Source of the DNA: an uncultured Porphyromonadaceae bacterium
GTDB taxonomy: Bacteria > Bacteroidota > Bacteroidia > Bacteroidales > Muribaculaceae
Assembly: GCA_947174305.1 (NCBI GenBank)
Contig: CAMWIH010000005.1
Span: 1-42,395, forward strand
Direction: 5' to 3'
DNA length: 42,395 nt
The notes beneath the pieces are model-generated. The model was not told where the DNA came from, did no database searches, and saw only the letters and a program-made list of their open reading frames with translations. This document shows, in pieces, positions 1 through 42,395 of the stretch (within the stretch, counting starts at the first letter, position 1; every line of letters begins with the position of its first letter). Position numbers and translations under genes: made by a program.

Positions 1-453
1 AAAGTGGCTTCGAACCACCTTTGCTTTTGCGGAAGCTCGGAGGCTCCCGCCACGGGGGGCTCCGCTTTAAGGGCATACTTTTCTGAGGGAATACTGTGGC
101 AGGCCCCCACCAACGGGATCGCAACGGGGCGGGAGCCTCCGAGCTTCCGCAAACTTGCAGGGAGGTAAATCCTCCCTGCAAGTTTTATACTCTTTATTTT
201 TACATGTGGCAAAAAAGCAAAAGTGGCTTCGAACCACCTTTGCTTTTGCGGAAGCTCGGAGGCTCCCGCCACGGAGGGGCTCCGCATTAGGTCCAACTTT
301 GCTTTGCGGAAGCTCGGAGGCTCCCGCCACGGGGCTCCGCTTTAGTCAAAATCTGCTTTGCGGAAGCTCGGAGGCTCCCGCCACAGAGGGGCTCCGCATT
401 AGGTCCAACTTTGCTTTGCGGAAGCTCGGAGGCTCCCGCCACGGGGGCTCCGC
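1..453. repeat. Cluster of REP-like palindromic repeats (6 copies)
   Basis: Six copies of one motif lie here, with core GCGGAAGCTCGGAGGCTCCC followed by GCCACGG and ending in GGCTCCGC. They sit at about 29-65, 248-285, 306-340, 360-397 and 418-453, plus one inverted and shorter copy at 128-150. The copy ends GCGGA and TCCGC pair, so each unit can fold. The copies at 1 and 221 carry an extra upstream arm in which AAAGTGG and CCACCTTT flank TTCGAA, forming a second hairpin. A seventh copy lies beyond the adjacent transposase gene at 1201-1235. Spacers are short, unequal and similar to each other, which excludes a CRISPR array. REP-type elements next to a RAYT gene are a known arrangement. The region from 1 to 476 holds no gene that I can support. 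Confidence 0.85.
151..185. terminator. Perfect 15-bp hairpin, probable terminator
   Basis: AAACTTGCAGGGAGG at 151-165 and its exact complement at 171-185 flank a five-base TAAAT loop. On the plus strand the stem is followed by a T-rich stretch. The hairpin is embedded in the REP cluster directly after the inverted REP copy, so it may instead be part of a composite repeat. Confidence 0.6.
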
Positions 454-476
454 AATTAAAATCATGGGAAGTGGTT

Positions 477-1097
477 TTACATAAAATCTTTTCTTATGTA
501 TAACTCGTATTCCTCTTCTTTCAGATTCCTCGGGTTTTGCTTAATGTATTCTATGTATCTTGTAAGGCCGCTTGGGTTTCTCACTATCCTTGACCATACC
601 TCCCTTTGCCATAATGCACCACTCCTGCCCAGCTTTTCATTTATGGCTCTGGCCGTAAATCTTTTTATGGATCCTATTATCGTCTCAACTCTTTCTTCTC
701 CATAGGGCTGAATAAGTAAGTGAACATGATTGGGCATTATTACAAATGCGATTAATTGATAAGTCTTGCCATCACCAAAATGTAGTGAGTCAGATACAAT
801 TTTTCTATATTCCTTATGTTTTAAATGACACTCCCCATATCCTCTATCAAGTATATCTTCCTGATGGTTTCCAGTTACCATGTTATATTTTTTCATAGTT
901 TTCTCATCCCATGGTTGAGGATGAGCTGCCATAAACCTTTTCCTTATTTCATTCAATTCATCTATTTTCACAACAGGGAGGGAATCGGAAAGTCGGAAGG
1001 TGACATATTGTATTTTTTCAGGTTGGAACCAGTGAGGGAGGTCTCCATTATTATTTTTTTCAATCGGAGATTTCTTGTCGAGGAAAAAGGATGCCAT
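477..1097 (-). CDS. REP-associated tyrosine transposase (RAYT, IS200-like Y1 family)
   Basis: Probable single-strand DNA nuclease of the HUH/Y1 superfamily, 206 residues, about the usual RAYT length. The two-histidine metal motif is H124-V-H126 within MPNHVHLL. The C-terminal helix YIEYIKQNP (181-189) supplies candidate catalytic tyrosines Y181 and Y184. The segment LWQREVWSRIVRN (162-174) matches the family's conserved LWQ...RN block, although the usual aspartate/histidine in its middle is replaced by serine and arginine. RAYTs are single-copy domesticated relatives of IS200/IS605 transposases and are thought to process REP palindromes. Here REP copies lie on both sides of the gene. It is AT-rich compared with the housekeeping genes downstream, which fits horizontal origin. 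I see no recombinase partner or terminal repeats of an active insertion sequence. Confidence 0.88.
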   Translation of the reverse strand: MASFFLDKKSPIEKNNNGDLPHWFQPEKIQYVTFRLSDSLPVVKIDELNEIRKRFMAAHPQPWDEKTMKKYNMVTGNHQEDILDRGYGECHLKHKEYRKIVSDSLHFGDGKTYQLIAFVIMPNHVHLLIQPYGEERVETIIGSIKRFTARAINEKLGRSGALWQREVWSRIVRNPSGLTRYIEYIKQNPRNLKEEEYELYIRKDFM

Positions 1098-1171
1098 AAA
1101 TGATTTTCTTATTGCCTTATAATTATAAGTTAAAAGGAGTAAATAATCTTAGTATTTTATTCTGAAAAAGC

Positions 1172-1235
1172 AAAAGTGGCTTCGAGCTGCATTTGCTTTT
1201 GCGGAAGCTCGGAGGCTCCCGCCACGGGGAGGCTC
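1172..1235 (+). repeat. REP-like repeat copy on the far side of the RAYT gene
   Basis: This copy repeats both parts of the long form of the left-hand repeats: the AAAAGTGGCTTCGA arm and the GCGGAAGCTCGGAGGCTCCC core (from 1201), but it ends GGCTC without the closing CCGC. It sits between the RAYT start and the stop codon of the HEPN toxin gene, only a few bases from that stop codon. The transposase is thus flanked by copies in the same orientation. Confidence 0.85.
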
Positions 1236-1237
1236 AA

Positions 1238-1576
1238 TCAAAGAGACAAAAACGCTGATACCTCCTCTTTCAGTTTAGGCAAATCATTTATTATGATAGC
1301 CCATATCATTTCAGGACGTAGGCTGTCATAGCCATGGATAATATAATTCCGTGTGCCCACAATCTGCCTCGCATTAGAAATTGATATCTCAGGAGCAATT
1401 TTCAATATCCTGTTTGTAGCTTCCCCTATAATAGAGAGATTCATGTGAATAGCACTCTTTAATAATGCATTATTCTTATATTCCTCAAACAGTCGTGGCA
1501 AAACATCGAAATAGGATTCTATCTCTAATATACGCTCCAATATATCGAATAACAACTTCTTAACTCTTCTATCCAT
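1238..1576 (-). CDS. hepT: HepT-like HEPN toxin (DUF86)
   Basis: 112-residue helical HEPN-domain protein. It carries the diagnostic R-x4-H-x-Y motif at R76-NYII-H81-G-Y83. R and H are the RNase active site of HEPN toxins, and the tyrosine is the residue AMP-modified by MntA in the studied HepT/MntA system. It is encoded directly after the nucleotidyltransferase gene with an 8-base overlap, so the two are translationally coupled. The order is antitoxin first, toxin second. Expected role: ribonuclease toxin kept inactive by adenylylation. A REP-like repeat abuts its stop codon, so the pair may have arrived with, or been bordered by, the repeat-rich segment. Activity is inferred from motifs only. 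Confidence 0.85.
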   Translation of the reverse strand: MDRRVKKLLFDILERILEIESYFDVLPRLFEEYKNNALLKSAIHMNLSIIGEATNRILKIAPEISISNARQIVGTRNYIIHGYDSLRPEMIWAIIINDLPKLKEEVSAFLSL

Positions 1577-1874
1577 AGATCAGTTGTCTTGTTTCATTCA
1601 ACTCTTCGCGAAAGTATGGGTTGCGCACTGCGCTATCATCGGTAATATCAACTTTCCTTCCTAAGATATTCTCCAAAGCTTCCTGAAATCCAAAAAAATT
1701 AGCTGCCGAATCATTCAAGGCTATTTTGGTCCAGTCAAAATCCACGCAGACATCCACATCGCTTTCTTTGTTAAAACGCGATGTGAGGATTGAGCCGAAT
1801 ACCCAAAGTTTCTTGACATGGAATTTTTTACATATGTCAAAAATTCGATGAAGATTTATCTCTATCAATTTCAT
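1569..1874 (-). CDS. mntA: MntA-like minimal nucleotidyltransferase antitoxin
   Basis: 101-residue minimal nucleotidyltransferase. The catalytic GS-x10-DxD motif is intact: G27-S28, then ten residues, then D39-V-D41, with a further acidic D45. In characterised HepT/MntA pairs this enzyme transfers AMP units to a tyrosine of the HEPN toxin and so neutralises it. The gene begins 23 bases after the stop codon of the serine dehydratase gene on the same strand, so it may ride on that transcript. I see no separate promoter in the 23-base gap. It overlaps the toxin gene by 8 bases. Confidence 0.86.
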   Translation of the reverse strand: MKLIEINLHRIFDICKKFHVKKLWVFGSILTSRFNKESDVDVCVDFDWTKIALNDSAANFFGFQEALENILGRKVDITDDSAVRNPYFREELNETRQLIYG

Positions 1875-1897
1875 AACTACTCCATCTTTAAATTTAA

Positions 1898-3124
1898 TTA
1901 CATCTGGCGGTAGTCTTTGGCGAGGCCGCCGGCGCCGGTCTCTTTATAGAGCGAGGGGAGGTCGTGGCCTGTCTCGCGCATCACGTTCACGAGCTTGTCG
2001 AAGCTGACGCGGTGTGTGCCGTCGGAGAAGGAGCTGTAGATGTTGGCATCCAAGGCGCGGGCGGCCGCATAGGCATTACGCTCGATGCAAGGTATCTGAA
2101 CCAATCCGCACACAGGGTCGCAGGTCATTCCCAGATGATGCTCCAATCCCATCTCGGCGGCATATTCTATCTGTGCCGGCGAACCTCCAAACAGCTGGTT
2201 GGCGGCAGCGGCGGCCATGGCACATGCCACTCCTACCTCTCCCTGACAACCTACCTCCGCACCGGAGATAGAGGCATTCTGCTTCACCACGTTACCGATG
2301 AGTCCGGCAGTGGCCAAGGCGCGAAGTATCCTCTCTTCAGGGAGATCGCGACTCTTCCATATATGATATAGAACGCCCGGCAACACACCGCACGATCCAC
2401 AGGTGGGAGCGGTGCATATCACACCTCCCGAGGCATTCTCCTCGCTGACCGCCAAGGCGTAAGCAAAGGTGAGACCACGCGATTTGAGATTATCGCGATA
2501 GCCGGTGGCCTTCACGTAATACTGTGGTGCCTTTCGACGCAGGTTAAGCGGGCCCGGCAAACGACCTTCGCGGTTGATGCCGCGCTCCACTGCCTCGCGC
2601 ATCGTTTTCCACACTTCGCGAAGATAATCCCAGATCTCCTTTCCCTCGCATGCCTCGACATATTCCCAATAGCCACGGCCGGTGCGCTCGCAATAATTCA
2701 TTATGTCGGTAAGTTCGTTGAGCGCATATATCTCGGCACTCTCCGAAGTGGCATCGCCTTCAATCTCGATGGCACCCCCTCCGACGCTATAGACTGTCAT
2801 CTCGTAAAGAGGAGCGGTGTCGGGGGTGTAATCCTCGGTGTTGAAAGCGCGGAAAGTGACGGCATTGGGATGGCGTTCGAGGAACGTTTCAGGGAGCCAG
2901 GTGATCTTCACGGGCTTCCCGGTGCGGTTAATCACGTCGAGTATGGCTTCGTCGGTGAGGTGACCTTTGCCTGTGGCGGCCAATGAACCATAAAGCACAA
3001 CTTCGTAAGCGACCGCTCCTTCGGGAGAGCGATGCAGGAACTCTTCGGCAGCTTTACGCGGACCCATGGTGTGAGAAGAGGAGGGGCCGCTGCCGATACG
3101 GAATATTTCACGGATTGATTTCAT
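1898..3124 (-). CDS. sdaA: L-serine ammonia-lyase (L-serine dehydratase), single chain
   Basis: Converts L-serine to pyruvate and ammonia with a 4Fe-4S cluster that acts as Lewis acid. At 408 residues it is a fused single-chain form in which the alpha and beta halves of split enzymes are joined. The N-terminus has the characteristic GSGPSSSHTMGP segment (12-23). Cluster-related cysteines occur in CTAPTCGSCG (about 237-246) and in the block around MTCDPVCGLVQIPC (about 334-347). The start at 3124 precedes the conserved N-terminal region directly. The 9-bp periodic repeat array separates it from the U32 gene upstream, while the MntA/HepT pair follows closely downstream. Cytosolic amino-acid catabolism. 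Confidence 0.95.
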   Translation of the reverse strand: MKSIREIFRIGSGPSSSHTMGPRKAAEEFLHRSPEGAVAYEVVLYGSLAATGKGHLTDEAILDVINRTGKPVKITWLPETFLERHPNAVTFRAFNTEDYTPDTAPLYEMTVYSVGGGAIEIEGDATSESAEIYALNELTDIMNYCERTGRGYWEYVEACEGKEIWDYLREVWKTMREAVERGINREGRLPGPLNLRRKAPQYYVKATGYRDNLKSRGLTFAYALAVSEENASGGVICTAPTCGSCGVLPGVLYHIWKSRDLPEERILRALATAGLIGNVVKQNASISGAEVGCQGEVGVACAMAAAAANQLFGGSPAQIEYAAEMGLEHHLGMTCDPVCGLVQIPCIERNAYAAARALDANIYSSFSDGTHRVSFDKLVNVMRETGHDLPSLYKETGAGGLAKDYRQM

Positions 3125-3134
3125 AGTCTTTTCT

Positions 3135-3242
3135 TTATTAGGCGGGATAGGCGAGGTAGGCGATTTAGGCGGGATAGGCAGAATGCCTATGATGCCTATA
3201 TTGCCTATTATGCCTATATTGCCTATATTGCCTATTATGCCA
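3135..3242. repeat. Two-armed 9-bp periodic array between U32 gene and sdaA
   Basis: About twelve consecutive nine-base units. The first five read NNNNTAGGC-like (for example GGGATAGGC, GAGGTAGGC). The next seven read ATNNTGCCT-like (ATGATGCCT, ATATTGCCT). The two halves are complementary in the conserved positions, so the spacer can fold into a long interrupted hairpin in either strand. The last unit contains the TAA stop codon of the U32 gene (3235-3237), and the first unit lies about ten bases before the sdaA start. Three further arrays with the same period and core occur in this window. Confidence 0.9.
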
Positions 3243-4482
3243 AGTCAGTCTCTGCCCAAAGATACAATCGGTCGGAGGGTCTCACTTTTGCCGGCACCGG
3301 CATTGAGAACAGCTGTCCTTTCTCCACTTTCTCCACAGGCTTGAGGTCGAAGCGCAGTTCCTCCACTTTGCTGATAATGGCACCGGTGGTGGGGCCGGTG
3401 ATGACAATCTCGTCGCCTACCTTCAATTCGCCGGCTTCCATATAGAACTCCCCTACCCCAATCTTGGAGAAATAACGTATTGCCTTGGCCACATACCTCT
3501 TCACCCTGGTGGCGGAACTGCCATATTTGGCACTCCATTCGCCAAGACGTTCACCAAGGTAATAACCGTTCCAGAAACCGCGGTTGAACACTTTCCTCAA
3601 GCGTTCCTCCCATCCCGCTATCCGCTCTTCGGTGAATTCGCCGGCAATGATTGCCTCGATCGCCTCGGAATAGCATCTCACGGTTTCATAGACATATTCG
3701 GGCCCGCGGGCACGTCCCTCAATCTTGAACACGGTGACGCCGGCATCAATCATCTTGTTAAGGAAATGGATGGTCTTCAGATCCTTGGGCGACATTATAT
3801 ATTGATTCTCTATGTCAAGTTCTTCACCGGTCTCGCGGTCGCGCACGGTGTAGGAACGGCGACAAATCTGGTTGCAGGCACCGCGGTTTGCACTGGAGTT
3901 CATCTCGTGAAGGCTCATGTAGCATTTGCCACTCACGGCCATGCAAAGGGCACCATGACAGAACATCTCCAGACCGACGCGACGGCCGGAGGGGCCACAT
4001 ATATTCTCCTCGCGGATCACTTTCGAAATCTCGCCCACCTGCTCCATATTCAGCTCACGCGCGAGCACCATCACATCGGCAAACTGCGAATAGAATTTCA
4101 CCGCCTCGGCATTGCTCACATTCACCTGCGTGGAGATATGAACCTCCTGTCCAATCTCGCGTGCATAGAGTATGGCGGCCATATCGGCGGCGATTATCGC
4201 GGAGATGCCGGCCTCCTTTGCGCGCCGGATGATGGTGCGCATGGTCTCCATATCGGAATCATAGATGACGGTGTTAACGGTGAGGTAGGTCTTGACACCT
4301 CTCTCCGAACAGTAGGCGGCAATCTCGGCCATATCGTCGGCAGTGAAGTTGGCACTCGACCGCGACCGCATGTTCAGTCCTTCAATGCCGAAATAGACGG
4401 CATCAGCCCCCGCCTCGATGGCGGCGGCCAGTGATTCGCGACTCCCCACGGGAGCCATTATCTCAAAATCCTTGCGGGTCAT
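3235..4482 (-). CDS. Peptidase U32 family protein (TrhP/YegQ-like)
   Basis: 415-residue member of the U32 family. The N-terminal block IMAPVGSRESLAAAIEAGADAVYFG (residues 8-32) is the family hallmark. A cysteine set CHGALCMAVSGKC (about 169-181) followed by CNQIC (about 198-202) matches the probable iron-sulfur site of bacterial U32 proteins. YegQ (TrhP) relatives are needed for hydroxylation of uridine 34 in tRNA, and RlhA hydroxylates 23S rRNA, so an RNA-modification role is more likely than proteolysis. The C-terminal 80 residues look like the extra beta domain of TrhP-type proteins. It starts 14 bases after the stop of the upstream ubiE gene, so they share an operon. Exact substrate unknown. 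Confidence 0.88.
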   Translation of the reverse strand: MTRKDFEIMAPVGSRESLAAAIEAGADAVYFGIEGLNMRSRSSANFTADDMAEIAAYCSERGVKTYLTVNTVIYDSDMETMRTIIRRAKEAGISAIIAADMAAILYAREIGQEVHISTQVNVSNAEAVKFYSQFADVMVLARELNMEQVGEISKVIREENICGPSGRRVGLEMFCHGALCMAVSGKCYMSLHEMNSSANRGACNQICRRSYTVRDRETGEELDIENQYIMSPKDLKTIHFLNKMIDAGVTVFKIEGRARGPEYVYETVRCYSEAIEAIIAGEFTEERIAGWEERLRKVFNRGFWNGYYLGERLGEWSAKYGSSATRVKRYVAKAIRYFSKIGVGEFYMEAGELKVGDEIVITGPTTGAIISKVEELRFDLKPVEKVEKGQLFSMPVPAKVRPSDRLYLWAETDLA

Positions 4483-4496
4483 TTTAGGCTTTTTTT

Positions 4497-5261
4497 CTAT
4501 TTAGATGCCAAATAATATGTCACGGCACCGAGGGTGAGGGAGGTCCATTCGCAATCACGGAAGCCGGTTTCTCGCAGTATGGCTGTCAGGTCGTCGCGCT
4601 GAGGGGCGGCGGCTATGCTCTCCGGAAGATAGGTGTAGGCACGTGAATCGCCCGACACGAGACGCCCGATGAAGGGGATGACACGGCGCGAATACACATT
4701 ATAGCCAAATCGCAGGACGGGATTCGCAGGCACCGACAACTCGATGATGCAGAGTGTTCCACCCTTGCGCAATACGCGATACATCTCGTCGAGCCCCTGA
4801 CGCAGATGCTCGAAGTTGCGCACTCCGTAAGCCACGGTTATGAGGTCGAAAGTGCCGTTGGCAAACTGCAAGGCAAGCGAATCGCCCGTCTCGAAGGCAA
4901 TGCGTTGCTGCATCTTTTCGGGCATCTCCTTCAATTTTGCCTTTGCAATGTCGAGCATGCCGCGCGAAAGATCCACCCCGGTCACGGCCGATTCCGGATA
5001 ATTGGAGGCCAGGCGGAAAGCCACATCTCCCGTTCCGGTGGCAATATCAAGTATGTCGGATGGTGACACACTACGCCCGGCGGCGGCTTTCAACGCCCGG
5101 TTTCGCCAATAACGGTGAAGGCCGAAAGTCATTGCAGTGTTCATGAAATCGTAGGCAGGGGCGATGGAATCGAACATCTGCTCCACCTGCATCCCCTTAT
5201 GGTCGGTGTCACCATACGGATTTATCAGCTCAGCACCTGAAAGCTTCTCCTTGTGGCTCAT
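4497..5261 (-). CDS. ubiE: Demethylmenaquinone methyltransferase (UbiE/MenG)
   Basis: 254-residue class I SAM-dependent methyltransferase that performs the last step of menaquinone synthesis, methylation of demethylmenaquinone. The SAM-binding motif DILDIATGTGDVAF lies at about residues 69-82. The family signature around AYGVRNFEH (about 144-152) and the C-terminal block with SRRVIPFIGRLVSGD and YLPES are all present. Length is normal for the family. In Bacteroidales the quinone is menaquinone, so MenG is the expected activity. The downstream U32 gene follows after 14 bases. A 46-base spacer separates it from the GNAT-like gene upstream. Confidence 0.95.
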   Translation of the reverse strand: MSHKEKLSGAELINPYGDTDHKGMQVEQMFDSIAPAYDFMNTAMTFGLHRYWRNRALKAAAGRSVSPSDILDIATGTGDVAFRLASNYPESAVTGVDLSRGMLDIAKAKLKEMPEKMQQRIAFETGDSLALQFANGTFDLITVAYGVRNFEHLRQGLDEMYRVLRKGGTLCIIELSVPANPVLRFGYNVYSRRVIPFIGRLVSGDSRAYTYLPESIAAAPQRDDLTAILRETGFRDCEWTSLTLGAVTYYLASK

Positions 5262-5307
5262 TATAATTTATATGTTACATTCTCACCCTCAGAAAGAATG
5301 AGGATGG

Positions 5308-6435
5308 TCAAAGTTTCTTCTGGAATGAACGGCGATGACGGTGCTGACGGGTAACGAAATATTCCCATTGACTCTGCACCTTGGAGTTGGTCTCCATCTC
5401 CGGATTCGACTCGGCATACTTGAAGCCATATTTCTGGAAATATGGTATAAGGTCGGTGAAAAGCAGTGCATTCACCCCTTTGTTCTGATATTCGGGAGCC
5501 ACAGCCACAAGCAGGAGATCCACACGGTCGTTCTTCCCTTTCAGTCCCTTCAGGAGATGATACCAGCCGAAGGGGAAGAGTGCGCCCTGCGATTTCTGAA
5601 GCGCACGGCTCATTGAGGGCATCGATATACCCACACCCACCAGGCGCCCCTCCTTGTCGATAACGAGGGATACAAGGTCGAGATTCAGCAAGCCGAGATA
5701 TATGTCGATATAATATTCTATCTGCCGCTCGGTGAGGGTGGAATATTGGTAGAGATCCTTGTACGCGTCGTTGATAAGGTGGAAAAGGGCGTGGCCATAT
5801 TCCTTCTTGATACGGTTTCGGCTGGTGTATTTAAGCACCCTGAGCCCATATTTCTTCTTCACGATCTCAGCAATGCGTGCATATTTCTCAGGTATGGCAT
5901 CCGGCACCTCCATCACAAATTCGAGCCAGTCGGATTCCTTAGTGTAGCCAAGGCGCTCCATGTGTTCCACATAATATGGATAGTTATAGATGGTGGCCAT
6001 TGTGCCGAGTTCCTCATACCCTCCGGTGAGCATGCCTTCGTGGTCAAGGTCGGTGAAACCGAGGGGCCCGATAATCTTCTTCATACCCTTCTTGCGCGCC
6101 CAGTCCTCGACCGCCTCCATAAGGGCGGCCGACACCTCATGATCGTCGATGAAATCGATAAATCCGAAGCGCGCTGTCTTGGATTTAGATTTCTCATTCA
6201 CCTGGCGGTTGATGATTCCGGCCACGCGCCCCACAGGCTTGCCGTCGCGATAGGCCATGAAGTACTTCGCATCGCAAAACTCGAACGCAGGATTCTCTTC
6301 AGGATTCAATGTGGCCACATCATCTGAAATCAATGGCGGCACGAAATAAGGATTCCCCTTGTAGAGGTCGATCTGAAATTTCGTGAATTTCTTGAGATTA
6401 CCCTTGGTAGGGGTTATTTCCTTTATCTCTAACAT
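5308..6435 (-). CDS. GNAT-fold acyltransferase-like protein, conserved in Bacteroidetes
   Basis: 375-residue protein with no assigned substrate. The C-terminal part contains an acetyl-CoA-binding-type motif A, with the beta strand and turn at LLLVAVAPEYQNKGVNALL (about 308-326), typical of GNAT folds. The N-terminal half (KFQIDLYKGNPYFVPPL, 21-37) is a second GNAT-like half that is conserved in large hypothetical acetyltransferases of this phylum. The last 15 residues are rich in arginine, histidine and lysine. It lies in the same minus-strand run as ubiE and the pseudokinase, with a one-armed 9-bp repeat array in front of it. Function unknown beyond probable acyl transfer. Confidence 0.75.
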   Translation of the reverse strand: MLEIKEITPTKGNLKKFTKFQIDLYKGNPYFVPPLISDDVATLNPEENPAFEFCDAKYFMAYRDGKPVGRVAGIINRQVNEKSKSKTARFGFIDFIDDHEVSAALMEAVEDWARKKGMKKIIGPLGFTDLDHEGMLTGGYEELGTMATIYNYPYYVEHMERLGYTKESDWLEFVMEVPDAIPEKYARIAEIVKKKYGLRVLKYTSRNRIKKEYGHALFHLINDAYKDLYQYSTLTERQIEYYIDIYLGLLNLDLVSLVIDKEGRLVGVGISMPSMSRALQKSQGALFPFGWYHLLKGLKGKNDRVDLLLVAVAPEYQNKGVNALLFTDLIPYFQKYGFKYAESNPEMETNSKVQSQWEYFVTRQHRHRRSFQKKL

Positions 6436-6445
6436 AGCTTTTCTC

Positions 6446-6497
6446 TATTTAGGCTTTTTAGGCGCGTTAGGCGCAGTAGGCAATTTAGGTGGGATGA
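6446..6497. repeat. One-armed 9-bp periodic array
   Basis: Five units of nine bases with the TAGGC core: CTATTTAGGC, TTTTTAGGC, GCGTTAGGC, GCAGTAGGC and AATTTAGGT. It lies between the pseudokinase stop codon (6515) and the start of the GNAT-like gene (6435). Unlike the arrays at 3135 and 7311 there is no complementary GCCTA half, so it cannot form the long hairpin. Confidence 0.8.
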
Positions 6498-6514
6498 CTC
6501 TTTTTTTGGCTCCC

Positions 6515-7282
6515 TTATCCTTTAGTCACGAGCCAGAGGAGAAGGCAGGCCATGAGGACGATGAAGGTGCAGATGAAGATGAAAATCTGGCCGGAGTTGC
6601 GCTTCTCCATAGCCAACTGCACATCGGCAATGGAACGATATGGGGAGGGATTCTCCTCGCAATGCTTGGCAATGCGGCGAAGGCGCGGAAGCGTGGTGGG
6701 AAGATGATCGAGCACTTCATTGAGCACCCGGCCGTAGCTGTGGATATCCTCGTTGGTGTCTTGAGCCGAAAGGGAACCCACCTGGTCGTAGCCTACATTG
6801 ATAAGCTTGAGGTTCTCGTTATATTCGGTGAAGATTATAGTGTCGGGGGTGATCGGAGTATGCACTATATGGTTCTCCTGAATATATTCCATGGCATCGA
6901 GAAGCTGTGTCTGGAGACGGTGAACAATCTTGGGGGTGAGGCGTTTCTCGTCGATGAGCCTGCGGAGCGAATATCCATAAACATCATCGGTGATTATGGC
7001 CTTACCCACACCGGGTACCTCCTCGAAATCGTTCACCATCACTATGTTGGCATGAGCCAGGTTATAGCGGGTGTCGAACTCCTGCTCCAGCATGGCGAGA
7101 TACTTGGGATCGTCGGCATATTCCTTTTTCAAGGCTTTCAGCATAACCCATTTGCCATGCTTGCGCACGGTATAGACATCATAGTATTTCTCCTCCCATT
7201 CGGGCAGGAGAGTGAGTTCGGTCCATTTTCCCGAGGGATCGTCGATCTCAATCTTTTTCTCGTTTTTGCTGATATATTCCAC
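6515..7282 (-). CDS. Tail-anchored protein pseudokinase
   Basis: 255 residues with a protein-kinase-like fold that appears catalytically dead. The beta-3 lysine is present (K49 in VMLKAL). The catalytic HRDLKPxN loop reads HTPITPDT (141-148), so the catalytic aspartate is proline and the metal-binding asparagine is threonine. The DFG triplet reads NVG (162-164). The later DIHSYGRVLNEVL (179-191) matches the kinase F-helix. A single hydrophobic segment at about 232-252 with a short tail predicts a tail-anchored inner-membrane protein with the kinase domain in the cytosol. The start must be GTG at 7282, because no in-frame ATG occurs before the upstream stop. Probable scaffold or regulatory role; partner unknown. 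Confidence 0.75.
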   Translation of the reverse strand: MEYISKNEKKIEIDDPSGKWTELTLLPEWEEKYYDVYTVRKHGKWVMLKALKKEYADDPKYLAMLEQEFDTRYNLAHANIVMVNDFEEVPGVGKAIITDDVYGYSLRRLIDEKRLTPKIVHRLQTQLLDAMEYIQENHIVHTPITPDTIIFTEYNENLKLINVGYDQVGSLSAQDTNEDIHSYGRVLNEVLDHLPTTLPRLRRIAKHCEENPSPYRSIADVQLAMEKRNSGQIFIFICTFIVLMACLLLWLVTKG

Positions 7283-7310
7283 GATTTCTACTTTTGATTT
7301 TTCTTTTCTT

Positions 7311-7456
7311 TCTTTTGGGCTTTATGGGCTTTATAGGCAGTGTAGGCTTTATAGGCATTATAGGCATTATGGGCGTCTATTTCGCCCATTTCGCCTATTC
7401 CGCTCATTTCGCCTATTCCACCTATTCCGCCTATTTCGCCCATCCCGCCTATCTCA
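7311..7456. repeat. Long two-armed 9-bp periodic array between serS and the pseudokinase gene
   Basis: Sixteen or so consecutive nine-base units. Seven units ending in GGC (TTTATAGGC, ATTATAGGC, ATTATGGGC) are followed by about nine units with the complementary core (GCCTATTCC, GCCCATTTC). The right end contains the TGA stop codon of serS (7454-7456). The two arms are complementary at the conserved positions and would give an interrupted stem of roughly 60 bases per arm in the transcript. This is the longest of the four arrays here. Confidence 0.9.
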
Positions 7457-8725
7457 ATCGATTATATCGAACCCGGTATATTTCCGTAGGCACTCGGGCA
7501 CCACAATGCCATCGGGGGTCTGATTATTCTCAAGAAGAGCGGCCACGATGCGCGGAAGGGCAAGGGCCGATCCGTTGAGTGTGTGGCAAAGCTGTATCTT
7601 CTTGTTCTCGTCGCGGTAACGGCACTTCAGACGGTTGGCCTGATAAGCCTCGAAATTGGATACGGAGGAAACTTCAAGCCAACGTTTCTGAGCGGCCGAC
7701 CACACCTCAAAGTCGTAGGTTATGGCCGAAGTGAAGCTCATGTCGCCTCCACAGAGACGGAGAATGTGCCACGGCAGCCCTAACTTCTCGAGAAGCCCCT
7801 GCACATGATCTTTCATCTCTTCAAGAGCGGCGTATGAATTTTCCGGTTTTTCGATGCGAACAATCTCCACCTTGTCGAACTGATGCAGACGGTTGAGACC
7901 GCGCACGTCCTTTCCGTAGCTACCGGCCTCGCGACGCCAGCAAGGAGAATAGGCGCAGTTCTTCTTCGGCAACTCAGCGGCGGGTATAATCTCGTCGCGG
8001 TATATGTTGGTGACAGGCACCTCTGCCGTGGGGATGAGGTAGAGGTCATCGGCAGTGACATGATACATCTGCCCTTCCTTGTCGGGAAGCTGGCCTGTGC
8101 CGTAGCCGGAAGCCTGGTTCACCACGAAGGGGGGTTCCACCTCCACATATCCGGCCTTCCACGCTTCATCAAGGAAGAATTGAATCAAGGCACGCTGCAG
8201 GCGCGCTCCCTTGCCTACATAGAACGGGAAACCGGCACCGGTGACTTTCACGCCTGTCTCGAAGTCGATTATGCCATACTTCTTGGCAAGTTCCCAGTGA
8301 GGCAAGGCATCTTCACCGAGTTCAGGCACCTTACCGCCCTCCTTAACCACCACGTTGTCTTCAGCCGTAAGTCCTTCGGGCACTTCAGCGCAGGGGAGGT
8401 TGGGCACAGTGAGGAGCAGGTCGCGCATCTTATCCTCACATTCAGCAAGGCGGTCGTGAAGCCTCTTGGTGGCACCCTTTATGCGGGCCACTTCAGCTTT
8501 CACCGCCTCGGCCTCATCCTTCTTACCTTCCTTCATAAGGGAACCGATGGAAGAGGCGAGTTTCTTAAGCTCGGAAGCGTCGGAATCACATTTCTGCTGC
8601 AATCGGCGACGCTCCGCGTCGATTTCCAATATTTCGGTTATCACGCCGCGGCCATCAAAGCCTTTCACGGCAAGACGGTTGATCACAAATTCAGGATCAT
8701 TCTTTATTGTCTGAAGGGTAAGCAT
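7454..8725 (-). CDS. serS: Seryl-tRNA synthetase
   Basis: 423-residue class II aminoacyl-tRNA synthetase that charges tRNA-Ser and tRNA-Sec. The N-terminal coiled-coil arm (about 25-105) is followed by the catalytic domain. Class II motif 2 is visible in SPCWRREAGSYGKDVRGLNRLHQFDKVEIV (about 262-291). Motif 3 is at HTLNGSALALPRIVAALLENNQ (about 383-404), followed by PECLRKYTGF. Length and start are normal. The gene ends inside a 9-bp repeat array. A 40-base spacer of 7-8 bp repeats separates it from the upstream yqeY gene. Cytosolic and essential. Confidence 0.97.
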   Translation of the reverse strand: MLTLQTIKNDPEFVINRLAVKGFDGRGVITEILEIDAERRRLQQKCDSDASELKKLASSIGSLMKEGKKDEAEAVKAEVARIKGATKRLHDRLAECEDKMRDLLLTVPNLPCAEVPEGLTAEDNVVVKEGGKVPELGEDALPHWELAKKYGIIDFETGVKVTGAGFPFYVGKGARLQRALIQFFLDEAWKAGYVEVEPPFVVNQASGYGTGQLPDKEGQMYHVTADDLYLIPTAEVPVTNIYRDEIIPAAELPKKNCAYSPCWRREAGSYGKDVRGLNRLHQFDKVEIVRIEKPENSYAALEEMKDHVQGLLEKLGLPWHILRLCGGDMSFTSAITYDFEVWSAAQKRWLEVSSVSNFEAYQANRLKCRYRDENKKIQLCHTLNGSALALPRIVAALLENNQTPDGIVVPECLRKYTGFDIID

Positions 8726-8737
8726 TCTTTAAGATGT

Positions 8738-8766
8738 GAGTTATAAGTTATGGGTTATGAGGTTAT
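8738..8766. repeat. 7-8 bp tandem repeat filling the yqeY-serS spacer
   Basis: Four imperfect units of the form GAGTTATA, AGTTATG, GGTTATG, AGGTTAT occupy most of the 40-base gap between serS and yqeY and reach the stop codon of yqeY (8766-8768). The unit differs from the TAGGC arrays, but the position is the same: within a co-directional gene run and touching the upstream stop codon. Confidence 0.7.
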
Positions 8767-9221
8767 CATAGAGAATTGAGGATATTCTTTACTGTTTCGG
8801 AGATGGCGCGGCCTTCCGCCTTTCCGGCAAGACGTTTGGTGGCGACTCCCATCACCTTTCCCATCTCCTTGGGACCGGTGGCACCGGTCTCGGCAATGAT
8901 GGCACGGATCTCGGCCTCAAGTTCCTCGGCACTGAGCTGTTTGGGGAGATAGTCTTCAAGCACGGCAGCTTCGGCAAGCTCATTTGCCGCGAGCTCCGGA
9001 CGGTTGTTTTCCTCATAGATGCGCGCGCTCTCCTTGCGTTGCTTAACCATCTTCACAAGAATCTTGGTGGCGTTCTCATCTGAAAGCTCGCCATTGGCTC
9101 CCTTGGCAGTCTTGGCCTCAAGGAATTCCTTTTTTGCACCACGCAATGCCTCGAGACGCACTTTATCGCGCGCCAGCATCGCTTTCTTTATATCTTCGCT
9201 TACTTTATCAAAAAGATTCAT
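8766..9221 (-). CDS. GatB/YqeY domain protein
   Basis: 151 residues, matching the usual length of stand-alone YqeY proteins. The family resembles the C-terminal tRNA-binding domain of GatB, but its own role is unsettled. The sequence begins with NLFDKVSEDIKKAMLARDKVRLEALRG-type helical content. It carries the YLPKQLSAEELEAEI segment (about 103-117) and the GxxGxKEMGKVMG-like block TGATGPKEMGKVMG (about 123-136) that is typical of the family. An upstream in-frame ATG at 9275 would add 18 residues, but these overlap the promoter. I therefore choose the ATG at 9221, which is preceded by AAAGAGAAAATC. Confidence 0.85.
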   Translation of the reverse strand: MNLFDKVSEDIKKAMLARDKVRLEALRGAKKEFLEAKTAKGANGELSDENATKILVKMVKQRKESARIYEENNRPELAANELAEAAVLEDYLPKQLSAEELEAEIRAIIAETGATGPKEMGKVMGVATKRLAGKAEGRAISETVKNILNSL

Positions 9222-9240
9222 GATTTTCTCTTTTTTAATT

Positions 9241-9276
9241 GGCAAATTTACAGAAAATTTGCCAATTATATGCAAA
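9241..9276 (-). promoter_or_regulatory. yqeY promoter overlapping a 9-bp palindrome
   Basis: On the minus strand TAAATTTG (9243-9250) matches the Bacteroides -7 element TAnnTTTG, and TTTG at 9273-9276 lies 22 bases upstream, slightly more than the usual 19-21. GGCAAATTT (9241-9249) and AAATTTGCC (9255-9263) form an inverted repeat that covers the -7 element. It may be an operator or simply the AT-rich symmetry of the box. Confidence 0.5.
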
Positions 9277-9305
9277 CTTTCACAAATAATTCAAAACAAC
9301 TTCAA

Positions 9306-9929
9306 TTACTCCTCTTCCTTTTCGCCAAGCAGCTCCTTTATGGCCGGGATTATGAGTTTGAGGGTGGTGTCGGGATCAAGACGATGCTCTCCATCGAAAT
9401 CCTTATACTTGGAATAATGCTCCAGGTATTCATCCTTACAGTTGACGACCGTGTCGCGTGTGCCGAAAAATGCCTGCACCTGTGAGGGGTCGTCCTTCCC
9501 CTTGCCGAGAATGCCGAACTTGGGGTCAAACTGCTTCGCCTCCATAGCCTTGAATTTCTTCACAAGCTTTTCGGTCACTTCATAGTCTTTGGCCCCATCT
9601 TCCCTCTTGTTATGGAACGGAGCCCGTTGGCCGACCTTCTCTTCCAGATGCCGCGAGGTGTGAAAAGATGGATTTATGAGGATCCGTCGCCATCCGCGGA
9701 AGAGCTGAGCGTATAGTCCTCCGAGAGAGGTGCCGATAATGATATCGTCGGGCGAAAGGAAGGTGGCGAGTCGTTTGAGCGCCTGCACGGCAAGTTCGGG
9801 CTGCACCGGTATGTCGGGCGACACCACCTCCTGTTTCGGCAGGGAGCGGCGCAAACGCTGGGCTGTGGTGGAACTGCCGGAGGAACCCAGGCCGTGAAGA
9901 TATACTATTTTTCTTTTGTTTCTATCCAT
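9306..9929 (-). CDS. yqiA: YqiA/UPF0227-family alpha/beta-hydrolase
   Basis: 207 residues. The N-terminal strand and oxyanion region read KIVYLHGLGSSGSS (6-19). The nucleophile elbow is GTSLGG with the serine in the middle (about residue 82). The candidate acid and base are D in FFGTRDTVV (about 163) and H in DFDGEHRL (about 187). UPF0227/YqiA proteins are small esterases that lack a lid domain. A longer open frame begins at 10031, but the extra 34 residues are translated from direct repeats and do not resemble the family, so I take the ATG at 9929. It sits downstream of the MgtC-like gene on the same strand. Confidence 0.82.
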   Translation of the reverse strand: MDRNKRKIVYLHGLGSSGSSTTAQRLRRSLPKQEVVSPDIPVQPELAVQALKRLATFLSPDDIIIGTSLGGLYAQLFRGWRRILINPSFHTSRHLEEKVGQRAPFHNKREDGAKDYEVTEKLVKKFKAMEAKQFDPKFGILGKGKDDPSQVQAFFGTRDTVVNCKDEYLEHYSKYKDFDGEHRLDPDTTLKLIIPAIKELLGEKEEE

Positions 9930-9962
9930 AATTCTTTTTTTAAACGGGGCACAGCCCCGGGC

Positions 9963-10074
9963 GGAAACAGCTTCGCGACAATAATTATTCTCACCGCTCC
10001 CGATGGAAACAGCTTCGCGACAATTAATCAACGCACTTTCGGACTAACATTCGCGACTATGAATCAACGCACTT
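9963..10074. repeat. Short direct repeats between mgtC-like gene and yqiA
   Basis: The 20-base sequence GGAAACAGCTTCGCGACAAT occurs exactly at 9963-9982 and at 10005-10024. AATCAACGCACTT occurs at 10026-10038 and 10062-10074. A diverged third TTCGCGAC copy is at 10051-10058. The last copy runs into the 3' end of the MgtC-like gene. Next to it GGGGCACAGCCCC (about 9946-9958) forms a small hairpin. This looks like a decayed tandem duplication. Confidence 0.8.
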
Positions 10075-10780
10075 GCGTTGCGAGGGAGATTGAGTCGGTG
10101 GGATAAAGGTAGCGCATATCCTCGAACAGGGCCATGAAATCGGTGGTCTCACGGGCGAGGATCACGAGATTTATCACTGTCTTATTGTCGGTATAATTAT
10201 AGTCCATATAGGCATTGCTGAGGTGTATCTTGTGCTTGTTGAGCACTTCGATATACTTCTCTTCGGTGGTGACTATCTCCGAGAGCTTTATATGCACTAT
10301 GCGCGATTCGGCTCCATTGTGAATCTTATGCTCCCACCGCTCTATGCCCACAAGGATGAAGAGTATGAGGAGGGTGCAGAAGATGGAGAGGGAATAAAGC
10401 CCGAGCCCGACGGCCATTCCTATGGCGGCTATGATCCAGATTCCGGCGGCCGTGGTGAGTCCGCGCACAGACCCCTTCATCTGTATTATGGCACCCGCGC
10501 CCAAGAAACCGATTCCGGAAACTACCTGTGCGGCAATTCGTCCAGGGTCGCCGTTCTTAAGCCCCATATATTCCTGCGGAACATAAATCGAAAGAATCAT
10601 GGCCAGGGTAGCACCCATCGATATCAGGGCGAAGGTGCGTATGCCGGCTATCTGCCCCTTGCGCTTACGCTCTGCACCGACCACACAGCCCAGGATAAGG
10701 CTGAGCCCCAATTTAAACATCGAGGAAACCGTATTGACCTCTATCGCATTTATCTGATTAACTAACTCTTCCCAAGTCAT
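10064..10780 (-). CDS. MgtC/SapB family membrane protein
   Basis: 238 residues. The N-terminal region carries the family core: helices around LGLSLILGCVVGAERKRKG (24-42), the IRTFALISMGATLAMI segment (47-62) and the RIAAQVVSGIGFLGAGAI block (80-97). Four hydrophobic segments precede a soluble C-terminal domain of about 90 residues with an ACT-like alpha/beta pattern, as in MgtC homologues. MgtC relatives act at the inner membrane in magnesium limitation and in modulation of ATP synthase. The physiological role here is unknown. TAAATTTG at 10796-10803 (minus) is a candidate -7 element only 15 bases before the ATG. The 3' end overlaps the short direct repeats. Confidence 0.88.
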   Translation of the reverse strand: MTWEELVNQINAIEVNTVSSMFKLGLSLILGCVVGAERKRKGQIAGIRTFALISMGATLAMILSIYVPQEYMGLKNGDPGRIAAQVVSGIGFLGAGAIIQMKGSVRGLTTAAGIWIIAAIGMAVGLGLYSLSIFCTLLILFILVGIERWEHKIHNGAESRIVHIKLSEIVTTEEKYIEVLNKHKIHLSNAYMDYNYTDNKTVINLVILARETTDFMALFEDMRYLYPTDSISLATQVR

Positions 10781-10839
10781 TATCTCAATTTTTCACAAAT
10801 TTACTAAAAATCTTCAAAAACAGAACTATCTTCCGGCTG

Positions 10840-10870
10840 AAAAAGCCGGCAACCCTCGCGGATTGCCGGC
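10840..10870 (-). terminator. Intrinsic terminator of gdhA
   Basis: On the minus strand GCCGGCAA (10870-10863) pairs with TTGCCGGC (10852-10845) across a ten-base loop, and the stem is followed by five T residues (10844-10840). It lies about 75 bases after the gdhA stop codon. Confidence 0.85.
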
Positions 10871-10946
10871 CTCCTTATATAATAGCAAAATTATTCTAAG
10901 TTATGACAGCAAAGTCATTCTCTAAGACTTTCCGATGAAGAATGGC

Positions 10947-12290
10947 TTAAAGCACACCCTGAGCCATCATGGCACGGGCCACCTTCATGAATCCGGCCAC
11001 ATTGGCACCCTTCACGTAGTTCACGAAGTCCTTCCCTTCCACCTTGCCGTATTTCACACACTGTTCGTGGATATTCTTCATGATGCTCTTGAGCTTCTCA
11101 TCCACCTCCTCTTCACTCCATGAGAGCTTCTGGGAGTTCTGAGCCATCTCAAGGCCTGACACTGCCACGCCGCCGGCATTGGCAGCCTTTCCGGGAGCGT
11201 AAAGGATCTCCGCTTCAAGGAATTTCTTGATTGCCTCGGGGGTGGAGGGCATGTTTGCACCTTCGCTCACTGCAATCACCCCGTTGTCGAGAAGCGCCTG
11301 TGCGTCGTCGCCGTCAAGCTCGTTCTGGGTTGCAGAAGGCATGGCGATATCACATTTCACATGTTTCCAGGGGCGTTCGCCGGGGAGATACTGAACATCG
11401 GGATATTTGTCGGCTACCTCGCTGATGCGTCCGCGATAATAGTTCTTGAGATCGAAGATGAAGTCGAGCTGTTCCTCCGAGAAGCCCTCGGGCTTGATGA
11501 TTGTGCCGCCACTGTCGCTCATTGACACAACCTTTGCACCAAGCTCGGTAAGCTTACGGGTAGTGTAAGTGGCCACGTTGCCCGAGCCGGAGACTGCAAC
11601 TTTCTTACCCTTGATATCAATGCCACGTGTCTCAAGCATGTTGAGGAGGAAGTAGCAGTTACCATAACCTGTGGCCTCGGGACGGATAAGGGAACCGCCG
11701 AAGTCGAGCCCCTTGCCGGTGAATGTGCCGGTAAACTCGCGCGCCATCTTCTTGTAATAACCATACATATAGCCTACTTCACGGCCACCCACGCCTATGT
11801 CGCCGGCAGGCACGTCGGTATCGGGACCGATCTGACGCCACAGCTCGGCAATGAAGGCCTGACAGAAACGCATGATTTCCATGTCGCTCTTGCCTCGCGG
11901 TGAGAAGTCGGACCCACCCTTGGCACCACCCATGGCGAGAGTGGTGAGTGAATTCTTGAATGTCTGCTCGAAAGCAAGGAACTTAAGGATGGACTGGTTC
12001 ACCGACGCGTGAAAACGGATGCCTCCCTTATAGGGACCTATGGCGTTGTTGTGCTGGATACGGTAGCCCATATTGTTCTGAACTTTACCTTTATCGTCCA
12101 CCCAGCTCACGCGGAATGAGAAAATGCGGTCGGGGATGCAAAGACGTTCGATAAGATTTTCAGCCTCAAACTGGGGATACTCGTTATATACGTCTTCGAT
12201 AGTGCTCACAACCTCTTCTACTGCCTGAAGATACTCGGGTTCATTGGGAAAACGACGACGCAAATCGGCCATCACTTCTGTTGCTTTCAT
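10947..12290 (-). CDS. gdhA: NADP-type glutamate dehydrogenase, hexameric
   Basis: 447 residues, the typical length of the small hexameric class. It catalyses reductive amination of 2-oxoglutarate to glutamate, the main ammonium assimilation route in many Bacteroidales. The substrate-binding block GPYKGGIRFHASVNQSILKFLAFEQTFKN (about 86-114) and the catalytic lysine region MGGAKGGSDFSPRGKSD (about 120-136) are intact. The dinucleotide-binding turn GSGNVATYTTRKL is at about 235-247. It has its own promoter and a clear terminator, so it is monocistronic. Cytosolic. Confidence 0.97.
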   Translation of the reverse strand: MKATEVMADLRRRFPNEPEYLQAVEEVVSTIEDVYNEYPQFEAENLIERLCIPDRIFSFRVSWVDDKGKVQNNMGYRIQHNNAIGPYKGGIRFHASVNQSILKFLAFEQTFKNSLTTLAMGGAKGGSDFSPRGKSDMEIMRFCQAFIAELWRQIGPDTDVPAGDIGVGGREVGYMYGYYKKMAREFTGTFTGKGLDFGGSLIRPEATGYGNCYFLLNMLETRGIDIKGKKVAVSGSGNVATYTTRKLTELGAKVVSMSDSGGTIIKPEGFSEEQLDFIFDLKNYYRGRISEVADKYPDVQYLPGERPWKHVKCDIAMPSATQNELDGDDAQALLDNGVIAVSEGANMPSTPEAIKKFLEAEILYAPGKAANAGGVAVSGLEMAQNSQKLSWSEEEVDEKLKSIMKNIHEQCVKYGKVEGKDFVNYVKGANVAGFMKVARAMMAQGVL

Positions 12291-12369
12291 AAGCGTTCTA
12301 TTTTTTCTGATTCTTTTTTACCTGTAATGGAGCAAATTCAATCGCTCTATTTATCGCCTTAATCTGTTG

Positions 12370-12400
12370 CAAAATTATAATAAAGTTTTCATATATGCAA
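12370..12400 (-). promoter_or_regulatory. gdhA promoter
   Basis: On the minus strand TTG (12400-12398) and TAATTTTG (12377-12370) are separated by 20 bases, matching the Bacteroides -33/-7 consensus (TTTG, TAnnTTTG). The inferred transcription start is near 12364, giving a leader of about 75 bases before the gdhA ATG at 12290. Confidence 0.75.
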
Positions 12401-12403
12401 CAT

Positions 12404-12683
12404 TTTGCTGATATTTTGTTGCAATTTATTAACTTTTTGCTTTCCAACCCTTATAAACCGCGGTTAAAGTAGAGGGGCTAACGACATAAAAAAGAGCTAA
12501 AAAACATATTTTTTCAAAACTTTTTTCGCCCCGGGGATGTTATATAGACAGAAAGTAGAAAGTAAATTCGTTTCATGATGTTAGGTTAGTTCAAGTAAAG
12601 TATTATGGAAAACATGTGAAAGCGGCGAGTCGTGAGACCCGCCGCTTCCGTTATATTACTGTTTCTTAATATTTATTTTAATA
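12404..12683. other. Intergenic stretch without a supported gene; contains a GC-rich hairpin
   Basis: Between the gdhA promoter and the toxin-antitoxin promoter I see no open frame with coding character. AAGCGGCG (12620-12627) and CGCCGCTT (12640-12647) form an eight-base stem with a twelve-base loop. It is followed by CCG and then TTATATTACT, a weak T-rich tract on the plus strand. It could end a short untranslated transcript that starts near 12540, but I find no convincing promoter for one. Confidence 0.4.
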
Positions 12684-12715
12684 TTTGTTTTTCTTATAAT
12701 AAGTTATTATATTTG
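12684..12715 (+). promoter_or_regulatory. Promoter of the 54-residue protein/GNAT pair
   Basis: TTTG at 12684-12687 and TATATTTG at 12708-12715 are separated by exactly 20 bases, a full match to the Bacteroides -33/-7 promoter. The expected start of transcription is near 12722, about 50 bases before the ATG of the small gene. Confidence 0.8.
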
Positions 12716-12726
12716 CTTATTCAATT

Positions 12727-12752
12727 TATGAGGTTGTCTGAACAACTTCATA
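12727..12752. promoter_or_regulatory. Palindrome just after the transcription start, candidate operator
   Basis: TATGAGGTTGT (12727-12737) and ACAACTTCATA (12742-12752) are complementary over 11 bases with one G-T pair and a four-base CTGA loop. The position, immediately downstream of the promoter, fits an operator for autoregulation by the encoded pair or a hairpin in the mRNA leader. Confidence 0.6.
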
Positions 12753-12773
12753 AACAGTAACAATATTAGAAAT

Positions 12774-12938
12774 ATGTTAGGAATCAAGCAGAACATAAAG
12801 CCGATTGAAGGGCAGGATGCTGAAAGAATAAGGCAAGCTGCATTGCGTGTTGCTTTAGGAAAACCGTCTGAAGAAGAGTTGCGAGCAATCAAGCACCTTA
12901 AAGCTGTCAGACAAAAATATAATGTGATTTGGAAATGA
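12774..12938 (+). CDS. Small helical protein, putative antitoxin of the GNAT toxin
   Basis: 54 codons: begins MLGIKQNIKPIEGQDAERIR and ends KYNVIWK. It is predicted largely helical and is charged. The TGA stop at 12936-12938 overlaps the ATG of the acetyltransferase (12935) as ATGA, so the two genes are translationally coupled. Position, size and coupling are those of an antitoxin in a GNAT toxin module. However, I do not recognise a ribbon-helix-helix (DUF1778) signature, which is the usual partner of TacT-type toxins. A promoter and a palindrome lie directly upstream. Function is inferred from context only. Confidence 0.7.
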   Translation: MLGIKQNIKPIEGQDAERIRQAALRVALGKPSEEELRAIKHLKAVRQKYNVIWK

Positions 12939-13549
12939 GCCACCAAGCACCGATATCATTATACTTTGAAAGGGCCGATAACACATCAGCCCTTTCAAAT
13001 TTTATATGCGGCATTAACGCTATGGATGAATTTATCCAGAATAAGGAAGAGGGATTGCCTAAATATGTTGAAATGGGTCTGACTAAATTATGGATTGTTA
13101 AGGATAGCGGAGAGGAAGCCGTAGCCTTTTTCGCATTAAGCAAAGGATCCTTAAGAATTAACTCCGATGACAGAAGGCATCTACATCAATCCGGAATACC
13201 TGTTTATGAGACAATCATTCAAGAAAGAGACCTGTTTCCAAGCATTGAAATAGATTATTTAGCAGTCAGAGAAGATAAAAGAAAACAAGATATAGGATCC
13301 ATAATTCTGGAGGCAATAATAGAGCGAACATTATCAGACGAATTGTCTGCAACCATGTTTTTATGCGTGGATGCACTTCACACAGCAAATTATAGTGCAG
13401 TTGGATTTTATAAAAAAAGCGGTTTTGTAGAAAGTGAGGCGGGGCGTATAAGCAATCTGAATCACATCAGAGAGGGATATACCGTGGAAACAGAAAGGAT
13501 GTACAAACCGATTTTTACACTTTCTCAACTTGCAAATCAATGCCCATAA
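12935..13549 (+). CDS. GNAT family acetyltransferase, TacT-like candidate toxin
   Basis: 204 residues. The N-terminal pattern FICGINAMDEFIQNK (23-37) resembles the FxCGxxxLNxFL opening of TacT/AtaT-type toxins that acetylate aminoacyl-tRNA. Motif A, with the acetyl-CoA turn, is EIDYLAVREDKRKQDIGSII (105-124), where RKQDIG stands for the R/QxxGxG loop. The helix YSAVGFYKKSGF (153-164) carries the conserved tyrosine (Y159). I choose the ATG at 12935, which overlaps the small gene's stop. A TTG two codons upstream is possible but less likely. It overlaps glycerate kinase by ten bases. The AT-rich composition differs from flanking genes and suggests transfer. A non-toxic acetyltransferase cannot be excluded. 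Confidence 0.75.
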   Translation: MSHQAPISLYFERADNTSALSNFICGINAMDEFIQNKEEGLPKYVEMGLTKLWIVKDSGEEAVAFFALSKGSLRINSDDRRHLHQSGIPVYETIIQERDLFPSIEIDYLAVREDKRKQDIGSIILEAIIERTLSDELSATMFLCVDALHTANYSAVGFYKKSGFVESEAGRISNLNHIREGYTVETERMYKPIFTLSQLANQCP

Positions 13550-14676
13550 AAATTATCATTGCTTCAGATTCGTTCAAGGGATCGCTTACAAGTGAGGAGG
13601 TAGGAAAGGCCGCCGGCAAGGGAATTAAAACTGCTCTTACGGATGCGCAGGTGGAAATTGTGCCTGTAGCCGACGGAGGGGAGGGAACGGTGGATGCCTT
13701 GTGCTGTTGCCTGAACGGTGAGAAGGTTAGAGTGAAAGTTTCGGATCCCCACGGGGATGTAATAACCGCTGAATATGCCATCTCCGGCGACACCGCCATA
13801 ATAGAGATTGCTTCGGCAAGCGGCCTGACGCTCATCCCTCCCGAAAGACGCAATCCACGTCTGACCACCTCGTTCGGCACCGGCGAACTGATTCGCGATG
13901 CCCTCACAAGAGGTTGCCGAAATTTTCTTATAGGCTTAGGGGGCAGTGCCACAAATGATGCCGGAGTCGGCATGCTTTCTGCTCTCGGGTTCCGGTTTCA
14001 TGACAATGAGGGGAAGATAATCAGAGGCTGCGGAGAAGAAGTGGGTAAAATAACATCGATAGATTTCTCTCATGCCATGCCGGAACTTAAAGAAGCCAAA
14101 TTCACCGTTGCCTGCGATGTAACGAATCCCCTGACTGGACCGAATGGAGCAAGCCGAATCTTCGGACCACAGAAAGGGGCGGATTCAGAGTCAGTGAAGG
14201 AACTTGATGAGGCTCTTGTTTCCTTTGCCCAGATAAGCGCAAAGACTCTTGGCAGCGATTTCTCCACCCATCCGGGAGCGGGAGCGGCGGGAGGGCTCGG
14301 ATTCGCTTTCCTCTCATTTTTGAACGGCAACTTGCGCCCGGGGATTGAGATGGTGCTTGATGCGGTCGGTTTTGACAGCAGGATTGAGGGAGCTTCTCTG
14401 ATTATTACAGGGGAAGGGAAGCTCGACCGACAGACCTGCATGGGGAAAGCCCCTTACGGAGTGTTGCAACGCGCCAAAACTAAAGGGATTCCTGTAATAG
14501 CCATCGGGGGCGCGATAGAGCCGGATGCAATCGAAACATTGATGCACGCAGGATTCCGTGCAGCCTTCCCTATTGTTTCAGGACCTATCCCAGTTAAAGA
14601 GGCCATGCGCCCGGAAATAGCTGCCGCCAATGTCGAGCGGACGGTGGGGCAGCTAATGAGAGTATTCAAGACATAA
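13540..14676 (+). CDS. Glycerate kinase, class I (GarK/GlxK type)
   Basis: 378 residues, normal for the family. It phosphorylates D-glycerate, usually giving 2-phosphoglycerate, and links glyoxylate or serine breakdown to glycolysis. The N-terminus KIIIASDSFKGSLTS (4-18) is the family signature. The glycine-rich LIGLGGSATNDAGVGML (about 129-145) and ITGEGKLDRQTCMGKAP (about 288-304) blocks are intact. Its start overlaps the end of the GNAT gene by ten bases, so the kinase is now transcribed with the candidate toxin-antitoxin genes. I see no separate promoter within the GNAT coding sequence, but I did not test this exhaustively. A strong hairpin follows its stop codon. Confidence 0.93.
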   Translation: MPIKIIIASDSFKGSLTSEEVGKAAGKGIKTALTDAQVEIVPVADGGEGTVDALCCCLNGEKVRVKVSDPHGDVITAEYAISGDTAIIEIASASGLTLIPPERRNPRLTTSFGTGELIRDALTRGCRNFLIGLGGSATNDAGVGMLSALGFRFHDNEGKIIRGCGEEVGKITSIDFSHAMPELKEAKFTVACDVTNPLTGPNGASRIFGPQKGADSESVKELDEALVSFAQISAKTLGSDFSTHPGAGAAGGLGFAFLSFLNGNLRPGIEMVLDAVGFDSRIEGASLIITGEGKLDRQTCMGKAPYGVLQRAKTKGIPVIAIGGAIEPDAIETLMHAGFRAAFPIVSGPIPVKEAMRPEIAAANVERTVGQLMRVFKT

Positions 14677-14680
14677 TGAA

Positions 14681-14716
14681 GAAGACCGCGTAGAACCTGA
14701 ATTCTACGCGGTCTTC
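14681..14716. terminator. Hairpin between glycerate kinase and tRNA-Gln
   Basis: A perfect 15-base stem: GAAGACCGCGTAGAA (14681-14695) and its complement (14702-14716) with a six-base loop. It begins five bases after the glycerate kinase stop and lies six bases from the tRNA 3' end, so it probably stops converging transcripts from both sides. Neither side has a long T tract. Confidence 0.75.
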
Positions 14717-14721
14717 CAATG

Positions 14722-14792
14722 TTGTCTTACCAAGATTCGAACTTGGACTGAAGGAACCAAAAACCTTAGTGCTACCATTACACCATAAGACA
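14722..14792 (-). tRNA. tRNA-Gln (anticodon UUG)
   Basis: Read on the minus strand the acceptor arms TGTCTTA and TAAGACA pair over seven bases. The D arm is GTGT-loop-GCAC with GG in the loop. The anticodon loop reads TTTTGGT, placing TTG at positions 34-36. The T arm CCAAG-TTCGAAT-CTTGG is perfect. The discriminator is A and CCA is not encoded. The 31-39 pair of the anticodon stem is a T-T mismatch. Confidence 0.92.
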
Positions 14793-14844
14793 ATCTTCCG
14801 GCCTTAGACTCCGCCCCGAAGGGGTTCAAATCTCAAAGCAGTTG

Positions 14845-14875
14845 CAAATTTACAAACTTTTTTTTACTTTTACAA
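14845..14875 (-). promoter_or_regulatory. tRNA-Gln promoter
   Basis: On the minus strand TTG (14875-14873) and TAAATTTG (14852-14845) are spaced by 20 bases, a match to the Bacteroides consensus. The predicted start lies about 45 bases before the mature tRNA 5' end at 14792. Confidence 0.7.
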
Positions 14876-14907
14876 TAAATTTCGAAACTTTTCAAGGCAT
14901 TTTTACA

Positions 14908-15381
14908 ATGAAAGGCGCTTTAATCATACTTGCTGTGACTGTGCTCACCGGCATTATCCTATATATTCTTGACCGCAGGAACCAATCCAAGGCTCCGGCA
15001 AATGAGGGAGAAGCCGATGTGACACCACCTTCTCATAATCCTCGCTTGAGCACGGAGAACCGCGAAGAGACCGCTTCTGATGAACCTGCCGAGACCACAG
15101 GGAACGGTGAATGTTGCGGTCTTCATCTTGTTTGCGAGAAGGAACTTGAGGCCATTGCCAATGATCAGACACTATATTATGATGATGAGGAACTGGATCG
15201 GTTTGCAAACCGGAATCCGGAGGATTACAATGCCGAGGAAACGGAAGAATTTCGCGAAATTATGCTGACACTCCTTCCGCAGGATGTGCCCGGATGGGCG
15301 CGAAGCCTTGACCGTCGCAACATACGTCCACCACAGGAGATTCGCGACGAGCTGCTCATCATGCTTCAGGAATTAGTTTAG
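14908..15381 (+). CDS. Small membrane-anchored acidic protein, conserved hypothetical
   Basis: 157 residues. One N-terminal transmembrane segment (about 4-20, ALIILAVTVLTGIILYI) is followed by an acidic, serine- and proline-containing linker (about 25-65). A compact helical domain follows (about 68-157), beginning CCGLHLVCEKE and containing PQDVPGWARSLDRRNI and RDELLIMLQEL. I recognise the pattern as a conserved Bacteroidales protein of unknown function. I took the ATG at 14908 because the 22 residues before it overlap the divergent tRNA-Gln promoter and look non-coding. Orientation opposite to both tRNAs. Confidence 0.75.
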   Translation: MKGALIILAVTVLTGIILYILDRRNQSKAPANEGEADVTPPSHNPRLSTENREETASDEPAETTGNGECCGLHLVCEKELEAIANDQTLYYDDEELDRFANRNPEDYNAEETEEFREIMLTLLPQDVPGWARSLDRRNIRPPQEIRDELLIMLQELV

Positions 15382-15436
15382 ATTATTGCATCATGATGAA
15401 ACATAATGCAACATGATTTATCATGACAGGATTAAA

Positions 15437-15476
15437 ACAATACGGACTGCTTTCTCACGAAAACAGTCCGTATTGT
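15437..15476 (-). terminator. Terminator downstream of tRNA-Val
   Basis: A perfect 13-base stem: ACAATACGGACTG (15437-15449) and CAGTCCGTATTGT (15464-15476). On the minus strand it is followed by TTTAATCC, and it lies two bases beyond the tRNA-Val discriminator. It also closes the plus-strand gene ending at 15381. Confidence 0.8.
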
Positions 15477-15477
15477 G

Positions 15478-15552
15478 TGGGCGTTGACGGATTCGAACCG
15501 CCGACCCTCTGCTTGTAAGGCAGATGCTCTAAACCAGCTGAGCTAAACGCCC
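15478..15552 (-). tRNA. tRNA-Val (anticodon UAC)
   Basis: On the minus strand GGGCGTT pairs with AACGCCC. The D arm is AGCTCAGCTGGTTTAGAGC, and the anticodon arm TCTGC-CTTACAA-GCAGA puts TAC at 34-36. The T arm GGCGG-TTCGAAT-CCGTC has the standard TTCGAAT loop. Discriminator A; CCA not encoded. Confidence 0.95.
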
Positions 15553-15562
15553 GATTGCAGTG

Positions 15563-15594
15563 CAAAGTTACATCTTTTTTTTAAAACACACAAA
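15563..15594 (-). promoter_or_regulatory. tRNA-Val promoter
   Basis: On the minus strand TTTG (15594-15591) and TAACTTTG (15570-15563) are separated by 20 bases, an exact match to the Bacteroides promoter. The -7 element ends only 11 bases before the mature tRNA. Confidence 0.8.
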
Positions 15595-15689
15595 AATTTT
15601 TGCTATTTTTGTCAAAAATTTTTATCTCACTCTCTTTCCACACATCACTCCTCCCCCTTCTCCTCTTCATTTTTAATTCGAAATTCACT

Positions 15690-16967
15690 ATGGTTATGTC
15701 ACATAACGATGTCAAAAACATAAGGATAGCCGACTTCGACTATCCATTGCCCGACGAACGGATAGCGCGTCATCCCTTGGCTGAGCGCGACAGGTGCCAC
15801 CTCTTGGTCTCGCTTCCCGATGGTGAAATATTGCATAAATCCTTTTCCGACCTTCCGCAGTTGCTCCCGCCGGACTCTTTTTTGGTGTGCAACGATACGC
15901 GGGTGATAAATGCGCGCATCGCTTTCCGCAAAGCCACGGGGTCTCGAATCGAAATCTTCCTTCTCGAGCCTATTGCGCCCGAAGATTACCTGCTGATGTT
16001 TCAATCCACCGGCTCTTGCCGATGGAGTTGCCTGGTAGGAAATCTCAAAAGGTGGAAGGATAATCCTTTGGTTAAGGAACTTGAAATCGACGGCCGGAAG
16101 GTTACGCTCTCCGCATACCGTGGCGAACCACGACCGGGGAATGCCCATGAAATAGAGTTCCGCTGGGATGATCCCGAACTCACTTTCGCTTCCATTGTGG
16201 ATGCCGCCGGCTACATCCCCATCCCCCCTTATCTCAAAAGAGACTCCGAGGCTTCGGACGCTGATGACTATCAGACGGTCTATGCCCGCTTCAAGGGTTC
16301 AGTGGCGGCTCCGACAGCCGGGCTTCATTTCACCTCACGCGTTTTCGACAATCTCCGCGAACGCAACATCACCATGCTTCCGCTTACTCTCCATGTGGGC
16401 GCCGGCACATTCCAGCCTGTTAAATCGGAAGAGATCGGCGACCACCCGATGCATACTGAGACTTTTTCGGTGACACGCCAACTTATTGGCAATCTCATAT
16501 CTGCCAAAAAGGAGGGGAGGAACATCACCGCTGTTGGCACCACGAGTGTACGCACCCTCGAATCACTCCCATATTTAGGCGCCGCTTTAAAGGGGGGCGA
16601 CCTGTCGCTAAATGTGAAGCAGTGGTGGCCATACGGAGACAATTGCCCCAATCCCCCTGCCGACACGGTGGATGCCCTGCAAGCCATTGCAGACTACATG
16701 GATGTCAAACGCATACCCTCACTCACTGCCGCCACCTCAATAATGATTGCACCGGGGTTTGAATGGAGGTTAGTTGACACTATGGTGACCAATTTCCATC
16801 AGCCTCAGTCAACTCTCCTTCTCCTTGTCTCCTCTTTCCTTGAGCGCGATTTCAACCCCTCAAAGGCACGGTTGCCTCATTGGAAAAAGATGTATGAAGA
16901 GGCTTTGAGCCTTGACTACCGCTTCCTCTCCTACGGTGATGCCTGTCTCCTCTTTCCCCTAAAATAA
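15690..16967 (+). CDS. queA: S-adenosylmethionine:tRNA ribosyltransferase-isomerase
   Basis: 425 residues. Transfers and isomerises the ribose of SAM onto 7-aminomethyl-7-deazaguanine in tRNA, the penultimate step of queuosine formation. Family features in order: IADFDYPLPDERIARHPLAERD near the start, LVCNDTRVINAR (about 67-78), the VAAPTAGLHFT active-site block (about 206-216), and GAGTFQPVK (about 238-246). Near the C-terminus is MVTNFHQPQSTLLLLVSSFL (about 364-383). Roughly 60 residues longer than the E. coli protein. The open frame extends to 15600, but the extra part is a T-rich leader, so I take the ATG at 15690 (ATG at 15696 is also possible). TATTTTTG at 15604-15611 is a candidate -7 element. 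Confidence 0.95.
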   Translation: MVMSHNDVKNIRIADFDYPLPDERIARHPLAERDRCHLLVSLPDGEILHKSFSDLPQLLPPDSFLVCNDTRVINARIAFRKATGSRIEIFLLEPIAPEDYLLMFQSTGSCRWSCLVGNLKRWKDNPLVKELEIDGRKVTLSAYRGEPRPGNAHEIEFRWDDPELTFASIVDAAGYIPIPPYLKRDSEASDADDYQTVYARFKGSVAAPTAGLHFTSRVFDNLRERNITMLPLTLHVGAGTFQPVKSEEIGDHPMHTETFSVTRQLIGNLISAKKEGRNITAVGTTSVRTLESLPYLGAALKGGDLSLNVKQWWPYGDNCPNPPADTVDALQAIADYMDVKRIPSLTAATSIMIAPGFEWRLVDTMVTNFHQPQSTLLLLVSSFLERDFNPSKARLPHWKKMYEEALSLDYRFLSYGDACLLFPLK

Positions 16968-17035
16968 ACAAGAAAGCCCGACAAGAAAGAAAAGAGAGGT
17001 TCGTAAAATTCGCAAAATAAGAAAGAAAAAAACAA

Positions 17036-18391
17036 ATGATAATCAATATCCCAATGAAAGGAATACAGTTAGTTTACGACCGGAAGCGAGAGGATGAAAT
17101 CATTGTCACGCTCCCCACCTCGAAAAGTATGGCGGCGCGCGCGCTGATAATCGGGGCACTTGCCGGCGTGCGACCCTCGGGAATCAGCAATCTTCCTGTC
17201 TGCACCGACACCACCGAGTTGACCGCCTCCATAAACTCCTTGCTTGACGTGATCTCCTCCCCTGCCGACAGAATCGGGATGAGCAACCCGGAGCCGGTAT
17301 GCCTGAACCTCAATCTCGGATTGGGGGGCACCTCCCTGCGTTTCTTCACTGCGCTGGCCTCCTCCATTCCCTCGACGGAAATGGAGATTGATTGCGCCGC
17401 GCCACTGAAGAAGCGTCCCTTGGCACCCTTGTGCGAAGCCTTGAACACAGCCGGCGCCGAGATAGGTTATCTCGGCACACCCGGTTACCCTCCTCTCTTC
17501 ATAAAGGGGACTCATATTCCGGGAGGGGAACGGGAAATTTCCGCCTCCATCAGCTCACAGTTCGTGTCGGCCATGATCATGTGTGCCCCTTACTGGAAGG
17601 AGGGCCTCAAGCTGAGCCTCACGGGCGACCATCCGGTATCCTTCCCCTATATAGACATGACGGTGAAGATGATGCTACGAGCCGGAGCCGAGGTTGGCAT
17701 CTCAGACGATCACCGGACTATATCGGTAGGACGCAATCAGTATATCCCAAGCCGGATAGGGACGCTCTCCCCGGAAGCAGATTGGAGCGCGGCAAGCTAT
17801 TTCTACGAGCTGGCCCTTGTGTTGCCCGAGAGGAGAATAGAGATCTCATCGCTTACGCCACCTCACGACAGCCTGCAAGGCGACAGCAAATGCGCTGAAA
17901 TTTTCAATTTGCTTGGGGTGGTGACAACCTTCAATGACGACGGGAGCGCCTCGCTAACCTGCGACAAAAGGAAACGAGATTCAATTGCCTCCCTCTCCAC
18001 GAAATCTCCTATTGAGCTTGACATGTCGGCCACGCCCGACCTTGTTCCGGCCTTAGCCGTGGGGATGTGTATAGCCGGGATACGTTTTAACATCACCGGG
18101 ATTTCACACCTTCACCTGAAGGAAAGCGACCGCATAACAGCCTTACAGATCGAACTGGGAAAAATCGGGTATAGTCTTGAGGCAGGTCACGATTTCCTTT
18201 CCTGGAACGGAGGGCGGACACCCGTAGGTGAGAATGAGGCAATCGACACCTATCACGATCATCGGATTGCAATGGCCTTTGCTGTGGCGGCCGTAAGCCT
18301 CCCCTATCTATACATAAACGATCCGCAAGTGATTGAAAAATCTTTTCCCGATTATTTCGATATCTTGAAAAAAGCGGGATTCAAATCATAA
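17036..18391 (+). CDS. aroA: 3-phosphoshikimate 1-carboxyvinyltransferase (EPSP synthase)
   Basis: 451 residues. Joins phosphoenolpyruvate to shikimate-3-phosphate in aromatic amino acid synthesis. The N-terminal PTSKSMAARALI (27-38) carries the substrate-binding SKS. The PEP-site block reads LGLGGTSLRFFTAL (about 94-107) where many homologues have GNAGT. Later blocks are LKESDRITAL (about 361-370), YHDHRIAMAFAVAA (about 405-418) and the terminal VIEKSFPDYFDIL. The sequence is somewhat divergent from proteobacterial AroA, as is usual in this phylum. It follows queA after 68 bases on the same strand. An ATG at 17054 (M7) is an alternative start. Confidence 0.93.
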   Translation: MIINIPMKGIQLVYDRKREDEIIVTLPTSKSMAARALIIGALAGVRPSGISNLPVCTDTTELTASINSLLDVISSPADRIGMSNPEPVCLNLNLGLGGTSLRFFTALASSIPSTEMEIDCAAPLKKRPLAPLCEALNTAGAEIGYLGTPGYPPLFIKGTHIPGGEREISASISSQFVSAMIMCAPYWKEGLKLSLTGDHPVSFPYIDMTVKMMLRAGAEVGISDDHRTISVGRNQYIPSRIGTLSPEADWSAASYFYELALVLPERRIEISSLTPPHDSLQGDSKCAEIFNLLGVVTTFNDDGSASLTCDKRKRDSIASLSTKSPIELDMSATPDLVPALAVGMCIAGIRFNITGISHLHLKESDRITALQIELGKIGYSLEAGHDFLSWNGGRTPVGENEAIDTYHDHRIAMAFAVAAVSLPYLYINDPQVIEKSFPDYFDILKKAGFKS

Positions 18392-18408
18392 AAGACGTAG
18401 GCTATCAA

Positions 18409-18433
18409 TAGGGACGCACCCGGGGTGCGTCCC
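18409..18433. terminator. Dispersed palindrome TAGGGACGCACC at the aroA 3' end
   Basis: GGGACGCACC (18411-18420) and GGTGCGTCCC (18424-18433) form a ten-base stem with a three-base loop. It lies between the convergent aroA gene and the coiled-coil gene, only four bases from the latter's stop codon. A near-identical palindrome occurs at 32371-32393. It is probably a bidirectional terminator that is also a dispersed repeat. Confidence 0.7.
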
Positions 18434-18436
18434 ACA

Positions 18437-19375
18437 TTATTTCTTCATCTGGAAATGGCGTGAAGCAAGGCGATGGCCGTCGGCGAACACCTCCACGGTG
18501 TAGTCACCCGGAGTGAGGGTGGTGTTCACATCCCAATAAATTGTCAAGGGAAGTTCGTCATTGGCATATTCCACACTCCGGCTTGCCGTGGCTTCCACCG
18601 AGCGACCGTCGATGGTGAAGCTGCCGCCTCCTCCCAAGAGCGATCCTTCGGGGGTGAGGATACGCATATAGAATGTCTTCATTCCGGCAGCCGCCGTGTT
18701 GTTGGGGCTCACTGTGAAATGCACGCCCAGTGATTTAGCTTTGGTGATATTTTTCTCAACCTTCCCTTTCTTATTGTATGCAGAGAAAGAGACGCCCGTA
18801 ATGTTAAGCATCTTTGCACGCTGCACAGTCTGTGTTAGCTCGGCATTGCTGGCCGTGGCCTGGGTGACCTGAGTGCTCAATTCCTGGTTGCGCGCCTGCT
18901 GTTGTTGCACCTCCTGCTTGAGACCGGTGTTCTCGTCGCCCAGACGCTTTATCTCTTCAAGATAATGGCGCACAATCCCCTTGAGGGTTCCGATCTCAGC
19001 TTCAAGCCGCGATATTTTGTTGCGCATGGCCGCGATATCCTTCTGACTCTTGGCTGTCTTGGCTTTCTCGGCATTGAGCTCCTGAATAAGGCCCTCAACC
19101 TTCATACGGGCCTGATTATATTTCTGTACGAGAGAATCATTGTCAAGCTTGATCTCCTGCCCCTCGAATTGGCTGAACTCATTATTGAGCTGATTGAATT
19201 CGTTGGTGAGTATAAGCTGGTCGTTCACCACGGCAAGGCTATCGGCACGTGCCTGCGCGTCGTATGCCGCCTGTGTGCTGCCATTGTTAGAGACGATAAG
19301 CCAAATCACAAGCCCGATGAGGCATAGCAGCACCCCGGCCGCTCCAAAAATAACTATCTTCTGATTCTTATTCAT
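18437..19375 (-). CDS. Membrane-anchored coiled-coil protein, conserved hypothetical
   Basis: 312 residues. A lysine-containing start MNKNQK is followed by one transmembrane helix (about 7-29). A long coiled coil runs at about 35-195 with heptads rich in leucine, glutamine and glutamate. A C-terminal beta-rich domain follows (about 200-312, ending in TLTPGDYTVEVFADGHRLA-type strands, like a small immunoglobulin-like fold). By topology the coiled coil and C-terminal domain would be periplasmic. No enzyme motif is visible. I know of similar proteins in Bacteroidales but no function. Confidence 0.75.
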   Translation of the reverse strand: MNKNQKIVIFGAAGVLLCLIGLVIWLIVSNNGSTQAAYDAQARADSLAVVNDQLILTNEFNQLNNEFSQFEGQEIKLDNDSLVQKYNQARMKVEGLIQELNAEKAKTAKSQKDIAAMRNKISRLEAEIGTLKGIVRHYLEEIKRLGDENTGLKQEVQQQQARNQELSTQVTQATASNAELTQTVQRAKMLNITGVSFSAYNKKGKVEKNITKAKSLGVHFTVSPNNTAAAGMKTFYMRILTPEGSLLGGGGSFTIDGRSVEATASRSVEYANDELPLTIYWDVNTTLTPGDYTVEVFADGHRLASRHFQMKK

Positions 19376-19407
19376 AACCTTGAGACATATTTCTTTATAA
19401 TTTTAAT

Positions 19408-19755
19408 TTAATTTTCCCCAACATAACTGTTGAAAAGCCAGTCTTTATTCTCCTTGGTTGCGTCCAAATCCATTGTTTCAACCGATGAAAAGCTTATAAG
19501 ATTATTGCTATATCGCGACAAATACTCTATGTCGCTGATAGTTTTAATTGTACCATCCTTGTTAATTGAACGCACTACATCTGTCACAAAATTCAATTCT
19601 GATTCTGTGTAAAGATATTTCAATGCGGCAAGTTTTCTATTGGAGTAGCGTATATCTATGTGACTGCCATCAATGATTATTAGCCCTACACTAATACGCT
19701 CTTTTATCTGAGGCCTTATCACCGCATAAATGATACTATATTTAATTTTGCACAT
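19408..19755 (-). CDS. DUF3037-like protein, partner of the HipA-like kinase
   Basis: 115 residues. The opening IKYSIIYAVIRPQIKERISVG (about 3-23) resembles the DUF3037 pattern, in which a strand is followed by a basic turn and VGLIIID. The gene overlaps the end of the upstream HipA-like kinase gene by 14 bases, and such kinase-DUF3037 pairs recur in bacteria. The role is unknown; it may control or be the substrate of the kinase. The gene is AT-rich relative to its surroundings. Confidence 0.65.
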   Translation of the reverse strand: MCKIKYSIIYAVIRPQIKERISVGLIIIDGSHIDIRYSNRKLAALKYLYTESELNFVTDVVRSINKDGTIKTISDIEYLSRYSNNLISFSSVETMDLDATKENKDWLFNSYVGEN

Positions 19756-20551
19756 ACTTACAATCTCTTATCATTTCTAAAAAAGCATTCCAACAATTCT
19801 CCTCCCAAACAGGATCAAAAAGTTGAGTAAGCTTTCTGACAACCATATCTGCAGGAACATTCCATTCCGAAGGAAGTTGGCCAACAATGCTATTGCAAGC
19901 TTCCCGGGACAGGGAAACGGATTTGCCGTAATGTATTCTTAGTTCTTCAATCATACTCACCAATTGATCCAGAAATATCCCCTTAAATATGTGATATGCC
20001 AGATCTGACTGTAAAATTGTTTCATTCGAAGTCAGCAACGATAAGTTATAATCGAACGTTGCAGTATTAAAAATACACCCATGATCAATTGCAATAAGGT
20101 TATGACTCTGCAAATTATAAAGTAGATTGGAATTATGAAAATTCCTGTCTTCATTGCCTATCCATATGTCAAACAAGGCTATAAGGATCAACTGGCGACG
20201 CAAAGAATCGGACTCCTTTATTTTTGCATAAGACACTGCTGTTATGTCGATAGCTTCAGGGATAATCCTGGTGCCAAAAGATGGGGCGGAGAAATTGATC
20301 GAACCATAATGTGGCCAATCTATCCTTTTTATTCTGACGAAAGCCGGCTCGGGAATATTTATACCCCATATTTTCGCTAAAATGGTGCCTACTAATTCAC
20401 AAGCCAGTTTGAAGGCAGAAGATGAAGACCGCATATACTTACAAATATAACTATGACGGTCGTTACACTCCACCAAAACCGGCTCCTCTCCGGTGTGGTA
20501 TCTTCTTTTTATCCTATTTATGCTCGATAAGCAGGGAATATCCATTTGCAT
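19742..20551 (-). CDS. HipA-like kinase domain protein
   Basis: 269 residues, shorter than E. coli HipA (440) because the N-terminal HipA_N region is missing. The kinase core is visible. K38 in YICKYM is the likely ATP lysine. GNEDRNFHNSNLL (132-144) is the catalytic loop with D135 and N140. IAIDHG (153-158) supplies the metal-binding aspartate in place of DFG. HipA kinases phosphorylate seryl- or glutamyl/tryptophanyl-tRNA synthetases, but the target of this short class is unknown. It overlaps the DUF3037 gene by 14 bases and there is no HipB-like helix-turn-helix gene nearby. M3 (20545) is an alternative start. AT-rich, possibly acquired. Confidence 0.78.
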   Translation of the reverse strand: MQMDIPCLSSINRIKRRYHTGEEPVLVECNDRHSYICKYMRSSSSAFKLACELVGTILAKIWGINIPEPAFVRIKRIDWPHYGSINFSAPSFGTRIIPEAIDITAVSYAKIKESDSLRRQLILIALFDIWIGNEDRNFHNSNLLYNLQSHNLIAIDHGCIFNTATFDYNLSLLTSNETILQSDLAYHIFKGIFLDQLVSMIEELRIHYGKSVSLSREACNSIVGQLPSEWNVPADMVVRKLTQLFDPVWEENCWNAFLEMIRDCKYVQN

Positions 20552-20657
20552 GTTTTACCATAATGAACTTATACAGCAATTTTCACCGCTAAGATAATTA
20601 TAAAATGCTATATCTGCAAGTAAGCAGGCAATATCGATCAACTTATATTTATAAAGA

Positions 20658-20689
20658 AAATCGGCAATTCCGGATGGAATTACCGATTT
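20658..20689 (-). terminator. Terminator of the small lipoprotein gene
   Basis: AAATCGG-C-AATTCC (20658-20671) and GGAATT-A-CCGATTT (20676-20689) pair with one internal mismatch and a four-base loop. On the minus strand the stem is followed by CTTTAT after TTTT from the stem base. It lies 38 bases past the lipoprotein stop codon. Confidence 0.75.
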
Positions 20690-20726
20690 ATGCTCTTTGA
20701 CTTTCGTCTTGCTGTTGAAGCACTGA

Positions 20727-20930
20727 TTATTTTGCAGAATCAGCCTTTACAGAATCAGCAACGGGAGCTGCAGAGTCAGCAACTGCAGAATCAACTACAG
20801 TCTCAGTAACTTCAGTTACCTCTACGTTTGCAGTATCGTTTGCAGAATCAGCCTCAGCTGCTTTGTTACCACCGCAAGAAACGAGTGCTACGCTGAAAAG
20901 AACAGCAAGTGAATAAACTAACTTTTTCAT
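20727..20930 (-). CDS. Small lipoprotein with low-complexity acidic tail
   Basis: 67 residues. The signal peptide MKKLVYSLAVLFSVALVSC ends in the lipobox LVSC at about C19, so the mature protein is a lipid-anchored peptide of about 49 residues. The mature part is composed almost entirely of D, S, A, V, E, T and K in repeats such as DSAVADSAAPVADS. It has no folded domain that I recognise and may be a surface-exposed, disordered stalk. I chose the ATG at 20930, preceded by TTTTAAAGAG; the longer frame to 20978 reads through the leader. It has its own promoter and terminator. Confidence 0.85.
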   Translation of the reverse strand: MKKLVYSLAVLFSVALVSCGGNKAAEADSANDTANVEVTEVTETVVDSAVADSAAPVADSVKADSAK

Positions 20931-20986
20931 CTCTTTAAAATTTAAAATAATAAAACAATATTCTTTCTTTGCTATCAAAAACGGTG

Positions 20987-21018
20987 CAAAGGTAATATAA
21001 ATTTTATTTTCCGCGAAA
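20987..21018 (-). promoter_or_regulatory. Promoter of the small lipoprotein gene
   Basis: On the minus strand TACCTTTG (20994-20987) is a perfect -7 element. TTTC (21018-21015), one mismatch from TTTG, lies 20 bases upstream. The leader is about 50 bases and AT-rich. Confidence 0.65.
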
Positions 21019-21157
21019 TTTTTGCAGGTATTTTTATTATCCTATATGCAAAATTTAACATTTTAACACTTAATTGTTAAAATATTTGAGTATTTTAACA
21101 ATATACAAGACCGACTGATTCACTCGTTACTTAATCTTTCTTAGGGTATAAATACAA

Positions 21158-21188
21158 GACAGCGTGCCTTGAATAAGGACACGCTGTC
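21158..21188 (-). terminator. Terminator of the GH13 gene
   Basis: GACAGCGTG (21158-21166) and CACGCTGTC (21180-21188) form a nine-base stem 20 bases after the GH13 stop codon. On the minus strand the stem is followed by TTGTATTTAT. Confidence 0.7.
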
Positions 21189-21208
21189 AAATGTTTTTTC
21201 AAATATTT

Positions 21209-23677
21209 TTAGAGGATAACCTTAATAGTCGTTGATCCATTGCGCAGGAGATAGATTCCGGAAGGAAGAGAGAATGAGGCGTCGCCATTAGATTCAGCTA
21301 TCTTTACGCCACCGATATTCCACACTTCAACCTTGCCGGACGCATTTACCGTCCTAAGCTCGCCATCAAGAGAGTATGCGCCAAATTTCTGAGCCGAGCC
21401 AATCTCAACATCGTTTACACCAGAGAGATCGGGCAGCACATTCTTGTTTCCTATCACCACATAACCATTTGCAGGGAGAGTAACGTTTCCTGTAGCGTAA
21501 TCAATCACCGGATCTGTTGCACCCCACTTGGAAAGAATCTGATAATCGGCTGCATTCTGACTGCGGAAAGCCGCCTGAGAAGTAAGCTCAACATTCACAC
21601 CGGCATTGATAAGCACATGAATCTCCTTATCCCCGTAGAATGATTTGGCATACAAAAGCTTTTTGGGCGCGGTCGGGAAATTGGCCGTATTGTTGAAATC
21701 AAGGCTGTAATCAGCCTGCTCTCCGAAGAGGTCCTGGTTAGCAAGGCGGATGTTTATAAGCTCGGCATAGCGATCTTTAAGGCCGCCGTTCCATTCATTG
21801 TCGAGAAGCGACCAGTTGACAAGTTTGTTTCCAGTGTCGTTGCCGCCATCCTTGCTCTTAGTGGTCTGCGCGTTGCCCATCTCTGAGAACTGCCATATCA
21901 TATGAGATCCGGGGGTCATAAGCATCTGGACAGCTGCGCCTGCAAGGCGGTAGCAAGAATTTTCACGGTCGCCCTTGATTCCTGTGGCACCATACATATC
22001 CTGCTTATAGGCAAGACGCTCCTCATCGTGAGATTCAAGATAAGAAACCGTAGAACCCGCTGTGCGGCTCGCTTTCTTAGCCCACATAGAGTTGAGATTG
22101 CTCTTCCAACCCATCGCAAACTCGCAACCGTTATAGTTATCATTCAGCCAGTTGAGCTCGCCATCCTTTGCCATCTCGTTCTCCTCTTTGGCATCTCCGA
22201 GAAGCTCATTGATGAAATAAGCATCCGGATTCACTTCGCGCATTGCATCGTGAAGATTCTTCATGCGGTCAACACGGCTCTGGTTGAACCTGTTGGTACG
22301 GGTGTCGATGCTTCCGGAGCCGGCGTAGGAATCATTATTACCGAGACCCTTCACAAGGTCGAAGCGGAAACCATCCACCTTGTATTCAGAGAGCCAGAAT
22401 TTCAGCATGTCGTGCCACTGCTGCTGAACGAGAGGATATTCCTGCACCCAGTCGTTCAATACGCTGTAAGCATGGGGAGCTTCCTGATTATAGAAAGGAT
22501 TACTCTTGATGTCATACATCATATACCAGGGATGAAGTCCGGCGCTTTGATTGAACACAACGTCAAGGATAACTGCGATGCCGTTCTCATGGCAGATGTC
22601 GATAAATTCTTTATAGTCCTGAGGAGTGCCGTAAGCTTTATCAAGAGCAAAATAGAAGTTGGGATTATAACCCCAGGAGAGATTACCGTCAAATTCCTGT
22701 ATCGGCAGAAGCTCAACTGCATTGATACCTAAAGATTTGAGATAAGGGATTTTTTCGATAGCACCGCGTACAGTTCCGTTACCGGATGCTTTCCCTTCTG
22801 TCCCTGTAAAGTCGCGGAAAAGAAGCTCGTAAATCACCAACTGATCCTTCGGTGCACCCTTGAATGTCTCCTTCTTCCATTTGTATTCGCCATAGTTATC
22901 CTGGAACACTGCCACACAAACATTGCTGCCCGTAGAGAGCGAAGAGGGATATGAGGGGATGTCGGGATAGACTTCAGAAGAAATCCATTTATCATTATTG
23001 GGATCGAGCACCATGCGGGCGTAGGGGTCACCGACAGCCTTGAATGACGAACCGTTATTCACGTAGAAATAATATTTGGTCGGAGTGTTGACAGGAATGC
23101 CGGCAACAGTTTTAGTGAAATATCGGTAAGATCCTTGTCCGTCCGCCGGACCTTCAACATAGTCCATCACCGATTCGGGAGTGAGCTTATAATCATTCCA
23201 TTCTCCCACCAACACCACCGATTCCTTCTCAGGAGCGGCCAGACAGAAAGTTACAGTGCCGTCAGCGTTACGGTAGGCACCCATGGGGGGAACTATCTGG
23301 GAGGCACTCTGAGCTGACTTGGGATCGATAAGAAAATACGTGGTATCGCTTACCGTTTTGCCATCTGCAGTAGCCGTGAAAAGCACTTCATACGCGCCCT
23401 CTTTATCAAAAGTGTATTGATACTCCAGACGATATTCTATTGTCCCTTTGTTATCAAACTGCACCCCATCGCCTTCAGCCACCTGGACGCCATTGACAGA
23501 GATAGTCATGAGCGCAGGTTGATTGGCGATGCCACGCAATTTAACTTTCTTCCCTTTCGCAAGAAGATTAGATGTCTGGGTAGCGCCGTAGGCCACTGTC
23601 AGCCCTTCCGCATCCTGTGCTTGCACACTTATAGCGGCAAGACCCATCATCATGGTGATTAAGTATTTTTTTAACAT
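21209..23677 (-). CDS. Secreted GH13 alpha-amylase-family protein with CBM48-like domain
   Basis: 822 residues with a signal peptide (1-20, ending SVQA-QD). An N-terminal beta domain (about 25-118) is followed by a CBM48-like domain (about 128-225) and the GH13 barrel (about 278-690). The catalytic residues are present: nucleophile D440 in GFRFD, acid/base E491 in YFINE, and D551 in SHD. Region I reads DVVFNQ (372-377), with glutamine instead of the usual histidine, and region IV has SHD instead of NHD. Residues about 755-822 look like a type IX-like C-terminal tail ending GIYLLRNGSTTIKVIL. Likely an alpha-1,4 or 1,6-glucan hydrolase of the pullulanase/amylase group. No SusC/SusD genes adjoin it. 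Confidence 0.88.
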   Translation of the reverse strand: MLKKYLITMMMGLAAISVQAQDAEGLTVAYGATQTSNLLAKGKKVKLRGIANQPALMTISVNGVQVAEGDGVQFDNKGTIEYRLEYQYTFDKEGAYEVLFTATADGKTVSDTTYFLIDPKSAQSASQIVPPMGAYRNADGTVTFCLAAPEKESVVLVGEWNDYKLTPESVMDYVEGPADGQGSYRYFTKTVAGIPVNTPTKYYFYVNNGSSFKAVGDPYARMVLDPNNDKWISSEVYPDIPSYPSSLSTGSNVCVAVFQDNYGEYKWKKETFKGAPKDQLVIYELLFRDFTGTEGKASGNGTVRGAIEKIPYLKSLGINAVELLPIQEFDGNLSWGYNPNFYFALDKAYGTPQDYKEFIDICHENGIAVILDVVFNQSAGLHPWYMMYDIKSNPFYNQEAPHAYSVLNDWVQEYPLVQQQWHDMLKFWLSEYKVDGFRFDLVKGLGNNDSYAGSGSIDTRTNRFNQSRVDRMKNLHDAMREVNPDAYFINELLGDAKEENEMAKDGELNWLNDNYNGCEFAMGWKSNLNSMWAKKASRTAGSTVSYLESHDEERLAYKQDMYGATGIKGDRENSCYRLAGAAVQMLMTPGSHMIWQFSEMGNAQTTKSKDGGNDTGNKLVNWSLLDNEWNGGLKDRYAELINIRLANQDLFGEQADYSLDFNNTANFPTAPKKLLYAKSFYGDKEIHVLINAGVNVELTSQAAFRSQNAADYQILSKWGATDPVIDYATGNVTLPANGYVVIGNKNVLPDLSGVNDVEIGSAQKFGAYSLDGELRTVNASGKVEVWNIGGVKIAESNGDASFSLPSGIYLLRNGSTTIKVIL

Positions 23678-23725
23678 GATTCTAAGGTTTTTATGTTATT
23701 ACTTATTTTTTCACGGTTTATTCTG

Positions 23726-23733
23726 CAAATTTA
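23726..23733 (-). promoter_or_regulatory. Candidate -7 element of the GH13 gene
   Basis: TAAATTTG on the minus strand matches TAnnTTTG and lies about 50 bases before the ATG at 23677. No good TTTG sits 19-21 bases upstream, where the sequence is already the 3' end of the DUF695 gene. Confidence 0.4.
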
Positions 23734-23734
23734 G

Positions 23735-24181
23735 CTATAATTTCTCGCTCTCATCTTCAGGGATATAGGAAATCTCCTTCATCTCCTTATATTCCTCCCA
23801 TCCCGGATCGGCCTCCGCTTCTATGACAAGAGGCATCTGATCAAGATCGGCAAGAGCATGGTTGAACACCTTATTGAAAATATTCAGATTCTTGGTATAG
23901 AAAATCCAGTCGCGGCGACCGTCGCCGGTATAGATTCCGGTCATATATGCCACCTTATCTTTCTTGAACGCCGACTGCAATGCATCGGTGGTCTTCTCCA
24001 TAAGTTCGGCATCAGCATTTTCCGGCATCCCGTTAGGAAGACGGTTATAATCCCAGCTGACAGTTACGCGATAAATATATTTTCCGCCTGCAATCACCTC
24101 ATCCATACAGTCACGTCCGGTAACGAGCACCGTCGCGCCGCTCTCGCTCTCAGTCGGAGCTGTCCACCATCTCTCTTTCAT
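23735..24181 (-). CDS. DUF695 domain protein
   Basis: 148 residues. The opening ERWWTAPTESESGATVLVTGR and the block TGDGRRDWIFYTKNLNIFNKVFNHAL (about 86-111) match the DUF695 pattern of small cytosolic proteins of unknown role. There is no signal peptide or membrane segment. It is separated from the DUF2027 gene by a 9-bp periodic array and precedes the GH13 gene by 57 bases. Function unknown. Confidence 0.78.
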   Translation of the reverse strand: MKERWWTAPTESESGATVLVTGRDCMDEVIAGGKYIYRVTVSWDYNRLPNGMPENADAELMEKTTDALQSAFKKDKVAYMTGIYTGDGRRDWIFYTKNLNIFNKVFNHALADLDQMPLVIEAEADPGWEEYKEMKEISYIPEDESEKL

Positions 24182-24188
24182 ATATAGT

Positions 24189-24248
24189 CTTATTTGCCCA
24201 TATTGCCTATTTTGCCTATAATGCCTATCTCGCCCATCTCGCCTATCA
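24189..24248. repeat. One-armed 9-bp periodic array between DUF2027 and DUF695 genes
   Basis: Six to seven units of nine bases with the core GCCTAT or GCCCAT (ATATTGCCT, ATTTTGCCT, ATAATGCCT, ATCTCGCCC, ATCTCGCCT). The array starts about eight bases upstream of the DUF695 ATG and runs into the TGA stop of the DUF2027 gene (24246-24248). Confidence 0.85.
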
Positions 24249-24944
24249 CCTCTCAGAGTAAATAGGCACCTCTATTACCGGAGTGTCGAAATAGACCCCG
24301 GGACGGAAACAATGCATCTTGAAAAACTTGGTCAGATCTATCTTGCGCGACACATTGATCGGATATTTCACCTGGAAAGGCTTTCCTTTCTTGTAGGCTA
24401 TTGCCTGAAACACCACTCGCTCCATCTCAGAGATATTCTCCTGAGAGAAAACGGCACAATCAATGAGTTCATTGGGCGAGACCTCTCCCTGATAAAGATT
24501 CTTCCATGCCTTTGCCTCGTCATCGCGAACCATAAGGTTGAATGAAAGGAAATAATTGGAATCATTCACAAGCACGGCGGCAATGCGAGTGCGCGAAAGA
24601 TCCTTTATGTTTTCAGGTTCAAATCCCAGAACAATGTTGATGCTCTCGCCCCTCTCAGTCTCCACCACCGGCAACTCCTCCTTGGGAGCCTCTGCCTCAC
24701 GCTGAGCCTTCGGATTCTCGCGGGTCTTCTTTTTACCTTCATCGAAAGCCTTCTGATCGAACATGAGCGCGGAACCCTTCACCGCAGGCTCATGACCGGC
24801 GGGAAGCACCACCACAAGTTCGCTCACCAAAACAGGGGTCTCAAAGCCATCCTCCTCCACGTATGCGATCTTTCCCTCAATCCGGGTTATGCGTCCTCCT
24901 CCCGTGGAGTTAAGAAAGCGGACTGTATCTCCTGTTTTTGCCAT
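24246..24944 (-). CDS. DUF2027 protein without Smr domain
   Basis: 232 residues. The N-terminal 50 residues (AKTGDTVRFLNSTGGGRITRIEGKIAYVEEDGFETPVLVSELVVV) form the typical DUF2027 barrel. A charged linker follows (about 70-100), then a beta-rich domain (about 100-232). Most Bacteroidetes proteins of this type that I know continue into an Smr nuclease-like domain; here the protein ends at VIEVPIYSER and the stop lies in the periodic repeat. Possible loss of the Smr part or a natural short form. The ATG at 24944 fits the conserved start; an upstream ATG at 24971 would add nine residues. It follows phoH by 34 bases. Confidence 0.75.
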   Translation of the reverse strand: MAKTGDTVRFLNSTGGGRITRIEGKIAYVEEDGFETPVLVSELVVVLPAGHEPAVKGSALMFDQKAFDEGKKKTRENPKAQREAEAPKEELPVVETERGESINIVLGFEPENIKDLSRTRIAAVLVNDSNYFLSFNLMVRDDEAKAWKNLYQGEVSPNELIDCAVFSQENISEMERVVFQAIAYKKGKPFQVKYPINVSRKIDLTKFFKMHCFRPGVYFDTPVIEVPIYSER

Positions 24945-24978
24945 TATTTTATTATATGTTATTCTATTCAATTCTGAA

Positions 24979-25968
24979 TCAGTTGCTTTCTGAGTCAGTT
25001 GCTTTCAATTCCGAGTCAAATTCCTCAATATCCTTCGCCTCGCGTTTCTCGTATGCATCCACGATGCGCTGAACCAAGGGGTGACGGACTATGTCCTTCT
25101 TCTCATACTCAATCATCCCTATACCCTTCACACCTCTCAGGATGCGGAGAGCCTGCAAGAGGCCGCTCTGCATGGTGCGCGGGAGGTCGATCTGGGTGGT
25201 ATCGCCCGTTATTATCATCTTGCCATTCTGCCCGAGACGCGTGAGGAACATTTTCATCTGATGACGCGTGGTGTTCTGAGCCTCGTCAAGAATGATTATG
25301 GCATCGTTGAGAGTGCGACCGCGCATAAAGGCAAGCGGTGCAATCTGAATGGTGCCGGCCTCCATATACTCCTTCAGCTTCATAGGGGGAAGCATATCTT
25401 CGAGCGCATCATAAAGAGGCTGGAGATAAGGGTCAATCTTATCCTTCATATCGCCGGGCAGGAAACCGAGTTTCTCCCCCGCTTCGACCGCAGGGCGCGA
25501 AAGGATAATCTTCCGGCACTGCTTGTTTTTCAGCGCACTGACGGCCAATGCGATGGCTATATATGTCTTGCCCGTTCCGGCAGGGCCGAGGGCGAAGGTG
25601 AGATCGTTCTTTGCAAAACTCTTCACCATCTTAGTCTGGTTGGCATTGCGCGGAGCAATGGGCTTACCGTTCTGTCCGTAAATGATCACTCCCTCTGCAT
25701 TCACCTCCATAGGTGGCTCTCCTCTGACGATGTCAATGATGGCATCGTCGGTTAGCTTGTTATATTTCGAGGCGTGATCCTGAATTTCTCCAATCTTACG
25801 TTCAAATTCAGCAGTCTCCCCCGGTTCCCCTATCACCTTTATCACATTCCCCCTCGCGGCCATACGCAACTTCGGGAAGAGGTTGCGTATCAGACTGATA
25901 TTTGAATTGTTAACCCCATAGAATGTCTGGGGGTCAACACGGTCTATAATTACTATTCTTTCGTTCAT
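24979..25968 (-). CDS. phoH: PhoH-family ATPase
   Basis: 329 residues, normal for PhoH/YbeZ-type proteins. A short KH-like N-terminal region (about 25-75) is followed by the P-loop domain. Walker A GPAGTGKT is at 128-135 and Walker B IIILDEAQN at about 224-232. The SRPAVEAGEKLGFLPGD block (about 159-175) is the family hallmark. PhoH-like ATPases are linked to RNA metabolism and ribosome maturation together with YbeY; no ybeY gene is visible here. It is read after sufB (83-base gap) and before the DUF2027 gene. Confidence 0.92.
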   Translation of the reverse strand: MNERIVIIDRVDPQTFYGVNNSNISLIRNLFPKLRMAARGNVIKVIGEPGETAEFERKIGEIQDHASKYNKLTDDAIIDIVRGEPPMEVNAEGVIIYGQNGKPIAPRNANQTKMVKSFAKNDLTFALGPAGTGKTYIAIALAVSALKNKQCRKIILSRPAVEAGEKLGFLPGDMKDKIDPYLQPLYDALEDMLPPMKLKEYMEAGTIQIAPLAFMRGRTLNDAIIILDEAQNTTRHQMKMFLTRLGQNGKMIITGDTTQIDLPRTMQSGLLQALRILRGVKGIGMIEYEKKDIVRHPLVQRIVDAYEKREAKDIEEFDSELKATDSESN

Positions 25969-26051
25969 CTTTTTTCCTTCTTTCCAACTATCCCTGCAAA
26001 TGCCGTGCCAGCCCGATCAGGGGCATAACACTGCCACCGAAAGCCACCACT

Positions 26052-27548
26052 TTAACCCACAGATCCTTCAAGAGAAATCTGAAGAAGCTTCTGGGCCTCC
26101 ACGGCAAACTCCATAGGAAGCTTATTCATCACCTCACGCGCATATCCTCCAACGATAAGCGAGACTGCCTCCTCTGTGGGGATGCCCCTCTGACGGCAAT
26201 AGAAAAGCTGTTCCTCATTTATCTTTGAGGTAGTGGCTTCATGTTCCACGGTAGAGGTGCTGTTGCGCACATCAATCACCGGGAAGGTGTGAGCCCCACA
26301 GAGATCGCCCATCAGGAGCGAATCGCATTGTGTGAAGTTGCGACACCCCTCGGCATCCTTTGCCACACGCACAAGGCCGCGGTAACTGTTCTGTGAGCGC
26401 CCGGCCGAGATGCCCTTGCTCACTATGGTGGAACGCGAGTTCTTTCCGATATGGATCATCTTCGTGCCGGTGTCGGCCTGCTGATAGTTATTGGTCACAG
26501 CTACCGAATAAAACTCACCGACAGATTCATCTCCCTTGAGTATGCAGGAGGGATATTTCCATGTTATGGCCGAGCCGGTCTCCACCTGAGTCCAGGAAAT
26601 CTTGGAACGGTGACCGCGACAAAGCCCACGCTTGGTAACAAAATTATAAATACCGCCTTTCCCCTCCTTATCGCCGGCATACCAGTTCTGGACCGTGCTG
26701 TATTTGACCTCAGCACGCTCCTCCACAATAATCTCCACTATGGCGGCGTGAAGCTGGTTCTCATCTCGCATCGGAGCCGTGCATCCCTCAAGGTAACTCA
26801 CATAGGCATCATCGTCAGCCACAATCAGGGTTCGCTCAAACTGTCCTGTGCCCGATGCATTGATGCGGAAATAGGTGCTAAGCTCCATAGGGCAACGCAC
26901 ACCCTTAGGAATATAAACAAACGACCCGTCGGAGAAGACAGCCGAGTTGAGGGCGGCATAATAATTGTCGCGATAGCTAACCACGCTGCCCAGGTACCTC
27001 CTAACCAAATCGGGATAATCCTTCACCGCCTCTGAAAAGCTGCAGAAAATCACTCCCAATTCAGCAAGCTTCTCACGATGTGTGGTCTTCACGCTCACCG
27101 AGTCCATCACGGCATCCACGGCCACGCCCGCCAACTGCTTCTGCTCCTCGAGAGATATGCCGAGCTTATTGAAGGTTTTCACCAATTCAGGGTCAACCTC
27201 ATCCATACTCTTCTTGAGCTCCTTCTTCTTTGGAGCGGCATAATAGCTTATGGCCTGGAAATCGATGGGAGGTATCTTAAGATGCGCCCAATGAGGAGGG
27301 GTGAGGGTCTGCCAATAGCGGAACGCATCAAGCCGGAACTGCAACAGCCATTCCGGCTCCCCCTTCTTTTCGGAAATGAACCTTATCACATCCTCGTTAA
27401 GCCCGGGAGGAACTATATCGGTGTCGATATCGCTCGTGAAACCATATTTATATTCGGAGCCGGTTGCCTCCTCGATGGTGCGTGCCGAAGCCGATGCACT
27501 TTGAGGAAGGACCGACGACATTTCATTTTCTGAATTTTCCTTGCTCAT
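26052..27548 (-). CDS. sufB: Fe-S cluster scaffold protein SufB
   Basis: 498 residues. SufB is the scaffold on which the SufBCD complex builds iron-sulfur clusters. The N-terminal segment [26 protein letters not shown], the [25 protein letters not shown] strand and the C-terminal [29 protein letters not shown] block are all present, including the conserved glutamate/histidine pair EHEA. The first 30 residues are a serine-rich extension. Unusually, sufC and sufD do not follow: the next gene on this strand is phoH after 83 bases, so the rest of the suf system must lie elsewhere. TAAATTTG at 27613-27620 (minus) is a candidate -7 element. Confidence 0.95.
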
Positions 27549-27854
27549 TTCTATTCGATGAACTCATTTAAAATTATTTCGCAGAGATGTGTGTCTCCAT
27601 AGAAATAATACGCAAATTTAACAAAAAAAGTTTGCTTCTCAGCCACTTTACCAATTAATATTGCATCCATGAGCTTTTTCTGACAATAAAACCTGTCAAA
27701 TTCTCTTTTTTAAGTTTGTTTAATATAAATTCCTGCGGTTAGTCGGCGTTTTTTTGCTACATTTGCAAATTAATTCTCCCCTGAGCCGTCGCTCCCTCCT
27801 CTCCCTGCCTTCTTCGGTAGGCGGCACCGGGGCTGAAAACCGACATCAAGAATA
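27549..27854. other. Divergent promoter region between sufB and parA
   Basis: This 306-base gap separates divergently transcribed genes. On the minus side TAAATTTG (27613-27620) is a candidate -7 element for sufB with no matching -33 box. On the plus side TACATTTG (27758-27765) is a good -7 element for parA, again with a poor -33. The parA leader (about 27771-27854) is GC-rich compared with its flanks and contains GCCTTCTTCGGTAGGC, a small stem. No small gene is visible. Confidence 0.55.
27758..27765 (+). promoter_or_regulatory. parA promoter -7 element
   Basis: TACATTTG matches TAnnTTTG. The implied transcript start is near 27771, giving a leader of about 84 bases. The -33 element is not recognisable, so the assignment rests on the -7 box and on position. 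Confidence 0.5.
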
Positions 27855-28634
27855 ATGGGAAAAATCATTGCGATAGCCAATCAGAAAGGAGGAGTGGGGA
27901 AAACCACCACCACCTTCAACCTCGGAGCCTGTCTTGCCAAGAACGGCAGGAAAGTGCTGCTTGTAGATGCCGATTCACAGGCAAACACTACGTCCGGAAT
28001 AGGAATGGAGCTCGAAGAGTCTGACCCAACCATATATGAATGCCTTGTGGATAATTATCCGTCGCGCGATGCCGTGATGCACACTGCAGTGAAGAACCTC
28101 GACATAATCTGCTCCAACATGAATCTTGTGGGAGCCGAGGTGGAATTGCGTTCAAGGAATGAGCGCGAAAAGGTGCTTTACCGTTGTCTCGAGCCTTTGA
28201 AGAACGATTACGACTACATTCTCATCGACTGTTCTCCATCTCTCGGAATAATCACGGTCAACGCCCTCACGGCATCCGATTCTGTGCTGATTCCGGTGCA
28301 GGCCGAATATTTTGCGCTCGAAGGGATCTCCCAGCTTCTCAACACCATACGCATCATAAAGAGCCGCCTTCGTCCGCAGCTTGAGATAGAGGGCTTCCTG
28401 CTCACTATGTATGATGCCCGCCTCCGACTCGCCAATCAGATTTATGAAGACCTGAAAGGACATTTCGGAGATATGGTTTTCTCCACCGTCATCCCCCGCA
28501 ACATAAAGCTTTCGGAATCGCCAAGTCACGGCCTCCCTGTCATTCTTTACGATCCCGACAGCCGCGGGGCAATAGCATATATGCAGCTCGCCAAGGAACT
28601 CGATTCGCGTGGCCGCAAAAAGAAAAAACATTAA
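27855..28634 (+). CDS. parA: ParA/Soj chromosome partitioning ATPase
   Basis: 259 residues. The deviant Walker A motif KGGVGKTTTT lies at residues 11-20, with the signature lysine K11. The Walker A-prime region is VLLVDADSQANTT (about 34-46). Walker B is YILIDCSPSLGIIT (about 121-134). ParA binds DNA non-specifically as an ATP dimer and moves ParB-bound origins. The length is that of chromosomal Soj rather than plasmid ParA, which has an N-terminal helix-turn-helix. It is the first gene of the parA-parB-DUF5683-mltD group and precedes parB by 22 bases. Confidence 0.96.
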   Translation: MGKIIAIANQKGGVGKTTTTFNLGACLAKNGRKVLLVDADSQANTTSGIGMELEESDPTIYECLVDNYPSRDAVMHTAVKNLDIICSNMNLVGAEVELRSRNEREKVLYRCLEPLKNDYDYILIDCSPSLGIITVNALTASDSVLIPVQAEYFALEGISQLLNTIRIIKSRLRPQLEIEGFLLTMYDARLRLANQIYEDLKGHFGDMVFSTVIPRNIKLSESPSHGLPVILYDPDSRGAIAYMQLAKELDSRGRKKKKH

Positions 28635-28656
28635 CCCTCCCACTCTATATTAGATT

Positions 28657-29523
28657 ATGGCTAAAAGAAATGCGCTCGGCAGAGGCCTTGATTCCCTGAT
28701 TTCGCTCGGCGACATACGTACCGACGGCTCGTCGGCTATTTCCGACATAGATATCAGCAGGATTTCGCCCAACCCCGACCAGCCCCGTCGCTCCTTTGAT
28801 GAGGAGAGCCTTGAGGAACTTGCCACTTCAATCAGGGAACTGGGAGTGGTGCAACCGCTCACCCTCCGCCTTTCCGACGATGGCGACTATCAGATAATTG
28901 CCGGCGAACGTCGCTGGAGAGCCGCCAAGATTGCCGGCCTCTCTTCAGTGCCGGCCTACGTCCGCACTGTCTCCGACTCGGAGATGACAGAAATGGCCCT
29001 CATTGAGAACATTCAGCGCGAAGACCTCAATGCGATTGAGGTGGCGCTCGGGTTCAAGAAACTTATCGATTCCTATAACCTCACTCAGGAACGCCTTTCG
29101 GAGCGTCTGGGAAAAAAACGCGCTACAATTGCCAACCATCTCAGATTGCTGCGTCTCCCTGCTGAAATCCAACTCGGGTTGCGCGACCGCAAGCTCGACA
29201 TGGGTCATGCGCGTGCAATCCTGGCTATCGAAGATCCGAAGAATCAGCTCAAAGTGTATAAACGAATCCTGAAGGAGGGTCTCTCCGTAAGGGCTGTCGA
29301 GGAGATTGCAAGGCGCATTGCAGAGGGGGATGCCGATGGGAAAAACCCGGCACGCCCTGCCGAGAATCCATATCAGGATCTGGCCGGCGACCTCTCAAAA
29401 TATTTCTCCACTCAGGTGAAGATTTCCAGAAACGCCTCCGGGAAAGGAACCATAGCAATCAGATTCGACAACGACGACCAGCTCGCCGCGCTGGTGAAAA
29501 CTTTCGAACAATTGAACAGATGA
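28657..29523 (+). CDS. parB: ParB chromosome partitioning protein
   Basis: 288 residues. The N-terminal ParA-interacting segment is KRNALGRGLDSLI. The CTP-binding domain includes QPRRSF (42-47) and the catalytic GERRWRA (83-89), and it continues through ENIQREDLNAIE. The helix-turn-helix LTQERLSERLGKKRATIANHLRLLRLP lies at about 137-163. The C-terminal domain (about 240-288) would dimerise. ParB spreads from parS sites using CTP. I scanned the surroundings by eye for a TGTTTCACGTGAAACA-type parS site and did not see one. Its stop overlaps the start of the DUF5683 gene (ATGA). Confidence 0.95.
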   Translation: MAKRNALGRGLDSLISLGDIRTDGSSAISDIDISRISPNPDQPRRSFDEESLEELATSIRELGVVQPLTLRLSDDGDYQIIAGERRWRAAKIAGLSSVPAYVRTVSDSEMTEMALIENIQREDLNAIEVALGFKKLIDSYNLTQERLSERLGKKRATIANHLRLLRLPAEIQLGLRDRKLDMGHARAILAIEDPKNQLKVYKRILKEGLSVRAVEEIARRIAEGDADGKNPARPAENPYQDLAGDLSKYFSTQVKISRNASGKGTIAIRFDNDDQLAALVKTFEQLNR

Positions 29524-30239
29524 AGACCTTCGCTATCATAATGTCGCTGCTCCTTCTCTTCCCTTTCGGATACTTCTCGCCGGAAGCGAAGGCTCAGGAT
29601 ATGCCCGATAACGAAATGCTGACTTTGCCTCCGGATTCCACACAATATCTTGATCTTGAAATCGGAGTGCCTGTCGAACAGGCGGATTCGGTCCAGACCA
29701 TAGTTCAAGCCGATGATTATCCCTACGGCCTCGACGGAAAGATACCCTTCAATCCCTCACCGGAAAGGGCAATCTGGCTGTCGGCACTCTGCCCCGGGTT
29801 AGGACAGATATACAACCGCCGATACTGGAAGCTCCCGATTGTGGTGGGAGGTTTCATGGGTCTTGCCTACGCCACCTCCTGGAACAACAATCAGTATCAG
29901 GATTATGTGCAGGCATATCGCGACATAACCGATTCCGACCCCGACACAAAGAGCTACATGGATTTCTTTCCGCCCACAACCAATGAGGCCGACCTCGACC
30001 CCACATGGCTCACAGCCACGTTCAAGAGCAGGAAAGATTATTTCAGAAGAAACCGCGACCTTTGCATCATCTGTGTCGTGGCACTATACCTGGTGTGTAT
30101 GCTCGATGCCTACGTAGATGCTTCTCTGGCACACTTCGACATCTCACCCTCACTCTCTTTAGACCTCGCCCCGACGATGATGATCGAGCGCTCCTCTTCC
30201 AAGCCTTCCCTCGGACTCACCTGGGCTTTTAACTTCTAA
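29520..30239 (+). CDS. DUF5683 membrane protein
   Basis: 239 residues. A signal-like hydrophobic start (3-18) is followed by a region of low conservation. The DUF5683 core then follows: FNPSPERAIWLSALCPGLGQIYNRRYWKLPIVVGGFMGLAY (about 76-116), with the LCPGLGQIYN turn typical of small TM2-like membrane proteins. A second hydrophobic helix is at about 181-199. It overlaps parB by four bases. The order parA-parB-DUF5683-mltD is conserved in Bacteroidetes, suggesting a role at the envelope connected with cell division or wall growth, but the function is not known. Confidence 0.85.
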   Translation: MKTFAIIMSLLLLFPFGYFSPEAKAQDMPDNEMLTLPPDSTQYLDLEIGVPVEQADSVQTIVQADDYPYGLDGKIPFNPSPERAIWLSALCPGLGQIYNRRYWKLPIVVGGFMGLAYATSWNNNQYQDYVQAYRDITDSDPDTKSYMDFFPPTTNEADLDPTWLTATFKSRKDYFRRNRDLCIICVVALYLVCMLDAYVDASLAHFDISPSLSLDLAPTMMIERSSSKPSLGLTWAFNF

Positions 30240-30244
30240 CTGCA

Positions 30245-32215
30245 ATGAATAGACTGACTTTCCTTACAACATGCGCTGCCGTCTGCCTAACCATGGCTTC
30301 CGCGCTTCCGGCACATGCCGATAAGAAAAAGAATGTGCTCGACATTAAGCAGAGCATAACCGACGAGAATATTGTGTTCCCCGAGGCTAATTATGAAGCC
30401 GAGAGCCGCAAGATGCTCGAGGGGTGGTATATGCAGAATTATATGGCCACCGACGACCGGTACAGCTCGAAAGAGGATGTCCCGACTTCCGACGACACTT
30501 ACCGCCGCCGCCTTTCCCAACTGCCAACAATTATAGAAATGCCTTTCAATCAGGTGGTGAAAAGCCATATCGAACGCTACACAAAAAAGGGACGTCCGAT
30601 GGTGGCCTCACTCCTCGGATTGAGCAATTATTACATGCCTATCTTCGAGCAGGCTCTCGAAGAACAGGGTTTGCCGCTGGAACTAAAGTATCTCCCCATA
30701 ATCGAGTCGGCTCTCGAACCGAACGCTGTTTCAAAATCCGGCGCAACGGGCCTCTGGCAGTTCATGCTCGCCACAGCTAAAGGTCTGAACATGGAGGTTA
30801 ACTCCCTTGTGGATGAACGTCGCGACCCTTACATCTCCTCTCATCGCGCCGCCAAATTCCTTAAGGACCTGTACAATACGTATGGAAACTGGAATCTCGT
30901 GATTGCAGCCTACAACTGCGGTCCGGGGAACGTGAACAAGGCCCTGCGCCGTGCAGGTGGCGACCCCTCTCAACTCGACTATTGGGCTATCTACAACTAT
31001 CTTCCGGCCGAAACCCGCGGGTATGTGCCGGCATTCATTGCGGCTAACTATGTAATGACTTATTACAAAGATCATAACATCAGTCCCGTGATTCCCACGC
31101 GCCCACTTGTCACCGACACCCTGCATATAGACAAGCGCGTTCATTTCAACCAGATTTCCAAGGTGCTGAATATACCGGTAGAGGAGTTAAGGATGCTTAA
31201 CCCTCAGTTCCGTGCCGACCTCATCCCCGGAAATGAATCAAAAGCATATAACCTTATCCTCCCATCGCAGCAGATGCACGCATACCTTATGAGCGAAGAG
31301 GATATCCTCGCTTACGATTCAGAGAAATATGCGCGCCGCATCGATGTTGAACCAGGCAAGATATCGGGCGCAGTCGAGACAACCGACACATTCATAGCGG
31401 AGGCCGACATACAGCCTGATGCATACCAGGAGATGGCTGAGGCTCCCCAGATGAGGAAACCGGCTGAAGCCACTGCATCAAAATCATCACAAACGAAGGC
31501 TTCCTCCGACTCCAGGACACTCGGACCATCCGATACAAAGACAAGGACACACAAGGTGGAACCGGGCGAATCAATCGCTTCCATATCGGCAAAATATGGC
31601 GTGGCTCCGGAGCAGTTGAAGGAATGGAACAATCTGCGTCGCAATTCAGTGCGCACCGGTCAGGTGCTAAAAATCAGCGGTGGTGAATACCAATCCCGTT
31701 CCAACCAATCTGTAGCCGAGACTCCTTCAAGAAAATCTACCAATGCCTCTTCTCCGTCAGAACAGGCAAGGAAATCCGATCCGGCATCTTCCAAGAGGAA
31801 ACCGGCATCCGAGGAACAGGCATCCACTCCACGTAAAAACAAGGCCAACACACCTCAGGCAGTGGCCACAGCCAAGAAAGGAACTTCAAAGGAGGCTCAG
31901 GAAGCAACAGCCGGAAAGAGGAAAGGGAAGAAAGCCACAGCAGCGGCCACCCCTGCCCAGCCTCAGGAGCACGTGGTGAAGAGCGGAGAATCTTACGACC
32001 GCATTGCCCGCAAATATGGCGTGACCACAGAGGAACTGAAGAGAGCCAACAACGCCACGAGCGATATGATACGACCCGATCAGAAACTCAAGATTCCAAA
32101 GAAAAAGGCTGAGAAGGCCACATCTACTTCTTCAAAATCAAAGAGTGGCGCTGCATCATCTTCTTCGAAATCTTCCAAGTCATCTTCTTCTAAGAAGAAG
32201 TCGAAAAAGAGATAA
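30245..32215 (+). CDS. mltD: Membrane-bound lytic murein transglycosylase D-like, with two LysM domains
   Basis: 656 residues. Signal peptide (1-25, ending AHA). The SLT catalytic domain (about 120-265) contains the catalytic glutamate E154 in PIIESALEPNAVSKSGATGLWQFM and the AAYNCGPGNV block (221-230). A LysM-like segment follows (about 295-350). Two clear LysM domains lie at about 434-477 (HKVEPGESIASISAKYG) and 579-624 (HVVKSGESYDRIARKYG). They are joined by lysine-, serine- and alanine-rich linkers, and the tail is a basic S/K repeat. It cleaves glycan strands of peptidoglycan. It ends the par operon and is followed by a strong terminator. Confidence 0.93.
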   Translation: MNRLTFLTTCAAVCLTMASALPAHADKKKNVLDIKQSITDENIVFPEANYEAESRKMLEGWYMQNYMATDDRYSSKEDVPTSDDTYRRRLSQLPTIIEMPFNQVVKSHIERYTKKGRPMVASLLGLSNYYMPIFEQALEEQGLPLELKYLPIIESALEPNAVSKSGATGLWQFMLATAKGLNMEVNSLVDERRDPYISSHRAAKFLKDLYNTYGNWNLVIAAYNCGPGNVNKALRRAGGDPSQLDYWAIYNYLPAETRGYVPAFIAANYVMTYYKDHNISPVIPTRPLVTDTLHIDKRVHFNQISKVLNIPVEELRMLNPQFRADLIPGNESKAYNLILPSQQMHAYLMSEEDILAYDSEKYARRIDVEPGKISGAVETTDTFIAEADIQPDAYQEMAEAPQMRKPAEATASKSSQTKASSDSRTLGPSDTKTRTHKVEPGESIASISAKYGVAPEQLKEWNNLRRNSVRTGQVLKISGGEYQSRSNQSVAETPSRKSTNASSPSEQARKSDPASSKRKPASEEQASTPRKNKANTPQAVATAKKGTSKEAQEATAGKRKGKKATAAATPAQPQEHVVKSGESYDRIARKYGVTTEELKRANNATSDMIRPDQKLKIPKKKAEKATSTSSKSKSGAASSSSKSSKSSSSKKKSKKR

Positions 32216-32227
32216 GCAATAGGAGAG

Positions 32228-32311
32228 CTTTAAGTTTTAAGATGTAAGTTTTAGGCTTTAAGTTTTAAGATGTAAGTTTTAGGCTTTAAGTTTTAAGACT
32301 TAAGTTTTAAG
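32228..32311. repeat. 28-bp tandem repeat, three copies, after mltD
   Basis: The units start at 32228, 32256 and 32284 with CTTTAAGTTTTAAGATGTAA and share the rest (GTTTTAGG) in the first two copies. The third copy diverges at its end. Within each unit TTTAAG and TTTTAAG recur at 8-10 base spacing. The array lies between the mltD stop and its terminator, within the 3' untranslated region. Confidence 0.85.
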
Positions 32312-32344
32312 AAAAAAAGGATTCGCTTTTGCGAATCCTTTTTT
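32312..32344. terminator. Bidirectional terminator between mltD and slyD
   Basis: A-tract plus GGATTCGC (to 32326), a TTTT loop, then GCGAATCC followed by six T residues (to 32344). The A and T tracts make it a strong intrinsic terminator on both strands between these convergent genes. Confidence 0.9.
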
Positions 32345-32370
32345 ATTAAATTGCAGAATTCCGTCATCTG

Positions 32371-32393
32371 TAGGGACGCACCATGGTGCGTCC
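32371..32393. repeat. Dispersed palindrome, second copy
   Basis: GGACGCACCATGGTGCGTCC (32374-32393) is a perfect 20-base palindrome preceded by TAG. The copy at 18409-18433 shares TAGGGACGCACC and GGTGCGTCC with a different centre. Both copies lie close to the 3' ends of convergent genes, so this is likely a small dispersed element that can also act as a terminator. Confidence 0.8.
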
Positions 32394-32407
32394 GAGACCG
32401 GAATTTA

Positions 32408-32986
32408 TTAATGGCAACCTTCGCAGTTTGACCCGCAATCGGAGCCACAGCCTTCGCCACAGTCTCCACCGCCGCAGCCACCGCAACCGCAACCTGTCGG
32501 CTTGAGCTCATCAGCCGTGGCGTCGCGCACAAGTTCCACTTCCCCTTCATACCTTACGGTCTTCCCGGCAAAGGGATGATTGAAGTCCATCTTGATCTTG
32601 TCGCCCACTTCAAGCACACGACCCAAGACACGGAAACCTTCGGCTGTCATCATTGGGAGGGAAGCTCCGACGGTAACCTCATCCGCAAGCTTGCCATCGC
32701 GCATGAAAATCTCCTTATCCAACTCCATGAGATATTCCGGGCTCGCTTCCCCGAACGCAGCGGCAGGAGGAAGGGTAATCTCAAACTTATCGCCGGCTTT
32801 CAAGCCACGCATCACCTCCACAAGGCCGGGTACAATCTCATGCGAAACACCATAAACCATAAAGTCGGGACGGTCTTTCTCTGTCTCGAAAAGCAGCGAA
32901 CCGTCGGCATCATCATACAAACGGTAGGAATACTCGACATATTTGCCGGCACCCACCTTTTCTTCGTTATTCTTTTTATTACTCAT
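32408..32986 (-). CDS. slyD: SlyD-like FKBP-type peptidyl-prolyl isomerase with Cys-rich tail
   Basis: 192 residues. The FKBP core (about 10-160) has the YSYRLYDDADGSLLFETE opening, the Y-G-x-x-x-E/I-VPGLVEVMRGLKAGDKFEI block and an inserted IF chaperone domain, as in SlyD. The final 30 residues are a glycine-cysteine tail (GCGCGGCGGG, then repeated CG), with at least nine cysteines and a terminal histidine, resembling the nickel-binding tail of SlyD used in hydrogenase maturation. Cytosolic chaperone and metal carrier. The ATG at 32986 is preceded by AAAAGGAAA; the frame to 33019 is a leader extension. Confidence 0.9.
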   Translation of the reverse strand: MSNKKNNEEKVGAGKYVEYSYRLYDDADGSLLFETEKDRPDFMVYGVSHEIVPGLVEVMRGLKAGDKFEITLPPAAAFGEASPEYLMELDKEIFMRDGKLADEVTVGASLPMMTAEGFRVLGRVLEVGDKIKMDFNHPFAGKTVRYEGEVELVRDATADELKPTGCGCGGCGGGDCGEGCGSDCGSNCEGCH

Positions 32987-33015
32987 TTTCCTTTTATTTT
33001 TCTTATTTTTAAGTT

Positions 33016-33855
33016 TCACTGAGCAGGAATCTCATCATAATCCTCATCCTCTCCGGCGGGGGCTTTGGCCTCAATCTCCTCGAGTTCCTCTTCGTCACCA
33101 TGCTTGAGTTCATATTGCTCCTGAGGGATGATCACATTATAATAGAAACCTTTTGCCGACTTGTCACGCCTACGCTTGTCAGACTCATCTGGCTGAACCA
33201 CCAGATAATCGAAGCCGTCGCGCGGATATTCCACATCAACCGCCTCATAACCGAGAAGCTGTGCCACGTCGTATTCATGCATCGGATAAATCACATACCA
33301 CGGATTCTCAACATCCTTCCCCGTTCCTGTGCTCATTATCGTCCCCAAAAGATTCTCCAGACGGTATTCCCATATCTTGGCACGCATATCCTTCTTCTTC
33401 TCCTTAAGCACGTGTACAAGGAATGACATCTGCCGCAGGTCGAATGGATTATCCTCCAAAGCCAGGTTGGCATATTTCTCTATGGTGTCCATCTCCTGCT
33501 TTGTATGCTCCTTCTTGCTGCGCAGGTAATCGGTCTTGTTGGCGTAAGGGGACACGCGGTAAGGGTCGAAGTCCTCCTGAAACATATACCCCAAATAAAA
33601 ATGGCGGAATTCGTCAGGAGTCATCGTCGTATCCTTCCGCTCATACTTGGCCATAAGCTTGGGATAATAGTAATCGCTCTTGGGGTCGAGAGTGGATCGC
33701 TGAATCTCAGGGAGATCCGGCTTCTCCGTCTTATATTTCTTAGTTTCCCCCTTTCTCGGCTGACCACCCTGGGACATACCCTCCATCGCCATCCAGCCCG
33801 TCAAAGGGAGAAGCAAAACGAGTCCGATAGTATATATTCTCTTTCTTATATTCAT
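33016..33855 (-). CDS. DUF4919 protein, secreted
   Basis: 279 residues. The signal peptide runs to about residue 29 (LVLLLPLTGWMAMEGMSQG). The central region (about 60-210) is helical and includes FRHFYLGYMFQEDFDPYR and WYVIYPMHEYDVAQLLGYEA, which fits DUF4919. The tail is very acidic (EDEDYDEIPAQ). No catalytic motif is seen. It is upstream of slyD by 29 bases on the same strand. Function unknown; probably periplasmic. Confidence 0.75.
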   Translation of the reverse strand: MNIRKRIYTIGLVLLLPLTGWMAMEGMSQGGQPRKGETKKYKTEKPDLPEIQRSTLDPKSDYYYPKLMAKYERKDTTMTPDEFRHFYLGYMFQEDFDPYRVSPYANKTDYLRSKKEHTKQEMDTIEKYANLALEDNPFDLRQMSFLVHVLKEKKKDMRAKIWEYRLENLLGTIMSTGTGKDVENPWYVIYPMHEYDVAQLLGYEAVDVEYPRDGFDYLVVQPDESDKRRRDKSAKGFYYNVIIPQEQYELKHGDEEELEEIEAKAPAGEDEDYDEIPAQ

Positions 33856-33912
33856 AAGCCTAATCTTTTGGATGATTCAAACTCGCCGTGAGCTGAGGAG
33901 CTTTTTCATCTT

Positions 33913-34443
33913 TTATTTCTGCACGGCAATCAGCAACACCAAGGCCACTCCGGCCTGCATAACCGTCACAGCAGTTGGGAATCCCTTTGCGAGCAGATAT
34001 CTGAAGAAGTGACCCGAACGCGGAGCGACGGCGCGCCCGTCGGGAGTGTTGGTATATAAAAGGAATCCAAGGAAGATTCCTGCCACGGTCGCGAGTATCA
34101 TTATACCATAAAGCATACTTATGCTTATCTGGAAAGTCGAGCCTAACAGGCCGAGCATCATTCCTGTCAGGGCCCCGCCCGTGATGTAGCCCCATCCCTT
34201 TGTCTGAGCCCTAACCGCGACCGGCTGCAGGTAGCAGGCAAACATGACCACCAGGGTCATGCAGAGCCAGCCGGTGAGCATTGTCATATTGATAGGCAAC
34301 AGTTGCCATCCGTTCTTCTTGGCAAAACTGAGGACCAGAAGTGCCAGAAAAGAGGCCGCGGGTGCCGCTACCTGACGGCCTCGCAAAAGCCATAGTGACA
34401 GAAGCCACAGCACACAGCTCAATATTATCAGGAAGATTGCCAT
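33913..34443 (-). CDS. Small integral membrane protein, conserved hypothetical
   Basis: 176 residues with about five hydrophobic helices (near 3-20, 25-42, 50-72, 83-120 and 155-174). A GGALTGMMLGLLGS segment lies in the middle and a short basic loop RAVAPRSGHFFRYLL before the last helix. I do not recognise the family. It lies 64 bases after the PgpH gene on the same strand and may be co-transcribed with relA-pgpH. I used the ATG at 34443, since the longer frame to 34539 overlaps the pgpH 3' end. Confidence 0.7.
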   Translation of the reverse strand: MAIFLIILSCVLWLLSLWLLRGRQVAAPAASFLALLVLSFAKKNGWQLLPINMTMLTGWLCMTLVVMFACYLQPVAVRAQTKGWGYITGGALTGMMLGLLGSTFQISISMLYGIMILATVAGIFLGFLLYTNTPDGRAVAPRSGHFFRYLLAKGFPTAVTVMQAGVALVLLIAVQK

Positions 34444-34507
34444 TGTTTTTGGGTTATTTATTATATCGTCTATTATTATAACGCGCGAAAGCGTGAAAAT
34501 ATTGGAA

Positions 34508-36604
34508 TCATTGATTTTCCGTCTTGGCGGCATCCTCATTACCTTTCTTTCCGTGCAACTCCGGATAAGCTATCCGGGAGTGGTAGATGGTGGCCAGGCG
34601 CTTCTTGAATGTGTCTTTCACTTTCTCCACATCCTTGAAGCTTATCGGAGCCTCCTTGAACAATCCTTCGGTGGCCTGACTGTCGATAATCTTATCGACA
34701 AGTGCATTTATAGATTTGGGAGTGTAGTCATTAAGGCTTCTGGATGCGGCCTCCACGGCATCAGCCATCATGAGTATGGCAGTTTCCTTCGACTGCGGAT
34801 TAGGCCCCGGGTAGCGGAAGCGGGAGGGGTCAATCTCCTTGTCGGGATTCTCATTGACGGCAGTGTTATAGAAATAGCGTGTCAGGCTACGTCCATGATG
34901 CTCGGAAATGAAATCCCTTATCACTTTCGGAAGCTTATATTTCGTTGCCAAGGCCAATCCTCCGGTGACGTGCGATATGATTTTCTGCGCACTCGTCTCG
35001 GGGTTGAGACCCACGTGAGGGTTAACGCCGTGCTGATTCTCGGTAAAGAATACGGGGCTCTCCATCTTCCCTATGTCGTGGTAGAGGGCGCCGGTCCTGA
35101 CAAGCTGCGTGTTGGCTCCGATTGCCCGCGCGGCCTCTGCCGCAAGCGTGGATACCTGCATTGAATGCTGGAACGTGCCGGGAGCTTCCTCGGCCAGACG
35201 CCGCAATATCTTGTTGTTGATGTCGGAAAGCTCCACGAGAGTGACCATTGAGGTGAAGCCGAATATCCGCTCCACTATCAATATCAGGATATAGGTGAAG
35301 GAGAGGATCACGGCATTGACGGTGAACGTCCCTATCATTCTCCACTGGAAATTGGAAAGGACTCCATCGTTGATGACTATCATCACAAGGTAACCTATGG
35401 AATAGGCCAGGAATGTGAAAAGGGCCGTGCGCAGGAGCTGCGACCTTTGCGTGAGCTGCTGTATGCTGAAAGCCGCCACAAGACCTGCCAGAAGTTCAAG
35501 GAAAATGAACTGCAAGGGATAAACAGCCACAAGGGCCGATATCATTACCGTGACAATGAGCGAGAATATCGCGGTGCGAGTGTCGAAGAATATCAATATT
35601 ATGACCGGTATGGCGGCAAAAGGCACAAGGTAGAGTCCGTTTGCCAGATATTCAAACATCAGCACTGCGAACACCACAAACAGGGTGATGAACGACGTGA
35701 GGAACACCATCTTCTTCTCACTCCCGTAAAAAAACTTGCGGTAAGTGGCAAGATAGAAGTAAAGCAACAGAAACCATATAAGGATATAGACGCCCTTACC
35801 TACATAGAAATAGGTATGCACTTTGGAATTCTTCTCATTCTCCTTGGCCAGACGCTCCATATATGTATTAAGGTTGGTGTAGATCTGAGGAGTCACAATT
35901 TCTCCGCGATCCACAATCCTCTGCCCCTTCTTTATCATTCCGAGCGCACCCTTGGCCACAACAAATTCTTCGTCACGAAATTTGCCGTCGGTTTCAGGGT
36001 CAGATATATAGTTAGGCAATAGACACACGTTCAGTGATTTTGCGATTTCCCCTTCAAGCGGTTTATTATGAGGCAATCCCATGATGGAATTATACACTGA
36101 ATCGATATATTCGTATGCCCGCGAAGGGGAAAGCATCGCGGAGGCCACAAGCGTCTCGGCTGTGTTGCTCCCTTTTTCATCCTTGAGCACCCTCACCTTA
36201 GGCACCTTCTGACTGCTTATATGTTCGTAGGTTTTTGAATCTATAACACCTGTGCGATACACCTCGCCAAGCAATCGTCCTATAAGCTCCGCCTCCTGTG
36301 GCGTGGCTTTCCCCTCCACAGCTTTCCTGAAACGCTCGATGTTCTGCTCGGCACTCTCTTCACTCAAACGCACAAAAGGGATGAAGTTGCTCTCGATGCT
36401 GTCTTGCATTTTGCGCGAATAAGAGGAATCGGGGAGGATCGGTATATCATATTCTGCCGTGAGAAGCTGGTAGCGCCAGGGCTGGTTCATCTCGTAGGTA
36501 TAAGACTGGTGGTCTTCGCGAGGGAGGACAACCAGAATCAATGCCACCGCTCCTATCAGCAGTGCTGTTCGTATGATATCTATTCTTTTTATCTTTGCAC
36601 TCAT
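34508..36604 (-). CDS. pgpH: 7TM-HD phosphohydrolase, PgpH-type c-di-AMP phosphodiesterase
   Basis: 698 residues. One N-terminal transmembrane helix (about 10-27) is followed by an extracytoplasmic 7TMR-HDED domain (about 45-265). Seven hydrophobic helices follow (about 268-450), then a cytosolic HD domain (about 470-660). The HD motif LYHDIGKME lies at 507-515, preceded by EAPGTFQHS (473-481), as in PgpH. PgpH enzymes hydrolyse c-di-AMP to pApA. The whole architecture is intact. It begins six bases after the stop of the Rel gene, so the two nucleotide-signalling enzymes are co-expressed. Confidence 0.92.
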   Translation of the reverse strand: MSAKIKRIDIIRTALLIGAVALILVVLPREDHQSYTYEMNQPWRYQLLTAEYDIPILPDSSYSRKMQDSIESNFIPFVRLSEESAEQNIERFRKAVEGKATPQEAELIGRLLGEVYRTGVIDSKTYEHISSQKVPKVRVLKDEKGSNTAETLVASAMLSPSRAYEYIDSVYNSIMGLPHNKPLEGEIAKSLNVCLLPNYISDPETDGKFRDEEFVVAKGALGMIKKGQRIVDRGEIVTPQIYTNLNTYMERLAKENEKNSKVHTYFYVGKGVYILIWFLLLYFYLATYRKFFYGSEKKMVFLTSFITLFVVFAVLMFEYLANGLYLVPFAAIPVIILIFFDTRTAIFSLIVTVMISALVAVYPLQFIFLELLAGLVAAFSIQQLTQRSQLLRTALFTFLAYSIGYLVMIVINDGVLSNFQWRMIGTFTVNAVILSFTYILILIVERIFGFTSMVTLVELSDINNKILRRLAEEAPGTFQHSMQVSTLAAEAARAIGANTQLVRTGALYHDIGKMESPVFFTENQHGVNPHVGLNPETSAQKIISHVTGGLALATKYKLPKVIRDFISEHHGRSLTRYFYNTAVNENPDKEIDPSRFRYPGPNPQSKETAILMMADAVEAASRSLNDYTPKSINALVDKIIDSQATEGLFKEAPISFKDVEKVKDTFKKRLATIYHSRIAYPELHGKKGNEDAAKTENQ

Positions 36605-36610
36605 CTCTAT

Positions 36611-38392
36611 TTATGATAGTCTCTTTACAGATTTAACACCCTCTATCTTTCTAAGGTCGCGGCATATTCGGTCGGCTTCCCGTCTGGAAGTGGTCTTGAC
36701 CGTAAGGTCGCAATGGAAGAGGTCTTCGCGTGCCTCTATGTTCAGGCACCGTATGTTCATCCCCATCTTTCCTGAGATAAGGCTGCATATCTCCTGAAGT
36801 ATTCCGTGACAGTCCAAACCCTCCACCTCTATCTTCGACGGCTCCCTCTCTTTGCGCAGTTTTGGCTCAGGTTGTGATATCGCTTCGGGCAGAAGCTTAT
36901 CCTTCCTCAACATTGCCCTTATCCGGCTCCGGGCTTTGGCCGATTTGCAATACTGCAGCCATTCGGGTCGCGGGGTCTGCGATTCAGACGTTATGATCTC
37001 CACCTGGTCGCCCGAGCCGAGACGATGCGACAATGGCACCAGGCGATGGTTAATCTTCCCGGCTATGCAATGGCGCCCGAGATGGGTATGTATGGCAAAA
37101 GCCATATCAAGCACTGATGCCCCTGAGGGAAGCGTGATGAGGTCGCCCTTCGGGGTGAATACATATATCTCTGAAGCAAAAAGGTTGAGCTTTATGGTGT
37201 CGAGAAAATCTATGGCGTTAGGCTCGGGATTGGCAAGAATATCCTTCACGGTGTTCATCCATTTGTCGAGCTCCGAATCATCCTCCTTATCCTCCACCCC
37301 GCTCTTATACTTCCAATGGGCGGCATATCCCAGCTCTGCAATATCATCCATCTTGCGGCTCCTGATCTGCACCTCTATCCATTTCCCGTCGGGACCCATC
37401 GCCGTGAGATGCAACGCACGGTAACCGTTGGCTTTGGGGGTGCCGGTCCAGTCGCGCAACCGGTCGGGATGCACGTTGTGACCATCCGTGAAGAAGGTGT
37501 ATATCTCCCAGCAACGGAGCCGCTCCATTGCGTCGTCATCATTCTCGAAGATCACCCTCACGGCATATATATCATACACCTCCTCGAAGGGAATCTTCTT
37601 TTTCATCATCTTGTTATAGATGGAATATGCACTCTTCACGCGTGCCTTTATTTCATATTTGTAGCCGGCTGCATCGAGCTTCTTTCTCACCGGCTCCACA
37701 AATTTCTCCACGATTGTCTTGCGATAGGCCTCGCTCTCGTTGACTTTCGAGGTTATCTCGGCATACATGTCAGGGTGTTCGTAACGGAAAGCAAGGTCTT
37801 CAAATTCCGTCTTTATCTTGAAAAGGCCGAGGCGATGGGCAAGCGGGGCATAGATATAGAGGGTCTCCCCGGCTATCTTATGTTGTTTTTCAGGCCGCAA
37901 CGAACCGAGGGTGCGCATATTATGCAGGCGGTCGGCCATCTTTATAAGGATCACCCGGATATCACTCGACATGGACAGCAGCAACTTGCGGAAATTCTCT
38001 GCCTGCAACGAAGCGCGATCGCCGAAGATGCCGCCTGAAATCTTGGTGAGCCCTTCCACTATCGAGGCTATTTTCTCACCGAAAGCCGCCTCGATATCCT
38101 CGCGGGTAAACTCCGTATCCTCCACAACGTCGTGAAGCAACGCGGCACAGATGGAGGTGGAGCCAAGCCCGAACTCGGAGATCACAATCTTAGCGACAGC
38201 TATAGGATGCAATATGTAAGGCTCTCCGCTTCGCCTCCGCACACCTTTATGGGCGGCCTTGGCAAAGCGGAAAGCTCGATCTATCTTCTCCACCTTCTTG
38301 CGGTGGTTGCTGTTGAGATAGCATCTCAGCACTTCCTGATATGCCTCCTCAACCCTCTGATCTTCTTCCAACTCAATTTGCCCCATAATCAT
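36611..38392 (-). CDS. relA: RelA/SpoT-family (p)ppGpp synthetase/hydrolase, short form
   Basis: 593 residues, clearly shorter than the 720-750 usual for long RSH enzymes. The HD hydrolase domain (about 35-200) has intact LLHDVVEDT (85-93) and MADRLHN (152-158). The synthetase domain (about 235-365) has RVKSAYSIYNKM (251-262), the acidic D274 in YDIYAVR and E340 in EVQIR. The segment NGYRALHLT (322-330) departs from the usual NGYxSLHT. The TGS domain is at about 407-468 and the ACT domain at about 520-593. Only about 20-50 residues lie between TGS and ACT, so the helical and zinc-finger-like regulatory regions are missing. It probably makes and degrades (p)ppGpp. Two ATGs, at 38392 and 38386, are possible starts. 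Confidence 0.93.
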   Translation of the reverse strand: MIMGQIELEEDQRVEEAYQEVLRCYLNSNHRKKVEKIDRAFRFAKAAHKGVRRRSGEPYILHPIAVAKIVISEFGLGSTSICAALLHDVVEDTEFTREDIEAAFGEKIASIVEGLTKISGGIFGDRASLQAENFRKLLLSMSSDIRVILIKMADRLHNMRTLGSLRPEKQHKIAGETLYIYAPLAHRLGLFKIKTEFEDLAFRYEHPDMYAEITSKVNESEAYRKTIVEKFVEPVRKKLDAAGYKYEIKARVKSAYSIYNKMMKKKIPFEEVYDIYAVRVIFENDDDAMERLRCWEIYTFFTDGHNVHPDRLRDWTGTPKANGYRALHLTAMGPDGKWIEVQIRSRKMDDIAELGYAAHWKYKSGVEDKEDDSELDKWMNTVKDILANPEPNAIDFLDTIKLNLFASEIYVFTPKGDLITLPSGASVLDMAFAIHTHLGRHCIAGKINHRLVPLSHRLGSGDQVEIITSESQTPRPEWLQYCKSAKARSRIRAMLRKDKLLPEAISQPEPKLRKEREPSKIEVEGLDCHGILQEICSLISGKMGMNIRCLNIEAREDLFHCDLTVKTTSRREADRICRDLRKIEGVKSVKRLS

Positions 38393-38407
38393 TTAGACTC
38401 TGTTTCA

Positions 38408-38439
38408 CAAAAATAACAAATCTTCCTGACTTCGGCAAA
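38408..38439 (-). promoter_or_regulatory. Promoter of the relA-pgpH operon
   Basis: On the minus strand TTTG (38439-38436) and TATTTTTG (38415-38408) are separated by exactly 20 bases. The expected transcription start is near 38402, only about 10-16 bases before the two possible ATG codons, so the mRNA would be nearly leaderless. Confidence 0.75.
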
Positions 38440-38447
38440 TCAAATTA

Positions 38448-40130
38448 TCACATAACCTTCTTGGCAGTCACTGCGCTGCCATCATTGTAAAGCTTACGTT
38501 CCACATAAATACCCTTCCCGGGGTTCTTGACCTCAATTCCGTTGAGATCGTAATATCTGGTTTCCACCACCTTTAAATCGGAAACTACCGTAGAGATGCC
38601 ACTCAAATCGCTGCGGATAAGATAGGATTCGTAGGCATTCCCTGTATCCTCCGATTCATCTGAAACATGATACATATAGGCCAAAACTCCCCCTGAAACC
38701 ACTGTCCAGTCGTCGCTCACCACTGCATTTCCTGTCATGAGATACTTCTCTATGATTTGATCTCCGGTCTCCCAATCAAGACTTACGAGCACATCTTTAG
38801 TGAAATTCTGCTTCAACCATTCATTCGCCGTGGGATTAATCTCTGCAAGCCTATCCTGAAGGGGAATGAAAACCTTCCTGCCGGGCTTCAACACGTATGA
38901 CAGAGGAGGCACAATCTCATCATCAAGGGAGGAGGGCATGGGGGTCACACCGATAACCGACCCGTCAGAAAGAACCTGTTTAGGAATTGGATAAACGCCG
39001 TTACCCATATCTTCCACCACGTCAAGTTCTCCGGTTGTCACGTTGTAAGAATAGCAGGGATAAGTTATTTCATATTCAGGCATCTCGTCGTCGAAACTTC
39101 CCAGAAGATATTCCACTTCTGCTGCCATATATACTTTCTCACCCTGTGGATCCATGGCAAGGCCATTCTGGTAAAAGAATGTTGACTCAAACTGGATCTC
39201 GAATATAGCCAGATAATAAGCTCTGCTCTTCTCGTTATATTCTGTTGCAGCCGCATTATATACATCTACCGCCGCATTAAAGGCCTCTTTTTCCGCTTCT
39301 GTCATAAAATCCTCCTTTTCAGGAAAGGGAAGGGTGTAACCGCTTGCGTAATAGGCATCTTCTGCCTCCTGATAAGCCTGCAATTCCTCCGGAGTCATAT
39401 AGTCATCCATATTGGGAGGAGTCAGGGGAAACTCACCGGGATATTCCGGTATGGGGCGCTTCTGCGGATTGATAAGCGACTCGGTAGGAAGGGTATAACT
39501 CCATTCTCCGTCAGCCCCTTCGCTGAAGAGGATGGGATATACCGCATAGCCGGAATTATCCTTTACCTGCCCTATGATTCTCTTTCCGTCATCGCTTATT
39601 GACACCGGATATACATACTGGGGGTCAAGTCCAGCCCAATCTTTCTTAGGGTAAGGAAGCAAATGAACGTCGCCCAATGTGCCGTCGCTATTAAAATCCA
39701 TATACATGGGCACCGACATTGTCTCGTTTTTCTCGGTGGAAGGATTTGTCATGAATCCAACCACACGCTTCCCGTCGCCCGTTATTGCATTGAAGTCAAA
39801 CTTCGGATACTGGGCCGAAAGATACTTGAGGTCCATCAGCTTGCCATCTTTCCAAATCACAGGCTCGTCATCCAAAGTTGATCCGACAATGACAGTGCCA
39901 TCCTGGTTCATACATTTTCCCGCACCGAGGTCGAAGACATCAAGAAACTCCACTTTTCCTGTTGCAACGTCGCATTTCATAACGTTTTCGTCTGTCTGGC
40001 TTAGAATCACGGCACCGTTGGACGATATCTTGCAGGAATAAAATTCCGGCAAAACAACAGGCGACGGGCTCTGGCCATACAATCCCGAAGAGATGCCGAC
40101 GGCCGCGCTAATGAGTAATATTTTTTTCAT
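38448..40130 (-). CDS. Secreted protein with type IX-like C-terminal tail, unknown function
   Basis: 560 residues. Signal peptide 1-19 (ending SSGLYG-Q). The body contains repeated short beta motifs of the type ISSNGAVIL, MNQDGTVIVG, ITGDGKRVVGF, ISDDGKRIIGQ and MDPQGEKVYMA. These suggest a beta-propeller or similar fold of about 40-60 residue repeats, interrupted by a helical insert at about 255-310. The last 70 residues (YYDLNGIEVKNPGKGIYVERK) form a sorting-like C-terminal domain that closely matches that of the next gene. Likely surface-exposed or secreted. No enzyme motif is seen. It precedes relA by 55 bases but has separate regulation in view of the relA promoter. Confidence 0.75.
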   Translation of the reverse strand: MKKILLISAAVGISSGLYGQSPSPVVLPEFYSCKISSNGAVILSQTDENVMKCDVATGKVEFLDVFDLGAGKCMNQDGTVIVGSTLDDEPVIWKDGKLMDLKYLSAQYPKFDFNAITGDGKRVVGFMTNPSTEKNETMSVPMYMDFNSDGTLGDVHLLPYPKKDWAGLDPQYVYPVSISDDGKRIIGQVKDNSGYAVYPILFSEGADGEWSYTLPTESLINPQKRPIPEYPGEFPLTPPNMDDYMTPEELQAYQEAEDAYYASGYTLPFPEKEDFMTEAEKEAFNAAVDVYNAAATEYNEKSRAYYLAIFEIQFESTFFYQNGLAMDPQGEKVYMAAEVEYLLGSFDDEMPEYEITYPCYSYNVTTGELDVVEDMGNGVYPIPKQVLSDGSVIGVTPMPSSLDDEIVPPLSYVLKPGRKVFIPLQDRLAEINPTANEWLKQNFTKDVLVSLDWETGDQIIEKYLMTGNAVVSDDWTVVSGGVLAYMYHVSDESEDTGNAYESYLIRSDLSGISTVVSDLKVVETRYYDLNGIEVKNPGKGIYVERKLYNDGSAVTAKKVM

Positions 40131-40245
40131 ACGTATCTTTGTGTAGATGTAGGTTTATGTTCTATGTATAGGTTATGATACTGAAGTGGTTTGAACAGCT
40201 TCTGTATTAGAAATTGCCCTGAGAAGAGCATGTATCGATATTAAA

Positions 40246-40280
40246 AAGGTTGTTAAGGATCGACGATCCTTAACAACCTT
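40246..40280 (-). terminator. Terminator of the thioredoxin-fold secreted protein gene
   Basis: AAGGTTGTTAAGGATC (40246-40261) and its complement (40265-40280) form a perfect 16-base stem with a three-base loop. On the minus strand it is followed by TTTAATA. It lies 20 bases past the stop codon at 40300. Confidence 0.9.
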
Positions 40281-40299
40281 AAGGTCCGTTTCTTTTTCT

Positions 40300-42240
40300 T
40301 TATTTTACAACTGTCTTTGCGGTCTTCACTGTTCCGTCGGAATAAACCGAGCGAACGATGTAAATGCCATTGGAAGGCTCTTTAACCTCAACACCGCTGA
40401 TGTTGTAGAATTTTCTTGCTACAAGGCCGGAATCTCCTTCTATTTCAGACACGCCGCTGTAATAAGTATTTTCCACTGAAACCGATTTTGCATTTACAAT
40501 TTCACCTGTCTGATTATCAACAATAAATGCAATCAGGTTGAACTCGTCGGCAGTCACAGAACCAACCGGCATGCTCACACTGTAGCTATAAGCTTCTCCG
40601 CCTTTGAGAGTGACAGGAAGACTGTTGTCAAAACCGGTGAAGCCGCCTGCGATGTAACGGGCAACATCATTATAGATGGTTTCCACAGAGGAACCTTTCT
40701 TTTCCCAGCCGCCCATCTCACCTTGTCTTCCACCGGCATAATTGTTAGTCTGTTTATAGGGGCCCATGCCGTTCTGCACAAGGTAGAAGGCAAGACGATA
40801 ACGGTTCTTATTATCCATGTCATAGCCTGATTTCACCACGACATCAACATTGAGGTTGCCGTCGCTATTCACCACGCCTTCAAGTGAATCGAAGCCCATA
40901 AGTGCCGGGAGCGTACCATAAACTGCGGCAAACTGAGCAATCTCGTCCGTACTCATCTCGCTTAGGCTCGTGGTGCGGTTTATGACTGCAGAAGGATAAT
41001 TTTTAAACAATCTGCTGCAAATAGCGGAAACTGTAGAGGTTGACATCTGGTCGCTGGAGTGAAGGGCCACACATGCAAAAAGATCAGGATATTCTTCCGA
41101 CGCATATTCCATCATGACAATTCCACGGGGACACCATCCGCACCATGTGCCGGTGCCTTCCTCAATCAGACTGACACGCGGGAAAACCTTATCTTCGGGC
41201 AGACATTCAATCTCGCCATAAAGCACGGTGCGCTCTGAGGTGTTCTCCTGGCCGTTCACCTTTGTGAGCTCGAACTTCAAACCGACTGTAAAGTCAATCT
41301 CATCGCATGTAAGAGGGATTTCAATCACCTCGAATTCACCGTATGGAAGGGGCTTAGGCAACGTCACAACCTGAGCAATAGGCTCACCCTTGCCAATGGT
41401 GCTTAAGATTTCAACGGTTTCTGTTGAAACACATTTTCCTTGAATAAGGAACTGATATTTGAATTCTTTTCCGGGTGCGGCATACAATGGTCCAAACATA
41501 TCGAAAAGTGCGGCTGCTGACTGAGGATAGTTATCTCCCTTGATCGTACATCCCAGGCAAGTGGCTCCGTACTGATCTGCAAAAGAGGTCCACACTACCG
41601 GTGGCTCCTCGGCATTAGTTCCCTGTACACCAACCATACTTGATTCCGGAACATCACAAGGAATCATATCTATGGGAATGTAATAGGTCTGATTATAAGG
41701 AACTGCAAAGCAATATCCTATAATCAACGGTTTGTCGCCCTCAATCCTTACCGGGTTGTCAAGCTCGACGCTATATTCAGTCCAGGCATCGCCTCCAAGC
41801 TCTGCATCCTGTATGCAAGTGGGGGTGTCTTCTTTAGTCTCCGCAGTGAAAATCTTTATATTTCTAACGGCGTTAATATATTTCTGACCCGAAATGTATG
41901 CTCCTGTCGTTACATTCAGATGGGTGATTTCATCTCCTGCATACAAAGCGGCAAGTTTGGCCGGGATTTCAAATGCGATATAAACAGTGTCTCCCACGGG
42001 TGCCACTTGTGCATTAAGAGTCAATGCAGTGGCGACAGGTCCGGAATAAGAGAAATTCACCGATTCGGGTGCCTCTGAGCGGGTCATGAGCGCTCTGTTA
42101 GTCTCTTTTTTCTCTACCTTTCCGGGAAAGACGCTAACTCGATTGTCTGATTTCGGAACTTTTGAACCGAACGGAAATGCGGAAAACGCGGGGATGGCTG
42201 TCATTACAGCGAGTGCCACCGGCAGTAGTTTTCTTATCAT
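40300..42240 (-). CDS. Secreted Omp28-like protein with thioredoxin-fold CxxC and type IX-like tail
   Basis: 646 residues. Signal peptide 1-20 (ending PAFS). The N-terminal half (about 55-250) is beta-rich, with paired cysteines such as C228 and C231 in ATCLGC. A domain at about 350-540 has the thioredoxin-like opening VSLIEEGTGTWCGWCPRG with a CGWC motif at 367-370, resembling Omp28-related and thioredoxin-fold surface proteins of Bacteroidetes. The last 50 residues (FYNISGVEVKEPSNGIYIVRS) are a sorting-like C-terminal domain. Possible thiol-disulfide function outside the cytosol. It has its own promoter and terminator. Confidence 0.82.
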   Translation of the reverse strand: MIRKLLPVALAVMTAIPAFSAFPFGSKVPKSDNRVSVFPGKVEKKETNRALMTRSEAPESVNFSYSGPVATALTLNAQVAPVGDTVYIAFEIPAKLAALYAGDEITHLNVTTGAYISGQKYINAVRNIKIFTAETKEDTPTCIQDAELGGDAWTEYSVELDNPVRIEGDKPLIIGYCFAVPYNQTYYIPIDMIPCDVPESSMVGVQGTNAEEPPVVWTSFADQYGATCLGCTIKGDNYPQSAAALFDMFGPLYAAPGKEFKYQFLIQGKCVSTETVEILSTIGKGEPIAQVVTLPKPLPYGEFEVIEIPLTCDEIDFTVGLKFELTKVNGQENTSERTVLYGEIECLPEDKVFPRVSLIEEGTGTWCGWCPRGIVMMEYASEEYPDLFACVALHSSDQMSTSTVSAICSRLFKNYPSAVINRTTSLSEMSTDEIAQFAAVYGTLPALMGFDSLEGVVNSDGNLNVDVVVKSGYDMDNKNRYRLAFYLVQNGMGPYKQTNNYAGGRQGEMGGWEKKGSSVETIYNDVARYIAGGFTGFDNSLPVTLKGGEAYSYSVSMPVGSVTADEFNLIAFIVDNQTGEIVNAKSVSVENTYYSGVSEIEGDSGLVARKFYNISGVEVKEPSNGIYIVRSVYSDGTVKTAKTVVK

Positions 42241-42290
42241 AAGCTTAATATTAGGTTTTCTTATTTTTTATTAAGATGATTTTTCACTCA

Positions 42291-42320
42291 CAAAATTAGC
42301 ATTATTTTCTTTTCCGCAAA
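42291..42320 (-). promoter_or_regulatory. Promoter of the Omp28-like gene
   Basis: On the minus strand TAATTTTG (42298-42291) is a good -7 element, and TTTG (42320-42317) lies 18 bases upstream, one less than typical. The leader would be about 45 bases. The remainder of the window to 42395 is AT-rich and shows no gene. Confidence 0.55.
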
Positions 42321-42395
42321 CTATTTTTCCATATTTTTTGAATATTTTATTGCATATTTCTCTTAACTCTTTATTCTGCTCACCTCCCGTTACAC

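Follow-up and report, generated by a model that had tools for sequence, protein, structure and literature searches.

Tandem arrays of a nine-base unit, in which the core TAGGC is followed by four filler bases, are a real, non-random and clade-specific feature of the spacers of an uncultured Porphyromonadaceae bacterium and its sister genome. They look like a further version of the known short-unit spacer repeats whose function is unknown. The window analyzed here is a stretch of 42,395 nt (contig CAMWIH010000005.1 of the assembly GCA_947174305.1); its genome is called G000 and the sister genome G042 in the following. Within the window we found 32 matches to TAGGCNNNNTAGGC (TAGGC-N4-TAGGC) with at most one mismatch, while 100 shuffles gave a mean of 1.97 and a largest number of 7. 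Four arrays (3139-3243, 6450-6490, 7316-7451 and 24196-24245), all flanked by co-directional minus-strand genes, contain 29 of these matches and 3 are located elsewhere. A preliminary description of this DNA had started from the spacer between the U32-family gene and sdaA and had stated that its unit recurs in three further spacers of the window, which corresponds to the last three arrays. It had also placed a stop codon within the first array, and indeed the TAA of the U32-family gene at 3235-3237 is followed there by the TAG of the next core. Two arms each were observed in the U32/sdaA spacer and in the spacer between serS and a kinase-like gene, and one arm each in the spacer between the kinase-like gene and gene 5308-6435 and in that between the genes 24246-24971 and 23735-24181 (Table 1). 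In an Rfam 15 scan of the window only two tRNAs scored above the gathering score, and the arrays match no known structured RNA.

Table 1. Array arms and annotated neighbouring genes in the window
Feature	Position	Strand	Remarks
Array arm, 5 units TAGGC-N4, start side of sdaA	3139..3179	+	operon sense strand reads GCCTA
Array arm, 7 units (first core TTGGC), stop side of U32-family gene	3185..3243	-	overlaps stop codon
Single array arm, 5 units, start side of gene 5308-6435	6450..6490	+	
Array arm, 7 units, start side of kinase-like gene 6515-7282	7316..7374	+	
Array arm, stop side of serS	7375..7451	-	five clear units at 7411-7451; decayed cores of the same period at 7375-7410
Single array arm, 6 units, directly after stop of gene 24246-24971	24196..24245	-	
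sdaA, L-serine ammonia-lyase	1898..3124	-	TIGR00720 above cut-off
U32 / TrhP-like gene	3235..4482	-	below the curated cut-off of each NCBIfam model matched
serS, serine--tRNA ligase	7454..8725	-	TIGR00414 above cut-off

Repeats of other kinds were also seen in the window. A separate heptamer array of TTTAAGT/TTTAAGA with a 28-base higher order lies at 32229-32312, 13 bases past the stop of gene 30245-32215. The CATGAT array of period 10 at 15392-15426 is one of three in the examined G000 spacers, and more of them occur in G042 (e.g. L306 at 13749). A tandem GC-rich palindromic element (GCGGAAGCTCGGAGGCTCCCGCC...), which is REP-like, is found at 234-454; relatives of this element are located between both arms of the arrays in L154 and L172.

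Extending the search to the whole genome and to related genomes, as had been proposed in the preliminary description, revealed that the arrays form a genome-wide family in G000 which is also present in G042. In G000 we found 145 exact three-unit matches (76 forward and 69 reverse), with 0 and 0 for the reversed control. Among 101 genomes (61 of the genus and 40 of the order) many three-unit matches were observed only in G000 (145) and G042 (90), and four others showed 1 to 4. Of 111 genomes of the genus, 3 contain four-unit matches, namely G000 (100), G042 (48) and G127, which has a single homogeneous one, so that the arrays are present in bulk in 2 of the 111. In a tree of four proteins, calculated for the 16 genomes with enough data, G000 and G042 were grouped with a support of 0.999. 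Among the matches listed there is also a sequence from outside the genus, Prevotella sp. RUG541, with 14 TAGGC-type units and varied C-free fillers (L098 134-255). TAGGCACTT-like repeats were found in several Bacteroidota, Chlorobiota and Deltaproteobacteria records, again among the matches listed.

The anatomy of the unit was investigated in 400 kb of G000 and 627 kb of G042, which contain 51 arms with 330 units and 50 arms with 282 units, respectively. The core had been described as a fixed TAGGC, which holds for most units (271 of 330 in G000 and 222 of 282 in G042), but a second core, TGGGC, appears regularly (46 of 330 and 35 of 282). The same is true for the nine-base period that was thought never to slip: counting the distances between successive TRGGC cores at most 30 apart, in and near arms, we obtained a step of 9 in 268 of 309 cases in G000 and 206 of 255 cases in G042, but a step of 10 in 15 and 20 cases. 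The fillers appear in 64 distinct forms in G000 and 65 in G042. They do not vary freely, contrary to the initial impression, as C makes up only 2% of 1000 filler letters in placed arms compared to 16-17% in array-free spacer ends. Neighbouring fillers resemble each other less than in within-arm shuffles (0.370 compared to 0.441, z -6). At a distance of two units the similarity is raised in both genomes, at three units in G000 only. From the unlike neighbours and the similarity at a distance of two units it looks as if the arrays were duplicated in blocks of more than one unit, or as if runs of identical units were lost or avoided.

Most arrays are located outside genes. Nine-spaced TRGGC pairs are non-coding in 238 of 272 cases in G000 and in 205 of 222 cases in G042; only 34 of 272 and 17 of 222 lie within called genes, at coding fractions of 0.754 and 0.759, so that the arrays do not occur equally inside genes, in line with the intergenic placement described at the outset. 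Arrays inside open reading frames, with three codons per unit, were noticed in L306 (9281-9339), L153 (11090-11130) and L160 (9987-10081); the translated array of L306 consists of (V/I/M)-G-x repeats, while L153 and L160 encode P-T-x and M-P-x tails near the C termini.

For the orientation of the arms relative to the genes, 49 of the 101 arms could be placed, the rest being located at contig ends, inside called genes or beside gaps below 30 or above 600 bp. Gene starts come from a home-made caller and some of them are wrong; in the G042 spacer L274, for example, a miscall hides the second arm. We observed that 39 of the 49 arms are nearer to the ORF on their own 5' side, i.e. the TAGGC strand points outward (p = 4e-5), with 10 exceptions. 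The median gap between arm and gene is 16 bp on the 5' side and 72 bp on the other side. The outward polarity is also seen for spacers with one called arm (20 of 28, p = 0.04) and between convergent genes (7 of 8). Sorted by the nearest boundary, 24 of 29 arms near stops are in TAGGC sense and 15 of 20 arms near starts in GCCTA sense (Fisher p = 8e-5). Neighbouring arms on opposite strands within 200 bp were convergent in 20 cases and divergent in none. Considering spacers of 30-600 bases, in stretches mostly picked for their arrays, 31 of 268 co-directional, 6 of 32 convergent and 1 of 38 divergent spacers carry an array. The restriction to co-directional flanks thus applies to the four arrays of the window but not to the genome as a whole, where convergent spacers carry arrays as well; the scarcity between divergent genes does not reach significance (p = 0.10).

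Each of the 20 two-armed arrays has a folding energy below that of mononucleotide-shuffled sequences on at least one strand (e.g. -53.7 compared to about -25 kcal/mol), in L159 on one strand only. This strong folding results from the complementary cores alone. The arms had been described as complementary, which is correct for the core, but beyond the core swapping the arms does not lower the match between fillers (6.95 for partner arms compared to 7.76 for swapped arms, p = 0.975, 20 pairs). If anything, partner arms are less alike than swapped ones (0.345 compared to 0.380). Selection for pairing beyond the core is not supported. The lack of compensatory changes in the filler weakens the RNA-hairpin part of the original proposal, an RNA structure or protein-binding array, but not the part that relies on sequence recognition. 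Furthermore, 28 of the 49 placed arms were called alone in their spacer and such arms cannot form a local hairpin.

The comparison of orthologous spacers between the sister genomes revealed that core and arm orientation are largely kept. For 17 of 34 G000 array clusters the orthologous spacer was found in the examined part of G042; 12 of these spacers have the same arm strands, a partial loss was seen in 3 and a complete loss in 2, and no spacer showed a flip. The two-armed state was kept in 4 of 7. Unit numbers and fillers show a fast turnover. In the G042 version of the window operon, which was reached via its proteins rather than via its arrays, the serS-kinase, kinase-5308 and U32-sdaA spacers likewise bear arrays. 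In its U32-sdaA spacer most units of the start-side arm have TGGGC, and TAGGC and TGGGC occur side by side in the other arm, so that part of the sense-strand pairing would be mismatched.

Substitutions were counted in 14 of the 17 orthologous pairs, of which nine gave columns; the poorly alignable pairs 5, 19 and 28 had been left out beforehand. Among the units that could be aligned, 12 of 188 core sites and 27 of 136 filler sites differed (Fisher p = 4e-4), a count biased toward kept cores since units whose core has decayed by more than one base go unrecognised, and a comparison that favours the core because most G042 stretches were chosen for their arrays. In both species one aligned array is part of a reading frame and encodes a proline-rich C-terminal tail (judged by eye for the frame of G042), and when it is left out 9 of 143 core and 26 of 101 filler sites differ. 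At fourfold sites of five window-operon genes 357 of 827 positions differ (0.43). Both core and filler lie below this divergence (p = 2e-20 and 8e-4), from which we infer that the filler is not simply neutral or that the alignable units are a conserved sample. Compared to the other aligned spacer columns, 23 of 242 of which differ, the core is not significantly lower (p = 0.29) and the filler is higher (p = 0.007). No clear conservation gradient from the gene-proximal to the distal end was found in 18 gap-free arm pairs (first-unit filler identity 0.62 compared to 0.56), and array growth at the distal end was rejected for this reason.

To what extent the loci have exchanged sequence can be judged from filler blocks common to different spacers. 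Blocks of two units were found 29 times in G000 (36.5 expected) and 7 times in G042 (9.7 expected), and blocks of three units 0 times in each genome (1.0 and 0.6 expected). As these numbers are not above chance, recent transposition or conversion of long tracts is unlikely, and the extended sequence common to loci that marks REP/BIME or MITE families is missing, with 0 three-unit blocks compared to 1.0 and 0.6 by chance. Old copying with subsequent filler drift is possible, because at the fourfold divergence already reached (0.43) blocks copied early in the stem lineage of the clade would have become unrecognizable. Inverted compared to direct word sharing across spacers, with TAGGC masked, was uninformative.

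Arrays of other words occupy the same gaps in other species. We surveyed 87 orthologous spacers of the window operon with at least 31 bases, from up to 30 genomes per spacer, and 27 of them contain an array with a period of 6 to 10 bases, compared to 0.25 expected from letter shuffles. Six of the 27 are the TAGGC arrays of G000 and G042, and another two consist of A-rich runs with period 6. Among the other words are GTTGTCAGC, GTCTTAA, CATGAT-N4, TAATTCC, GAGAATT and AATTAGC. Several genomes have words in common, namely CATGAT with period 10 (G012, G000, G042), GTTGTC (G005, G055) and TAATTCC (G021, G060), and thus the words are not strictly species-specific. We also found 13 periodic arrays in 280 kb of G021 and 18 in 238 kb of G043. 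In stretches of seven other genomes of the genus there are 15 array spacers compared to 0.4 expected; this survey took ten genomes, three of which yielded no called spacers. G000 itself has further words, GGTTATAA (period 8), CATGAT-N4 (period 10) and a heptamer.

The polarity of the words was surveyed in spacer ends of at most 70 bases, with the orientation of each word named by its majority. CATAAT in G043 is outward at 8 of 8 ends (5 start and 3 stop), TTAGGA in G021 at 6 of 7 ends, all six at starts, and ATAGGC in 15 of 21 cases in G000 and 10 of 12 in G042. No polarity was found in this end survey for the other listed words, e.g. poly-T and palindromic words. The GGTTATAA arrays of period 8 are located in G000 and G042 at L163 3041, L159 3134, L168 7260, L320 10325 and other sites; judged by eye, 8 of 10 are outward from the nearest gene, the exceptions being L152 13688 and L308 6429.

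STRR heptanucleotides of Calothrix and long simple sequence repeats consist of short tandem units, often heptamers, and are species-dependent, while REP/BIME elements are extragenic and form inverted pairs near gene ends. The TAGGC arrays differ from REP/BIME elements by their tandem nonamer arms, their unmatched fillers and the lack of an excess of multi-unit blocks common to loci. What they have in common with short-unit spacer arrays is that tandem units of about 5-11 bases are dispersed at many loci of one genome. In the introductions of PMC4692102 and PMC4679880 no core-plus-filler plan is mentioned for STRR or long simple sequence repeats, unlike the TAGGC arrays.

The view that no described element has this design could not be maintained, since the GGGAATC / GGGGA(C/T)T heptamer arrays of Xanthomonas and Nostoc (Rehm et al. 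2015, PMC4692102) show much the same placement, polarity and convergent pairs. According to the parts of that paper considered here, they are dispersed, mostly intergenic, mostly located between aligned genes and under-represented between divergent genes. Their G-rich strand coincides with the coding strand in the vicinity of stops and with the non-coding strand in the vicinity of starts, and in xanthomonads they are closer to the 5' ORF (28 compared to 160 nt on average). Convergent inverted pairs are numerous (70 and 75 cases), sites and pair type are largely kept between two species while lengths vary, and no function was found in these parts of the study. The TAGGC arrays agree with them in the outward strand rule (39 of 49 arms) and in the convergent inverted pairs (20 compared to 0), but they have a period of 9 instead of 7 and a TRGGC core with four C-poor filler positions, and the core usually contains two consecutive G rather than the GGG tract of the heptamers (TGGGC in 46 of 330 and 35 of 282 units). 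With so few GGG units, a G-quadruplex reading would not carry over.

Heptamer arrays of TAACTGA are described for Beggiatoaceae, Cyanobacteria and five Bacteroidetes (MacGregor 2015, PMC4679880); in the parts of this source considered here they are likewise short-unit, intergenic and near start codons, with relatives lacking them at the corresponding position. Of the 14 sets of F. litoralis, 12 point toward a start codon in forward orientation and one is placed directly behind a stop in reverse orientation, which fits the strand rule of the TAGGC arrays. In contrast to the TAGGC units, TAACTGA is, in the same parts, an invariant heptamer without filler and mostly on the start side in the genome studied. 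Among the titles and abstract openings listed for tandem or nonamer spacer repeats, with subscription journals thinly covered, we found no description of a TAGGC nonamer array, PMC4692102 and PMC4679880 being nearest. RRM proteins of the RbpB type were discarded as candidate readers: the part of PMC11697453 that we considered has a 41-nt motif in sRNAs and no link to UAGGC, and a single-strand RNA reader would also leave the opposite sense of the start-side arms unexplained.

We tentatively favour, with a confidence that stays somewhat short of even, the explanation that the arrays represent a dialect, specific to this clade, of the short-unit tandem repeats in spacers of cyanobacteria, Xanthomonas and Beggiatoaceae, in which the core is read in trans and the filler drifts C-free. 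A trans-acting DNA- or RNA-binding factor that reads the core many times over would keep it constant, and the C-free and uneven filler would leave the arm unstructured and avoid unstable perfect direct repeats and palindromes. The arrays would grow and shrink by blocks of two or three units instead of single ones. With an arm at both gene ends the transcript could form a register-free zipper of five-base helices, and such a zipper may separate the expression of neighbouring genes, which is the weakest step. Alternatively, the arrays could be functionless minisatellites: an early array was copied around the genome of the ancestor and then changed by slippage and drift, and the constancy of the core reflects uncounted decay together with a bias of replication or recombination. 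This is a serious though doubtful possibility. It agrees with the fast turnover of unit number and filler between the sisters, with the abundance of periodic arrays of other words in the genus, with a core not significantly below other aligned spacer columns (p = 0.29) and with a fourfold divergence (0.43) at which early stem copying leaves no common blocks. However, the core changes far less than fourfold sites (in the count biased toward kept cores), polarity and convergent pairing are not random, the blocks common to spacers are not above chance (29 compared to 36.5 and 7 compared to 9.7; 0 compared to 1.0 and 0.6), and adjacent fillers are less alike than chance instead of more.

Inter-cistron RNA hairpins formed by pairing of the arms could stabilise or process the operon mRNA in a REP/BIME-like manner, which we regard as unlikely. 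Each of the 20 two-armed arrays has at least one strand that folds below shuffled energy, arms on opposite strands converge in every case and two arms are retained in 4 of 7 orthologous spacers, but the filler pairing of partner arms is not above that of swapped arms (p = 0.975), many spacers have one called arm, and complementary cores alone give strong folding. Quite unlikely in our judgement is a whole-genome code in turnover, with one or few spacer words per lineage that are read by fast-changing trans-acting factors and syntenic gaps that are re-populated outward; some words are common to several species and the G021 word is outward at start ends only, which argues against it. A repeat-adding repair, in which broken spacer ends are extended 5' to 3' with the repeat and rejoined, would yield outward arms and convergent pairs and would thereby account for the polarity at starts and stops and for the lack of divergent pairs, but without a clear proximal-distal conservation gradient (0.62 compared to 0.56, 18 arm pairs) we consider it highly improbable.

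Several phyla have spacer arrays of short units whose function is not established. The core-plus-filler plan of the TAGGC arrays separates a part that is kept from a part that drifts, and the sister pair G000/G042 brackets the origin of the TAGGC dialect. The polarity rule, reported for G-rich heptamers, extends to a word that is not G-rich (CATAAT in G043). The syntenic spacers of other species carry other words. Together these features make it directly testable what reads the word and whether polarity and core matter.
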